From Microvirga tunisiensis (GTDB taxonomy: Bacteria > Pseudomonadota > Alphaproteobacteria > Rhizobiales > Beijerinckiaceae): a DNA stretch of 50,242 nucleotides. Both the position numbers and the translations under genes were made by a program. The stretch spans positions 1 through 50,242 of the forward strand of contig NZ_VOSK01000025.1 in assembly GCF_009296175.1 (NCBI RefSeq). The letters are read 5' to 3'. A model generated the notes under the pieces. It did no database searches and had not been told where the DNA came from. It saw nothing but the letters and a program-made list of their open reading frames with translations. Positions 1 to 50,242 of this stretch are shown here, one piece after another. Every line of letters starts with the position of its first letter. The first letter of the stretch is position 1.

Positions 1-1280
1 AGCTCGCGGACCTGGAGGAGCAGTCGGCTTCCATCACGGCGCGCTGGAAGGCCGAGAAGGACAAGCTCGGCACCGCGGCCGATCTCAAGAAGAAGCTCGA
101 GGAGATGCGCAACCAGCTCAGCCAGGCGCAGCGCAACGGCGATTGGGCGAAGGCGGGCGAACTCTCCTACGGGGTCATTCCGGGACTCGAGAAGCAGCTC
201 TCCGACGTCGAGGCCAAAGCTGATGGCGGCGGCCTGATGGAAGAGGCGGTGACGCCCGATCACGTGGCGGGCGTCGTCTCGCGCTGGACCGGCGTGCCCG
301 TCGACAAGATGCTCGAAGGCGAGCGCGAGAAGCTCTTGCACATGGAGCAGGATCTGGCCAAGCGCGTCGTCGGCCAGGCCGAGGCCGTCTCGGCTGTCTC
401 GACCGCCGTGCGCCGCGCCCGCGCCGGCCTGCAGGACCCGAACCGGCCCATCGGGTCGTTCATGTTCCTCGGCCCCACGGGCGTCGGCAAGACCGAGCTG
501 ACGAAGGCGCTGGCAAGCTTCCTGTTCGACGACGAGACGGCGCTCGTGCGCATCGACATGTCGGAATACATGGAGAAGCACTCGGTCGCCCGCCTCATCG
601 GCGCGCCTCCGGGCTATGTCGGCTACGAGGAGGGCGGCGCGCTCACCGAAGCGGTCCGCCGCAGGCCGTACCAGGTGGTCCTGTTCGACGAAATCGAGAA
701 GGCGCATCCGGACGTGTTCAACGTCCTGCTGCAGGTGCTCGACGACGGACGCCTCACGGACGGCCAAGGCCGCACCGTGGACTTCCGCAACACGCTCATC
801 ATCATGACGTCGAATCTCGGCGCCGAATATCTGGTGAACCAGCCCGAGGGCCAGGATACCGATGCGGTGCGGGAAGAAGTCATGGGCGTGGTGCGCTCGC
901 ATTTCCGGCCCGAGTTCCTCAACCGCGTGGACGAGATCATCCTGTTCCACCGGCTGAAGCGGAGCGAGATGGGCGCCATCGTGGACATCCAGATGCGCCG
1001 CCTGCAGAAGCTGCTGGAGGATCGCAAGATCGTGCTGCAGCTCGACGAGGAGGCGCGCAACTGGCTCGCCGACAAGGGCTACGACCCGGCTTACGGCGCA
1101 CGTCCCTTGAAGCGCGTGATCCAGAAGCACGTGCAGGATCCGCTGGCGGAACTGATTCTCGCCGGCGAGATCAGGGACGGCGAGACCGTGCCGGTGCATG
1201 CGGGCCCCATGGGCCTGATGATCGGCGACGTCACGGTGAGCGGCACGGAGCGTCCGCCGGAAGGCGTGCGGCTGAACTGA
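1..1280 (+). CDS. clpB: ATP-dependent chaperone ClpB, C-terminal half (5' end outside window)
   Basis: This is the disaggregase that threads aggregated proteins through a hexameric AAA+ ring together with DnaK. The frame is open from base 3, so the gene enters from the left, and about 425 of the usual 860-880 codons are here. The first ~75 residues are the end of the charged coiled-coil middle domain. NBD2 follows, with Walker A GPTGVGKT (471-494), Walker B VLFDEIEKAH (about 678-707), the TSNLGAEY sensor region and an FRPEFLNRVDEI segment, then the ClpB C-terminal D2-small domain. The stop at 1278-1280 is followed by a strong terminator. Heat or stress control is usual for the family, but its promoter lies outside the window. 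Identification is certain. Confidence 0.97.
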   Translation, partial: LADLEEQSASITARWKAEKDKLGTAADLKKKLEEMRNQLSQAQRNGDWAKAGELSYGVIPGLEKQLSDVEAKADGGGLMEEAVTPDHVAGVVSRWTGVPVDKMLEGEREKLLHMEQDLAKRVVGQAEAVSAVSTAVRRARAGLQDPNRPIGSFMFLGPTGVGKTELTKALASFLFDDETALVRIDMSEYMEKHSVARLIGAPPGYVGYEEGGALTEAVRRRPYQVVLFDEIEKAHPDVFNVLLQVLDDGRLTDGQGRTVDFRNTLIIMTSNLGAEYLVNQPEGQDTDAVREEVMGVVRSHFRPEFLNRVDEIILFHRLKRSEMGAIVDIQMRRLQKLLEDRKIVLQLDEEARNWLADKGYDPAYGARPLKRVIQKHVQDPLAELILAGEIRDGETVPVHAGPMGLMIGDVTVSGTERPPEGVRLN

Positions 1281-1307
1281 GCCGCACGCACGGAAGGACT
1301 CATGACA

Positions 1308-1342
1308 ATGGCCGGGCACAAAGCCCGGCCATTTTTGTTTTT
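1308..1342 (+). terminator. Rho-independent terminator of clpB
   Basis: A perfect 10-bp stem (1308-1317 with 1323-1332, loop ACAAA) is followed by a T-rich tract (1332-1342). It lies 28 bp after the clpB stop. Confidence 0.9.
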
Positions 1343-1355
1343 CACAGTATCTCCC

Positions 1356-1458
1356 GTGTCGTTTCCGGCCGTAGCGCAGCGGAGGGGAAGGAAATCCATC
1401 AAGCGCTGAGCATGCGAGTAGATCCCCTTCCCTCGCCTACGGCTCGCCGGGGATGACA
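1356..1458. repeat. Intergenic repeat family A, copy 1
   Basis: About 100-bp imperfect palindromic element. It opens with GTGTCGTTTCCGGCC and closes with GCCGGGGATGACAC, and its inner arms read GGAGGGGAAGG and GATCCCCTTCCC. The same layout recurs at seven other places in the window. Confidence 0.85.
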
Positions 1459-1465
1459 CCCGCCT

Positions 1466-1556
1466 GGTCATGGCCGGCCCTGTGCCGGCCATCCCGATAC
1501 GGAGAAGTAATGCGCCTTTCACATCGAGATCACCGGCGCGAGGCCGGTGATGACGT
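1466..1556. repeat. Intergenic repeat family C, copy 1
   Basis: Element made of two small hairpins, ATGGCCGGCC..GGCCAT at the left end and ATCACCGGCG..CCGGTGAT at the right end, separated by a spacer containing CATCGAGATC. It is sandwiched between two family A copies. Confidence 0.75.
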
Positions 1557-1562
1557 GAGAGG

Positions 1563-1659
1563 GTGTCATTCCCGACAGGACGCGAAGCGGACGGAAAGCG
1601 CCACGCCCTCAGCGCTACGGATCCCCTTCCCGGTTCTGCGAACCGCCGGGAACGACGAG
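1563..1659. repeat. Intergenic repeat family A, copy 2 (diverged)
   Basis: Diverged family A copy that keeps the GTGTCATTCCCG opening, the GATCCCCTTCCC inner arm and a CCGCCGGGAACGACG end. It ends just before the stop of the hibernation factor gene. Confidence 0.7.
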
Positions 1660-1675
1660 AAACGACAGTGTCGGA

Positions 1676-2116
1676 TTATTCAGCGGCGACGCGGTAGTCG
1701 CCCTCGTCATTGGCTGCCGGGAGGGCGCCTTCGTTGTTCCGCTCCCTGCGGCTTGGCGCCGTCGCTTCACGCAGGAGCATGTCCTTGTCGATGCGCTCGG
1801 CCTTGTCCTCGCGCAGCTCGCGCTTCGTCCGGCGAAGCTGCTTGGCCGTCTTCTGCAGCGCGGCGCGGAAGGCGGCATAGAGGTCCTTGTTCTTGGCCTC
1901 GCCGCTCATCATCTTGAGCGCGCCCATCTGCATGTTCACCGTGCAGCGATAGGTGATGCCCTCGCGCGTGACGTGCACGGACGCCGAGCTCAGATGGCCG
2001 AAATATTTTCCGGCGACCTGACGGATGTTGGTTTTCGCATAGTCGGGAAACATATCGCCCAGATCGACTGCCGAGCTTTGCACCAGGATGTTGGGTTCGG
2101 TGCTATCAGGTGTCAT
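1676..2116 (-). CDS. hpf: Ribosome hibernation/stationary-phase factor, HPF/RaiA (S30AE) family
   Basis: HPF/RaiA proteins bind the 30S decoding region and silence ribosomes in stationary phase or stress. The 146-residue product has the S30AE layout: an early beta strand (ILVQSSAVDLGD), a helix, beta strands with HVTREG and YRCTVNMQM, then DLYAAFRAALQKTAKQLRR. The tail is highly charged, and the C-terminal dimerisation domain of long HPF (about 190 aa) is absent. I chose ATG 2116 because GGAGG lies 6-8 bases upstream. An in-frame codon at 2158 would add 14 residues without a ribosome site. The gene converges on clpB across a repeat cluster. A generic S30AE protein is the only alternative I see. 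Confidence 0.85.
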   Translation of the reverse strand: MTPDSTEPNILVQSSAVDLGDMFPDYAKTNIRQVAGKYFGHLSSASVHVTREGITYRCTVNMQMGALKMMSGEAKNKDLYAAFRAALQKTAKQLRRTKRELREDKAERIDKDMLLREATAPSRRERNNEGALPAANDEGDYRVAAE

Positions 2117-2215
2117 TCGTTCCTCCGTTGGGGAAGGTTCGATGGCTAACGGCGGCACTCCGAGAAAGTTTCGACGTCAGGAAACAAAACCGACCTTGGC
2201 AAGGTTGTACGGGGT

Positions 2216-3322
2216 TCAGGGCCTGCGGTTATTCGGCGACACCTGCTCTCCCACATCGACGATGCGCACATCGATCGTTCGCGATCGGTTGTCCCGCAGC
2301 ACCTTCAGGGCGATGGTGTTGCCGACGCCTGTCTGCTCGAGCCTGTCCGTCAGGTCCGACAGGTGCCGCACGGGAGCATCCTCGACACCGATGATGACGT
2401 CGCCGATGATGCCCGCGCGCGGATCGACGCCGCGCAATCCAGCCTGATCCGCCGGCGAGCCCGGCACGACGCCTGCCACGATCACTCCATTCACGCCAAG
2501 CTGAGCCGCGAGCGTCTCGTCGCCCGCCAGGATCCCGATGCCTGGCGTCGGCACGCGACCGCTGCGGATCAGCTCCGGCACGACCCGGTTGACCACGTCG
2601 ACCGGGATGGCGAAGCCGATGCCCGCGTTGGTGCCGGAGGGCGAGAAGATCGCCGTGTTGACGCCGATGAGCCGCCCGGCGGAATCGAGCAGCGGGCCGC
2701 CGGAATTGCCCGGGTTGATCGCCGCGTCGGTCTGGATCACGTCGGCGACTTCGCGCCCGCCGCTGGTGGGCAGGCGGCGCTTGAGGGCGCTGATGATGCC
2801 GGTGGTGAGCGACTGGTCGAGACCGAACGGATTGCCGATGGCGTAGGCCGTCTGGCCCACCTTGAGATCGGCCGAGCTTCCCACCGCGACCGGCGCGGGC
2901 AATCCGCCCTGGCGCTGGACCCGCAGCACGGCGAGATCGTAGTTCGGTGCGCGTCCGACGACCTCGGCCGGAAGCACCTCTCCGGAGGCCAGCCGGACCA
3001 CGAACGAGGCGCCGTTCTCGACCACGTGGTGGTTCGTCACCACATGGCCTGCCGCGTCCCAGAGGAAGCCCGTGCCCGAGCCGGTCGGCTCGCCGCCCGC
3101 AGGCCCGCGCCCCGACAACCCGACCACCTGCACGACGGAAGGCGCCACCGTCTCGAAGACTCGGATCGTCGAACGCTCGTATTCGGAAAGGTCTCCGCGC
3201 GCCGCGACCGGCCGCGGCTCCCGGGCCGAGAAGAGATAGGTGTTCACGTAAGGCTGGAGCACGACGAGCGCGAGCAGCACCGCGATCACCAGCATCAACA
3301 CCCTTGCCGCCCGATCCCGCAT
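2216..3322 (-). CDS. Trypsin-like serine protease, DegP/DegS/HtrA family, single PDZ domain
   Basis: Envelope quality-control protease, 368 aa. An N-terminal membrane anchor (about residues 5-28) leads to a chymotrypsin-fold domain. The triad is visible as His99 (TNHHVV), Asp129 (NYDLAVL) and Ser207 (GNSGGPL). One PDZ domain spans roughly residues 255-355. One PDZ domain plus an uncleaved anchor resembles DegS-type proteins more than two-PDZ DegP. ATG 3322 has GGAGG at good spacing; a GTG at 3352 would add 10 residues. It is transcribed divergently from the DUF4142 gene, and both sides of the shared region carry near-consensus EcfG-type boxes (3353-3377 minus, 3413-3437 plus). Confidence 0.9.
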   Translation of the reverse strand: MRDRAARVLMLVIAVLLALVVLQPYVNTYLFSAREPRPVAARGDLSEYERSTIRVFETVAPSVVQVVGLSGRGPAGGEPTGSGTGFLWDAAGHVVTNHHVVENGASFVVRLASGEVLPAEVVGRAPNYDLAVLRVQRQGGLPAPVAVGSSADLKVGQTAYAIGNPFGLDQSLTTGIISALKRRLPTSGGREVADVIQTDAAINPGNSGGPLLDSAGRLIGVNTAIFSPSGTNAGIGFAIPVDVVNRVVPELIRSGRVPTPGIGILAGDETLAAQLGVNGVIVAGVVPGSPADQAGLRGVDPRAGIIGDVIIGVEDAPVRHLSDLTDRLEQTGVGNTIALKVLRDNRSRTIDVRIVDVGEQVSPNNRRP

Positions 3323-3352
3323 CTCGCCTCCGTCGTTCGCGCTCTGTCTCAC

Positions 3353-3377
3353 AACGGACGCGCTTGGCCGAAGTTCG
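3353..3377 (-). promoter_or_regulatory. Near-consensus EcfG-type stress promoter for the HtrA protease
   Basis: On the minus strand this reads CGAAC-N16-CGTT, one mismatch from GGAAC-N16/17-CGTT. It lies 31 bp upstream of the chosen ATG. The call rests on pattern and spacing only. Confidence 0.4.
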
Positions 3378-3412
3378 ACCCGACGAAGCTGAAGGTGGAG
3401 ACAGAGACGTCT

Positions 3413-3437
3413 CGAACCAAATTGTCCCGCAAACGTT
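3413..3437 (+). promoter_or_regulatory. Near-consensus EcfG-type stress promoter for the DUF4142 gene
   Basis: CGAAC (3413-3417), 16 bases, CGTT (3434-3437), with the same single mismatch as its divergent partner. It lies 33 bp before the start codon. Confidence 0.45.
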
Positions 3438-3469
3438 CGCCCTCACAACTCGTTCGCAGGAGAAACTTG

Positions 3470-4192
3470 ATGTCACGCCGCCTCGTGATTGCCGGCCTCA
3501 TGGCCGCTATCAGCCTTCCCGCCCTCGCCCAGCAGCAGAACCAGGCCATTCCCCAGTCCACCACGCCGCAGCCAGCCGAAACGCAGACCGATCCGGCGCT
3601 CGGCCAGAACGCGCAGCAGCGCCAGCAGCGGACGCAACAGGGCGGCGCGCCGCAGGATACGCAGACGCCCGCGCGCCAGGGCCAAGCCAGCACGCCGGCC
3701 GCCATGGGCCAGCAGCAATCGCAGGCCGACCGGCAGTACATCCAGCAGATGCTGGCGCTCAGCACCGTGTCGCTGCAGCAATCGAACTTCGCGCACAGCA
3801 AGGCTCAGAATCCGCGCGTGAAGCAGTTCGCGGAATTCGAGATCGCCGAGCAGAACCTGCTCACCGACATCATGCATTCCTTCGCCGATCCGAACGCGAC
3901 GGCCTCCACCACGCAGGGCGCGCAGCAATCCGCCGCGACGGCGCCCGAACTGCCGCAGAAGGACGCCCAGGCCATGGAGCGCCTGTCGAAAGCGCAGCCG
4001 GGCGCGGCCTTCGACAAGGACTATGTCGCCCTGCAGATCGAGGGGCACCAGCAATTGCTGACGCTCCAGGAGAGCCATCTGCAGCAGGCTTCCGGCAACC
4101 GCGAGATGGGGAACCTTGCCAAGCTCGCGCGCGGACAGATCAAGGAACATCTCGCGCTGCTGCAGGACATGCAGAAAGAGCTTGGCAAGTAA
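3470..4192 (+). CDS. DUF4142 domain-containing secreted protein
   Basis: 240-residue exported protein of unknown biochemical role. A signal peptide (MSRRLVIAGLMAAISLPALA, predicted cleavage after ALA) leads into about 80 residues very rich in Gln, Thr, Ala and Pro. A helical domain follows with DRQYIQQMLALSTVSLQQSNFA, RVKQFAEFEIAEQ and DKDYVALQIEGHQQLLTL, typical of DUF4142 (ferritin-like helical, periplasmic). ATG 3470 follows AGGAG (3458-3462) by 7 bases, and the longer upstream open frame lacks such a site. DUF4142 genes of alphaproteobacteria are often in the general stress regulon, which fits the EcfG-like box at 3413-3437. Confidence 0.85.
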   Translation: MSRRLVIAGLMAAISLPALAQQQNQAIPQSTTPQPAETQTDPALGQNAQQRQQRTQQGGAPQDTQTPARQGQASTPAAMGQQQSQADRQYIQQMLALSTVSLQQSNFAHSKAQNPRVKQFAEFEIAEQNLLTDIMHSFADPNATASTTQGAQQSAATAPELPQKDAQAMERLSKAQPGAAFDKDYVALQIEGHQQLLTLQESHLQQASGNREMGNLAKLARGQIKEHLALLQDMQKELGK

Positions 4193-4198
4193 GGAAAG

Positions 4199-4230
4199 CC
4201 GGCCCCGCTTTTTCACGGCTGCGGGGCCGG
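4199..4230. terminator. Stem-loop downstream of the DUF4142 gene, possible terminator
   Basis: A perfect 10-bp GC-rich stem (4199-4208 with 4221-4230), 6 bp past the stop. There is no T run after it on the plus strand, so termination is likely but not certain. Confidence 0.5.
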
Positions 4231-4260
4231 AACACCCGTCCTCGAAAGGACGTTGCCTTT

Positions 4261-4386
4261 GCGCATCGTGCGGACCCAGAGGGCCGCATCAGCGAAAAGA
4301 TGATCCGGTTTTCGGCACGATGCGCAAGTGAACGATGAGCATCGGATCGATCCCGAAAGTGGACCCCGCTTTCGGGTCCGATGCTC
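4261..4386. repeat. Intergenic repeat family D, copy 1 (two hairpins)
   Basis: The outer arms of the first hairpin are a perfect 11-bp inverted repeat (4261-4271 with 4315-4325, GCGCATCGTGC). The second hairpin pairs 4337-4346 with 4377-4386 (GAGCATCGGA) and contains an inner CCCGAAAG/CTTTCGGG arm. Related elements recur near 18.5, 20.6, 40.7, 49.6 and 50.0 kb. Confidence 0.8.
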
Positions 4387-4436
4387 GGAGGCGCAGGTCG
4401 AAGGACCTGCTTGAAACCCAAGAAGAGGAATAACCC

Positions 4437-5051
4437 ATGGCGCAAGACAAACGTGGCCGCCCCCCGGAGCCACCTGTCGACGAGGTGCTGAACGAAGTCA
4501 CCCAGGAAGAGACCGGCGACGATTTCGTTGCGGGCCCGACCCAGCGCAACGATGTCGGCAACACCAAGCGCGCGGCCGCGAAAGCCACCGGCATCATGGG
4601 TGCTTCGAAGAAGCTCGACCCGGATCTCGACATCGACCACGTGGACGACAATCGGCCGACGAGCGGCTCGAAGGCCGGCATCCACTCCTTCAAGGAAGTG
4701 CCGGAGGAGGAAGACGACGACGCCGGCTTCCAGATGTCGAACGAGGAGATCGCCGAGGGTGTGAACACGACCGCCGCCAAGAGCCCGGCGCCGCACGCCG
4801 CGCAGACCGAAGGCACGACGGGTCCGACCGGCATGAGCGGCGGCGCGACCTCCCGCGCCCGGGTCCCGGCGCCCGGCAATGCGGTGGACGTGCCCAAGGG
4901 CACCCTGGTGCGCGGCCATCCCACGGCGAGCCAGACCGGCGGACGCTCGACGTCCTCCACCGGCGACGAGAAGCCGCCGAAGCGCTCCGCCCGTGCCCAT
5001 AGCGGCCAGCAGCAGCGCCCGTTGTCCAAGGGCGGCAACGAGGAGCGGTGA
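4437..5051 (+). CDS. Hypothetical acidic, intrinsically disordered protein
   Basis: 204-residue protein that I do not recognise. It has no membrane segment or signal peptide. It is rich in Asp, Glu, Gly, Pro, Ser and Thr, with runs such as VPEEEDDDAGF, so it is probably disordered. A possible short ordered element is RNDVGNTKRAAAKATGIMG. The C-terminal part turns basic (RSARAHSGQQQRPLSKGG). The start is supported by GAAGAGGAATAACCC before ATG 4437. It sits alone between a family D repeat and a family A repeat. The gene looks real because third-position GC is high and there is a ribosome site, but no function can be assigned. Confidence 0.65.
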   Translation: MAQDKRGRPPEPPVDEVLNEVTQEETGDDFVAGPTQRNDVGNTKRAAAKATGIMGASKKLDPDLDIDHVDDNRPTSGSKAGIHSFKEVPEEEDDDAGFQMSNEEIAEGVNTTAAKSPAPHAAQTEGTTGPTGMSGGATSRARVPAPGNAVDVPKGTLVRGHPTASQTGGRSTSSTGDEKPPKRSARAHSGQQQRPLSKGGNEER

Positions 5052-5058
5052 CAGCTCC

Positions 5059-5165
5059 GTGTCGTTCCCGACCGGAGCGTAGGAGCGTAGCGGAGGGGAA
5101 GGGAATCCATCGGCGCTGAGCGGGTGGATGGATCCCCTTCCCGGCCTGCGGCCGCCGGGGATGAC
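5059..5165. repeat. Intergenic repeat family A, copy 3
   Basis: Starts GTGTCGTTCCCG and ends CGCCGGGGATGAC, with inner arms GGAGGGGAAGGGAATCCATC and GATCCCCTTCCC. It lies 8 bp after the preceding stop codon. Confidence 0.85.
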
Positions 5166-5299
5166 GCCACTGCATAGCTTCGGCGACCCCGCCGCATATC
5201 TGCCTCTACGGAAGGCGGAGTGACAGCGGCCCTCCTCCCGCTTTATGGAATGTTCAGCCAAACCGGCAGTGACGACATAAATCGGTCGAGGAAATGCTC

Positions 5300-6391
5300 A
5301 TGGATAGAAGAAAAGTTCTCAAAGGCGCGGGCTTGGCCGCCGCGGCAGGCGCCGTTGCGTCCCCGGCCATTGCGCAGGTGCAGCCCGAAATCCGCTGGCG
5401 CATGGCCTCGGCCTATCCGAAGAGCCTCGATACACTCTTCGGCGCGGGCGAGATGATCGCCAAGCGCGTGGCTCAAGCGACCGACAACAAGTTCCAGCTT
5501 CAGCCCTTCGCGGCAGGCGAGATCGTCGGCGCCCTCCAGACCCTCGATGCCACGCAGAACGGCACGGTCGAATGCTCCTACACCCTGTCGAGCTTCTTCA
5601 TCGGCAAGGATCCGACCTTCATGTTCGACACCTCGGTGCCGTGGGGCATGAACGTGCGCCAGCACAATGCCTGGATGTTCTATGGCGGCGGCCTTGAACT
5701 GATGCGCGAGTTCATGAAGGACTACAACGTGTTCCCGATCCCGGCCGGTCAGACGGGCGCGCAGATGGGCGGCTGGTTCCGCAAGGAGATCAAATCCATC
5801 GCCGACCTGCAGGGCCTCAAGATGCGCATCGCCGGCATGGGCGGCCAGATCATGCAGAAACTCGGCGTGGTGCCGCAGGTGCTGGGCGCCGGCGACATCT
5901 ATCCGGCGCTGGAGCGCGGCACCCTCGATGCGGTCGAGTTCTCGGGTCCGCACGACGACGAGAAGCTCGGCTTCGTGAAGGTCGCCCAGTACTACTACTA
6001 CCCGGGCTTCTGGGAAGGCGGCGCGCAGCCCTCGCTCTACGTGAACATGAACAAGTGGAACGAATTGCCTTCCAACTACAAGGCCATCCTCGAAGCGGCC
6101 TGCGCCGAAGCCAATGCCATGTGCGTGGCCAAATACGATGCGCAGAACGCCGATGCGATCCGCCGCCTCGTCGGCCAGGGCGTGCAGCTGCGTCCCTTCC
6201 CGCGCGACGTGATGGAGCAGAGCTACAAGGAGGCCTACAAGCTCTACGGCGAGATCGCTGCCTCCAACGCCAAGTTCAAGAAGGTGTACGATTCCTGGAA
6301 CGCCTTCCGCGAGAAGGAGCTGACCTGGTTCCGCATCGCCGAGCTGCCGTTCGACTATTTCGTCAACCAGCAGCAGGGCCAGCCCCGCTAA
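5300..6391 (+). CDS. TRAP transporter solute-binding protein, DctP/TakP type, Tat-exported
   Basis: Periplasmic receptor of a tripartite ATP-independent (TRAP) transporter, about 363 aa. The N-terminus DRRKVLKGAG followed by an Ala-rich stretch and AIAQ is a twin-arginine signal. The mature part begins IRWRMASAYPKSLDTLFGAG. It contains LKMRIAGMGGQIMQKLG, the family motif (R-x-x-G plus G-G) that salt-bridges carboxylate ligands, and ERGTLDAVEFSGPHDDEKLG, as in TakP-like 2-oxo-acid receptors. ATG 5300 is preferred over ATG 5294 because GAGG at 5288-5291 is then 8 bases away. No membrane partners (DctQ, DctM) lie nearby, so it is an orphan receptor here. Ligand unknown. Confidence 0.9.
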   Translation: MDRRKVLKGAGLAAAAGAVASPAIAQVQPEIRWRMASAYPKSLDTLFGAGEMIAKRVAQATDNKFQLQPFAAGEIVGALQTLDATQNGTVECSYTLSSFFIGKDPTFMFDTSVPWGMNVRQHNAWMFYGGGLELMREFMKDYNVFPIPAGQTGAQMGGWFRKEIKSIADLQGLKMRIAGMGGQIMQKLGVVPQVLGAGDIYPALERGTLDAVEFSGPHDDEKLGFVKVAQYYYYPGFWEGGAQPSLYVNMNKWNELPSNYKAILEAACAEANAMCVAKYDAQNADAIRRLVGQGVQLRPFPRDVMEQSYKEAYKLYGEIAASNAKFKKVYDSWNAFREKELTWFRIAELPFDYFVNQQQGQPR

Positions 6392-6412
6392 CGAGACCGA
6401 AACCGACACAAG

Positions 6413-6439
6413 CGGCGCCGAAAGGCGCCGTTTTCGTTT
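6413..6439 (+). terminator. Rho-independent terminator of the TRAP receptor gene
   Basis: Stem CGGCGCC (6413-6419), loop GAAA, stem GGCGCCG (6424-6430), then TTTTCGTTT. Confidence 0.9.
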
Positions 6440-6454
6440 GGGGATTCGGAGAGC

Positions 6455-6479
6455 GGATCGAAGCTTGGCCTGATGCGTT
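6455..6479 (+). promoter_or_regulatory. Near-consensus EcfG-type promoter for the small FPASDP protein
   Basis: GGATC (6455-6459), 16 bases, CGTT (6476-6479). This is one mismatch from GGAAC-N16-CGTT, 43 bp before the start codon. Confidence 0.35.
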
Positions 6480-6522
6480 GTCGTCTCAACGGGAGTTTGC
6501 AATCCAACACGGGAGACAGGTC

Positions 6523-6705
6523 ATGACGAACATGAACCGCGATCAGGACACTCCGCACGGCAAGGACGATCCTAAGGATACGCGCGACCGCAAGGACGAG
6601 AAGCAATCGGAGAACAACCGGAAGCACCAGGAGGATCTGCTCGACGAGGGCGTCGAGGAAACCTTCCCGGCGAGCGATCCGGTTTCCGTAAAAATATCGA
6701 AGTGA
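6523..6705 (+). CDS. Small charged protein with C-terminal FPASDP motif
   Basis: 60-residue hydrophilic protein. The first 40 residues are almost all Asp, Lys, Arg, Glu, Gln, Asn and His. It ends in DEGVEETFPASDPVSVKISK. The (D/E)-E-(S/T)-FPASDP signature is common in short alphaproteobacterial proteins of unknown function. GGAG lies about 8 bases before ATG 6523, and a near-consensus EcfG box (6455-6479) suggests stress control. Terminators lie on both sides, so it is monocistronic. Too short for domain assignment; existence is well supported by the motif, ribosome site and flanking terminators. Confidence 0.7.
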   Translation: MTNMNRDQDTPHGKDDPKDTRDRKDEKQSENNRKHQEDLLDEGVEETFPASDPVSVKISK

Positions 6706-6722
6706 ATCCAGTGTCGGGCGAG

Positions 6723-6750
6723 GCCCCGGAGCCGAGTTCCGGGGCTGTTT
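6723..6750. terminator. Terminator between convergent genes (small FPASDP gene / EamA permease)
   Basis: An 8-bp stem GCCCCGGA (6723-6730) with TCCGGGGC (6738-6745) is followed by TGTTT. It lies between converging reading frames and may serve both. Confidence 0.7.
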
Positions 6751-6755
6751 GCGTG

Positions 6756-7622
6756 TCAGTTCCGGCTTGCCACGGCGACCCCTAAGGCGGCGAGCGCCAT
6801 GCCGGCGAGCTGGATCGGGCTCAAGGTCTCGCCGAACAGCGCGAAGGCCATCAGCGCCGCGACCGGCGGCACCAGATAAAGCAGCGTCGCCACGCCCACG
6901 ACCGCGCCCTGGCGAATGAGAAAGAGCAGCAGGCCGATGGCGCCGATGGACAGCCCCAGCACGGCCCAGGCCATGGCACCGAGAAGCGGCAGGGTCAGGT
7001 CCATGTGCCCTTCCTCCGTCAGGAGCACGAGGGGCAGGGTCACGGCGGCCGCGCCGATATACTGGATGGCCGCATTGACGCGCAGATCGAGGGCGCTGCC
7101 GGTCCGCTTCTGCCAAATCGTCCCGAAGGTGATGGAGAGCATCCCGAGCAGGCAAATGCCGAGCGCCAGAGCCGGCACGCCGCCGGCCCCAAGCTTCGGC
7201 GCCACGACGAGCGCGGCTCCTAAGAAGCCGATCCCGATTCCGATCCAGCGCCCACGCGAGACCCGCTCCCCCAGGAGAGGCCCGGCCAGAAGTCCGGTCG
7301 CAAGCGGCTGAAGCCCGGCCACCAGGGCGGAGATCCCGGCAGGCAGCCCATGCTTCACCGACCAGAACACGCCGCCCAGATAGAGCCCGTGCAGGAGGAT
7401 TCCGGCGATCAGGCTGTTGCGCCAATCGTGCCAGTTGCGCGGCCAGGACACCCGGGCCACGGTGACGATCGCAACGAGGACGAGCGTTGCCAGCACGTAG
7501 CGGACGAGCAGAAAGGTCAGCGGCTCGGCATAGGGCGCCACGAACCGGGCTACGATGAACCCCGTCGCCCAGATGAGCACGAAGAGGGGCGGCGCAAGGC
7601 GAGCGAAGAGGGTCGGGTTCAT
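6756..7622 (-). CDS. DMT superfamily permease, EamA family
   Basis: Inner-membrane metabolite or drug exporter of the drug/metabolite transporter superfamily, about 288 aa with ten predicted transmembrane helices in two EamA repeats. The first repeat starts PPLFVLIWATGFIVARF and contains GLQPLATGLLAGPLLGE. The second contains ATLLYLVPPVAALMAFALFGE and ends with helix IQLAGMALAALGVAVA. The paired 'P..A...A..lfGE' ends are the usual EamA landmarks. I chose ATG 7622 (MNPTLFARLAPP); a GTG at 7658 would add 12 residues. Neither has a strong ribosome site. It is divergent from the YihY gene. Substrate cannot be inferred. Confidence 0.88.
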   Translation of the reverse strand: MNPTLFARLAPPLFVLIWATGFIVARFVAPYAEPLTFLLVRYVLATLVLVAIVTVARVSWPRNWHDWRNSLIAGILLHGLYLGGVFWSVKHGLPAGISALVAGLQPLATGLLAGPLLGERVSRGRWIGIGIGFLGAALVVAPKLGAGGVPALALGICLLGMLSITFGTIWQKRTGSALDLRVNAAIQYIGAAAVTLPLVLLTEEGHMDLTLPLLGAMAWAVLGLSIGAIGLLLFLIRQGAVVGVATLLYLVPPVAALMAFALFGETLSPIQLAGMALAALGVAVASRN

Positions 7623-7798
7623 GGCATCGGGAGCAGGATGGAGGCGGAAATGGGTCACTGGCTTGTAGGCCTTAACCTCGGCCTTTGTCGATTACGAAGC
7701 CTTAGTCCAAACGTCGATAGGATGGAGCAGGAGACAGGCGCCGGTTCCTTGCCCTCGGCTCTCGGCGCACCATCTCCAGCAGCCTGGAGACCCTTCTT

Positions 7799-8689
7799 TT
7801 GAATCGCCTTCGCCTCTCGCTGGAACTCGTGGCCATCGCCTCCACCCGCTTCGTGCTGCACGATGCCTGGGCCATTGCGAGCCACATCGCCCTGTCGGTG
7901 CTGACGTCGCTGTTTCCGTTTCTGATCCTGGTCACGGCTCTGGCGAGCCTGTTCGGGACGGGCTCGCTCGCGGACGAGGTGGCGGACATCATTCTGGAGG
8001 CCTGGCCGCAGGAAATTGCGGGACCGATTGCGGGAGAGGTGCACAGCATCCTCACCGGCCGGCGCAGCGACGTGCTCACCCTAGGCCTCGTGCTCGCGCT
8101 CTATTTCGCCTCGAGCGGGGTGGAGAGCCTCCGGGTCGGCCTCAACCGCGCCTATGGCGTGCGCGAAACCCGTGCCTGGTGGCTGACGCGGCTCGAATCC
8201 ATCGCCTTCGTGATCGCCGGCGCCTTCATGCTTCTCGCCCTGGCCTTTCTCGTCGTGCTCGGCCCATTCATCTGGCGCGGTGTACTCTCCTGGGTGCCGG
8301 CGCTGAAACCCTTCGATGGGCTGATCGCCTTCCTGCGGATCGGCGTGGCGACGATCGTGATCGTGGCCGGGCTGCTCCTCGCCCACAAGCTCGTGCCCGC
8401 GGGACGCCGCCGCTTCCGCACGGTGCTGCCGGGGGTGGGCGTGACGCTGGCTCTGTGGCTTCTCGGCGGCTTCGCCTTCAGCTGGTATCTCGAATTCTAT
8501 CCCGGCGCCTATGCCTCGACCTATGGGGGCCTCGCCACCGCCATGGTGGCCCTGATCTTTCTCTACACGCTCGGCGCCATCTTCCTCTTCGGCGGGGAAC
8601 TCAACGGCACCATCCTCCTCGCCAAGCGCAAGCGCCTCGGCGAGGAGCCGAAACCGGAAAGCATGAGCGATCTGATTCCGTTGCCTTAG
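7799..8689 (+). CDS. YihY/virulence factor BrkB family membrane protein
   Basis: 296-residue inner-membrane protein with about six transmembrane segments. It carries family landmarks: HIALSVLTSLFPFLILV near the N-terminus, SSGVESLRVGLNRAYGV, and a C-terminal YGGLATAMVALIFLYTLGAIFLFGGELN. The family was once annotated as ribonuclease BN, which is incorrect, and its molecular role is unsettled. The start is a TTG at 7799 with GGAG 9-12 bases upstream (7786-7789); no ATG or GTG fits better. It ends with a hydrophilic tail. Confidence 0.9.
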   Translation: MNRLRLSLELVAIASTRFVLHDAWAIASHIALSVLTSLFPFLILVTALASLFGTGSLADEVADIILEAWPQEIAGPIAGEVHSILTGRRSDVLTLGLVLALYFASSGVESLRVGLNRAYGVRETRAWWLTRLESIAFVIAGAFMLLALAFLVVLGPFIWRGVLSWVPALKPFDGLIAFLRIGVATIVIVAGLLLAHKLVPAGRRRFRTVLPGVGVTLALWLLGGFAFSWYLEFYPGAYASTYGGLATAMVALIFLYTLGAIFLFGGELNGTILLAKRKRLGEEPKPESMSDLIPLP

Positions 8690-8753
8690 GCAATTGGCTT
8701 TCTGCGCCGACATAACGGGCAGACCGGCAGACTTCACCGATGAGTTCGATACC

Positions 8754-8900
8754 CTACACAAGACCCAGCTTGTAAACCCACAGAAGCAAGCCGATCACAA
8801 CGACGACCGCAAGCCAGTTCAAGGACCGGTCCAGCAGCATGTTGAAGGTCGCTTCGGCGGACAGAGCAGGTTTCTTGTTCGGGGGCAAATCGACTGGCAT
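8754..8900 (-). CDS. Small single-pass membrane protein (48 aa), hypothetical
   Basis: An open frame of 48 codons not resembling any gene I know. It has a polar N-terminus (MPVDLPPNKKPALSAEA), a linker FNMLLDRSLN, then one hydrophobic helix (WLAVVVVIGLLLWVY) and the end KLGLV. ATG 8900 has GGAG with an 8-base spacing, which together with the clean topology argues that it is translated. It is transcribed toward YihY and sits between YihY and the 73-residue gene. Short length keeps confidence moderate. Confidence 0.55.
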   Translation of the reverse strand: MPVDLPPNKKPALSAEATFNMLLDRSLNWLAVVVVIGLLLWVYKLGLV

Positions 8901-9043
8901 GCGTCATTCTCCAAAGCCCAGGAAGCTTCGAGACGCCTCATGCGCCCAAAAGGGCAGCGGCCGACTGGGGAACCGCCGATCGAACGAGCATACAGCCCCA
9001 CCGGGTCATTTGTAAGTGCGCGCAGGACCAAATGGCGAGGGCA

Positions 9044-9265
9044 CTAGCTGAACTGCTTTGCCGCCCGGTTCGACAAGGGCGGGAATGATCCGACAAGCTG
9101 GGCATTATGCCACAGTTCCACCCTGCACGACTGCGCCAGACAACGGGCCCATTCATTGGCAAGCTCATGGTCTTCGCTGTTCAGATGATGGGTCGCAAAG
9201 TCGCCTGTCGATCGATTGATCACAAGAGCCTGATAACCGGCTATCGCATACGCTTGTCTGTTCAT
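9044..9265 (-). CDS. Hypothetical protein, 73 aa
   Basis: Short soluble protein beginning MNRQAYAIAGYQALVINRST and containing HHLNSEDHELANEWARCLAQ and VELWHNAQLVGSF. The pattern (strand, strand, helix with conserved-looking W, strand) suggests a small alpha/beta fold. GAGGTG lies 5-10 bases before ATG 9265. I do not recognise a family. No promoter is obvious. Confidence 0.55.
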   Translation of the reverse strand: MNRQAYAIAGYQALVINRSTGDFATHHLNSEDHELANEWARCLAQSCRVELWHNAQLVGSFPPLSNRAAKQFS

Positions 9266-9797
9266 GGGTCACCTCGAAATTAAAAGTGCTTCGAGGGCAG
9301 AATCGCGCCTGAAAGAGCAGCAGCCGAAGTCATGGGCTGCCGATGCCGTGGACCTAGACCGACAATACGGCTTTTGAGAGGTAACCTATCGGAATGATGG
9401 CTATCGTCCCGAAGCGCTTGGCGAGGGAGATTGGCGAGGGAGATGAGACGGACGGAGAACATCGGCGCTTCGATGATCGCCGAGCCGTCCGATCGCATGC
9501 GGGCGTCTCCGATCTGGCGGACGAGTTTGCCGACCTTATCATCGCTCACATGAATCCGGACCGGAATCCAAGCATTCTCCGACGTCCGCCGGCAGCTTGA
9601 GTGCATGAACCCGTCGCGGTCCTTTGGCGCATCGGCATGGGCTGCATCGGACAGATCGCACGGCCCAGGTCCATCGACAGTCAGCTGTCCTACGTTTCTC
9701 TCCGGCCACGAGCACCATCATCAACGGGCAGGTGCCCGGCAGGGTCGCAAGCCCATTGGGAGCGATGTGACCGCCGTGCCGCTGCGTCGGCTCCGCT
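9266..9797. other. Gene-poor stretch, no convincing feature
   Basis: Open frames exist on both strands (for example 9280-9606 minus) but none has a ribosome site, recognisable motif or family resemblance. It may be decayed coding sequence. No repeat of families A-D is visible. Confidence 0.4.
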
Positions 9798-10514
9798 TCA
9801 GAGATTCGGCGCGATTCTCAGTTCGAGTCTCGCGGAAGCGACGGGCCGGGCATTGGGCGCGAGACCATAGCCCAATCTGACATTGAGTTCGGACCGAAAG
9901 CGGTCAGCGGGAGAGGTCAGCTGGGTCTGGCCAACGATCTCCGACAAAAGGCCGGTGCTGATGTCCCCCTTCAGGCCGTCCAGGTTCATGCTGGGGGACA
10001 GACGCAGCCCCGTGCTCCACGTGTGAAGGGACAAGTCGAGCGGAATATCCATGGTGCCGATGACGGATTGCGAATAGCCGTTCGCCACGCTGTCGACGAA
10101 GCCTGCCGTCGATAGACCGAGCGTCATTCCGAGGCGCTCCCAATCCCGCTTCAGGAAGGCCTCCCAGCTCGCTTTCGACGACAGAAAGCGCGACTCGCCG
10201 CCATGGATCAGTTCGGTCCCGACCAGGAAATTGTAATCCTGAAAAGGCTGCATCTTGGCCCCGACCGCGCGATCGAAATCCGTCGGCATGAAGGCCTGCA
10301 TATCGGAGCGAGCGATGTTGCTCGCCCAGACCTGGGTTCGACTCAAGCGCGCCGGCGGACGCGGACGGATGGAACGCCGTGCAGCCACATGGTTGTCCAG
10401 CCACGCGGAGGTGATGCTTTCGCTCCAGATCTCCACCTCGTCGGCGACGGCTGCAGCGGGCATCGCCATGAATGCGAGCAGAAGGCTCACCCATCTGCGA
10501 AAAAGAAAAATCAT
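9798..10514 (-). CDS. Hypothetical exported protein, possibly outer-membrane beta-rich
   Basis: 238-residue protein. Residues 1-25 form a signal peptide (LLLAFMAMPAAAVADE, likely cleaved after AVA). The mature part alternates polar and hydrophobic residues in segments such as YNFLVGTELIHG, WERLGMTLGLSTAGF, LHTWSTGLRLSP and ASARLELRIAPNL. This suggests amphipathic beta strands ending in a membrane-type strand. I do not recognise a family. The start at 10514 lacks a clear ribosome site. It stands alone between gene-poor regions. Confidence 0.55.
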   Translation of the reverse strand: MIFLFRRWVSLLLAFMAMPAAAVADEVEIWSESITSAWLDNHVAARRSIRPRPPARLSRTQVWASNIARSDMQAFMPTDFDRAVGAKMQPFQDYNFLVGTELIHGGESRFLSSKASWEAFLKRDWERLGMTLGLSTAGFVDSVANGYSQSVIGTMDIPLDLSLHTWSTGLRLSPSMNLDGLKGDISTGLLSEIVGQTQLTSPADRFRSELNVRLGYGLAPNARPVASARLELRIAPNL

Positions 10515-10773
10515 CGAGAAAACCAGAATGAGTTCGTAATCAAAGAAGCAGCAATGCCGTCATTCGAACTGTCGCTGGTTAACGCGGAGTTACCCTCGCT
10601 TCAACCGTCAGAGGTGGCGATTCATGAGCCAAGGCATCATCGAAAAACAGGCAGGCGATTTTGCCTTCAGGAACAGTCGCATGGCACGAGCGGATGCTTC
10701 CTTCCCGGCATGAGCCGAAAGGACGCATCGTGCGATCATTTAAATGTGATGGCCTTCATATCGGCTGAGCCGC
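10515..10773. other. Intergenic region without recognised feature
   Basis: Lower GC than its neighbours. No open frame with a ribosome site, no family A-D repeat and no clear promoter was seen. The end joins the terminator of the CpdB gene. Confidence 0.4.
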
Positions 10774-10806
10774 CAAAGCAAAGCGGCCGGGCATGAACCC
10801 GGCCGC
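10774..10806 (-). terminator. Terminator of the cpdB gene
   Basis: A 9-bp stem GCGGCCGGG (10783-10791) with CCCGGCCGC (10798-10806) is followed on the minus strand by TTTGCTTTGG. It lies 25 bp after the gene's stop. Confidence 0.8.
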
Positions 10807-10830
10807 CCCGCGTGTCGATGAGAGAAGCGA

Positions 10831-12774
<1,944 letters not shown>

Positions 12775-12900
12775 GGTCTTCCCTTGGCTTGTCTTTTTGC
12801 GAAACAGCGCTCGCCTGTAGCCGAGAGAAGCACAGGTTTTGTGACAGGATCAAGATAGCTGGCTAACCGCGCCCACAATCCACCGCCCTCTAACTCAGCC

Positions 12901-12936
12901 GTCATCACCGGCCTTGTGCCGGTGATCCCGCTCTCA
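12901..12936. repeat. Intergenic repeat family C, half copy (copy 2)
   Basis: Only the left hairpin (GTCATCACCGGC..GCCGGTGATCCC) is present. It abuts a family B copy. Confidence 0.65.
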
Positions 12937-12948
12937 ACACCCTCTCAC

Positions 12949-13050
12949 CTCATCCTGAGGAGCAAACAAAGTTTGCGTCTCGAAGGAGGGTCCGGAGAGC
13001 ACTGGATCCTCCTTCGAGACGGTCGCTTCGCGACCTCCTCAGGATGAGGA
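12949..13050. repeat. Intergenic repeat family B, copy 1
   Basis: About 100-bp palindromic element: outer arms CTCATCCTGAGGAG and CTCCTCAGGATGAG, inner arms GTCTCGAAGGAGG and CCTCCTTCGAGAC, with GGTCGCTTCGCGACC near the right end. Other copies start at 14866, 25151 and (partial) 25891. Confidence 0.85.
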
Positions 13051-13088
13051 CGTAGGATTGGAGAAGGATGGGCATGACAAGGAGGGCG

Positions 13089-14240
13089 TCAGCCCCGCAG
13101 CGCCGTATCGAGATCCCGATAAAGGTCCTCCACGTCCTCGATGCCGGTGGAGAGGCGCAGGAGGTCCGGCGGGCACGGGGTGCCCGGACCCTCGATGGAG
13201 GCCCGGTGCTCGATCAGGCTCTCGACGCCGCCGAGGGAGGTCGCCCGCTTCCACAGGCCGACCCGCGCGGCGGTGCGGATCGCCGCGGCCTCGCCGTCCG
13301 AGACCTGGATCGAGAGCATGTAGCCGAAGCCGTTCTCCATCTGCCGGGCGGCGATGTCATGGCCCGGATGCTGCGGCAGGCCGGGATAGAGCACGCGGGC
13401 CACTTTCGGGTGAGCGGAGAAGCGCTGCGCGAGATCGAGCGCGCTTTTCGCCTGAGCCGCAGTCCTGACGTGGAGCGTGCGCATGCCGCGCATGAGGAGA
13501 TAGGCCTCGAAGGGGCCGAGGATCGCGCCCTGCATCTTGCGGATGGAGGCGATCCGCGTCCAGAACGCATCGGCCTTCGCGCCCGCGAGCGCGCCCGCCA
13601 CCACGTCGGAATGGCCGTTCAGCACCTTGGTCGCCGCGTGCATGACGATATCGGCGCCGAGGTTAAGCGGCCTCGTGTGGATCGGCGAGGCGGTGGTGGA
13701 ATCGACGGCGAGTTGCGCGCCGGCCGCGTGGGCGATCTCGGCCGCGGCCGCGATGTCGGTGATGGTCCAGAGCGGGTTCGAGGGCGTCTCGACCCAGACC
13801 AGCTTGGTTTCACCGGGCTTCACGGCGGCCCTTAAGGAATCGAGATTGTCGGTCTCCACGAAATCGACCTTGAGCCCCCAGCGCACGGCCTCCGTCATGA
13901 GCCAGCTGCGCAGGGCCCAGTACATGACCTTCGAGGCCACGATGTGATCGCCGGGATCGAGCGCCTGGAACACGGCGGTCGCCGCCGCCATGCCGGACGA
14001 GAACAGCAGCGCGCCGGCGCCTGCCTCCTCCAGCATGGCCAGAACCTCTTCCGCCTCGCGGATGGTGGCGTTGTCGGGCCGGCCATAGACGAAGCCGGAC
14101 GAATAGGCGTTGTCCTCGTCGCGGATATAGGTGGTCGCCACATGGATCGGCGGCACGACCGCCTTGGTGATCGGATCCACATGGCCCATGGCCTGAGCGG
14201 TCAGGCTGCGCTTCGACCACGGGGAACGCGATGACGACAT
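13089..14240 (-). CDS. metC: Cystathionine beta-lyase-like PLP enzyme (Cys/Met metabolism family)
   Basis: 383-residue fold-type I PLP enzyme of the trans-sulfuration family, expected to cleave cystathionine to homocysteine or a related thioether. Visible marks are VPPIHVATTYIRDE, YGRPDNATIREAEEVLA, LLFSSGMAAATAV, VWVETPSNPLW, the cofactor aspartate in LAVDSTTASP, and the Schiff-base lysine in HAATKVLNGHSDVVAG. GGAGG lies 7-11 bases before ATG 14240. The family includes cystathionine gamma-synthase, beta-lyase and methionine gamma-lyase, and sequence alone does not separate them safely, so the symbol is tentative. The gene diverges from tspO. Confidence 0.8.
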   Translation of the reverse strand: MSSSRSPWSKRSLTAQAMGHVDPITKAVVPPIHVATTYIRDEDNAYSSGFVYGRPDNATIREAEEVLAMLEEAGAGALLFSSGMAAATAVFQALDPGDHIVASKVMYWALRSWLMTEAVRWGLKVDFVETDNLDSLRAAVKPGETKLVWVETPSNPLWTITDIAAAAEIAHAAGAQLAVDSTTASPIHTRPLNLGADIVMHAATKVLNGHSDVVAGALAGAKADAFWTRIASIRKMQGAILGPFEAYLLMRGMRTLHVRTAAQAKSALDLAQRFSAHPKVARVLYPGLPQHPGHDIAARQMENGFGYMLSIQVSDGEAAAIRTAARVGLWKRATSLGGVESLIEHRASIEGPGTPCPPDLLRLSTGIEDVEDLYRDLDTALRG

Positions 14241-14313
14241 GGGGGAACCTCCGCAAGCGTGACAGGTTGCGTCACAGGGATAACGATGCGCATCTCATAA
14301 AGGGATTTCGAGC

Positions 14314-14823
14314 ATGCATACAGACGAAACTGCGCCGGGCAGCCATGCAATGCCGCGGCTGCCGCGGTTCCTGGTGGCCGTGCTGCCCGTGGTCGCGGTG
14401 GCCGTGTCTGCGAGCCTCGTCACGCAGCCGAGCATCCCGACCTGGTATGCGGGCCTTCAGAAGCCCGGCTTCACCCCGCCGAACTGGGCGTTCCCGTTCG
14501 CCTGGACGCTGCTCTACGCCATGATGGCCTATGCACTATGGCGCATCCTGAGCCTGCCGGAGAACCGGCCCGGACGCTCGACGGCCATCGTGGCGTTCTT
14601 CGTGCAGCTCGCGCTGAACGGGCTCTGGTCCTTCGCCTTCTTCGGCGGCAAGAGCCCGCTCGCGGGCCTCGTCGTCATCGCAGCCCTGATCGTGGCGATC
14701 ATTGCTACGATCCGCGCCTTCTGGAGGCTCGACCGCGCCGCCGGCCTCCTGCTCGTGCCCTATCTCGCCTGGGTGGCCTATGCGACCGTGCTCAACGGGA
14801 CGATCTGGCAGCTCAACGGTTAG
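14314..14823 (+). CDS. tspO: TspO/MBR family tryptophan-rich sensory protein
   Basis: 169-residue integral membrane protein with five transmembrane helices. The family binds porphyrins and cholesterol-like ligands and tunes tetrapyrrole or stress responses in alphaproteobacteria. Landmarks are WYAGLQKPGFTPPNWAFPFAWTLLYAMM, LALNGLWSFAFFGGKSPLAG and LLVPYLAWVAYATVLNGTIWQLN. The N-terminus has about 20 extra residues before the first helix; an internal ATG (MPRLPRF) at residue 13 is an alternative start. A weak EcfG-like box (GGAAC-N16-GGTT) lies at 14244-14268. It converges on hpt across a family B repeat. Confidence 0.92.
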   Translation: MHTDETAPGSHAMPRLPRFLVAVLPVVAVAVSASLVTQPSIPTWYAGLQKPGFTPPNWAFPFAWTLLYAMMAYALWRILSLPENRPGRSTAIVAFFVQLALNGLWSFAFFGGKSPLAGLVVIAALIVAIIATIRAFWRLDRAAGLLLVPYLAWVAYATVLNGTIWQLNG

Positions 14824-14865
14824 CCTCACCCTGAGAGTCCGGCTTATCGTTCGGCTCTTCCCTAG

Positions 14866-14975
14866 CCCTCATCCTGAGGAGCAGACGAAGTCTGCGTCTC
14901 GGAGGAGAGGGCGTCTCCAGTGCACACTGGATCCTCCTTCGAGGCGGTCGCGTCGCGACCTCCTCAGGATGAGGT
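14866..14975. repeat. Intergenic repeat family B, copy 2
   Basis: Outer arms CCCTCATCCTGAGGA and TCCTCAGGATGAGG, inner GGTCGCGTCGCGACC. It lies between the convergent tspO and hpt genes. Confidence 0.85.
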
Positions 14976-15030
14976 CAGAGAGTGATGGACCAAGCTCTCA
15001 AAATGGGAGGCGTGCTTTGGGAAATGCGCC

Positions 15031-15609
15031 CTATTCCGGCTTGTCGAACAGGTCCGGGCTGTTGTCGAGATGGTCGACCACGCCGACGAAGGGAAGCTGG
15101 CGATAGGAATGGGCCACGTCCATGCCATAGCCGACGACGAAGACGTCGGGGCAGGTGAAGCCCACGTAATCCGGATGGATCTGCACGGCGCGCTTGCCGG
15201 GCTTTTCCAGCAGCACGGCAGTCTTCACGCTCTTGGCTCCGCGCGCCATGAGGAGGTCCTTGGCGAAGGTGACCGTGCGGCCGGATTCCAGAATGTCGTC
15301 CACGAGCAGCACGTCGCGTCCGCGCACGTCGCTTTCCACGTCGCGCAGGATCGTGACGTTGCCGGTGGAGATCGTGCCGTCGAGATAGCTCGACAGGTGC
15401 ACGAACTCGACCTGCGGCGCCAACCCGCTGCGGTGCAGGGCGCGGATCAGGTCCGCGGCGAACATGAAGCTGCCCTTGAGCACCGCGACGACGAGCAGGT
15501 TCTCCGGCTTGGCAGCCGCGATCTCCTGGGCCAGCGCCTCGTTGCGCTTGGCAATCGTGTCTTCGTCGAACAGAACCCGGATGCGGGGGGCAGCGGTCAT
15601 CGTCATCAT
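15031..15609 (-). CDS. hpt: Hypoxanthine phosphoribosyltransferase
   Basis: Purine salvage enzyme joining hypoxanthine or guanine to PRPP. It is 192 aa, close to the usual 175-190. The type I phosphoribosyltransferase signature VLLVDDILESGRT is present, preceded by VAVLKGSFMFAADLIRAL and FVHLSSY. The flexible-loop region is STGNVTILRD, and the hood contains DYVGFTCPDVFVVGYGMD. Three in-frame ATGs (15609, 15606, 15600) lie close together and the true one is unclear. It diverges from ftsE across a family A repeat. Confidence 0.93.
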   Translation of the reverse strand: MMTMTAAPRIRVLFDEDTIAKRNEALAQEIAAAKPENLLVVAVLKGSFMFAADLIRALHRSGLAPQVEFVHLSSYLDGTISTGNVTILRDVESDVRGRDVLLVDDILESGRTVTFAKDLLMARGAKSVKTAVLLEKPGKRAVQIHPDYVGFTCPDVFVVGYGMDVAHSYRQLPFVGVVDHLDNSPDLFDKPE

Positions 15610-15714
15610 CCAGAAAGTTTATGAAAGGCCTTCGAGGCTTCTCTCTTCACGACCATGCTTGGCTAAGGATGTCAAACGGACTTGATGTCTTTTCGGGCGA
15701 ATAGAAGCACTCGG

Positions 15715-15814
15715 GTGTCGTTCCCGGCCGGAGCACAGCGGAGGGGAAGGGAATCCATTCACGCTCAGCGCTATGGATCCCCTTCCCTCGCCGGCGGCTC
15801 GCCGGGGATGACAC
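15715..15814. repeat. Intergenic repeat family A, copy 4
   Basis: Opens GTGTCGTTCCCGGCCGGAGC and closes GCCGGGGATGACAC, with the inner GGATCCCCTTCCC arm. It lies between hpt and ftsE. Confidence 0.85.
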
Positions 15815-15971
15815 GGCACGCCGCTCCTGCGGCAATGTCCCGCGAAACGCTCGCTTCCCGTCGCCACCCGGCAAGTTTATGGCTTGCTAACTATGCAGGG
15901 GCGATAAGAAAGCGAATCGCGGTCTTCATCCGCCACAAGAACCGACACCTCCAAGGATGGCTTGAGCACGC

Positions 15972-16676
15972 GTGAAGGCGCTTTACGACGAGGACTACGA
16001 TGAGGGCGCGGCTCCGTCCGTGCACTTCGAGAATGTGGGCGTGCGTTACGGCATGGGGCCCGAGGTCCTGCGCGACCTGACCTTTTCCATCGAGCCCAAT
16101 TCCTTCCAGTTCCTCACCGGCCCGTCCGGCGCCGGCAAGACGACGCTCCTGCGTCTCATCCTGCTCTCGGTGAAGCCGACCCGCGGCCTGATCTCCCTGT
16201 TCGGCGAAGGCGTGTCGCGGATCTCCAAGGACGAGCTGACCGGGGTCCGCCGCCGCATGGGCGTGGTCTTCCAGGATTTCCGCCTCCTCGACCATCTCAC
16301 CACCTACGAGAACGTGGCCCTGCCTCTCAGGGCACAGGGGAAGGACGAGTCGAGCTACCGGTCCGAGGTGGTCGAGCTTCTGCGCTGGGTGGGCCTTGGC
16401 GACCGCATGCACATGCTGCCGCCCGTGCTCTCCGGCGGCGAGAAGCAGCGCGCCGCCATCGCCCGTGCGCTGATCGTGCGCCCCGACCTGCTGCTCGCGG
16501 ACGAACCCACCGGCAACGTGGACCCGTCGCTCGCCCGCCGTCTGCTGCGCCTCTTCATCGAACTCAACCGGCTCGGAACCTCGGTGGTCATCGCGACCCA
16601 CGATTTCAGCCTCATGGATCAGCTCGACGTGCGCCGCCTCGTGCTCGGCGACGGCCGGCTGCATATCGACGAGTGA
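15972..16676 (+). CDS. ftsE: Cell division ATP-binding protein FtsE
   Basis: ATPase of the FtsEX complex, which couples the divisome to septal peptidoglycan hydrolysis. 234 aa. Walker A is GPSGAGKTT, the Q-loop is VFQDFRLLDH, the signature is LSGGEKQRAAIARAL, Walker B is LLLADEPTGNVD, and the switch is ATHDFSL. The N-terminus has a short acidic extension (YDEDYDEGA) before the domain. The chosen start is GTG 15972; the nearest SD-like sequence (AAGGATGG) is about 15 bases away, so the start is uncertain. Its end overlaps ftsX by 4 bases (GTGA). Confidence 0.95.
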   Translation: MKALYDEDYDEGAAPSVHFENVGVRYGMGPEVLRDLTFSIEPNSFQFLTGPSGAGKTTLLRLILLSVKPTRGLISLFGEGVSRISKDELTGVRRRMGVVFQDFRLLDHLTTYENVALPLRAQGKDESSYRSEVVELLRWVGLGDRMHMLPPVLSGGEKQRAAIARALIVRPDLLLADEPTGNVDPSLARRLLRLFIELNRLGTSVVIATHDFSLMDQLDVRRLVLGDGRLHIDE

Positions 16677-17656
16677 GCCGGATGAGCGCCGCGTCCCAAC
16701 CCCGCCTGAGGAAGGCTGCCGCTTCCGACGGGCAGAAGCGCTCCCTGCCTGCGTCCTTGAGCCGGAACGCCCCGCTCGTCCCGGTGGATTCGGCGGGCGG
16801 ACAGGCGCTCGCCGCGGTCATCGCCATCCTGACGTTCCTTGCCGCGCTCTGCGCCGGCGGCGCCGAACTGGTCTCGGCCTCCTCCGCCCAATGGCGCTCC
16901 GAGATCGCCCGGGAAGTCACCATCCAGATCCGCCCCAATCCCCAGCGCTCCATCGACCAGGATGTGGAACGCGCCGTGGCGCTGGCCCGGCAGGCGCCGG
17001 GCGTGGAGCAGGCCCAGGCCTTTTCTAGGGAAGAATCCGAGCGCCTGCTCGAGCCCTGGCTCGGCACCGGCCTCGATTTCAAGGATCTGCCGGTTCCCCG
17101 CCTGATCGTGATCAAGATCAAGGAGGACGCGAAGCCCGATTTCACTCCGTTGCGGCAATCCCTGCAGCGCGACGTCCCCGGCGCGACCCTCGACGATCAT
17201 GCGCTCTGGGTGTCCCGGCTCTCGACCATGGCCAACACGATCATCGGCGTCGGGGTATTTCTGGTGGCCCTGGTGCTCGTGGCCGCCGGCCTTGCGGTGA
17301 TCTTTGCGACAAGAGGCGCCATGGCCGGCAACCGGGAGGTGGTGGAGGTGCTCCATTTCGTCGGCGCGAACGACGATTTCATCGCCAAGGAATTCCAGCG
17401 CCGCTTCTTCCGCTTGGGCCTGCGCGGCAGCGCCATCGGGGCGGCCGCGGCCCTGGTCCTCACCCTGATCCTGGGCTTCGTGACCCGCTCCTGGCGGGCA
17501 AGCCCCACGGGCGACCAGCTCGAGGCGCTTTTCGGCGCCTTCACCATCAGCTGGACCGGCTACGCGGTGGTGATCCTCATCGCGCTGCTCGTCGCGCTCA
17601 TCACCGGCATCGTCTCGCGCCTGACCGTGAGACGCTTTCTTAACGAAAATGGTTGA
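16673..17656 (+). CDS. ftsX: Cell division protein FtsX (ABC permease)
   Basis: Permease partner of FtsE, 327 aa, with four transmembrane helices flanking a periplasmic loop. Residues 1-40 form a basic cytoplasmic tail. Helix 1 is ALAAVIAILTFLAALCAGGAEL, followed by a ~120-residue periplasmic domain (EVTIQIRPNPQRS, VEQAQAFSREES). Three helices then follow with GNREVVEVLHFVGANDDFIAKEFQRRF, the conserved cytoplasmic coupling segment of FtsX. The GTG start overlaps the ftsE stop, implying translational coupling. Confidence 0.95.
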   Translation: MSRMSAASQPRLRKAAASDGQKRSLPASLSRNAPLVPVDSAGGQALAAVIAILTFLAALCAGGAELVSASSAQWRSEIAREVTIQIRPNPQRSIDQDVERAVALARQAPGVEQAQAFSREESERLLEPWLGTGLDFKDLPVPRLIVIKIKEDAKPDFTPLRQSLQRDVPGATLDDHALWVSRLSTMANTIIGVGVFLVALVLVAAGLAVIFATRGAMAGNREVVEVLHFVGANDDFIAKEFQRRFFRLGLRGSAIGAAAALVLTLILGFVTRSWRASPTGDQLEALFGAFTISWTGYAVVILIALLVALITGIVSRLTVRRFLNENG

Positions 17657-17764
17657 TGGTGATAGTTAACCGGGAAAAAGCGGGTTGCCTCTCCGTTGCC
17701 GCATTCTCCATTATTGTCATCCAAGATGACCTCGCGAACACAGAGTTGGGGTGCGACGGGCGCC

Positions 17765-18505
17765 ATGGATTCCACAGAGGCCGTAGGCTGGGGCTGGACG
17801 ATGTCGGAATCGACTAGGCACCCTGTCCGGCGGTCTCTGCTGAGCCGCCTGCTGGCCCTCGGCTTCTGGAGCTGCATCGCGACCCTCGTCGTCGGTTTCC
17901 TCGGCTTCCTCGGCTTCGTCTATCACCTCGACCGGTTCGAACAGGCTCCCGAGACCCGGGCGGACGGCATCGTTGCCATGACGGGAGGCGCGCAGCGGAT
18001 CGGCGACGCCATCGACCTTCTCGCCAAGGGCTATGCCAAGAGGCTCCTGATATCCGGGGTCAACGAGAAGACGAGCCGGGATCAGATCGCCAATCTCAAT
18101 CCGGGGCAGCGGCGGCTGTTCGATTGCTGCGTGGACCTGGATTATCGGGCCCGCAACACCATCGGCAACGCTATCGAGACCAGGCGCTGGGCTGAAGCGA
18201 ACGGGTTCGACGCCATCATCGTGGTGACCTCGAACTACCACATGCCGCGCACCCTGGTGGAGCTCGACCACGCCCTGCCGAACCTCCAGAAGATCCCCTA
18301 TCCGGTCGCGGCCACCATCGATCCGCACGATTGGTGGCACAATCCGGCCGTGGCCCGGGTGATCTTCACCGAATACCTGAAGTTCCTGGCCGTCTGGGTC
18401 CGGACCCGCTTCGAGGGCGACCCCGAACGCTCCTCGGTGGCGAACATCATCAGCGGCGGGGCTCCCATCAAGGCGCAGGTCATCGCCGAGCCGCTCTGGC
18501 GCTAG
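17765..18505 (+). CDS. YdcF/DUF218 family envelope protein
   Basis: DUF218 (SanA/YdcF) protein of about 246 aa, anchored by one N-terminal helix (ALGFWSCIATLVVGFLGFLGFVY). The soluble domain has the family pattern DGIVAMTGGAQRIGDAIDLLAKGYAKRLLISGVN, later ARNTIGNAIETRRWAEANGFDAIIVVTSNYHMPRTLVELDHALP. Family members are linked to envelope barrier function and cell wall or lipid-carrier metabolism, without a settled reaction. ATGs at 17765 and 17801 are both possible; neither has a strong ribosome site. It follows ftsX by about 110 bp and precedes plsC, an order common in alphaproteobacteria. Confidence 0.88.
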   Translation: MDSTEAVGWGWTMSESTRHPVRRSLLSRLLALGFWSCIATLVVGFLGFLGFVYHLDRFEQAPETRADGIVAMTGGAQRIGDAIDLLAKGYAKRLLISGVNEKTSRDQIANLNPGQRRLFDCCVDLDYRARNTIGNAIETRRWAEANGFDAIIVVTSNYHMPRTLVELDHALPNLQKIPYPVAATIDPHDWWHNPAVARVIFTEYLKFLAVWVRTRFEGDPERSSVANIISGGAPIKAQVIAEPLWR

Positions 18506-18509
18506 AGAA

Positions 18510-18550
18510 ACCGGCGGAAAACCGGGTCCACTTTTCCGCACGATGCGCTA
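18510..18550. repeat. Intergenic repeat family D, copy 2 (short form)
   Basis: Palindrome with GCGGAAAA (18514-18521) and TTTTCCGC (18532-18539), followed by CACGATGCGCTAA, the tail shared by other family D copies. It lies 5 bp after the DUF218 gene. Confidence 0.7.
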
Positions 18551-18602
18551 AGGTGCCGCGCCCGCGGAGCGTCATGCTCCGCCTTTCGTTTTTCAAGAAG
18601 CC

Positions 18603-19373
18603 ATGCTGATCGTCCGCTCCCTGCTGTTCAACGTCGCCTTCTACGCCAACCTGATCCTGTGGCTGATCATCCTGATCCCGGGCTTCCTGGTGCCGCGCCG
18701 GGTTTTCATCGGCATGGTCAAGCTCTGGGGCCGCACCTCCCTCTGGCTTCTGCGGGTCATCGCCGGCACGCATGTCGAGATCACGGGTCGGGACAAGATC
18801 CCGCCGGGCGGAGCGCTGGTGGCGGCCAAGCATCAGTCCTTCCTGGAGACCTTCGCCCTAGTGACGATCTTCGACGACCCGACCTACATCCTCAAGCGGG
18901 AGCTGATGTGGATCCCCTTCTTCGGCTGGTATCTGGCGAAGGCGCGCTGCGTGCCGGTCAACCGCAAGGCGGGGTCGATGGCGCTGGTGCAGATGACCGC
19001 GCGGGCCAAGGACGAGGCCGAGCACGGCCGCCAGATCATCATCTTTCCCGAAGGCACCCGCCGTCCGCCGGGCGCGCCCCCGACCTACAAGTACGGCGTG
19101 GCGCATCTCTATCAGAATCTCGGCTTTCCCTGCATTCCGGTCGCCATGAATTCGGGCCTCTACTGGCCGCGCCGCCGGTTCATCCGCCGCCCCGGCACGG
19201 TGAGGATCGAGGTTCAGGATTCCATCGCTCCAGGACTGCCGCGCGAAGAGTTCTTCAAGCTGGTGCAGGAGCGGATCGAGGTCGCCTCCAATCGGCTGCT
19301 GGACGAGGGCCGGAAGGAGCTCGGCCTCGCCCCTGCGTCATCGTCAGAGGCTTCGCTGTCCAAGGTCTCTTAA
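18603..19373 (+). CDS. 1-acyl-sn-glycerol-3-phosphate acyltransferase-like protein (PlsC family), H-X4-E variant
   Basis: Membrane acyltransferase of phospholipid synthesis, 256 aa. An N-terminal hydrophobic hairpin (residues 5-30) precedes the LPLAT domain. The usual catalytic H-X4-D appears as H77-QSFL-E82 (AAKHQSFLETF), an Asp-to-Glu variant. Block II is GWYLAKARCVPVNR, block III is IFPEGTRRP (residues 147-155), and block IV is FPCIPVAMNSGLYW. The fold and other blocks are intact, so activity is plausible. It sits downstream of ftsEX-DUF218. Confidence 0.88.
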   Translation: MLIVRSLLFNVAFYANLILWLIILIPGFLVPRRVFIGMVKLWGRTSLWLLRVIAGTHVEITGRDKIPPGGALVAAKHQSFLETFALVTIFDDPTYILKRELMWIPFFGWYLAKARCVPVNRKAGSMALVQMTARAKDEAEHGRQIIIFPEGTRRPPGAPPTYKYGVAHLYQNLGFPCIPVAMNSGLYWPRRRFIRRPGTVRIEVQDSIAPGLPREEFFKLVQERIEVASNRLLDEGRKELGLAPASSSEASLSKVS

Positions 19374-19384
19374 GAGCAGAGGCA

Positions 19385-19483
19385 GTGTCGTTCCCGGCCC
19401 AAGCGTCAACCGAGGGGACGGGAATCCCTAGCGCAGCGCGTATCCGTGGATTCCCTTCCCGGCCTGCGGCCGCCGGGGAGGAC
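19385..19483. repeat. Intergenic repeat family A, copy 5
   Basis: Opens GTGTCGTTCCCGGCCCAAGC and closes CGGCCGCCGGGGAGGAC, with diverged inner arms GAGGGGACGGGAATCCC and GGATTCCCTTCCC. Confidence 0.8.
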
Positions 19484-19534
19484 AAAGACGTCAAAAAATC
19501 CGCAAACCCAAGCACAGCCAAGCTTTCAACTGCC

Positions 19535-19563
19535 TTGACGACTCACCCGGCTGTTCCTACATA
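19535..19563 (+). promoter_or_regulatory. Sigma-70-type promoter, predicted leaderless transcript
   Basis: TTGACG (19535-19540), 17 bases, TACATA (19558-19563). The start point would fall near 19570, only about 3 bases before ATG 19573, which itself has no ribosome site. Confidence 0.55.
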
Positions 19564-19572
19564 TAAGAACAT

Positions 19573-20007
19573 ATGGCGAACAAACGAACCATATCCTGGA
19601 ATGCGGCCATGCGGGATCTCCGCAACGACCGAATGCGGAGGGCTGGCGTGCGCGAGGAAAGGCTACGGGCGACCGCTGGGCTTCGCTCCTCTTCCACCTT
19701 GAGTTCCTGGCGCGGCCGCTCGGGACGCCGCTACATCGTCGGCGTGCATCCGCTGAACGAGGCGGAGCTTCTCGAGGTCACCGACGCCGTCATCCTTGCC
19801 GTGAAGCGGGACCGGACCGGCAACGGCATCGTCGTCGATGCCGCCATGGCGGCATCGGATCCGAGCGAGCAGACCCGGATGCGCTGGCTCGCCAAGGTTC
19901 AGGGCCTGGGCGCAACCGAACTCCACATCCACCGACTCGCCGCAACGGAAGACGACCGCCGCGCGATCTTCGAGGACCTGCGCGAGAACGAGACTCAGGA
20001 TTCCTGA
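19573..20007 (+). CDS. Hypothetical protein, 144 aa, probably leaderless
   Basis: I do not recognise a named family. The basic N-terminal third (RDLRNDRMRRAGVREERLRA) leads to an ordered part: WRGRSGRRYIVGVHPLNEAELLEVTDAVILAVKRD, then GNGIVVDAAMAAS, WLAKVQGLGATELHIHRLA, and an acidic helix end. Alternating strands and helices suggest a compact alpha/beta domain. There is no SD before ATG 19573, but a good promoter places the transcript start about 3 bases upstream. In-frame ATGs at codons 13 and 21 also exist. Its 3' end overlaps the convergent chaC by 13 bases. Confidence 0.7.
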   Translation: MANKRTISWNAAMRDLRNDRMRRAGVREERLRATAGLRSSSTLSSWRGRSGRRYIVGVHPLNEAELLEVTDAVILAVKRDRTGNGIVVDAAMAASDPSEQTRMRWLAKVQGLGATELHIHRLAATEDDRRAIFEDLRENETQDS

Positions 20008-20531
20008 TCGAGTGCGTCGACGATCCTGTGCAGCAGGGGATCGACCACGTGCATGCCGATGAGATGCTCGTAGGTCGAGCGCACGTAATCGGGATTGCGG
20101 CCCGATACGCCCTGGCCCTGGCGCACGAGCCTCAAGACCTCCTCATAGGAAAGCCTGCCCGCATATTGCCCATGGTTGCGGTCGACCACATAGGCGAGCG
20201 CGCGAACCCGGCGCGCATCGGCCAGCCGCACGGGCAGGTGCCTTTCCAGATAAACCGATGTGATCTGCTCGCGCTCGCGCAAATACTGGATCGTGGCCTC
20301 GGCTTCCTCGGGCGCGACTCGGAAGGCCACTCCGTGGCAGCGTCCACCCCGGTCGAGACCCATGACCAGACCCGGATGCTCCGGCGTTCCGCGATGAACG
20401 TGAGAGAAGACACACAAAGACCGGTGGTACCCGTAGAGATGGGCGTGGACCCGTTCGACAAAGGGAAAGCCCGGCCGCCACATGAGCGAGCCGTAGCCGA
20501 AAACCCATAAATCCTCCGTGAGGTCCTTCAT
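19995..20531 (-). CDS. chaC: Gamma-glutamylcyclotransferase, ChaC family
   Basis: Cytosolic enzyme that cleaves glutathione (gamma-glutamyl dipeptides) to 5-oxoproline and Cys-Gly. 178 aa, normal for the family. The substrate loop VFGYGSLMWRPGF is at residues 10-22, followed by GYHRSLCVFSHVHRGTPEHPGLVMGLDRGG and CHGVAFRV. The catalytic Glu probably lies in IQYLREREQ. The C-terminal YVRSTYEHL is typical. The gene converges with, and overlaps by 13 bases, the 144-residue gene. Confidence 0.92.
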   Translation of the reverse strand: MKDLTEDLWVFGYGSLMWRPGFPFVERVHAHLYGYHRSLCVFSHVHRGTPEHPGLVMGLDRGGRCHGVAFRVAPEEAEATIQYLREREQITSVYLERHLPVRLADARRVRALAYVVDRNHGQYAGRLSYEEVLRLVRQGQGVSGRNPDYVRSTYEHLIGMHVVDPLLHRIVDALDQES

Positions 20532-20568
20532 GCCGCCCCCGCCCGAACCTTGCCTGCTTCGGGCCTAT

Positions 20569-20684
20569 AGCATCGAACCCGTAAGGAGGAACCACTTTTG
20601 GGAGCGATTCGATGCTTTGTTCGAGGAGCGCATCGTTCTCGCGGAAAAGTGGGGTCCCCCTTTTCCGCACGAGGCGCTAAGCAG
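20569..20684. repeat. Intergenic repeat family D, copy 3 (two hairpins)
   Basis: First part is AGCATCGAACCCG..CGATTCGATGCT. Second part is GAGCGCATCGTTCTCGCGGAAAAG..CTTTTCCGCACGAGGCGCTAA, with GCGGAAAAGTGGGG pairing with CCCCCTTTTCCGC. Confidence 0.75.
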
Positions 20685-20716
20685 TAACCAGGCGCCAGCA
20701 CAACAGGAGATCGCGC

Positions 20717-21769
20717 ATGGATCAGGCCGCCCCGACGGGGAATGTTCGCCGCAGCCGTTTCTGGCTCTACACGCCATTCGTTCTGCTGCTGCTGCTCGCC
20801 ATCGCCTGGAGCATCGCCTGGTTCGTGATCCGCGGCCGCACGGCCGAAGCGCTCGACGGCTGGATCGCCGCGGAGGCGAGAAGCGGACGGCAATGGACCT
20901 GCGGCGACCGCACCATCGTCGGCTATCCGTTCCGTATCGAGGTGATCTGCACGACCCTCGACGTGAAGCGAGGGGCCGTGTCCGCCTCCTTCGGGCGCAC
21001 CGAGGCGGTCGCTCAAGTCTATCAGCCCCGTCGCATCATCACGGAGGTGGCCGGCCCCTTGCACGTGACGGACGGGACCGTGACGGTCGATGGGACCTGG
21101 GATCTCCTGCAGACCAGCATCCATGTCTCGCAGAGCGGGCTGCAGCGCCTGTCGCTGGCCGCCAATGCCCCCAAGGTGACGATCACGGGCCTTGGCGGCG
21201 GCGAGATCGCCGGATCGGGCAAGCACCTGGAGCTTCATGTGCGGCCCAACCCCTCGAGGCGGGCCGAATTCGCGGGCGACGTGGCGGCCTCGGTGACGGA
21301 GGCGCGCATTCCCATCCTCGATGCCCTGGTTGGCGGCGCGGAGGCCACCAACCTGAACATGGATGTCACGGTGACCCAGGCCGACGGCTTCAAGGGCGGC
21401 ACCATCGCCGAGGAGCTGGAGCTCTGGCGCAAGGCGAACGGCAAGCTCGAGATCCTGATGCTCTCGGCCACCAAGGGCTCCCGCCAGATCGAGACCAAGG
21501 GCGAACTGCGCCTCGACGAGCAGCATCGGCCCGCGGGCCAACTCACCATCGCGGCCGCAGGCCTCGACGGTCTTCTGGGCAACCTCACCGGCGGGCGGGC
21601 CAGCGGCAACCTTCTGGGCATGCTGCTCGGGCAGAACCCGCGGGCCAATGCGCCTCAGCCCAATGCGAAGCCTCAGCTCGCGTCCCTGCCCCCGCTCCGG
21701 CTCGACAACGGCTTTCTCGCCATGGGACCTTTCGTGATCCCGAACGTGAGGCTGCAGCCGCTCTATTGA
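20717..21769 (+). CDS. DUF2125 domain-containing membrane-anchored protein
   Basis: 350-residue protein with one N-terminal anchor (FWLYTPFVLLLLLAIAWSIAWFVI) and a long soluble periplasmic domain. DUF2125 marks include LDGWIAAEARSGRQWTCGDRTIVGYPFRIEV and repeated strand-rich segments (VTITGLGGGEIAGSG, KGELRLDEQHRPAGQLTIAAAGLDGL). The C-terminus is LPPLRLDNGFLAMGPFVIPNVRLQPLY. Function is unknown; the shape resembles bridge-like or lipid-handling envelope proteins only in a general way. AGGAG precedes ATG 20717 at 8 bases. It is convergent with tyrA, and this neighbourhood is common in the order. Confidence 0.88.
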   Translation: MDQAAPTGNVRRSRFWLYTPFVLLLLLAIAWSIAWFVIRGRTAEALDGWIAAEARSGRQWTCGDRTIVGYPFRIEVICTTLDVKRGAVSASFGRTEAVAQVYQPRRIITEVAGPLHVTDGTVTVDGTWDLLQTSIHVSQSGLQRLSLAANAPKVTITGLGGGEIAGSGKHLELHVRPNPSRRAEFAGDVAASVTEARIPILDALVGGAEATNLNMDVTVTQADGFKGGTIAEELELWRKANGKLEILMLSATKGSRQIETKGELRLDEQHRPAGQLTIAAAGLDGLLGNLTGGRASGNLLGMLLGQNPRANAPQPNAKPQLASLPPLRLDNGFLAMGPFVIPNVRLQPLY

Positions 21770-21783
21770 TGGCCCTCCCCCTT

Positions 21784-21870
21784 GTCATCACCGGCCTCGT
21801 GCCGGTGATCTCGATGCGAGAAGTGCGGTGCTTATCCAATCGGGATGGCCGGGACAGGCCCGGCCATGAC
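21784..21870. repeat. Intergenic repeat family C, copy 3
   Basis: GTCATCACCGGCCTCGTGCC with GGTGAT at the left hairpin, and GATGGCCGGGACAGGCCCGG with CCATGAC at the right. Confidence 0.8.
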
Positions 21871-21880
21871 GAGGGCGGAT

Positions 21881-21980
21881 GTCATTCCCGGCCGGAGCGT
21901 CAGCGGAGGGGAAGGGAATCCATCAACTGAGCGCCTGATCGTGGATCCCCTTCCCGGTCCTGCGGACCGCCGGGGATGAC
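21881..21980. repeat. Intergenic repeat family A, copy 6
   Basis: Opens GTCATTCCCGGCCGGAGCG and closes CCGCCGGGGATGAC, with the inner pair GGGGAAGGGAATCC and GGATCCCCTTCCC. Confidence 0.85.
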
Positions 21981-21991
21981 AAGCGTTCCAA

Positions 21992-22174
21992 CTAGATCCT
22001 CGACACAGTGATTTTGACCGGTTGGCCTGCCGTCTCTTGTGACGGCACTTCGAAGCGGTGCGGGATCTGCAAGTGGATTGATCCCCATTGGACGGGGCCT
22101 CGGTACCAGATGCGAAGTCCGCAGCACGAGCTTGGCGGTGTCAAACCGTCAAAATCACTGTGCTAAGGATCTAG
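21992..22174. mobile_element. MITE-like element with 27-bp terminal inverted repeats
   Basis: The ends 21992-22018 and 22148-22174 are inverted copies of each other: CTAGATCCT at the tip, four differing bases, then ACAGTGATTTTGAC. The 183-bp unit has no open frame of note. Both tips carry TA, as expected for an IS630/mariner-type insertion duplicating TA. The minus-strand tyrA stop codon TAG (22171-22173) is made by the right tip. A long RNA hairpin acting as terminator is the alternative reading. Confidence 0.55.
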
Positions 22175-23121
22175 GTCTTGTCTTCCCTCCGGCGGCCGAA
22201 ATCCGGCTCCGGCGTTTCCTGGCCCGACGAGATGATGCCGCGGCGGATGGCGCGGGTGCGGGTGAAGAGATCGAAGAGCTTGTCGCCCTCGCCCCAGCGG
22301 ATGGCGCGGGCCAGAAGCGCGATGTCCTCGTTGAGGCGGCCGAGCATCTCCAGCACGGCTTCCCGGTTGTGCAGGAAGACGTCGCGCCACATGGTCGGGT
22401 CGGACGCCGCGATGCGGGTGAAATCGCGGAAGCCGCCGGCGGAGAACTTGATGACTTCGCCCTGCGTGACGGTCTCCAGATCCGCCGCCGTTCCGACGAT
22501 GTTGTAGGCGATCAGGTGCGGCACATGGCTGGTGATGGCGAGCACCAGGTCATGATGCTGCGCGGTCATCACTTCCACATTGGAGCCCATGGCCTCCCAG
22601 AAGGCGCGTACGCTCTCGATGGCCGTCTCGTCCATGCCCTCCGGGGGCGTGAGAATGCACCAGCGATTGTGGAAGAGCGTCGCAAAGCCGGCATCCGGCC
22701 CCGAATGCTCCGTGCCCGCCACCGGATGAGCCGGCACGAACGATACGCCGTCAGGCAGATGCGGCTGCACCTGACCGATGACGGAGGCCTTCACCGAGCC
22801 CACATCCGACACGATGCAGCCAGGCTTCAAGCCCGGTCTCATGGCCTCGGCCACCGTTCCGCAGACGCCGACCGGCACGCACAGGATCACGAGATCCGCA
22901 TCCCTCACGCCTGCAGCCACATCGGTGGTCGCCTCGTCGGCGATCCCGATCTCCCGCACCCGCTCAACGACAGCCTCGCTCGCATCGACGGCGACGATGG
23001 AGCGCGCGAGATTGAGATGCCGGGTCGCGCGGGCGATCGACGAGCCAATCAGGCCGAGGCCGACGAGGGCGACGCGCTCGAAGAGCGGCGTTTCGCGAGG
23101 AGGACCGAGACGCTCAGGCAT
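22171..23121 (-). CDS. tyrA: Prephenate/arogenate dehydrogenase family protein
   Basis: NAD(P)-dependent oxidative decarboxylase of tyrosine synthesis, 316 aa. The Rossmann motif is [15 protein letters not shown] near residue 18. It is followed by [25 protein letters not shown] and the substrate motif [21 protein letters not shown]. The helical dimerisation domain contains [18 protein letters not shown] and [27 protein letters not shown] 23121 overlaps the hisC end by 8 bases, so the two are coupled; a longer frame to 23166 is unlikely. The stop codon lies at the tip of the adjacent MITE-like element. Confidence 0.94.
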
Positions 23122-24214
23122 TTTTCCCGCCCATGAAATCACGCAAAGCCGCCACCACGAGACCATTCGCCTCCTCGTCGCCCACGGTCAGGCGCAGCGC
23201 GTGAGGCAGGCCGTAAGCATCGATCCGGCGCAGGATGAGCCCGCGGCTGGAGAGGAACGCATCGGCGTCCTTCGCGGTCAGGCCCTCTTCCTGAGGGAAG
23301 TGGATCAGCAGGAAATTGCCGACGCTCGGCGTGACCTTCAGGCCCAAAGCCGCGATTTCGCGGGTGAGCCAGGCGAGCCATCTCTCGTTGTGCTCGACCG
23401 CCTTCGCGAGATGAGCCTCGTCCTGGATCGCCGCGATGCCGGCCGCCATGGCCGGGCCGCTGACGTTGAACGGGCCACGAATGCGATTGACCGCGTCAGT
23501 GATATGAGCCGGCGCCACCATCCAGCCGAGGCGCAGGTTCGCGAGGCCGTAGATCTTCGAGAAGGTGCGGGTCATCACCACATTCTCGGACGTGGCGACG
23601 AGCTCGAGGCCCGACTCGTAGTCGTTGCGGCGGACATATTCCGCATAGGCTGCATCGAGCACCAGCACCACATGGGGCGGCAGCCCCGCATGCAGGCGCT
23701 TCACCTCGTCGAACGGGATGTAGGTGCCGGTCGGGTTGTTGGGGTTGGCGAGGAAGACGATCCGGGTCTTGTCCGTCACACGGCTCAGAATCGCATCCAC
23801 ATCCGTGCGGAGATCCTTCTCCGGCGCCACGACGGGCGTGCCGCCGGCGGCCAGGATGGCGATGCGATAGACCAGGAAGCCGTGCTCGGTGAAGATGCCC
23901 TCGTCGCCCGGACCCACATAGGCATGGGTGATCAGAGCCAGAAGCTCGTCCGAGCCCGCGCCGCAGATGATCCGGTTCGGATCGAGCCCGTATCTCGCGG
24001 CGATCGCCTCCCGCAGCCTGGTGGCCGCACCGTCCGGATAGAGCTCGAGATGATCGAAGGTGCGGATCGCCTCCGCGGCCGTCGGCGAGGGGCCGAGCGG
24101 GGTCTCGTTCGAGGAGAGCTTGTAGACCTTGGCAACCCCTGCGGCCTTGCTCTTGCCGGGCACATAGGCGTCGATCTGCATCACGCCGGGACGGGGCTGG
24201 GGACGAGCGGACAT
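23114..24214 (-). CDS. hisC: Histidinol-phosphate/aromatic aminotransferase
   Basis: PLP aminotransferase of 366 aa. Landmarks are [44 protein letters not shown], and the Schiff-base Lys220 in [17 protein letters not shown]. Its place between chorismate mutase and tyrA suggests that it serves aromatic amino acids (phenylpyruvate or hydroxyphenylpyruvate transamination), perhaps in addition to histidine, as known for HisC enzymes in several bacteria. It follows the chorismate mutase gene by 52 bp and overlaps tyrA. Start ATG 24214. Confidence 0.93.
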
Positions 24215-24266
24215 CTTGACTTCCTAGCAATCAACCAATGGGAGAGGCTCTAGCGCAGGTCGGATT

Positions 24267-25106
24267 TCATTTCACGCGGAAACGTTCGGCATGGCTGCCG
24301 ATCTCGACCAGCTGGGCAAGGCTTGCGCCCGCCTTGGTCAGGGTCTGGCGCAGCTGGGTGGGCTCGACCGTGCCGGGCACGGCGATGAGCTCGGAGAGGC
24401 CGTTGGTGTCGGCCGCGCTCGCCACCACTTCGCCGCCGAGCTGGATCAGGGCCTCATTGGCACCCTTGTGCCAGCGCTCGAACTGGGCGGCATAGAGCAC
24501 CACGTCGCGCACGGCCGCATCGGTCAGGGGCTTCGAGATGACGAAGACCGGGGTGCCGGCCGGATGGTCGGGCCGCTCGATGAAGGGCAGGCGCGCGATG
24601 ATCTTCGGGCGGCGCTTGTCGGCCAGCGTGCGCCACCAGGCGCCGCTCGTCGCGCCCTGATCGAGCCGGAAGATGCCGAGATCGCCGCGCGAGGAAGCGA
24701 CAGCCTCGATCACCGCGGCTGCGCTCGGATGAGTGATGTGCGGCACGGTGAAGCCGAAATGGAACCGGGCCGTGTCGCGCATGGGCGCGTCGCCCGCCGA
24801 GACATCGGCGTGAACGGAATAATGGGACTGGACATAGGTGAAGGTGCCGATGATCACCCGCCAGATGCCCTCCACCGTGTCGAGCGGCAGCAGGCCCTGA
24901 TGGCGCTCGGCCAAGGCCTTCATCATCGAGGCCTCGCGTCCGGGCCGGAAGGCGGAGCTCAGGCCCGCCTGGGAGGCTTTCTTGGAAGCGATCAGGCGGT
25001 CGATGATGGTGCCGCGCTCCATGAGCAGCCGGTGCATCGCCTCGTCGATCCGGTCGATCTCCTGGCGCAGATCGGCAAGGGAGGGAGCGGGCTGTTCGGC
25101 GGACAT
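24267..25106 (-). CDS. AroQ-type chorismate mutase with a C-terminal extension
   Basis: 279-residue protein. Residues 8-95 form an all-helical AroQ chorismate mutase: LADLRQEIDRIDEAMHRLLMERG, KKASQ, and FRPGREASMM. It converts chorismate to prephenate. Residues 100-279 are not a standard mutase. VIEAVASSRGDLGIFRLDQ followed by KIIARLPFI, and the last 40 residues (IAVPGTVEPTQLRQTLTKAG), loosely resemble parts of a prephenate dehydratase and an ACT fold, but the dehydratase Thr-Arg-Phe motif is not seen. AAGGAT precedes ATG 25106. It is the first gene of the chorismate mutase-hisC-tyrA unit. Confidence 0.85.
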   Translation of the reverse strand: MSAEQPAPSLADLRQEIDRIDEAMHRLLMERGTIIDRLIASKKASQAGLSSAFRPGREASMMKALAERHQGLLPLDTVEGIWRVIIGTFTYVQSHYSVHADVSAGDAPMRDTARFHFGFTVPHITHPSAAAVIEAVASSRGDLGIFRLDQGATSGAWWRTLADKRRPKIIARLPFIERPDHPAGTPVFVISKPLTDAAVRDVVLYAAQFERWHKGANEALIQLGGEVVASAADTNGLSELIAVPGTVEPTQLRQTLTKAGASLAQLVEIGSHAERFRVK

Positions 25107-25150
25107 GGTCGGGATCCTTAAAGTCTGGCTCGTCACTGGCGCACACCTAG

Positions 25151-25260
25151 CCCTCATCCTGAGGAGGACCGCAAGGTTCGTCTCGAAGGAGCGGGACGTC
25201 TCCAGCGAGCACTGGATCCTCCTTCGAGACGCCTGCCGTATAGGCTCCTCAGGATGAGGG
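25151..25260. repeat. Intergenic repeat family B, copy 3
   Basis: Outer arms CCCTCATCCTGAGGAG and CTCCTCAGGATGAGGG, inner GTCTCGAAGGAG and CTCCTTCGAGAC. Confidence 0.85.
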
Positions 25261-25629
25261 AGAGATTGATGAGCCAGCCTCTTAGGTCGGGCGCCCTCTT
25301 CTTTGGCGGTTTTGGCCCTGCTTGTCATCACCGATTGCACGACGGCTCGTGGAGCAGGCCTGCCCATGAGGGAACGCTCCCTCCCCTGGTGGGGCTGGCG
25401 GCTTCCGGCCGGTCCTGGCTTGTCTCGGAGATCGAGGGAAGCGCGGGACTGAGGTGTGCTTCGCCGCTCCAGCGGAGCGCGAAGGGGTTCGGGACGGGAG
25501 ATCCGCCCGGACGGGAAGCTCAACCCGCCTCCCGCGCACGGCTTTTTTCATCCTGAGCCCCGCACTCCCCGCCTCAGGGACGACACCCTCAGAGGCGCTT
25601 TACGGCGCTTGATTGCGCGGCCCCGGAGA

Positions 25630-25848
25630 TTACACCGGTGCCGGCGAGGCTTGGGAGGGGGCGGCCACCGCCTGCCCGAACAGGTCGATCGTCGCGCCGC
25701 CTCCGCTCAGGACCCTGACCGCCGGAGGGTGCGACTCCCCCGCCCTGTCAGAACCGTATCCGGTCTCCGTCACCGACGCCTCGGGCGCGTCCCTCGTGAG
25801 ACCGGACCTCCCATCCATAGCCAAGGTTAGGACAATTGTCAAGAACAA
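25630..25848 (-). CDS. Possible small ORF, 62-72 aa, hypothetical
   Basis: Open frame from TTG 25848 or ATG 25818, ending 25630. Third-position GC is about 80 percent or more, like real genes here. The product (TRDAPEASVTETGYGSDRAGE, then VRVLSGGGATIDLFGQAVAA) matches nothing I know. No ribosome site is clear, and the ATG falls inside the predicted -10 box, so if the promoter is right the translated part must start later or the transcript is noncoding. Confidence 0.2.
   Translation of the reverse strand: MFLTIVLTLAMDGRSGLTRDAPEASVTETGYGSDRAGESHPPAVRVLSGGGATIDLFGQAVAAPSQASPAPV
25814..25842 (-). promoter_or_regulatory. Strong sigma-70-type promoter reading toward the chorismate mutase gene
   Basis: On the minus strand TTGACA (25842-25837), 17 bases, TATGGA (25819-25814). 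Expected start near 25807. The transcript would begin with strong hairpins, for example CCGGTCTC..GAGACCGG enclosing GACGC..GCGTC. Confidence 0.5.
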
Positions 25849-25890
25849 AACACGAACATACCCACGCCCTGCCCGGCACGTCTGCCTCTG

Positions 25891-25955
25891 CCCTCATCCT
25901 GAGGAAGCGTGGCTGACGAAGACGTGGATCCCGGGACGAGCCCGAGGATGACGCG
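25891..25955. repeat. Intergenic repeat family B, partial copy 4
   Basis: Keeps the left arm CCCTCATCCTGAGGA and ends CCCGAGGATGACGCGG; the inner part is lost or replaced. It abuts family A copy 7. Confidence 0.55.
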
Positions 25956-25993
25956 GCGGGTGCCGGCGCTGGAGGAGCGTGAGGGCTGCGGGA

Positions 25994-26093
25994 GTGTCAT
26001 TCCCGGCCGGAGCGAAAGCGCAGGGGAAGGGAATCCACTCTCACCTCAGCGCCATGGATCCCCTTCCCGGCCTTCGGCCGCCGGGGATGACAC
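25994..26093. repeat. Intergenic repeat family A, copy 7
   Basis: Opens GTGTCATTCCCGGCCGGAGC and closes CCGCCGGGGATGACACC, with the inner GGATCCCCTTCCCGG arm. It lies 90 bp before metX. Confidence 0.85.
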
Positions 26094-26183
26094 CCTAAGC
26101 CCGTTGCCGGGCGTTATGCTCGTTGACGCGGCAGGCGCTCCGCAGTACCGGTTGTTCGAAAGAACGAACATTTCCATTAAACC

Positions 26184-27353
26184 ATGTCATTTGCGCCCCT
26201 GTCCTCCGAACCGCGAAGCCAGGTCGACGACCCGTCGAGCCTGGTCATGCGCTTTGGCGCGGACGAGCCCCTGATGATGGATGCAGGCATCGCGCTCGCG
26301 CCCTGGCAGATCGCCTATCAGACCTACGGCACGCTCAATGCCGACAAGTCCAATGCAGTCCTGATCTGCCACGCGCTCACCGGCGATCAGCACGTGGCGA
26401 ACGAGAACCCGGTCACGGGCAAGCCCGGCTGGTGGCTTCCCATGGTCGGCCCCGGCAGGCCGGTGGACACGAATCGCTTCTTCGTGATCTGCGCCAACGT
26501 GATCGGCGGCTGCATGGGCACCACGGGCCCCGCCTCGATCAATCCGGCCACGGGCGAGCCCTACGCGCTCGACTTTCCGGTCGTGACCGTTCGCGACATG
26601 GTGCGGGCGCAGGCCGCCCTCATCGACCGGCTCGGCATCGAGAGCCTGTTCTGCGTCGTCGGCGGCTCCATGGGCGGCATGCAGGTGCTGCAATGGGCCG
26701 TGAGCTACTCCAACCGGGTCTTTTCCGCCCTTCCCATCGCGACAGCCGCCCGCCATTCCGCCCAGAACATCGCCTTCCACGAGGTTGGCCGCCAGGCGGT
26801 GATGGCCGATCCGGAGTGGCGCAGCGGGCGCTACTTGACCGAGGGCACGCGTCCCTCCAAGGGCCTCGCCGTCGCGCGGATGGGCGCGCACATCACCTAT
26901 CTCTCCGAGATGGCCCTGCACCGGAAATTCGGGCGCAACTTCCAGGACCGCAGCGCGCCGACCTTCTCGTTCGACGCCGATTTCCAGATCGAGAGCTACC
27001 TGCGCTACCAGGGCATCGCCTTCGTCGAGCGGTTCGACGCCAATTCCTACCTCTATGTCACGCGGGCGATGGATTACTTCGACATCGCGGCGGAGCATGG
27101 CGGCTCGCTCGCCAAGGCCTTCAAGGGATCGACCACGCGCTTCTGCGTGATTTCGTTCACCTCCGACTGGCTGTTCCCCACCTCCGACTCGCGGGCCATC
27201 GTCCACGCCCTGAATGCGGCCGCGGCCTCCGTCGGCTTCGTCGAGGTGGAGAGCGACAAGGGTCACGACGCCTTCCTGCTCGAAGAGCCCGAGATGTTCG
27301 CGGCAGCAGCCGGCTTCATCGACGCGGCGGCACGGGTGCGGGGCATCGCATGA
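26184..27353 (+). CDS. metX: Homoserine O-acetyltransferase (MetX)
   Basis: Alpha/beta-hydrolase-fold acyltransferase that activates homoserine with acetyl-CoA (or succinyl-CoA in some relatives) for methionine synthesis. 389 aa. Marks are [23 protein letters not shown] (the conserved loop), nucleophile Ser162 in GGSMGGMQ, Asp328 in TSDWLFP and His361 in KGHDAFL. The start is ATG 26184; no clear ribosome site is present, and a hairpin (GTTGTTC-GAAA-GAACGAAC) lies about 15 bases upstream. It overlaps metW by 4 bases (ATGA). A SAM-II riboswitch, frequent before this gene in the class, was looked for and not seen. Confidence 0.94.
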
Positions 27354-27991
27354 CGTTCGCCACCCTTCCCGCAACCGATCTCGAGACCGGTCACCGCCTC
27401 GACTTCCTTCTCGTGGCCGACATGGTCGAGCCGGGCTCCCGCGTGCTCGACATCGGCTGCGGCGACGGCTCGCTGCTGGCGATCCTGCGCGACTGCAAGG
27501 GCGTCGACGGGCGCGGCATCGAGATCTCGCGCGAGGGCGTGAATGCCTGCCTCGCCAAGGGCCTGCCGGTGATTCAGGGCGATGCGGACACGGACCTTGC
27601 CGATTACCCGGACGATGCCTTCGATTATGTGATCCTCTCGCAGACGATCCAGGCGACGCGCCAGCCCAGGGTGGTGCTGGAGCATCTCCTGCGCATCGGC
27701 CGCCGGGCCATCGTGTCTTTCCCCAATTTCGGCCATTGGCGCGTGCGCTTCGACCTCGGGATTCGCGGCCGGATGCCGGTGACCGAGAACATGCCCTATT
27801 CCTGGTACGACACGCCCAACATCCACTTCTGCACCATCCGCGATTTCGTGGAACTGTGCCGCGAGGTCGGCGCGCAGATGGAAAAGGCAGTCGCGCTCAA
27901 TGCCGGCGGTCAGCCCATGCGCGTGACCCTGCCCTGGTGGGTGTGGAACCTGCTCGGCGACCAGGCCGTATTTTTGCTCAAGCGGCGGTAA
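27350..27991 (+). CDS. metW: Methionine biosynthesis protein MetW (methyltransferase-like)
   Basis: 213-residue class I methyltransferase-fold protein. The SAM-binding signature is [15 protein letters not shown] (residues 33-47). It is followed by [48 protein letters not shown], and later [11 protein letters not shown] and [19 protein letters not shown], which are diagnostic for MetW. MetW works with MetX in proteobacteria and is generally required for homoserine acylation in such pairs. The ATG overlaps the metX stop, so the two are translationally coupled. Confidence 0.94.
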
Positions 27992-28000
27992 TTCACTTTC

Positions 28001-28108
28001 TGTCATTCCCGGCCGGAGATGGCGAAGCCATCGCAGGGGAAGGGAACCCATCGGCTCAGAAGGGGAGTGGATCCCCTTCCCGCGCCTTCGGCTCGCCGGG
28101 GATGACAC
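28001..28108. repeat. Intergenic repeat family A, copy 8
   Basis: Opens TGTCATTCCCGGCCGGAG and closes GCTCGCCGGGGATGACAC, with inner GGGGAAGGGAACCCATC and GGATCCCCTTCCC arms. Confidence 0.85.
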
Positions 28109-28114
28109 TCTCCA

Positions 28115-28226
28115 CGTCATGACCGTCCCCGGACTTGATCCGGGGATCAGTCCCGGCCATCCCGATACGGTAAGGCTCGGCGCTTCATGCAATCGAGATC
28201 ACCGGCACAAGGCCGGCGATGACGTG
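28115..28226. repeat. Intergenic repeat family C, copy 4 (extended)
   Basis: CGTCATGACCGTCCCCGGAC..CCGGGGATC at the left, a spacer with ATCCCGATACGG, then ATCACCGGCACAAGGCCGGC and GATGACG at the right. Confidence 0.75.
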
Positions 28227-28235
28227 AACGCGCGA

Positions 28236-29168
28236 TTACCCCTCCGTCTCCGCCAGCGGGTGCAGATCGCGCACCATGCTCTTCAGGCGCTCGTCGAGCA
28301 CGTGGGTATAGATCTGCGTCGTCGAAATGTCGGAATGACCCAGCAGTTCCTGCACCACGCGTAGGTCGGCTCCATTCTGGAGCAGATGGCTGGCGAAGGC
28401 GTGGCGGAGCACGTGGGGGCTGATCTTATCGGCTCTCAGGCCGGCTGCCCCGGCCACCACCTTCAGGTCGCGGGCAAAGGCCTGGCGGGTGAGATGGCCG
28501 CTCTCGCTGTCGGCTGGAAACAGCCAAGGGCCAACGGCCTTTGTCCGCTCCTCCAGCAGAGCGAGATAGGCGCGGGCCGCGTCCTGCGCCGCATCGGTGA
28601 GCGGAACGAGCCGCTCCTTCGCCCCCTTGCCGCGCACCACGAGGAACCGGTCGCGGGTCTTGGCGGCGCTGCGCGGCAGGGCGATCAGTTCCGAGACGCG
28701 CAGGCCCGTGGCGTAGAGCAGTTCCAGCAGGCAGGCCATGCGGGCGGCCCGCAGGCGCTCGGCGGGCGCGGCTTCCGGGTGCTGGACGCCCTCGTAAGCC
28801 ACCTGCAGGAGACGGTCGACTTCCGCGACGGACAAGACCTTCGGCAGCGCCCTTCCCCGCTTCGGCGCCGAGACGGCAGCCGTCGGGTTGGCGGGGGCAT
28901 AGCCTTCCACGTAAAGGAACTTGTGGAACTGGCGCACGGCCGAGAGCCTGCGGGCGGCAGAGGAGGCCTTCAGGCCCCGCTCCTCCAGGCTCGCCATGAA
29001 GCCCCGGACGGTGGCGGAAGTCGCATTGTCGGGCTGACAGCCTGCTTCCTTTAGGTAAGCGAGATAATCGTCGAGATCGCGCCGGTAGGCATCGAGCGTG
29101 TTCTTGGAGGCGCCGCGCTCCGCGGCCAGCATGTCGAGAAAGAGGTTGGCATGGCGCGCGCCGCTCAT
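28236..29168 (-). CDS. xerD: Site-specific tyrosine recombinase XerD
   Basis: Recombinase that with XerC resolves chromosome dimers at dif under FtsK control. 310 aa. An N-terminal SAM-like core-binding domain (LDMLAAERGASKNTLDAYRRDLDDYL) precedes the catalytic domain. All catalytic residues are visible: Arg157 (ATGLRVSEL), Lys181 (VRGKGAKE), His252 and Arg255 (HVLRHAF), His278 (LLGHSD) and nucleophile Tyr287 (TTQIYTHV). The start overlaps the 49-codon gene upstream by 4 bases. The order aroB-aroK / small protein-xerD, with the two sides divergent, is frequent in the order. Confidence 0.95.
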   Translation of the reverse strand: MSGARHANLFLDMLAAERGASKNTLDAYRRDLDDYLAYLKEAGCQPDNATSATVRGFMASLEERGLKASSAARRLSAVRQFHKFLYVEGYAPANPTAAVSAPKRGRALPKVLSVAEVDRLLQVAYEGVQHPEAAPAERLRAARMACLLELLYATGLRVSELIALPRSAAKTRDRFLVVRGKGAKERLVPLTDAAQDAARAYLALLEERTKAVGPWLFPADSESGHLTRQAFARDLKVVAGAAGLRADKISPHVLRHAFASHLLQNGADLRVVQELLGHSDISTTQIYTHVLDERLKSMVRDLHPLAETEG

Positions 29169-29314
29169 GAAGACGAAGGCGTGCGGCTGGTGGGAACCGG
29201 AACCGTGATCTCGCGCGGATCGGGCTTGACGAAGGTCGCCAGGGCGAACATGGCGGCAAAGCCAAGGCCCGCGAGAATGGCGACGATGAGGAGAAACCGG
29301 AACAGGGTGGGCAC
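29165..29314 (-). CDS. Small single-pass membrane protein, 49 aa, cotranscribed with xerD
   Basis: One membrane helix (LFRFLLIVAILAGLGFAAMFALATFV) followed by a short outside tail KPDPREITVPVPTSR. I know this layout as a conserved unnamed small protein next to xerD in many Rhizobiales. GTG 29314 has AAGAGG at 6 bases. A longer frame to 29368 lacks support. Its stop overlaps the xerD start (ATGA). Function unknown. Confidence 0.75.
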   Translation of the reverse strand: MPTLFRFLLIVAILAGLGFAAMFALATFVKPDPREITVPVPTSRTPSSS

Positions 29315-29451
29315 GTGAGCCTCTTGAAGCGTTGAAACGCTAGAACCATGCCCGAACGGCGAAGGCAAGTCCTTCTCTTCGGTTAAGTTTGAGAGGAATA
29401 GGGGGATAACGCCCTTGTGACAGGGCGCCGCGCCCGTGCTAGGACTGACCC

Positions 29452-30084
29452 ATGAACAATATCAGCCGCTTCAATTCGCTCGATGAAGTCGGCGGGCAAG
29501 ACCAGGCAAGCCAGCGCGGCCATCCCATCAGCCGCCAGCTCGGCACGCGATCGCTTGTGCTCGTCGGGCTCATGGGCGCCGGAAAGAGCACCGTGGGCCG
29601 CAGGCTCGCACAGACGCTCAAGCTGCCTTTCCGTGACGCCGATCACGAGATCGAGGCCGCGGCCGGCATGACGATCCCCGAGATCTTCGCCATTCACGGC
29701 GAAGATCATTTCCGCGACGGCGAGCGCCGCGTGATCGCCCGCCTCCTGCAGGAGGGACCGATCGTGCTCGCCACCGGCGGCGGCGCCTTCATGAACGAGG
29801 AGACCCGTCGGCGCATCGCCGAGCATGGCATCTCGCTCTGGCTCAAGGCGGATCTCGACATTCTCATGCGTCGTGTCCGCAAGCGATCGACCCGCCCCCT
29901 TCTGCAGAATCCCGACCCGGAAGGAACCATGCGCCGCCTGATGGAGCTGCGCCATCCGGTCTATGCCACGGCGGACATCACCATCGATTCCCACGAGGCA
30001 CCGCATGACCGGGTGGTCGCCGACGCCATCAAGGCTCTCGCCGAGTGGTTCGCACGCGAAAAGCAAGGGAGCGCCGAGCCATGA
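29452..30084 (+). CDS. aroK: Shikimate kinase
   Basis: Phosphorylates shikimate with ATP, the fifth shikimate-pathway step. 210 aa with an N-terminal extension of about 30 residues. Walker A is GLMGAGKST (39-47). The shikimate-binding DADHEIE is at about 59, ATGGGAF at about 103, the lid is KRSTRPLLQ, and the adenine-binding region is ELRHPVYATAD. The stop overlaps aroB (ATGA), implying coupled translation of consecutive pathway enzymes. Confidence 0.95.
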   Translation: MNNISRFNSLDEVGGQDQASQRGHPISRQLGTRSLVLVGLMGAGKSTVGRRLAQTLKLPFRDADHEIEAAAGMTIPEIFAIHGEDHFRDGERRVIARLLQEGPIVLATGGGAFMNEETRRRIAEHGISLWLKADLDILMRRVRKRSTRPLLQNPDPEGTMRRLMELRHPVYATADITIDSHEAPHDRVVADAIKALAEWFAREKQGSAEP

Positions 30085-31229
30085 CGAGCGCAGCCGCCGG
30101 GATGGAGAGCCCATCCTTCATCACGGTTCCGGTCCCGCTCGGCGACAGGGCCTATGACATCCTGGTCGGGCGCGGCCTGATCGCGACGGCCGGCTCGCGG
30201 ATTGCAGCGCTCGGTGCGCGCGCCGCCGCCATCGTGACGGACGAGCACGTGGGGCCGCTCTACGCCGAGGCCCTTGCAAGATCCTTGAACGACCAGGGCC
30301 TGCGCACCTCGGTGACTACGCTTCCGCCCGGTGAGGCCACCAAATCCTATGCGAGCCTGGAACAGGTCTGCGATGCGGTGCTGGCTGCCCGGATCGAGCG
30401 CGGGGATCTCGTGGTGGCGCTCGGCGGCGGCGTGATCGGAGATCTCGCGGGTTTTGCGGCCGCGGTGGTGCGCCGGGGCGTGCGTTTCGTCCAGGTGCCG
30501 ACCAGCCTGCTCTCCCAGGTCGATTCCTCCGTCGGCGGCAAGACCGGCATCAATTCGCGCCACGGCAAGAATCTCGTCGGCGCCTTCCATCAGCCGAGCC
30601 TGGTCCTTGCCGACACCGCCCTCCTCGACACTCTGCCGATCCGCGAAATGCGCGCAGGCTACGCGGAGGTGGCGAAGTACGGCCTCATCGACGACGAGCG
30701 CTTCTTCGCCTGGTGCGAAGCCAATTGGCAGGGCGTCTTCACCGGTGGGCCCGAGCGGGACGAGGCCGTGGCGCAGAGCTGCCGCGCCAAGGCCGACGTG
30801 GTGGTGCGCGACGAGCACGAGAACGGTGATCGTGCGCTGCTCAATCTCGGCCACACCTTCGGCCATGCGCTCGAGCGGATCACGCGTTACGATTCCGCGC
30901 GCCTCGTCCATGGCGAAGGCGTCGCGATCGGCCTGGCCCTCGCCTTCCGCTTCTCCGCCTCGCTCGGGTTGTGCCCGGCGGCCGATGCGCAGCGCGTCGA
31001 AGCCCATCTATCGGCCGCTGGACTTCCCACGCGCCTCTCCCATGTTCCCGGTGGCTGCGGCACGGCCGACGAGCTGCTCGACGCCATGGCCCAGGACAAG
31101 AAGGTGAAAGGCGGCGCCCTGACCTTCATCCTGGCCCGACGCATCGGGCAGAGCTTCATCGCTCCCGGCATCGAGGCCGACAAGGTCCGCACCTTCCTGG
31201 AAAGCGAACTCAACCCGTCACGGTCATGA
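30081..31229 (+). CDS. aroB: 3-dehydroquinate synthase
   Basis: NAD- and metal-dependent cyclisation of DAHP to 3-dehydroquinate, the second shikimate step. 382 aa. Marks are LPPGEATKSYASLEQVCDA, the nucleotide-binding VALGGGVIGDLAGFAAAVVRRG, PTSLLSQVDSSVGGKTGIN, AEVAKYG, and metal ligands in NLGHTFGHALE and LVHGEGVAIGLA. ATG 30081 overlaps the aroK stop, and its stop overlaps the next gene by 4 bases, so aroK, aroB and the CorC-type gene form one coupled operon. Confidence 0.95.
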   Translation: MTSAAAGMESPSFITVPVPLGDRAYDILVGRGLIATAGSRIAALGARAAAIVTDEHVGPLYAEALARSLNDQGLRTSVTTLPPGEATKSYASLEQVCDAVLAARIERGDLVVALGGGVIGDLAGFAAAVVRRGVRFVQVPTSLLSQVDSSVGGKTGINSRHGKNLVGAFHQPSLVLADTALLDTLPIREMRAGYAEVAKYGLIDDERFFAWCEANWQGVFTGGPERDEAVAQSCRAKADVVVRDEHENGDRALLNLGHTFGHALERITRYDSARLVHGEGVAIGLALAFRFSASLGLCPAADAQRVEAHLSAAGLPTRLSHVPGGCGTADELLDAMAQDKKVKGGALTFILARRIGQSFIAPGIEADKVRTFLESELNPSRS

Positions 31230-32524
31230 TCGAAGAATCCTCCGGCGATCTCTGGTTTGCCGCCCTGGTCGTCATCTTCTGCCTTCTGCTCTCGGCCTTC
31301 TTCTCGGCCGGCGAGACGGCCTTCACGGGCGCATTGCGGTCCCGCATGCTGGTCCTGGAGAGGAGCGGCGACCGGCGCGCCAAGCTGGTCAACCGCCTGC
31401 TCGAAATTCGCGAGCGCTTCATCGGCACGGTGCTGATCGGCAACAACATCGTCAATATCGGCGTCTCGGCCTTTGCCACCAGTGTGCTCGTCGCGATCTT
31501 CGGCGACGAGGGCGCGATCTACGCCACCGTCATCATGTCGATCCTGGTGATCGTCTTCGCCGAGGTTCTGCCGAAGACCCTTGCGATCTCGTCTCCCGAG
31601 ACCGTGTCGCTCTTCCTCTCGCGGCCCATGTCCTGGGCCGTAGCGCTGCTGGGACCGCTCGCCATCGCCATCGAGCGGATCGTGCGGCTCATGCTGCTGC
31701 CCTTCGGCATTCGGATCGGGGAGAACACGCCCATCCTCTCGGCCAGCGAGGAGATCCGCGGTCAGGTCGCTTTGCTGCACAAGGAAGGTGGCGTCGCCAA
31801 GGTAGAGCGCGACATGCTGGGCGGCCTCCTCGATCTCGAAGACCTGACCGTTTCGGAGGTCATGGTTCACCGCACCAAGATGCGCACCATCAACGCGGAT
31901 CTCACCTCGGAGGAGATCGTCCGTGAGGTGCTCTCCTCGCCCTATACCCGCATGCCGCTCTGGCGCGACAGCCAGGAGAACATCGTCGGCGTGCTCCACG
32001 CCAAGGATCTGCTGCGGGCGCTCGATGCAGTCGGCGGCGACGCGAGCAAGCTCAAGGTCGAGGCAATTGCGCTCGAGACCTGGTTCGTGCCGGACACCAC
32101 CTCCCTGCGCGATCAGCTAAAGGCCTTTCTCGCCAAGAAGACCCACTTCGCTCTCGTGGTGGACGAATACGGCGAGGTGATGGGTCTGGTGACGCTCGAG
32201 GACATCCTCGAAGAGATCGTCGGCGACATCAAGGACGAGCACGATCTCTCGGTTCAGGGCGTGCGGCCCCAGCCCAACGGCTCGGTGAACGTCGACGGCT
32301 CCGTGCCGATCCGCGACCTCAACCGCGCCATGGACTGGAACCTGCCGGACGAAGAGGCGACCACCATCGCGGGTCTCGTCATCCATGAGGCGCAGACCAT
32401 TCCCGACACGGGCCAGATCTTCACCTTCCACGGCTTCCGCTTCCAGGTGCTGCGCAAGTCGCGCAACCGGATCATGGCGGTGAGGATTACGCCGCTCACA
32501 CACGTGCGCGCCAAGGCTGAGTGA
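31226..32524 (+). CDS. HlyC/CorC family transporter (DUF21-CBS-CorC)
   Basis: 432-residue membrane protein of the CorC/HlyC family, linked to magnesium or cobalt efflux. The N-terminal DUF21 domain (residues 1-190) has three to four helices with SAFFSAGETAFTGALRSRM and GNNIVNIGVSAFAT. A CBS pair follows (VSEVMVHRTKMRTI, YTRMPLWRDSQENIVGVLHAKDLL; FALVVDEYGEVMGLVTLEDILEEIVGDI). The C-terminal CorC_HlyC domain runs from VDGSVPIRDLNRAMDW. It is coupled to aroB by an ATGA overlap, an arrangement common in Rhizobiales without an obvious metabolic reason. Hemolysin activity is not implied. Confidence 0.92.
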   Translation: MIEESSGDLWFAALVVIFCLLLSAFFSAGETAFTGALRSRMLVLERSGDRRAKLVNRLLEIRERFIGTVLIGNNIVNIGVSAFATSVLVAIFGDEGAIYATVIMSILVIVFAEVLPKTLAISSPETVSLFLSRPMSWAVALLGPLAIAIERIVRLMLLPFGIRIGENTPILSASEEIRGQVALLHKEGGVAKVERDMLGGLLDLEDLTVSEVMVHRTKMRTINADLTSEEIVREVLSSPYTRMPLWRDSQENIVGVLHAKDLLRALDAVGGDASKLKVEAIALETWFVPDTTSLRDQLKAFLAKKTHFALVVDEYGEVMGLVTLEDILEEIVGDIKDEHDLSVQGVRPQPNGSVNVDGSVPIRDLNRAMDWNLPDEEATTIAGLVIHEAQTIPDTGQIFTFHGFRFQVLRKSRNRIMAVRITPLTHVRAKAE

Positions 32525-32563
32525 TCCTCGCTGCTTTAAGGTGTGACCGACATTCATTTCCGA

Positions 32564-32652
32564 CGTCATCACCGGCCTTGTGCCGGTGATCCCGATGCGA
32601 GAGACGCCGCACCTTTCCAATCGAGATGGCCGCGACAAGCCCGGCCATGACA
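32564..32652. repeat. Intergenic repeat family C, copy 5
   Basis: GTCATCACCGGCCTTGTGCC with GGTGATCCC at the left and GATGGCCGCGACAAGCCCGG with CCATGAC at the right. It lies between convergent genes. Confidence 0.8.
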
Positions 32653-32712
32653 CAAAAATGACGTCCCCGGATCGCCGGTCGGACTCTCGGGATGAGGGCA
32701 GAGATCGCTGAA

Positions 32713-33582
32713 TCAGGTTTTCAGAAACCCCACCAGCGCCGCGTTGACAGCGTCAGGCTCCTCGTGCTGGACCCAGTGGGTGGCGTTCTCGATCCAGCGA
32801 ACGTCCCCGGTCTCACAAAGGGAAAGACTCGCCTCCGCCAATCCCTTCTCCAGAAATCGGTCGCGTGTTCCCCAGATGACGAGCGTCGGCGAACGGACGG
32901 TGGAATCCGGCATGCCGGGTTTCAAGGGCAGAGCCCGATACCAGTTCAGCATGGCGGTGAGCGCGCCGGGCTGCGACCAAGCTTTCTCGTATCGAGCGAC
33001 ATCCCCGTCCGAAAACGTGCCGCGGCGGCTCGTGCGCACAAGGGCATCCTTGAGGCTGCGATAACCATTGGCCGAGAGCATGGCCTCGGGCAGACGCGGG
33101 ATCTGGAAAAACCCGACATATAGGCTTCTCAGCATCTGGCTCGGATGTGAGCGCATATACGATCCGGCAACGCTCGGATGAGGCGCATTGAGAACAACAA
33201 GCTTTGCGACGCGATCCGGATAGCGGGAGGCCGTCCACCAGGCGACGAGCCCGCCCCAATCGTGGCCGATGACGGAAAACGTCCCGCGCCCGAGCGCATC
33301 GGCCAGTCCGACGACGTCCTTCGCCAGCGTGTCGAGGTCGTAGGCGCGTCGGCCTTCGGGCTTGTCGCTGAGATGGTAGCCGCGCTGATCCGGCACGAGC
33401 ACCCGAAAGCCGGCATCCGTCAACGGACCGATCTGATAGCGCCATCCCCACCAGAATTCGGGAAAGCCGTGGAGCAGGATCACGAGCGGCCCGTCCGCCG
33501 GCCCCGCCTCGACGGCATGAAGCGTCACGCCGTTGACCCGATGGCGGACGCCCGCCGTTTGAGGATCGAAGGTCTGGATCAT
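32713..33582 (-). CDS. Alpha/beta hydrolase, epoxide hydrolase/haloacid dehalogenase-like
   Basis: 289-residue soluble hydrolase. The oxyanion motif [11 protein letters not shown] is at 38-48. The nucleophile elbow GHDWGG carries Asp108 in place of Ser, as in epoxide hydrolases and fluoroacetate-dehalogenase-like enzymes. The acid is Asp241 (GTRDRF) and the base His269 ([10 protein letters not shown]). Cap-domain tyrosines that activate epoxides are plausible ([15 protein letters not shown]). The start overlaps the stop of the upstream ABC exporter gene by 4 bases, so the two are coupled. Substrate unknown. Confidence 0.87.
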
Positions 33583-35372
33583 GCGTGGGCCGACACCTTC
33601 ACGCGCTTCGGAGGCTCTTCGACAGCCATGAACTGCGCCTTCGCGAGCTCCGCGAAGCGGCCGCCCTTCGCCACGAGCTCCTCGAAGGTCCCGGTCTCGA
33701 TCACGCGTCCCTGATCGAAGACGAGAATGCGGTTGGCGTTGCGGATGGTGGCAAGGCGATGGGCGATGACGAAGGTCGTACGTCCCTTCATCACCTCGTC
33801 CAAAGCCCTTTGCAGCTTCTGCTCCGTTGCAGCATCGAGCGCGCTCGTCGCCTCGTCGAGGATCAGGATCGGCGGATTCTTCAACAACGCGCGGGCGATC
33901 GACAGGCGCTGGCGCTCGCCGCCGGAGAGGGAGCGCCCGCGCTCGCCGATGACCGTGTCGAGCCCCTCCGTCTGGCGCGAGATGAACTCGATGGCCTGCG
34001 CCCGCTCCAATGCCTCGATCATCTCCGCGTCGGTGGCATCGGGCCGCCCGACCTGCAGGTTCTCGCGTATGGTGCGGGCAAACAGCATCGGCTCCTGGAA
34101 CACCACGCCGATGTTGCGCCGCAGGGACGAGAGCGTGACGTCGCGGATGTCGAGACCATCGATGCGGATGCTGCCCGATTGCGGATCGAAGGCCCGGTGT
34201 AGAAGCCCCAGGGTGGTCGACTTGCCGGAACCGGTGGCGCCCACCAGCGCCACGTTTTCGCCCGCTTGAACGCTAAAGGTCAGATCCTGCACGGCGGAGC
34301 GCTTCCCGTCATAGGAGAAGCTCACATTGTCGAAGACGACGTCGCCCTGGTAGCGTTCCACGTTCCTGGCATTGGCGCGGTCGTGAACGACGGGCGCCGT
34401 GTCCAGGATCTCGAAGAATTCCTGCAGTTTCGGCGCCTGCATGAAGAGCTGGTTGATGAAGCTCACCGCCTGCTCCAGCCGACCGATCAGCATGGTGGCC
34501 ATGCTCATGAACATGACGATCTCGCCGATGGTGGCCAACCCGTTCAGATGCAGCCAGGTGCCGAGGAGAAAGACCGCCGTGACCGTGATCGTGGCCGAGG
34601 CCCGGGAGGCGACGGATGCCAAAGCCCACCAGGACAGCACCGGGTTCTGCGCCTGGAGCAGTTGCTGGATGATGGTCCGCAGCGAGCGGCTCTCGGCCTC
34701 GACGCGGGTGAAGGACTGGATGACCGGCACGTTGCCGAGCGCGTCGGAGGCGTGCTCGGCGAGGCTCGAATGATAGCGCTCAACTGTCCCCTGCAGGGTT
34801 TCCGTCTTGCGCAGCACGATGGCGGTGAGAAGCGCGAACACCGCCACGAGCGCCACGAGGAGCAGGCCGAGGCGCCAGTTCAGGAACACGGTCAGCGGCA
34901 GGAGGACGACGAGCGCGATGATCGCCGAGAGATGCTCGCGGAAGAAGCCGAGCCAGAGCCAGGACATGGCGCCCGAGCCTTCCAGCATGACCTTCAACAC
35001 ACGGCCCGAATGAGTCGAGGTGTGGAAGGCGAGCGGCAGCTCGAGTACATGCTCGAAGTAATTCGCCACCACGGCCAGCCGACGGCGATGCGCAAGGCGG
35101 TCTGCATGCAGTGCCACGAGCGCGCCCGCTCCGATGGAGAACAGTCCGAAAGCCACCCAGGCGAGAATGAGCGGCATGAGAACGCCGAACGTTACAGGCG
35201 ATGAGTTTGGCATCTGGGCGCGGGTGAGCACGTCGATGATGCGCCCGAACAGGATGGGCTCCGCGAAAGCCGATATGGCAAGGGCGATATTGGCCAGGGC
35301 CAGCAAGGCCCCGATCCTCATATCGGACCCGAGCTGGCCCAGAACACGGATATATAGCCTGATCAGCCGCAT
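33579..35372 (-). CDS. ABC exporter, fused permease-ATPase, NdvA/ChvA (cyclic beta-1,2-glucan) type
   Basis: 597-residue half transporter that acts as a homodimer. Residues 1-310 hold six membrane helices ([28 protein letters not shown]-type segments). The ATPase follows with [13 protein letters not shown], the Q-loop [16 protein letters not shown], the signature [16 protein letters not shown], Walker [13 protein letters not shown] and switch IAHRLAT. Length and N-terminus ([12 protein letters not shown]) fit glucan exporters NdvA/ChvA, which export cyclic beta-1,2-glucan to the periplasm for osmotic adaptation. No glucan synthase (ndvB) is present in the window, so the substrate is inferred. 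It is followed by a coupled hydrolase gene. Confidence 0.87.
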
Positions 35373-35482
35373 GGGGATCTACCTGCGAACGTGACGAACT
35401 CCGCGAAGGACACTGCGCCTCCGGTCGAGATTTGCGCACTTCATGCCGCTTGAAAAGCCGGGACTTTCCGGACCGTATCTTT

Positions 35483-37465
35483 TCATGCCCTGCTCCGGGC
35501 CGGCTTCAGGCTCCGGCGAAAGCGCCCGATCCATTTCGGCCCGAGCTTCGATTGAGAGTGCCCGTTCCGCCGCGACCGGGACCGGGCCAGGAGAATGGCT
35601 CCTTCCCTGGTCTTGCGGATGTGAAGCGTGCGGGTGTGGAACTCCTCGAGGCCGGGCCGGTGTCCGATCGACAGGACGCTCGCACCTTTCAGCTCGTTCT
35701 CGAACAGCGCCAGCATGGAGGCCTGATTCTCCTCGTCGAGCGCGGAGGTCGCCTCGTCCATGAACACCCATTTGGGCTTGTGCAGGAGAACACGGGCAAA
35801 GGCCACCCGCTGCTGCTGGCCGAGGGACAGGCTCCTGTCCCAGCGCTCGTGCCTGTCGAGCATCTCGATGAATTCGCCCAAGCCAACGCGCTCGAGCGCC
35901 TGGCGTACCCGGGCATCGTCGAAGGTCTCGGGCGAGGCCGGATAGCTGATGGCGGCCCGCAGGGTTCCCAAAGGAAGATAGGGCCGCTGCGGCAGGAACA
36001 TCATCTCCTCCGGCTTGGGGATGCGGATCCGGCCCGATCCCCAGGGCCAGAGGCCCGAAATGGCCCGAAACAGCGTGCTCTTGCCGGCGCCGGACTCGCC
36101 CATGATCAGCACCCGCTCGCCGGGCCGGATCTCCGCCGTCGCATCCTCGATGAGGATGCTGCCGTCGTTGAGCGCGATCGAGACGCCCTCGAAGCTGAGC
36201 CACCCCTTGGGATGAGGACCGGTTTCGATCTTGCGGCTCTCGGCCGTGACCTCGTCGAGATCGATGGCGGCCTGCCGGAACGTGGCGACGCGCAGGACGG
36301 CGGAGCGCCAATCGGCGATCTTCGGGAAGTTGTCTACGAAATACCGCAGGGCCGCCTGCACCTGGTTGAAGGCGCCGACCACCATCATCATTTCGCCGAA
36401 CGACAGGCGGCCGCTGAAATAATCCGGTGCGGCCGCGAGAATCGGCACCACGATGGCAAGCCAGCCATAGCCCGAGGTGATCCAGGTCAGCCGGGCGAGA
36501 CCGCCGGACAGACGCCGCGAGGCCTTGAGAACCGCATCGACGAATTCATCGAGGTTGCGGCGCTCGTCCGGCTCTCCGTTGTAGAGGGCGACGCTCTCGG
36601 CGCTCTCGTTCACGCGCACGAGGGCGAAGCGCAGCTCGGCCTCGCGGGCATAGCGGAGCGTATTGAGGCGGATCATCGGCCGTCCGACGAGCCAGGTGAG
36701 CCCGGAGCCGATCCCGGCATAGCCGACCGCGACCCAGACCATGTAGCCGGTGATCGTGATCTCGCGACCGCCGAGATTGAAGCTCACGGGCCCTGACAGC
36801 GCCCACAGGACGCCGATGAAGCTCACGAGGAGGAGGAAGGCCTGCAGCATGCCGACTCCGAGCTCCGTCGAGAGCTCGGAAAAGAGGCGGCAATCCTCCT
36901 GCATGCGCTGGTCCGGCTGAGCGCTGTTCTCGCCCATGAAGCCCATCTGGTAGGCGCGGTTCGGCTTGAGCCAGATGTCGAGGAGCACCTGCGTCAGGCG
37001 CTGCCGCAACCGGATCTTGAGACGCTCCTGCAGCCAGGTCTGCGCCACCACGAGGGCCAGGAGCACGACCACGATGACGAGAAAGATCAGGAGCTGGTGG
37101 AAGAACGCGGAGGCATCCCGCCTCTCGACCGCGTCGAAGAAGGCGCCGTTCCATTGGTTGAGCCGCACCTGGCCGAACATGTTGCCGACGAGGATGACGA
37201 GAATGGCAGCGCCCAGCCGCAGCATGGGCCAGCCCTTGCCGTTGCGGAGCATGTCACGAAAGAGCTGGAACAGCTCCCGCAGGATGCTCGGGGGTATCTC
37301 ATGGGGGTGCGGCGGTTCCGGATGATGGGCTGCGGCGGTGGCCGCCTCCTTGGCCAGCGTATTGCCTTGACCGGGACCGACTTCCTGTTCGCTTCCAGTC
37401 GCAGGGGGCGGAGGCAGTTGTCTGCCCAGTTTGGGATCAAAGTCCGGCATCGGTTCGTGACGCAT
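35483..37465 (-). CDS. ABC transporter permease-ATPase, SbmA/BacA-YddA type
   Basis: 660-residue protein. Residues 1-60 are a Pro/His-rich cytoplasmic tail. The SbmA/BacA-like membrane domain follows with VRLNQWNGAFFDAVERRDASAFFHQL, WLKPNRAYQMGF, NSAQPDQRMQEDCRLF and WRSAVLRVATF. The ATPase has LIMGESGAGKSTLFRAISGLWPWGSG, a Q-loop region FLPQRPYLPLGTLR, the variant signature LSLGQQQRVAFARVLL and [14 protein letters not shown]. The family resembles peroxisomal ABCD transporters. BacA relatives take up peptides and affect very-long-chain fatty acids; the role here is unproven. It precedes the NdvA-like gene by 110 bp on the same strand. Confidence 0.9.
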   Translation of the reverse strand: MRHEPMPDFDPKLGRQLPPPPATGSEQEVGPGQGNTLAKEAATAAAHHPEPPHPHEIPPSILRELFQLFRDMLRNGKGWPMLRLGAAILVILVGNMFGQVRLNQWNGAFFDAVERRDASAFFHQLLIFLVIVVVLLALVVAQTWLQERLKIRLRQRLTQVLLDIWLKPNRAYQMGFMGENSAQPDQRMQEDCRLFSELSTELGVGMLQAFLLLVSFIGVLWALSGPVSFNLGGREITITGYMVWVAVGYAGIGSGLTWLVGRPMIRLNTLRYAREAELRFALVRVNESAESVALYNGEPDERRNLDEFVDAVLKASRRLSGGLARLTWITSGYGWLAIVVPILAAAPDYFSGRLSFGEMMMVVGAFNQVQAALRYFVDNFPKIADWRSAVLRVATFRQAAIDLDEVTAESRKIETGPHPKGWLSFEGVSIALNDGSILIEDATAEIRPGERVLIMGESGAGKSTLFRAISGLWPWGSGRIRIPKPEEMMFLPQRPYLPLGTLRAAISYPASPETFDDARVRQALERVGLGEFIEMLDRHERWDRSLSLGQQQRVAFARVLLHKPKWVFMDEATSALDEENQASMLALFENELKGASVLSIGHRPGLEEFHTRTLHIRKTREGAILLARSRSRRNGHSQSKLGPKWIGRFRRSLKPARSRA

Positions 37466-37570
37466 ACTCGTTCAGCTTGAGAGTTCCTCAAGCTAAAGCC
37501 TGTTCACATAGGTTAAGTTCCGGAATGGTTCCGGTGCAGATCGCCGCTTATGGGTCCGATGCTCTACCGA

Positions 37571-38068
37571 TCAGCGCTTGTCGGCTGCGACGGCAAGTAC
37601 CCAATAGACCTTGTATTTGGAATTCGGCGCGTAGGCCGTGGCGATGCCGATCCGGGTCGCCCTGGCATCCAGGAGAACGCGGTTGTGCTGCGGACTCTCC
37701 CGCCAGCCGGAGAAGGCCTCGGCCAGGGTATGGTAGCCGGCCGAGAGATTTGCCGCCGGTGCGGCAAAGCCCGTCGAGGCCAGCCGGGCCTTGAAGGCCT
37801 CGGCCGAACTCGGCTTGTCGGCCCTGGCCATGGCCTCGGCTTCCGCCTGGGCCGCAGCCTGCAGATCCGGATCGAGGGTCAGGGGCCGCAAGCCGTTGTT
37901 GCCGCGATAGGCGCCGATCATGTCGCGCGCCATGGCGGAATCCACCTCGGCACCGGCCCTCGCCATGGAGACGTAAAAGCTCGGGGTCTGGCTGCGCTGG
38001 ACGGGCTTCTCGCTCTGGCAGGCGGCAAGAGCGAGGGCGGGAAGGATCAAGGGGATGAGACGCTTCAT
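37571..38068 (-). CDS. CAP/SCP domain lipoprotein
   Basis: 165-residue protein with a lipoprotein signal (lipobox LALAAC, Cys17). The mature part is a short CAP (SCP/PR1-like) domain: ARDMIGAYRGNNGLRPLTLDPDLQAAAQAEAEAMA, then a helix-rich middle, AFSGWRESPQHNRVLLDARATRIGIA and YWVLAVA. The CAP landmark W-x-x-S-x-x-H appears as WRESPQH. Its start overlaps the MscS gene stop by 4 bases, so they are coupled. The role is unknown; bacterial CAP proteins are often envelope-associated. Confidence 0.87.
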   Translation of the reverse strand: MKRLIPLILPALALAACQSEKPVQRSQTPSFYVSMARAGAEVDSAMARDMIGAYRGNNGLRPLTLDPDLQAAAQAEAEAMARADKPSSAEAFKARLASTGFAAPAANLSAGYHTLAEAFSGWRESPQHNRVLLDARATRIGIATAYAPNSKYKVYWVLAVAADKR

Positions 38069-40629
38069 GCAGGCGTCTTATCCTTGAGAAGGGTTAAGGT
38101 TTCGTCCTCTTTCTCCTCCGCCTTCGGAGCCTTGTCCTGCGGCTCTTCGTCCGGTTCGGGAGCCGGTGCCGGCGCGGGAACGCCGATGCCGGCCTTCCGC
38201 AGGCCGCGGAAGATCTCGAAATAGATGTCGCTCGAAACCCGGCCGGCCGCATCGATATCGTCCACGAAGGAGATGAGATCGAAATCGATGGTGTTTTCCG
38301 TCACCTTCTTGAACAGCACCCGGGGCGCAGGCTCGCTCATCACCTCGCGGTGGGCGAGCGCCGCCTTGCGCATGATCTCGGCGACCTGATCCGGGTCAGA
38401 CGCCCGCGGGACCGGGACCGAGACGAGCACGCGCCCCACGCGATCGTTGCGCACGCGGTTGCGCACGATGCCGGAGATCAGGTTCGAGTTCGGCACGATG
38501 AGCGTCGAACGGTCGAAGGCCTGGATTTCCGTCGAGCGCACATTGATCCGGCGCACATAGCCCTCGCCGTCGCCGACGACCACGAGATCGCCGACGCGGA
38601 TCGGGCGCTCCCAGAGCAGGATCAGGCCGGAGATGAAATTGTTGACGATGGATTGCAGGCCGAAACCGATACCGACCGAAAGTGCACCGGCCACGATGGT
38701 CACCCGCTCCAGGCTGAGGCCGAGATAGGTGAAGGCGATCACGCCCGCGGTGATGATGCCGACATAGCCCGCCGCCGTGCTGATCGAGTTGCGCAGGCCC
38801 GCATCGAGATCGGTCGCCGGCAGGAAGGTGTTGTTGAGCCAGCGCTGGATGAGGCGCGTGACGGCGAAGCCCGCGGCGAACAGCAGGGCCGCAAGGAGGA
38901 TCGACGACAGGGAGATCGTAACGTCGCCGACGTTGAACCCGAAGAACACGGCCCGCAGGGAGCCCGTCACATCGGTGGATTCGATGCCCCAGGGGGCCAG
39001 CACCAGCAGGATACCGACGATGATGAGAGCCAGCCGCGCGACGCCGCTGCCCAGAACGCCGATCTGCTCAAGGGAGCGGCGGCGCAAGCCCGTATTGGCC
39101 TGCAGCGCCGTGGCAAGCCGGGTCTGGCCGCGCAGGGAGCCGCCGATGAACTCGTCGGCAAGCGCGATGCACAGGACCAGCAGCGCGACGACGATGGAGA
39201 TCCAGACCGCTTGGTCGATCACGAAGGAGGCCAGCGCCACGTAACCGCCGATCGCGCTGCCGACGACGAGGGCAACGAGGAACCAGCCGAGACTGCGCAG
39301 GGGCCCGCCGATGTCCACGTCCTGCGCGACATAGGGCCCGAGGCAGGCTTCATCCTGCGTTTCGCGGGCCGCGAAGCGCCGCAGGAGTTCGGCAAACACG
39401 AAGGCCTCCGCCAAGGCGAAGATCGCCCGGGTCATGACGGTGACGGGCAAGGCGGCGGCAATGGCCGTGTTGAATGCCTCGATCACCTTGCCGGCGACCA
39501 TGACGGTCGCCAGGGTCACGGAGAAGCTCATGATCCGCACGGCGGAGGCGTCCCGAACCGGAATCAGCCGCCAGGAGGTATGATCCGGCGCCAGGATCGC
39601 GTCGATCAGGGCACGCACGAAGGCAATGAAGGCCAGACCGCTCAGGAGTGCCCTGACGATCTGCTCCAGTCGAGGCGGGACGATATCGGCGGAATCGAAG
39701 GCGACCCACACGATCCAGCTGCCGGCAATGGCCGGGGCCGCCCCCAGAATGAGGACGCCCAACGCTGCCAGAAGGCGGCTGCGGCGCGAGGGATCCGTGA
39801 CAGCCGGATCGCGCCTGACGAGACGCGGGGCAATGGAACGCCGCCCGACGTAAAGGGCGATCGCCGCACCGATTGACAGGCCGAGGAGGAGCAGGACGCC
39901 AAGCGACGTGCTGCGCCGGAGCTGTTCCAGGGCATCGCCCAGGACGATTCCCAGCGCCCGCAGCTCCCGCGGAACGGCCTGCACCACGTTCATCCACAGG
40001 TTGGGGCTGAAGACGCCGTCGCTCTGCTCGAACAGGGCACGGGTGAAGCCCGCCCGACGCAGGTCGCCGATCTGGGTATTCAGCTGCTCGGCCTGGACGA
40101 GCAGGGCGCGTCCGAGCCGCTGGGTCTCGTCGAGTTCCGCCACGGCCGCCTCGCGCTCGGCGCGATCCCGAGCGACATCGGCACTCTCCTCGGGCTGGCC
40201 CTTGTCCGGCTTAGGCCCGAGCTGGGTCAGGCGCTGCTTGCTCGCCTCGAGCTTCGGGGTCAGCTCGTCGACGACGGTGCGGATCTCGGCGATGATCGGT
40301 TCGATCTGCACACGAATGTTCTGCAGATCCGCGTCGGACATGGTCCGGCCCTGGATCGCGGCTTCCTTCTGGTCGAGATCGGCTTTGAAGCCGTCGAGCT
40401 TGGCGCGGACCGCCTTGGTCTCGGCCGAAATCGAGGTGGCCGGTGCCGCCGCTGCAGGAGCCGGCGCGGCCTGGGGGGCCGCCTGGGGCTGAGCCGAGGC
40501 CGGGGCTTGAGCCTGAGGCTGGGTATTGGGCGAGGTCTGTGCCTGCTGCGCATAGGACGTACCGCTCGCTGCAATGCTCAACGCGATCGCAGCGGCCCGC
40601 AGGAGCCGCTTCATGCCAATACTCGTCAT
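38065..40629 (-). CDS. Mechanosensitive ion channel, DUF3772-MscS
   Basis: 854-residue inner-membrane channel. A signal peptide (AAAIALSIAASGTSYA) leads to a Gln/Ala/Pro-rich stretch. A periplasmic DUF3772-containing coiled region follows (AKLDGFKADLDQKEAAIQGR .. LDETQRLGRALLVQAEQL), then about ten membrane helices and the MscS domain. The pore helix region is VTIVAGALSVGIGFGLQSIVNNFISGLILLWERPIRVGD. The beta domain contains GYVRRINVRSTEIQAFDRSTLIVPNS. The C-terminus is acidic. It protects against hypo-osmotic shock. Start ATG 40629 (or 40614). It is coupled to the CAP lipoprotein gene. Confidence 0.92.
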   Translation of the reverse strand: MTSIGMKRLLRAAAIALSIAASGTSYAQQAQTSPNTQPQAQAPASAQPQAAPQAAPAPAAAAPATSISAETKAVRAKLDGFKADLDQKEAAIQGRTMSDADLQNIRVQIEPIIAEIRTVVDELTPKLEASKQRLTQLGPKPDKGQPEESADVARDRAEREAAVAELDETQRLGRALLVQAEQLNTQIGDLRRAGFTRALFEQSDGVFSPNLWMNVVQAVPRELRALGIVLGDALEQLRRSTSLGVLLLLGLSIGAAIALYVGRRSIAPRLVRRDPAVTDPSRRSRLLAALGVLILGAAPAIAGSWIVWVAFDSADIVPPRLEQIVRALLSGLAFIAFVRALIDAILAPDHTSWRLIPVRDASAVRIMSFSVTLATVMVAGKVIEAFNTAIAAALPVTVMTRAIFALAEAFVFAELLRRFAARETQDEACLGPYVAQDVDIGGPLRSLGWFLVALVVGSAIGGYVALASFVIDQAVWISIVVALLVLCIALADEFIGGSLRGQTRLATALQANTGLRRRSLEQIGVLGSGVARLALIIVGILLVLAPWGIESTDVTGSLRAVFFGFNVGDVTISLSSILLAALLFAAGFAVTRLIQRWLNNTFLPATDLDAGLRNSISTAAGYVGIITAGVIAFTYLGLSLERVTIVAGALSVGIGFGLQSIVNNFISGLILLWERPIRVGDLVVVGDGEGYVRRINVRSTEIQAFDRSTLIVPNSNLISGIVRNRVRNDRVGRVLVSVPVPRASDPDQVAEIMRKAALAHREVMSEPAPRVLFKKVTENTIDFDLISFVDDIDAAGRVSSDIYFEIFRGLRKAGIGVPAPAPAPEPDEEPQDKAPKAEEKEDETLTLLKDKTPA

Positions 40630-40662
40630 TCAGTCTACCCTATCGCATTCCCTGGAGCACCG

Positions 40663-40769
40663 GATCGACCCGATGCTCCTCTTTTCGAAGAGCGCATCGT
40701 TCCCTGCGAACCGGAGGTCCGCGTCAGCGAAAGACCCGCTTCGCTTTTGCAGCACGATGCGCCAGCGGG
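40663..40769. repeat. Intergenic repeat family D, copy 4
   Basis: GAGCACCGGATCGACCCGATGCTC hairpin, then GAGCGCATCGTTCCCTGCG..AGCACGATGCGC, with inner GCGAAAGACC and CGCTTCGC. It lies upstream of the MscS gene. Confidence 0.7.
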
Positions 40770-40825
40770 CCGGTTATTTGCGAATCATTACGGCGAAAAG
40801 TCGCCGCCCGACGGACGAAGCGCAA

Positions 40826-40860
40826 CAAAAAAGCCGGGAGAGGCGAACGCCTCTCCCGGC
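40826..40860 (-). terminator. Rho-independent terminator of the small membrane protein gene
   Basis: Perfect stem GCCGGGAGAGGCG..CGCCTCTCCCGGC (40833-40860) followed on the minus strand by TTTTTTGTT. It lies 20 bp beyond the gene's stop. Confidence 0.92.
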
Positions 40861-40879
40861 TTCCCTAAGGGAAAACCCG

Positions 40880-41170
40880 TTATTGTTTCGGCGGTTCGTT
40901 GGCCGAAGGCTGGGCGCCGGGCGCAGGATAGGCCGGATTGGCGGGAGTGATCCGGTTGGTGGGGTTGGCATCGGACGAGCCGGTCGTGGAACCCGTCACG
41001 TTGGCGCGGGCCGCATCGGTGCCCGGATCGTCGGGAGATGTCGAGCCAGCCCAGATCATGTAACCGGAAACGGCAACGGCGAGGAGCAGAAGCGACCCGA
41101 TCAGAACGCCCAGAACGGGGCGTCCGGATGCTCCCTGTCGGGCCCGATCGTCGGGAATCTGTTGAGCCAT
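40880..41170 (-). CDS. Small single-pass membrane protein, EcfG-promoter controlled, hypothetical
   Basis: 96-residue protein. A polar N-terminus (MAQQIPDDRARQGASGRP) precedes one helix (VLGVLIGSLLLLAVAVSGYMIWA), then a low-complexity tail rich in Pro, Asn, Thr, Ser and Ala. ATG 41170 has GAGG at 6 bases; longer frames upstream have no such site. A perfect GGAAC-N16-CGTT promoter lies 63-87 bp upstream, and a strong terminator follows, so it is a single-gene stress unit. Function unknown. Confidence 0.8.
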   Translation of the reverse strand: MAQQIPDDRARQGASGRPVLGVLIGSLLLLAVAVSGYMIWAGSTSPDDPGTDAARANVTGSTTGSSDANPTNRITPANPAYPAPGAQPSANEPPKQ

Positions 41171-41232
41171 CTGTAGCCTCTTTGAAGAATGCGGTTTGTC
41201 GGGCGAGCAGCAAGGCTCGGTCTCATCAGGGC

Positions 41233-41257
41233 AACGCGAGATGGAAGAGCCGGTTCC
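41233..41257 (-). promoter_or_regulatory. Consensus EcfG-type promoter
   Basis: On the minus strand GGAAC (41257-41253), 16 bases, CGTT (41236-41233): a full match to the alphaproteobacterial general-stress sigma consensus. It directs the 96-residue membrane protein gene. Confidence 0.7.
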
Positions 41258-41499
41258 TGGACAGTCTGCCTCCCGGCCGGACGGAGGCTCCGGCCCGTCC
41301 CACCCCGGGATCAAAAGAAGCGTTTCTCCGTTGTTCGAAACGGGTCACTAATTACGGTCAGAGACGAGGGGCCAATGGTTCGAACGCGCTTCAGTGACAC
41401 GCGATGTCGCAGGCGGGATGCCTTCCCGCTCCGCTCGCCTTCAGCCATGTTTTCGCCGCTTTCGAAACCCTTGGGTAATCTCTGATTCAAGGAGAGGTC

Positions 41500-44250
41500 A
41501 TGCAGGACAATCGCATCAATCTGGACGGGACTTGGGAATTTTTGCACGTGGCCGACGACCGTCTGTCGGGCCCGGCGGAGGTTCGCCAGATCACGGTGCC
41601 AAGTCCATGGCAGGCCCAGTTCTCGGATCTCCGCATGCGGGCCGGCATCGGCATCTATCGCAGGACTGTTGAGATCGACGAAGCTTGGCTGCATGACGGC
41701 ATCTGGATCCGCCTCGGCGCGGTCTTCCACAACACCAAGGTCTTCATCAACGGCGAGGCAGTGGGCCATAACGAGGGTGGATTCCTGCCTTTCTCGTTCG
41801 ATGTGACCTCCCATCTCAAGCCGGGCGCGAACGAGATCAAGGTCCGGGTCGACAGCCCGACCGACAACCCGGCCGAGTTTCCGGATTCGCCCTTCGCCGA
41901 AATCCCGTTCGGCAAGCAGAGCTGGTATGGCCCTCTGTCCGGCATCTGGCAGCCAGTCTATCTCGAGCGCCGCATCTCCGATCACATGACCCGTGTCCGC
42001 CTCGTTCCCAATCTGACGACGGGACGGGTGACCTCGGGAGTGTTCTTCGCGCGCCCGCTCACGGACGCGACACAGATCCGTATCGAGGTCACGGACCCTT
42101 CGGGCGATATCGTGCTCGACGAGATGCACGAGACGCAGGTGGGCGTCACCTCCATGCCGTTCGAGTTCACGCTCGACGATGTACGCGCCTGGTCGCCGGA
42201 CCACCCCAACTTGTACCGCATCCGTCTCGAACTCATCCGCAATGGCGAGGTGAAGGACGAGATCGCGGACCATTTCGGCTTCCGCTCCATCGAGACGCGC
42301 AACGGCAAGTTCTATCTCAACGGTGAGCCGCTCTACCTGCGCTCCGCTCTCGACCAGGACTACTATCCAGATACGATCTGCACCGTTCCGTCGGTGGAGT
42401 TTCTCGAAGATCAGTTCCGCAAGGCCAAGGAGCTGGGCCTCAATTGCCTGCGCTGCCACATCAAGGCGGCCGATCCGCGCTATTACGAGGTGGCGGACCG
42501 GATGGGGATCCTCATCTGGACCGAGCTTCCCAATGGCGGCATGGCCACCGACCGCTCGCGCGGGCGCAAGGAAAAGCTGCTGAAGGGCATCGTCGACCGC
42601 GACGGCAATCATCCTTCGATCATCATCTGGACGATCATCAACGAGAACTGGGGCGTCGATCTCGTCAACGATGCCGATCACCGCGATTGGCTCAAGCGCA
42701 CCTTCGCCTGGCTCAAGGCCTACGATCCGACGCGCCTCGTGGTCGACAATTCGCCGCTCGCACCGAGCTTCCACGTGGAATCCGACATCGCGGATTATCA
42801 CTTCTACGCCGCCTATCCCGATCACCGGGACCAGTGGGACCAGTTCGTCGACGAATTGTCGAGCCGCGCCTCCTGGCTCTACTCGCCCCATGGCGACGCG
42901 GTGATCACGGGGCGCGAGCCGCTGATGTGCTCCGAGTTCGGCAATTGGGGCCTGCCTTATCCGAAGGACCTGCGCGACGCCAAGGGCGAGGAGCCCTGGT
43001 GGTTCGAGACCGGGCACGACTGGGGCGAGGGCGTGATGTACGCCCACGGCGTCGAGAACCGCTTCTCGGACTGGAGCCTGGACCGGGTTTTCGGCGATCT
43101 GCGCCGCTTCGTCATTGCGGCTCAGTGGCAGCAGTTCCGCGCCTTGAAATACGAGATCGAGTCCATGCGCCGGAAGCCGAATCTCGCCGGCTACGTGATC
43201 ACCGAGCTGCATGACTGCCACTGGGAATCCAACGGCCTTCTCGACATGCGCCGCAACCCGCGCGTGTTTCACGAGCTCTTCCACATCATCAATTCGGACA
43301 CGGTGATCGTGCCGAAATGGGAGCGTGCCGCCTACTGGTCCGGCGAGACGGTCGCCCTCGACCTGGCGATTGCCCATGGCGCCGGGCCGGTTCTGGAAGA
43401 CTGCACGCTGGAGATCTCCGTCTCCGGCGAGACCCAGACACTGTCCCTGCCCCGTCTTGAGGCCCCGAACGTGCTCGATATTGGTCGCATCGAGGTTCGC
43501 CTGCCCGAGATGGACGAGCCCTCGCTGCGGCGCATCGGCTTCGACCTGCGCACCGCAGACGGCCGGGTCATCGCGCACAACCATCACGACATCGCGATTC
43601 ATCCCAAGCGCACGCGGCCGGTTCATGCGCGCGAACTGGTGTGGTCGCCGGATGAGGATATCCGGGAGCGCTTCCGGGCTCTTGGCTACAATCTCGCCCG
43701 GGCCTTCGAGGAATCGACCCTGATCGTCTCCCGCACGCACAACAAGGCCATTGCGGATCATGTGCGCGCGGGTGCCAAGCTTCTGCTCCTGCCGGAAGAG
43801 GATATGACCCTCTATCCGTTCTTCCCGCACTGGCAGGCGGTGAAGGTGCAGGCCCGTGCCGGCACGCTTTGGTCCGGCGACTGGGCGTCGTCGTTCGGCT
43901 GGCTGCGGCGCTCGGGTCATTTCGCCCGCTTCCCCTCAGGTCCGCTGCTCGACGAGACCATGGACCGGGTGCTGCCGGATTATGTGATCGCGAACTGCAA
44001 CCTGCTCGACTTCCAGGCGCGCGTGTTTGCTGGTCTCGTGGTCGGCTGGATCCACAAGCCGGTGGCGCTCGGCGTCGAACGGTCCTACGGCCGCGGGCGT
44101 CTCGTCGCTTCGACCCTGCGCCTGTTCCGCGACGAGCCTCTGGCCGATCCGACCGCCACGATCCTGATGGACGCTCTGGTGGAGCTGGCCATCGAGTCTC
44201 GGGCAGCTCGCTTGGAGGAAGCCGTTCGAGCCGCGGAGGCAGCCGCGTAA
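41500..44250 (+). CDS. Glycoside hydrolase family 2 protein (beta-galactosidase/glucuronidase-like)
   Basis: 916-residue glycosidase without a signal peptide, hence cytoplasmic. Domains in order: jelly-roll sugar-binding domain (residues 5-160, with LDGTWEFLHVAD, VFINGEAVGHNEGGFLPFSFDVT and WYGPLSGIWQPVYLE); immunoglobulin-like domain to about 265 (AWSPDHPNLYRIRLEL); TIM barrel from about 270. The acid/base is Glu382 (IINENWG) and the nucleophile probably Glu479 (CSEFGNWG). About 300 further residues form a C-terminal region unlike LacZ. AAGGAGAGG precedes ATG 41500. It converges on the GH1-RmlD fusion gene. Substrate unknown; the Glf neighbour suggests a galactose-type sugar. Confidence 0.88.
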   Translation: MQDNRINLDGTWEFLHVADDRLSGPAEVRQITVPSPWQAQFSDLRMRAGIGIYRRTVEIDEAWLHDGIWIRLGAVFHNTKVFINGEAVGHNEGGFLPFSFDVTSHLKPGANEIKVRVDSPTDNPAEFPDSPFAEIPFGKQSWYGPLSGIWQPVYLERRISDHMTRVRLVPNLTTGRVTSGVFFARPLTDATQIRIEVTDPSGDIVLDEMHETQVGVTSMPFEFTLDDVRAWSPDHPNLYRIRLELIRNGEVKDEIADHFGFRSIETRNGKFYLNGEPLYLRSALDQDYYPDTICTVPSVEFLEDQFRKAKELGLNCLRCHIKAADPRYYEVADRMGILIWTELPNGGMATDRSRGRKEKLLKGIVDRDGNHPSIIIWTIINENWGVDLVNDADHRDWLKRTFAWLKAYDPTRLVVDNSPLAPSFHVESDIADYHFYAAYPDHRDQWDQFVDELSSRASWLYSPHGDAVITGREPLMCSEFGNWGLPYPKDLRDAKGEEPWWFETGHDWGEGVMYAHGVENRFSDWSLDRVFGDLRRFVIAAQWQQFRALKYEIESMRRKPNLAGYVITELHDCHWESNGLLDMRRNPRVFHELFHIINSDTVIVPKWERAAYWSGETVALDLAIAHGAGPVLEDCTLEISVSGETQTLSLPRLEAPNVLDIGRIEVRLPEMDEPSLRRIGFDLRTADGRVIAHNHHDIAIHPKRTRPVHARELVWSPDEDIRERFRALGYNLARAFEESTLIVSRTHNKAIADHVRAGAKLLLLPEEDMTLYPFFPHWQAVKVQARAGTLWSGDWASSFGWLRRSGHFARFPSGPLLDETMDRVLPDYVIANCNLLDFQARVFAGLVVGWIHKPVALGVERSYGRGRLVASTLRLFRDEPLADPTATILMDALVELAIESRAARLEEAVRAAEAAA

Positions 44251-44270
44251 GGCTTCCCGTCGCGAACATC

Positions 44271-44302
44271 AAAAGGCGGCCAGATCGTTCTGGCCGCCTT
44301 TT
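44271..44302. terminator. Bidirectional terminator between GH2 and the GH1-RmlD gene
   Basis: Perfect 14-bp stem AAAAGGCGGCCAGA (44271-44284) with TCTGGCCGCCTTTT (44289-44302), loop TCGT. T runs lie on both sides by strand, so it can serve both convergent genes. Confidence 0.92.
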
Positions 44303-44369
44303 CATTCACTCTCAAGAAGCATGTCGGGCATAAGGTCAGCCATGCCTGGAATGCCCGACCAGGAAGGTT

Positions 44370-46544
44370 TTACTCGGCAGCCGTCTTCATCACTTCGTCC
44401 GACCACTCCACTTCACTATCGATGAAGAACCGGTCGAGGGCGCTTTCGAGTCGCGGCATCAGAATGCCACGTTCCGTGGACAGGGCCGTATTGAGGCCGG
44501 GCATATCGTCCGCATCCGTCACGAGTTCCGGATTGAAGCCTGCACGCTCGGCCGCCATGGCAGCCAGTTCGCGCCAGGAGGTCTCGCCGATATTGGCCAT
44601 GTGCCAGATGCCTGTGCCGCCGTCGATCAGGAGATCGAGCGAGGTATTCACGAGGTCGGGCACATATGTGGGAGACACAACATCGACACTGGCTTCCACG
44701 CGTTCGCCGCTGCTTAAAGTGTTGAGGATCGACCAGATGAAGTTGTAGCGGTCCCAGGGGCCGAAGAAAGCGCTCGTGCGCAAGACGAGAGCCTTGTCGT
44801 GCGCCTCCAGAACCCTGCGCTCTGCCTCGGCTTTGCTTTCGCCATAGACTGTCGTGGGATTGACCTTGTCGCTCTCCACGTAAGGCCGGTCCAGCGTTCC
44901 ATCGAAGACGAGGTCGGACGAGAAGGTGACGAGAGGAATACCGAGATCGGCACAGGCCTTGGCCAACACCTCCGCTCCCGTGGTGTTCTCCCTGAAGCAA
45001 GCCTGTCTGTCATGCTCGGCTTCCGCCACGCGCACATACCCGGCCGTGTTGATCACGGCCCACGGGCGATAGTAGTCAAGGGCCTTGGCGACGCTCTTGG
45101 GGTTGACGATGTCCATGTCCTGGCGTGAAAGCAGCACGTGGTTGAGCCCGCGGAAGTCGCACAGACGGGAATAGGCGCGGCCAAGGGTTCCCCTGGCACC
45201 CGTGATCAGAAGCTTTCGCGGCTCGTCGGAAAGCCAGCAGGACTTCGACTGCTTCGCCGGCGGCTTGTAGAAACGAATGTCACGCTTCCACCAGCCTGCG
45301 CGATCGAGCACCGGATGATCGAAGGTGCCGGTCTTGGCGAGTGCCTCCGCGGCATGGGCGAGCGCCGTGCGCCGCGGCTCCGGAGCCCGCACGTCGAAGG
45401 GCCCCGGCTCGTAGAAGCCGTTGCGGCGGGTCAGCAGGCTGTTCCAATCGACAGCGCCATACAGAGACCAGACGGTGACGGCCCGGATGTCGGCTCCTTC
45501 GTCACGCAGCGTGTTGACGTCGTTCCACACCTCCATGAGCCAGCGCAGCTGATCGTCACGGGTGCTGCCATGATGCACCTCGGTCACGGCTACCGGCCGC
45601 CTGTAGCGTTCCCACACCTCCCGAAGCCGGGCCGCAGGTCCGAGGTCGGCGGATGGCAGGGGCATGCGAACGGCTTCCGCATCCGCATATCGATGCCGGC
45701 CGTTGCCGCCCCAATGGTGCTCGGGATAGCGCGCCATGCGCTCGTCGAGGTAGCGCTCGCTCGTCAGATAGTGATTGATGCCGATGATGTCCGGTGCGGC
45801 ATCCGCCTCGAGAAAGAGCTCGAGATCGGCCTGCGCGACACCATTGTGGAGGAATGTATCCCACCAGGGATGATCCCGATCGACCATGCCGCACAGGAGA
45901 TCGAAGCTCAAGAAGCGCCGCTGGTTCTCGTGCTCGGCTTGATAGGCGAGCGCGGGCGTCGAGAAGGTCTTGCCCATGTCGTCCGTCTGCACCAGTTGCG
46001 CATCGGGCCGAACCTTGCGGATGGCGCGCATGGACAGGACGGTCGCCTTGCACTCGTTCACGAGGATCTTGAGAAAGGCCTCGTAGCTTGTGCCATGAGG
46101 ATACCAATGGCCGTAGAGGCCCGAGAACCGGGCCGTGGTGAGCGGCTCGTTGACGGGGGTATAGAGATCGAGATGCGGATAACGCTCCGCAACGTTGGCG
46201 GCATGGCGCGCCAATAACTCGGGCCAGGCCGGATCGAGCATATGGGTGTAACGCGGGCCGCTGCCATGATGGCACAGGCCTGCAATGGCACGAATGCCAA
46301 GCGTCTGGAGGTGCTTCAGACGCGGATCGTGCCAGGAGAAGTCCGTGCGGTCCGGGCTTTCGGGAGAGATTCTCTCCCAGAGCACCGGATGACGCAACGT
46401 CCGGATGCCGAGTTCGGCAATGCGGTCGAGATCCTCGATTCGATCATGATGACCGGTTTCTGAGCTTTGATCGCGGTAATCGTCGCCAACTCTCGCGACG
46501 GTACATTCCAGACCGCCCCAAAGCTCCAGTGGTCGTTTCATCAT
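44370..46544 (-). CDS. Fusion protein: GH1-type glycosidase domain plus RmlD-type sugar-nucleotide reductase domain
   Basis: 724 residues joining two enzymes. Residues 1-405 resemble GH1 beta-glycosidases: WERISPESPDRTDFSWHDPRL, acid/base Glu133 in TPVNEPLTTARF, and candidate nucleophile Glu322 in VAVTEVHHG, with GHWYPHG and INHYLTSER between. Residues 443-715 are an extended SDR of the dTDP-4-dehydrorhamnose reductase type: LLITGARGTLGRAYSRL (GxxGxxG), FSSDLVFDG, and Tyr567-Lys571 in VYGESKAEAERR. Both active sites look complete. CGGAG precedes ATG 46544/46541. It is the last gene of the glycosyltransferase-glf-fusion operon and converges on GH2. Probably modifies or trims an NDP-sugar-derived glycan; the reaction is unproven. 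Confidence 0.88.
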   Translation of the reverse strand: MMKRPLELWGGLECTVARVGDDYRDQSSETGHHDRIEDLDRIAELGIRTLRHPVLWERISPESPDRTDFSWHDPRLKHLQTLGIRAIAGLCHHGSGPRYTHMLDPAWPELLARHAANVAERYPHLDLYTPVNEPLTTARFSGLYGHWYPHGTSYEAFLKILVNECKATVLSMRAIRKVRPDAQLVQTDDMGKTFSTPALAYQAEHENQRRFLSFDLLCGMVDRDHPWWDTFLHNGVAQADLELFLEADAAPDIIGINHYLTSERYLDERMARYPEHHWGGNGRHRYADAEAVRMPLPSADLGPAARLREVWERYRRPVAVTEVHHGSTRDDQLRWLMEVWNDVNTLRDEGADIRAVTVWSLYGAVDWNSLLTRRNGFYEPGPFDVRAPEPRRTALAHAAEALAKTGTFDHPVLDRAGWWKRDIRFYKPPAKQSKSCWLSDEPRKLLITGARGTLGRAYSRLCDFRGLNHVLLSRQDMDIVNPKSVAKALDYYRPWAVINTAGYVRVAEAEHDRQACFRENTTGAEVLAKACADLGIPLVTFSSDLVFDGTLDRPYVESDKVNPTTVYGESKAEAERRVLEAHDKALVLRTSAFFGPWDRYNFIWSILNTLSSGERVEASVDVVSPTYVPDLVNTSLDLLIDGGTGIWHMANIGETSWRELAAMAAERAGFNPELVTDADDMPGLNTALSTERGILMPRLESALDRFFIDSEVEWSDEVMKTAAE

Positions 46545-46615
46545 GCAACTCCGAGCTATTATAACAGCTCTTCCACAACTATTCTTAGCGTGGAATGTTC
46601 AATGCTCTTTGTCGG

Positions 46616-47770
46616 TTAGGAAACCAAAGCCGCCGAGGGCGATACGACTTTGACGGCCGATGTATCGGCTCCAACGGGCAGGGATTCGTTGATGCGCCGG
46701 AAGGTGGCAAGCGCCTGACCGACGATCTGGTCCATGTTGTAATAGCGATAGGTGGCCAGACGGCCTACGAACCACACGTCGGGCGTCGCCTGGGCAAGCC
46801 GCTCGTATTTCTTGAACAGTTCCTGGTTCTCCGCCTTCGGGATCGGGTAGTAGGGGTCGCCTTCGGCGGATGGATACTCGTATGTCAGCGCCGTCTTGGT
46901 ATGCTCCTGACCCGTCAGGTGCTTGTATTCCGTGACGCGGGTATAGTCACGGGTCTGCGGATAGTTCACGACGCCCACGGGCTGGTGCCAGGCCTTGTCG
47001 AGGGTGACATGCTCGAAGCGCAGCGAGCGATAGGGCAACTTGCCGAACTGGAAGTTGAAGTATTCGTCGATCGGCCCGCAATAGATGACGCGGCGATGGG
47101 GAACGACGTTCTTCACGTCGTCATATTCGGTCTGCGTCATCACATGGATGTTGGGATGGCCGACCATCTTCTCGAACATCCGCGTGTAGCCGTTCTTCGG
47201 CATGAACTGGAATTCGTCCGTAAAGTAGCGGTCGTCCCGGTTCGTGCGCGTCGGCACGCGTGAGGTCACCGACTTGTCGAGTTCGGAGGGATCAAGCCCC
47301 CATTGCTTGCGCGTATAGCCGCGGAAGAACTTTTCGTAGAGTTCGCGCCCGACGACGGAGACCACCACGTCTTCCGACGTCCTGATCTCGCCGATCTTTT
47401 CCGCCCGCTCGGCGAACCAGTCCTGCAGTTGCTCGGACGTAAGGTTCAGCCCATAGAGCTTGTTGACCGTATCGAGATTGATCGGAATCGGCACGAGCAT
47501 GTCATCCACGTCCGCCAGCACCCGATGCTCATAGAAGCGCCATTCCGTGAAGCGGGACAGATAATCGAAGATCTGCTTCGAATTGGTGTGGAAGATATGG
47601 GGGCCATATTGGTGAATGAGCAGGCCGTCGTCGTCGTATCGGTCATAGGCATTGCCGCCAATATGAGGACGGCGATCGATGAGAAGGACGCGCTCGTTGC
47701 GCTCGGTGGCAAGACGTTCCGCCAGAACGCTGCCCGCAAAGCCGGCGCCGACAATCAACCAATCATACAT
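46616..47770 (-). CDS. glf: UDP-galactopyranose mutase
   Basis: FAD enzyme that interconverts UDP-galactopyranose and UDP-galactofuranose, giving the donor for galactofuranose-containing glycans. 384 aa, the usual length. Marks are YDWLIVGAGFAGSVLAERLA (FAD Rossmann), DRRPHIGGNAYD, HQYGPHIFHTNSKQIFDYL, PIPINLDTVNKLYG, FRGYTRKQWGLDPSELD, FQFMPKNGYTRMFEKMVGH and YCGPIDEYFNF. It begins 6 bp after the glycosyltransferase stop and is followed 71 bp later by the GH1-RmlD fusion, all on the minus strand. Confidence 0.96.
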   Translation of the reverse strand: MYDWLIVGAGFAGSVLAERLATERNERVLLIDRRPHIGGNAYDRYDDDGLLIHQYGPHIFHTNSKQIFDYLSRFTEWRFYEHRVLADVDDMLVPIPINLDTVNKLYGLNLTSEQLQDWFAERAEKIGEIRTSEDVVVSVVGRELYEKFFRGYTRKQWGLDPSELDKSVTSRVPTRTNRDDRYFTDEFQFMPKNGYTRMFEKMVGHPNIHVMTQTEYDDVKNVVPHRRVIYCGPIDEYFNFQFGKLPYRSLRFEHVTLDKAWHQPVGVVNYPQTRDYTRVTEYKHLTGQEHTKTALTYEYPSAEGDPYYPIPKAENQELFKKYERLAQATPDVWFVGRLATYRYYNMDQIVGQALATFRRINESLPVGADTSAVKVVSPSAALVS

Positions 47771-47776
47771 TCCAGA

Positions 47777-48997
47777 TCACTCCGCAGGCGTGGTGGCATA
47801 AACGGGAAGGGACGAGGCGGGACGGTCGGCCGTGCTGCTGTCGCCGGCGGCATCCAGCATGAGCTTGTGCATGGAAGCCCAGGTCTTGTCCCACGATCCG
47901 GCCATGAGATGACGGTCGACCTTGGCGAGCCACGCGTCCTTCGGCCGGGCCAGGATAACCTCGACCTTGGCAACCACGTCCTTCGCGTCCTTCGCGATCT
48001 CGACGAGACCTTTCTCGCCGTAAGGCCGCACCACGTCGGTGATCGGCGTCGAGACGACCGGCACGCCCGCGGCCAGGAATTCAGGCGTCTTAGTCGGGCT
48101 GATGAACTTCGTCGCCTCGTTCAGCGCGAAATTCATGAAGCCGACATCCCAGCCGGACAGGTAATGCGGCAGTTCATTGTAGGATTTTCCGCCGAGCCAA
48201 TGAATGTTGGGCCGCTGCGGCAGAGCCGAAGGGTCGATCTTCACCACAGGGCCGATCATCACGAACTGCCAGTCGGGGCGCAGATCGGCGACGTTGGCCA
48301 GGAGATCGACATCCATGCGTTCGTCGACGACACCGAAGAAACCGAGGCGAATATGCGGGATCTGCGCCTGATCGTCGGGATCCTTGTCGATCGAGCGCGC
48401 CTGGGAGAAGTGATGGAAGTCGATGGAGGACGGGAAGCCGTGGACGCTGCGATGGCGATGGCGCTTGGCCTCATAGAGACTCATGCCGCCCGTGAAAACC
48501 AGATCGCAGCGGGAGAAAAGAGCACTTTCCAGGTCGAGCAGCTCCTGCGATGCGCCGCGGAACAGCGAGAGTTCGTCCATGTTGTCGTAGACACACAGAT
48601 CGCATTCGAGATCGCTGGTAAAGGCCATGGCCATCGGCGTGTAGTACCAGAACACGCGCGGGCCCTTGGCCTCCCGGCCGATCAGCTCCTCGATCAGATC
48701 GTGCTGCTCTGCGAGAATATCCTCATGCGACAGGCCCTCGGGAAGAACCGGCACGGCAATGGTGACACCCTGCGGCCGATCGCTCACATCCATATGAGGC
48801 TTCGCGCCGGCCTTGAACATGGGCTCTTCGATGATCAGTACGTCGTAATGCTTGACGGCCCTACTGAGGAGATGCTGAGGCCGCTGCCAGACGAAATCCC
48901 AGCGAAGGTGGGAGAAACAGACGAGGAGCGGTTTTTCTGAACTGGCTTTGATAGGCGAACGAAGGGCATAGGACTGCGGCATCAAACGCTCATGCAT
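47777..48997 (-). CDS. Glycosyltransferase, GT-B fold (family 4/TuaH-like)
   Basis: 406-residue glycosyltransferase. The N-terminal half begins LLVCFSHLRWDFVWQRPQHLLSR, typical of TuaH-like enzymes, and contains FWYYTPMAMAFTSDLECDLCVYDNMDEL. The C-terminal Rossmann half has RLGFFGVVDERMDVDLLANVADLRPDWQFVMIGP, NIHWLGGKSYNELPHYLSGWDVGFMNF, and the donor-binding end PTKTPEFLAAGVPVVST. GAGGA is 9 bases before ATG 48997. A consensus EcfG promoter lies about 125 bp upstream. Leading an operon with glf, it probably transfers galactofuranose or a related sugar, though this is inferred from context. Confidence 0.88.
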   Translation of the reverse strand: MHERLMPQSYALRSPIKASSEKPLLVCFSHLRWDFVWQRPQHLLSRAVKHYDVLIIEEPMFKAGAKPHMDVSDRPQGVTIAVPVLPEGLSHEDILAEQHDLIEELIGREAKGPRVFWYYTPMAMAFTSDLECDLCVYDNMDELSLFRGASQELLDLESALFSRCDLVFTGGMSLYEAKRHRHRSVHGFPSSIDFHHFSQARSIDKDPDDQAQIPHIRLGFFGVVDERMDVDLLANVADLRPDWQFVMIGPVVKIDPSALPQRPNIHWLGGKSYNELPHYLSGWDVGFMNFALNEATKFISPTKTPEFLAAGVPVVSTPITDVVRPYGEKGLVEIAKDAKDVVAKVEVILARPKDAWLAKVDRHLMAGSWDKTWASMHKLMLDAAGDSSTADRPASSLPVYATTPAE

Positions 48998-49119
48998 AGC
49001 GCCATCCTCAAATACAGGTGTGTTGTCGCGGTCGGACGGAAGAACACGGCCCGGGGTGAATAAAGCGATGTCTTAAGTGAAGCGCACCAACGAAGGGTCG
49101 TGGTCGCAATCGATTACAG

Positions 49120-49144
49120 AACGCAGACGGAGCCGTTTGGTTCC
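49120..49144 (-). promoter_or_regulatory. Consensus EcfG-type promoter of the glycosyltransferase-glf-fusion operon
   Basis: On the minus strand GGAAC (49144-49140), 16 bases, CGTT (49123-49120): a perfect consensus. The expected start is near 49112, giving a leader of about 115 bases. Confidence 0.7.
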
Positions 49145-49190
49145 ATCTGTGTTCATCTTCATGAACGCCTATTCATGGCTATAGCCAGCA

Positions 49191-49502
49191 TCATTTCTTC
49201 TCAAGCATCAGTGTTCCTTGCTTTTGGATGAAGGTCTTCGCCTTCTCTGCAATCACTGCAAGGATCCACGGCAACTGCACTTCGACGCGCACTTGATCTT
49301 GCATCACTTCAAGGTGGCCATTGACGTTCTGTCCCATGGCTCCGACGCGAAAATCCATGCGGTTCCCGTTCCAGGTTTCGTTGATGGACGCGACCTTGTC
49401 CCCGAACTGGGATTTCAGACCTGTCATGCCGCCGTGCAACCGGCGCATGGCTTCGGCCTGGCCGAGGTCGTGGGGGATGGAAATGATCAGTGGCTTGGCC
49501 AT
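49191..49502 (-). CDS. Polyhydroxyalkanoic acid system family protein (PHA_gran_rgn)
   Basis: 103-residue protein of the PHA_gran_rgn type, found with polyhydroxyalkanoate metabolism but without a defined activity. It begins KPLIISIPHDLGQAEAMRRLHGGMTGLKSQFGDKV, then WNGNRMDFRVGAMGQNVNGHLEVMQDQVRVEVQLPWILAVIAEK and a lysine-rich end. The alternating strand pattern and the PHDLG plus W-x-G-N pairs are family marks. The synthase and depolymerase genes are not in this window. Confidence 0.85.
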   Translation of the reverse strand: MAKPLIISIPHDLGQAEAMRRLHGGMTGLKSQFGDKVASINETWNGNRMDFRVGAMGQNVNGHLEVMQDQVRVEVQLPWILAVIAEKAKTFIQKQGTLMLEKK

Positions 49503-49569
49503 TGGAATGCTCCGCTTTTCAACGACAAGCGAAGCGGCGCTGCTCAGGTTCCCTCGTCAGACCATCGGT

Positions 49570-49634
49570 GGGAGCGCAACACCGAGTCCACTTTTCGCCG
49601 ACGGAGACCTCTGGTTCCGCACGATGCGCTACAG
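49570..49634. repeat. Intergenic repeat family D, copy 5 (diverged)
   Basis: GAGTCCACTTTTCGCCGACG..GGTTCCGCACGATGCGCTA, retaining the GTCCACTTTT and GCACGATGCGCTA blocks of family D. Confidence 0.6.
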
Positions 49635-49934
49635 CATTTCCACCCTGATGGCGCGAATCACGATGGTTTCCTGCACGAATCGGCGCTCCAGTTCCGCGCG
49701 GTAGCGCTCCCACCAGGGATGATCGAGTTCTCGGGCCATGACTTCGAACACGACGATGTCGTCGTGGGACGTATGGCCGCCCTCTTTCCAGACGCCATGT
49801 GCCGGTGCGCGGGTGAAGCTCGTAATGCCGCCGAAGCGCTCGGATAATTCCGTGCGAACCCGTCCATAGGCTGCACCGTCGAAACGGCGGCCGGCATTGT
49901 CGGCGAGCGGGAGCAGAATCTGAACCAGATGCAT
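49629..49934 (-). CDS. Conserved hypothetical protein, 101 aa
   Basis: Short soluble protein: MHLVQILLPLADNAGRRF, YGRVRTELSERFGGITSFTRAPAHGVW, HDDIVVFEVMARELDHPWWERYRAELERRF, VIRAIRVEML. The beta-alpha-beta pattern and hydrophobic first strand suggest a ferredoxin-like (antibiotic-monooxygenase or GYD-like) dimeric barrel fold, but that is inference. ATG 49934 has AGGGG at 7 bases; upstream ATGs at 49940 and 49955 are less well placed. The stop overlaps the end of a family D repeat. Confidence 0.7.
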   Translation of the reverse strand: MHLVQILLPLADNAGRRFDGAAYGRVRTELSERFGGITSFTRAPAHGVWKEGGHTSHDDIVVFEVMARELDHPWWERYRAELERRFVQETIVIRAIRVEML

Positions 49935-50004
49935 CGACATCCCCTGAGGCGCCATAAGCTGAGGCAGGAAAATAGTTCAGGGGAGGAAAAAGGCGAGGCC
50001 TCTA

Positions 50005-50049
50005 GAGCATCGGCCCCAAAAGCGGGATGCACTTTTGGGGCCGATGCTC
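50005..50049. repeat. Perfect 17-bp palindrome, repeat family D, copy 6
   Basis: GAGCATCGGCCCCAAAA (50005-50021) pairs base for base with 50033-50049 across an 11-base loop. It directly borders the IS110-type element. Confidence 0.9.
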
Positions 50050-50139
50050 CCTCTACAAGTGTTGGGGGTGGACGGCCCCCTTACGGCATCGCTGTGCCAG
50101 AATGAGGTCGTTGCTGATCTCAAACACAGGAGACCGTCC
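50050..50139 (+). mobile_element. Noncoding left end of an IS110-family element, candidate bridge RNA region
   Basis: Sequence between the palindrome and the transposase start, where IS110-group elements encode their guide (bridge) RNA. Two hairpins are visible: GGGGG/CCCCC (50064-50068 with 50076-50080) and CTGTG-7-GAGGTC-6-GATCTC-3-CACAG (50092-50129). The exact left boundary is not determined. Confidence 0.5.
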
Positions 50140-50175
50140 GTGGACCAGATTATTCGCATCGGGATGGATACGTCA
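50140..50175 (+). pseudogene. IS110-family transposase, first 12 codons, interrupted
   Basis: GTG 50140 begins VDQIIRIGMDTS, the standard start of IS110-family DEDD recombinases (usually continuing Lys and a Phe-Gln-Leu-His stretch). The Asp in GMDTS is the first catalytic acid of the RuvC-like domain. The reading frame stops matching after TCA (50173-50175), where a group II intron-like sequence begins. The remaining exon lies beyond the window, so splicing could restore the protein. Confidence 0.75.
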
Positions 50176-50242
50176 GTGCGCCGGGAGACCGGCAAGGAGT
50201 AGGAGGTGAAAGTCCCCCACGATGAAGGGCAAGCAACCCACA
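50176..50242 (+). mobile_element. 5' end of a bacterial group II intron (truncated by window end)
   Basis: Starts GTGCG at 50176, the invariant group II intron 5' boundary (GUGYG). A short hairpin GCCGG-GAGA-CCGGC (50180-50193) and a GGTGAAAGTCC block follow, the sort of sequence seen at the start of bacterial intron domain I. It is on the same strand as the transposase and lies between codons (phase 0). Only 67 bases are visible; the intron-encoded reverse transcriptase would lie outside. Confidence 0.65.

Follow-up and report, generated by a model that had tools for sequence, protein, structure and literature searches.

An IS1111-type transposase gene interrupted by a group II intron, likely acquired by retrohoming, at a contig end of Microvirga tunisiensis

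Several group II introns are known whose usual home is a fixed place in a bacterial insertion sequence (IS). In Sinorhizobium meliloti, RmInt1 lies in ISRm2011-2 and RmInt2 in ISRm17 (PMC5894124); both resemble the intron described here in occupying a fixed place in a rhizobial IS, and both are reported to restrain theirs, but their hosts are other ISs (IS630 family for ISRm2011-2), whereas the present host is an IS1111-type member of the IS110 family with a probable guide RNA. For the Escherichia coli intron E.c.I4, too, all copies are reported at specific positions in transposase genes, which belong to several related types of IS, and one genome has both occupied and free homing sites, but it is a different intron and its hosts are IS3-like transposase genes (PMC3522654). 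Ll.LtrB of Lactococcus lactis, in a relaxase gene, also interrupts a gene needed for its carrier's movement; its host is a conjugative element, it is reported to reopen the host mRNA, and mRNA retargeting was shown there by experiment (PMC6003770). On the host side, the seekRNA of IS1111 elements is reported to be encoded 3' of the gene and to contain short segments that match both strands of the target, and these seekRNA or bridge RNA elements share with the present one an IS110-family transposase, subterminal inverted repeats, and a long 3' noncoding region (PMC11187229). In ISEc21, described in the same source, a guide RNA is aimed at codons surrounding a catalytic Asp of another IS; here it is an intron that is aimed at such codons. 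The word "intron" is absent from PMC11187229, the available portions of PMC13274422, PMC11376236, PMC6542083, and PMC1525189 carry no mention of an intron in IS110, and no group II intron inside an IS110/IS1111 element was found among the literature titles and abstract openings listed, a coverage that excludes most subscription papers. Introns at fixed IS places are already known from RmInt1, RmInt2, and E.c.I4; the new part is the RNA-guided type of host.

The window, that is, the whole stretch of DNA analyzed, is one entire contig of M. tunisiensis (50242 nt; contig C201 of its genome, G000), and its sequence stops at 50242. The original prediction, that an IS110 transposase is split here by a group II intron, was borne out: the window breaks off within a group II intron, which separates codons 12 and 13 of an IS110 transposase gene, and complete relatives have the same layout. 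The features at the window end are as follows.

50060 to 50139, + strand: left end of the IS110 (IS1111-type) element, 5' of the transposase start; common to contig C159 of the same genome and to Microvirga lotononidis from 50060 on, the sequence farther left being different
50068 to 50080, + strand: left subterminal inverted repeat GTGGACGGCCCCC; its partner, GGGGGCCGTCCAC, is found toward the right end in M. lotononidis, whose element is complete
50140 to 50175, + strand: transposase exon 1, VDQIIRIGMDTS, the first 12 codons; intron-free relatives go on with AAR (Lys) at this point
50167 to 50169, + strand: codon 10 (GAT), for the predicted first catalytic Asp of the DEDD motif; the position is read, and the role is the one expected from the family
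50170 to 50175, + strand: IBS1, ACGTCA, the Thr-Ser codons (ACG TCA); complementary to the EBS1 loop of complete relatives, the window's own EBS1 lying beyond the contig end
50176 to 50242, + strand: first 67 nt of the group II intron; same start at loci L053, L054, L055, L158, and L167
50200 to 50202, + strand: in-frame TAG that ends unspliced translation (open reading frame [ORF] 50035 to 50202)

The GTG start codon of the transposase at 50140 and the intron opening GTGCGCCGGGAGACCGGCAAGGAGTAG from 50176, with the first bases GTGCGCCGGGAGACCGGCAAG, were read directly. The order of residues at the junction (slash) is Asp10-Thr11-Ser12/Lys13, and Asp10 presumably is the first D of DEDD, as expected for the family, which fits the predicted placement two codons after the first catalytic Asp. 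Translated in the transposase frame, the intron gives VRRETGKE (eight codons) followed by the TAG at 50200 to 50202, and an unspliced message therefore cannot make the transposase. Rfam reported nothing at its gathering score on the window, because only 67 nt of the intron are present. Beyond 50242, the copy in the window is presumed to resemble its relatives, which are 87 to 97% identical over the visible part. Directly left of the IS, at 50005 to 50049, the window carries a palindromic REP-like repeat of the type GCATCGGCCCC..AAAAG..GGGGCCGATGC, which accounts for most of the 31 own-genome matches of the window's end; REPs have been reported as targets of IS110-family elements (PMC1525189).

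The last 183 bases (50060 to 50242) matched end to end, with 99% identity, at C159 of the same genome, which has a different left flank, is also a contig end, and breaks off at the same base. In a search of 72,556 plasmid records, 3954 matched, and only three had one place covering at least 80% of the query (50060 to 50242): these end-to-end matches were in M. lotononidis (96.7%), Microvirga ossetica (88.8%), and S. meliloti LMB1 (87.0%). Many other records matched query positions 1 to 116 only (up to 50175) and represent intron-free IS110 copies. In M. lotononidis and S. meliloti, exon 1, a 491-aa reverse transcriptase/maturase, and exon 2 follow one another in a continuous element. An element of Mesorhizobium sophorae ICMP 19535 was added by a loose-pattern scan of genome contigs, which gave at least 117 stretches; 2 of 117 hold the element, both in M. 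sophorae. The M. ossetica intron (L054), at the same IS110 position, is matched over 818 nt of the element, beyond which other transposase ORFs follow, and thus is itself interrupted; these ORFs, at 6838 to 7789 of L054, are read as an IS630-type insertion. The three plasmid records, two of which are almost without annotation, have no annotated feature at the junction.

The missing 3' half of the window's element was not found in its own assembly, where the best pieces were diverged: C485 (89%, broken by another insertion), C488 (83%), and C466 (78%). The C485 piece belongs to a second IS110 of the same group (L095, positions 540 to 1582), 89% identical to L053 in exon 2; its right flank is the same as that of the M. 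lotononidis element, yet its own right guide does not match that flank. Two further related intron starts, 81 to 82% identical, lie at unrelated sites of the genome, as shortened intron relatives at L105 (C222, 2579 to 3088) and L006 (C22, 1501 to 1654). Among 48 genomes of the genus, for which part of the candidates were scored, the junction was present in three, G000 (twice), G014, and G020, and 21 intron-free left ends were present in 7 genomes, 12 of them in G033. An order-wide DNA search of 397 genomes, with two candidates scored per genome, gave the junction in the own genome only and seven intron-free matches in four others. Viral contigs yielded no copy of the junction. Of the 4221 plasmid records that matched, 3679 are from Klebsiella, and 4194 have introns akin in their last part (60 to 80% identity); L260, one of these introns, lies outside any IS according to its annotation.

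The intron is 1914 nt long in all three complete copies (M. lotononidis, S. meliloti LMB1, and M. sophorae), and splicing in silico joined the exons in frame to give proteins of 341, 344, and 341 aa. Its exact limits come from M. sophorae, in which an intron-free copy with ACGTCA/AAGAGC stands beside occupied copies with ACGTCA/GTGCG...CCGCGAA/AAGAGC, as had been looked for. A phase 0 insertion where Lys is expected, as predicted, is thus confirmed, and a frame-breaking insertion is rejected by the same empty site; in the complete relatives the transposase resumes at Lys (AAA or AAG). Regarding the intron ends, the anticipated 5' GTGCG was present, but the expected AY at the 3' end was not the rule: the last two bases are AA in most of the group and AT or AC in a few. 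In 12 of 13 introns, conservation of the 3' end extends through CTACCGCGA and one further base; L257 has CTACCGGGA.

The ribozyme domains and the reverse transcriptase ORF anticipated beyond the contig end were found in the relatives. Rfam family RF02005 (group-II-D1D4-6, domains I to IV) matched at three of three loci with E values of 1.6e-53 or better, and no D5-D6 match was reported by Rfam on these introns. For D5-D6, a structure written by hand from the same sequences and counted on 12 introns (10 distinct rows) has 25 pairs, with 100% of 250 cells paired and 9 pairs changed on both sides; its covariation score was reached in 0 of 500 shuffles, and only 30 to 51% of cells pair when it is slid by 1 to 3 columns. 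The bulged A of D6 is 8 nt from the intron end. In all 12 introns (alignment A1, columns 6 and 34), the middle base of the AGC triad of domain V, the expected partner of which is U, stands opposite A. The intron-encoded protein (IEP; 491 aa) is open at L053, L055, and L158, and that of L053 scored 353 bits with TIGR04416 (cut-off, 300), in agreement with PF00078.

EBS1 of a group II intron base-pairs with the end of the exon that precedes the intron. The loop at the EBS1 position reads GCGTTGACGTTC at L053, L054, and L158 and GCGTTGACGTCC at L055, and the TGACGT within it is the exact complement of ACGTCA, so that the IS110 target pairs at 6 of 6 positions; pairing between the loop and the Thr-Ser codons beside the first catalytic Asp is thus predicted. 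This loop varies with the target. From 16 intron starts, 5 without a usable loop and 4 with repeated targets were left out, and for the 7 distinct targets kept, the introns' own pairing was 45 compared with a shuffled mean of 23.4, a value as high being reached in 8 of 20000 shuffles; this set excludes six of ten further introns (L252 and L256 to L260), which the 5' pattern missed. At one fixed offset, six of the seven targets pair at 5 or 6 of 6 positions. As a counterexample, the L236 target scores higher in pairing with the loop of L105, a related intron, than with that of its own intron (8 versus 6). The C222 intron loop pairs with its own target at at least 6 positions.

Of 16 distinct intron-free copies, chosen by similarity and by a pattern that both include exon 1, 13 retain the sequence ACGTCA/A. 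Within the first 300 nt no 7-mer is better conserved (rank 1 of 294, 15 rows), a rank biased by this exon 1-based selection; the wider stretch from -13 to +8 ranks 34 of 280. The homing target of the intron ribonucleoprotein (RNP) would be GATACGTCA/AAG, with insertion after TCA, and GATACGTCAAAG is the target sequence that the M. lotononidis intron would be expected to enter.

The host is assigned to the IS110 family by exon 2 of L053, which scored 311.6 bits with NF033542 (cut-off, 140) and was above the cut-offs of PF01548 and PF02371. In addition, the element has the subterminal inverted repeats GTGGACGGCCCCC and GGGGGCCGTCCAC, and in L053 about 290 nt separate the stop codon from the right end. 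The 3' noncoding stretch after the transposase stop contains two variable segments within a conserved frame, one complementary to the right target flank and the other identical in sense to the left flank, which it repeats. In a comparison of 13 targets, about 9 of them independent, the right guides scored 79 against a shuffled mean of 48.7 and the left guides 60 against one of 30.5, with 0 of 100000 shuffles as high in each case; only copies with both ends found entered this comparison, several rows being near duplicates and the own genome's copies not being among them. The right guide of L053 matches at 2 of 7 positions owing to a one-base alignment shift and was kept at 2; by eye, TCTGCCGC stands against GCGGCAGA. 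Weaker matches were those of the right guide of L261, at 4 of 7 positions, and of the left guides in L266 and L270, at 3 of 5. In S. meliloti LMB1, outside the comparison, the left guide fits by eye, and the right end is without some bases that others have. These guide-target matches in related elements support the predicted RNA guidance, and the host IS is likely RNA guided. Its guide RNA would lie 3' of the gene, at the opposite IS end, where the intron would leave it uncut. The guide segments of this IS1111 group are readable from the alignment and predict target flanks, and the right ends of L053, L057, L225, L226, L230, L261, L263, L266, and L271 form a natural series of reprogrammed guides. 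The M. lotononidis element sits between ORFs that are read as the halves of an IS630-type transposase; the right-hand ORF matched helix-turn-helix Pfam families only, with a Tc3-type match below the cut-off.

Taken as a whole, an IS1111-type transposase gene interrupted by a group II intron that likely arrived by retrohoming is a highly probable explanation of the locus. In the proposed course of events, the intron would splice with the help of its maturase and restore the full transposase, and the free intron RNP would reverse-splice into intron-free copies of the same IS group. Because an unspliced message stops within nine codons, splicing efficiency would set the transposase output of the IS. 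An alternative frame in the relatives starts at a TTG inside the intron end (L053:7973) and would lack transposase codons 1 to 12; together with the unspliced stop at 50200, this indicates that splicing likely gates the IS. That the intron no longer splices, the occupied IS being a dead passenger and both having moved only as cargo of larger elements, is a possible but doubtful reading. Very poor splicing of RmInt1 in vivo has been reported, with the effect of blocking its IS (PMC5894124), and the M. sophorae IS sits in an IS66 transposase gene, which forms its left flank (PF03050 and PF13817); on the other hand, exon 2 is open and of full length, and the IEP is open, in all three complete copies.

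With regard to movement, the intron likely homes from IS to IS. Between complete elements the intron is 89.7 to 94.5% identical and free of gaps, whereas the adjoining exon 2 is only 68.5 to 79.3% identical. At fourfold sites of three element pairs, identity was 76.9, 82.6, and 88.4% in the IEP compared with 47.8, 40.0, and 47.6% in exon 2; with IEP identity so far above that of exon 2, the intron appears to have spread among ISs that were already far apart. Against the homing model stands the rarity of the junction, found in 3 of 48 genomes of the genus and, among 397 of the order, in the own genome only. M. sophorae carries two occupied copies (A and B) and one empty copy (E). The introns of A and B have 0 differences in 1914 positions, an identity that would mislead if the assembly placed one repeat consensus at both sites, and their IS parts, over 1396 nt, show 14 mismatches and 2 gap columns. 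Copies A and E have common flanks and represent one target position with and without the intron. The numbers of mismatches in the IS were 14 for A-B, 35 for A-E, and 33 for B-E, and for this trio, recombination, or an occupied IS that inserted separately at the one guided target, would explain the pattern no less well than homing into A.

Entry of the intron into IS copies mainly through homologous recombination or gene conversion between IS110 elements, in place of retrohoming, is unlikely as a general account. It draws on M. sophorae copy A, which has the flanks of E and an IS closer to the occupied B, and on the left end and exon 1, which are 93.7 and 91.7% identical between S. meliloti and M. 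sophorae, compared with 79.3% for exon 2. However, conversion tracts would have to end near the intron edge, given the divergence of exon 2 right beside the much more similar intron, and the fit of the EBS1 loop to the site also argues for retrohoming. Joint inheritance of the intron and the IS110 as a composite element, the intron never having moved from one IS to another, would account for the single insertion point in all occupied copies (6 distinct) and for the two occupied copies in the own genome, but it is very improbable, being strongly disfavored by the fourfold-site identities (77 to 88% in the IEP versus 40 to 48% in exon 2 of the same element pairs) and by the identical M. sophorae introns in IS parts that differ by 1%. 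Finally, both own-genome copies stop at a contig end and the assembly has a contamination estimate of 8.78%, but an assembly artefact or contaminant join has a negligible probability and is rejected as a general explanation, since the same junction runs continuously into exon 2 in two plasmid records titled complete sequence and in a 588-kb contig.

Contact between EBS and IBS on the host mRNA, as used by Ll.LtrB, would be possible for the present intron too. By this analogy, the retrohoming intron may be an RNA-programmed brake on a clade of RNA-guided transposons, with one RNP homing by EBS1 guidance into diverged intron-free ISs and reopening in trans the transposase mRNA of spliced and intron-free copies, as Ll.LtrB does with relaxase mRNA; this idea is tentative and, on balance, rather improbable. 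If it were true, one RNA-guided element would police another through the sequence that the host can least afford to change.

The locus is an example from nature of an RNA-guided recombinase, of the bridge-RNA recombinase family, that is likely gated by RNA splicing. Split genes of this kind are missed by annotation. The presence of occupied and empty copies in one genome, that of M. sophorae, makes it directly testable whether the intron spares, tunes, or silences the IS, and a target in the codons beside the active site suggests how one intron may follow a diverging IS family.
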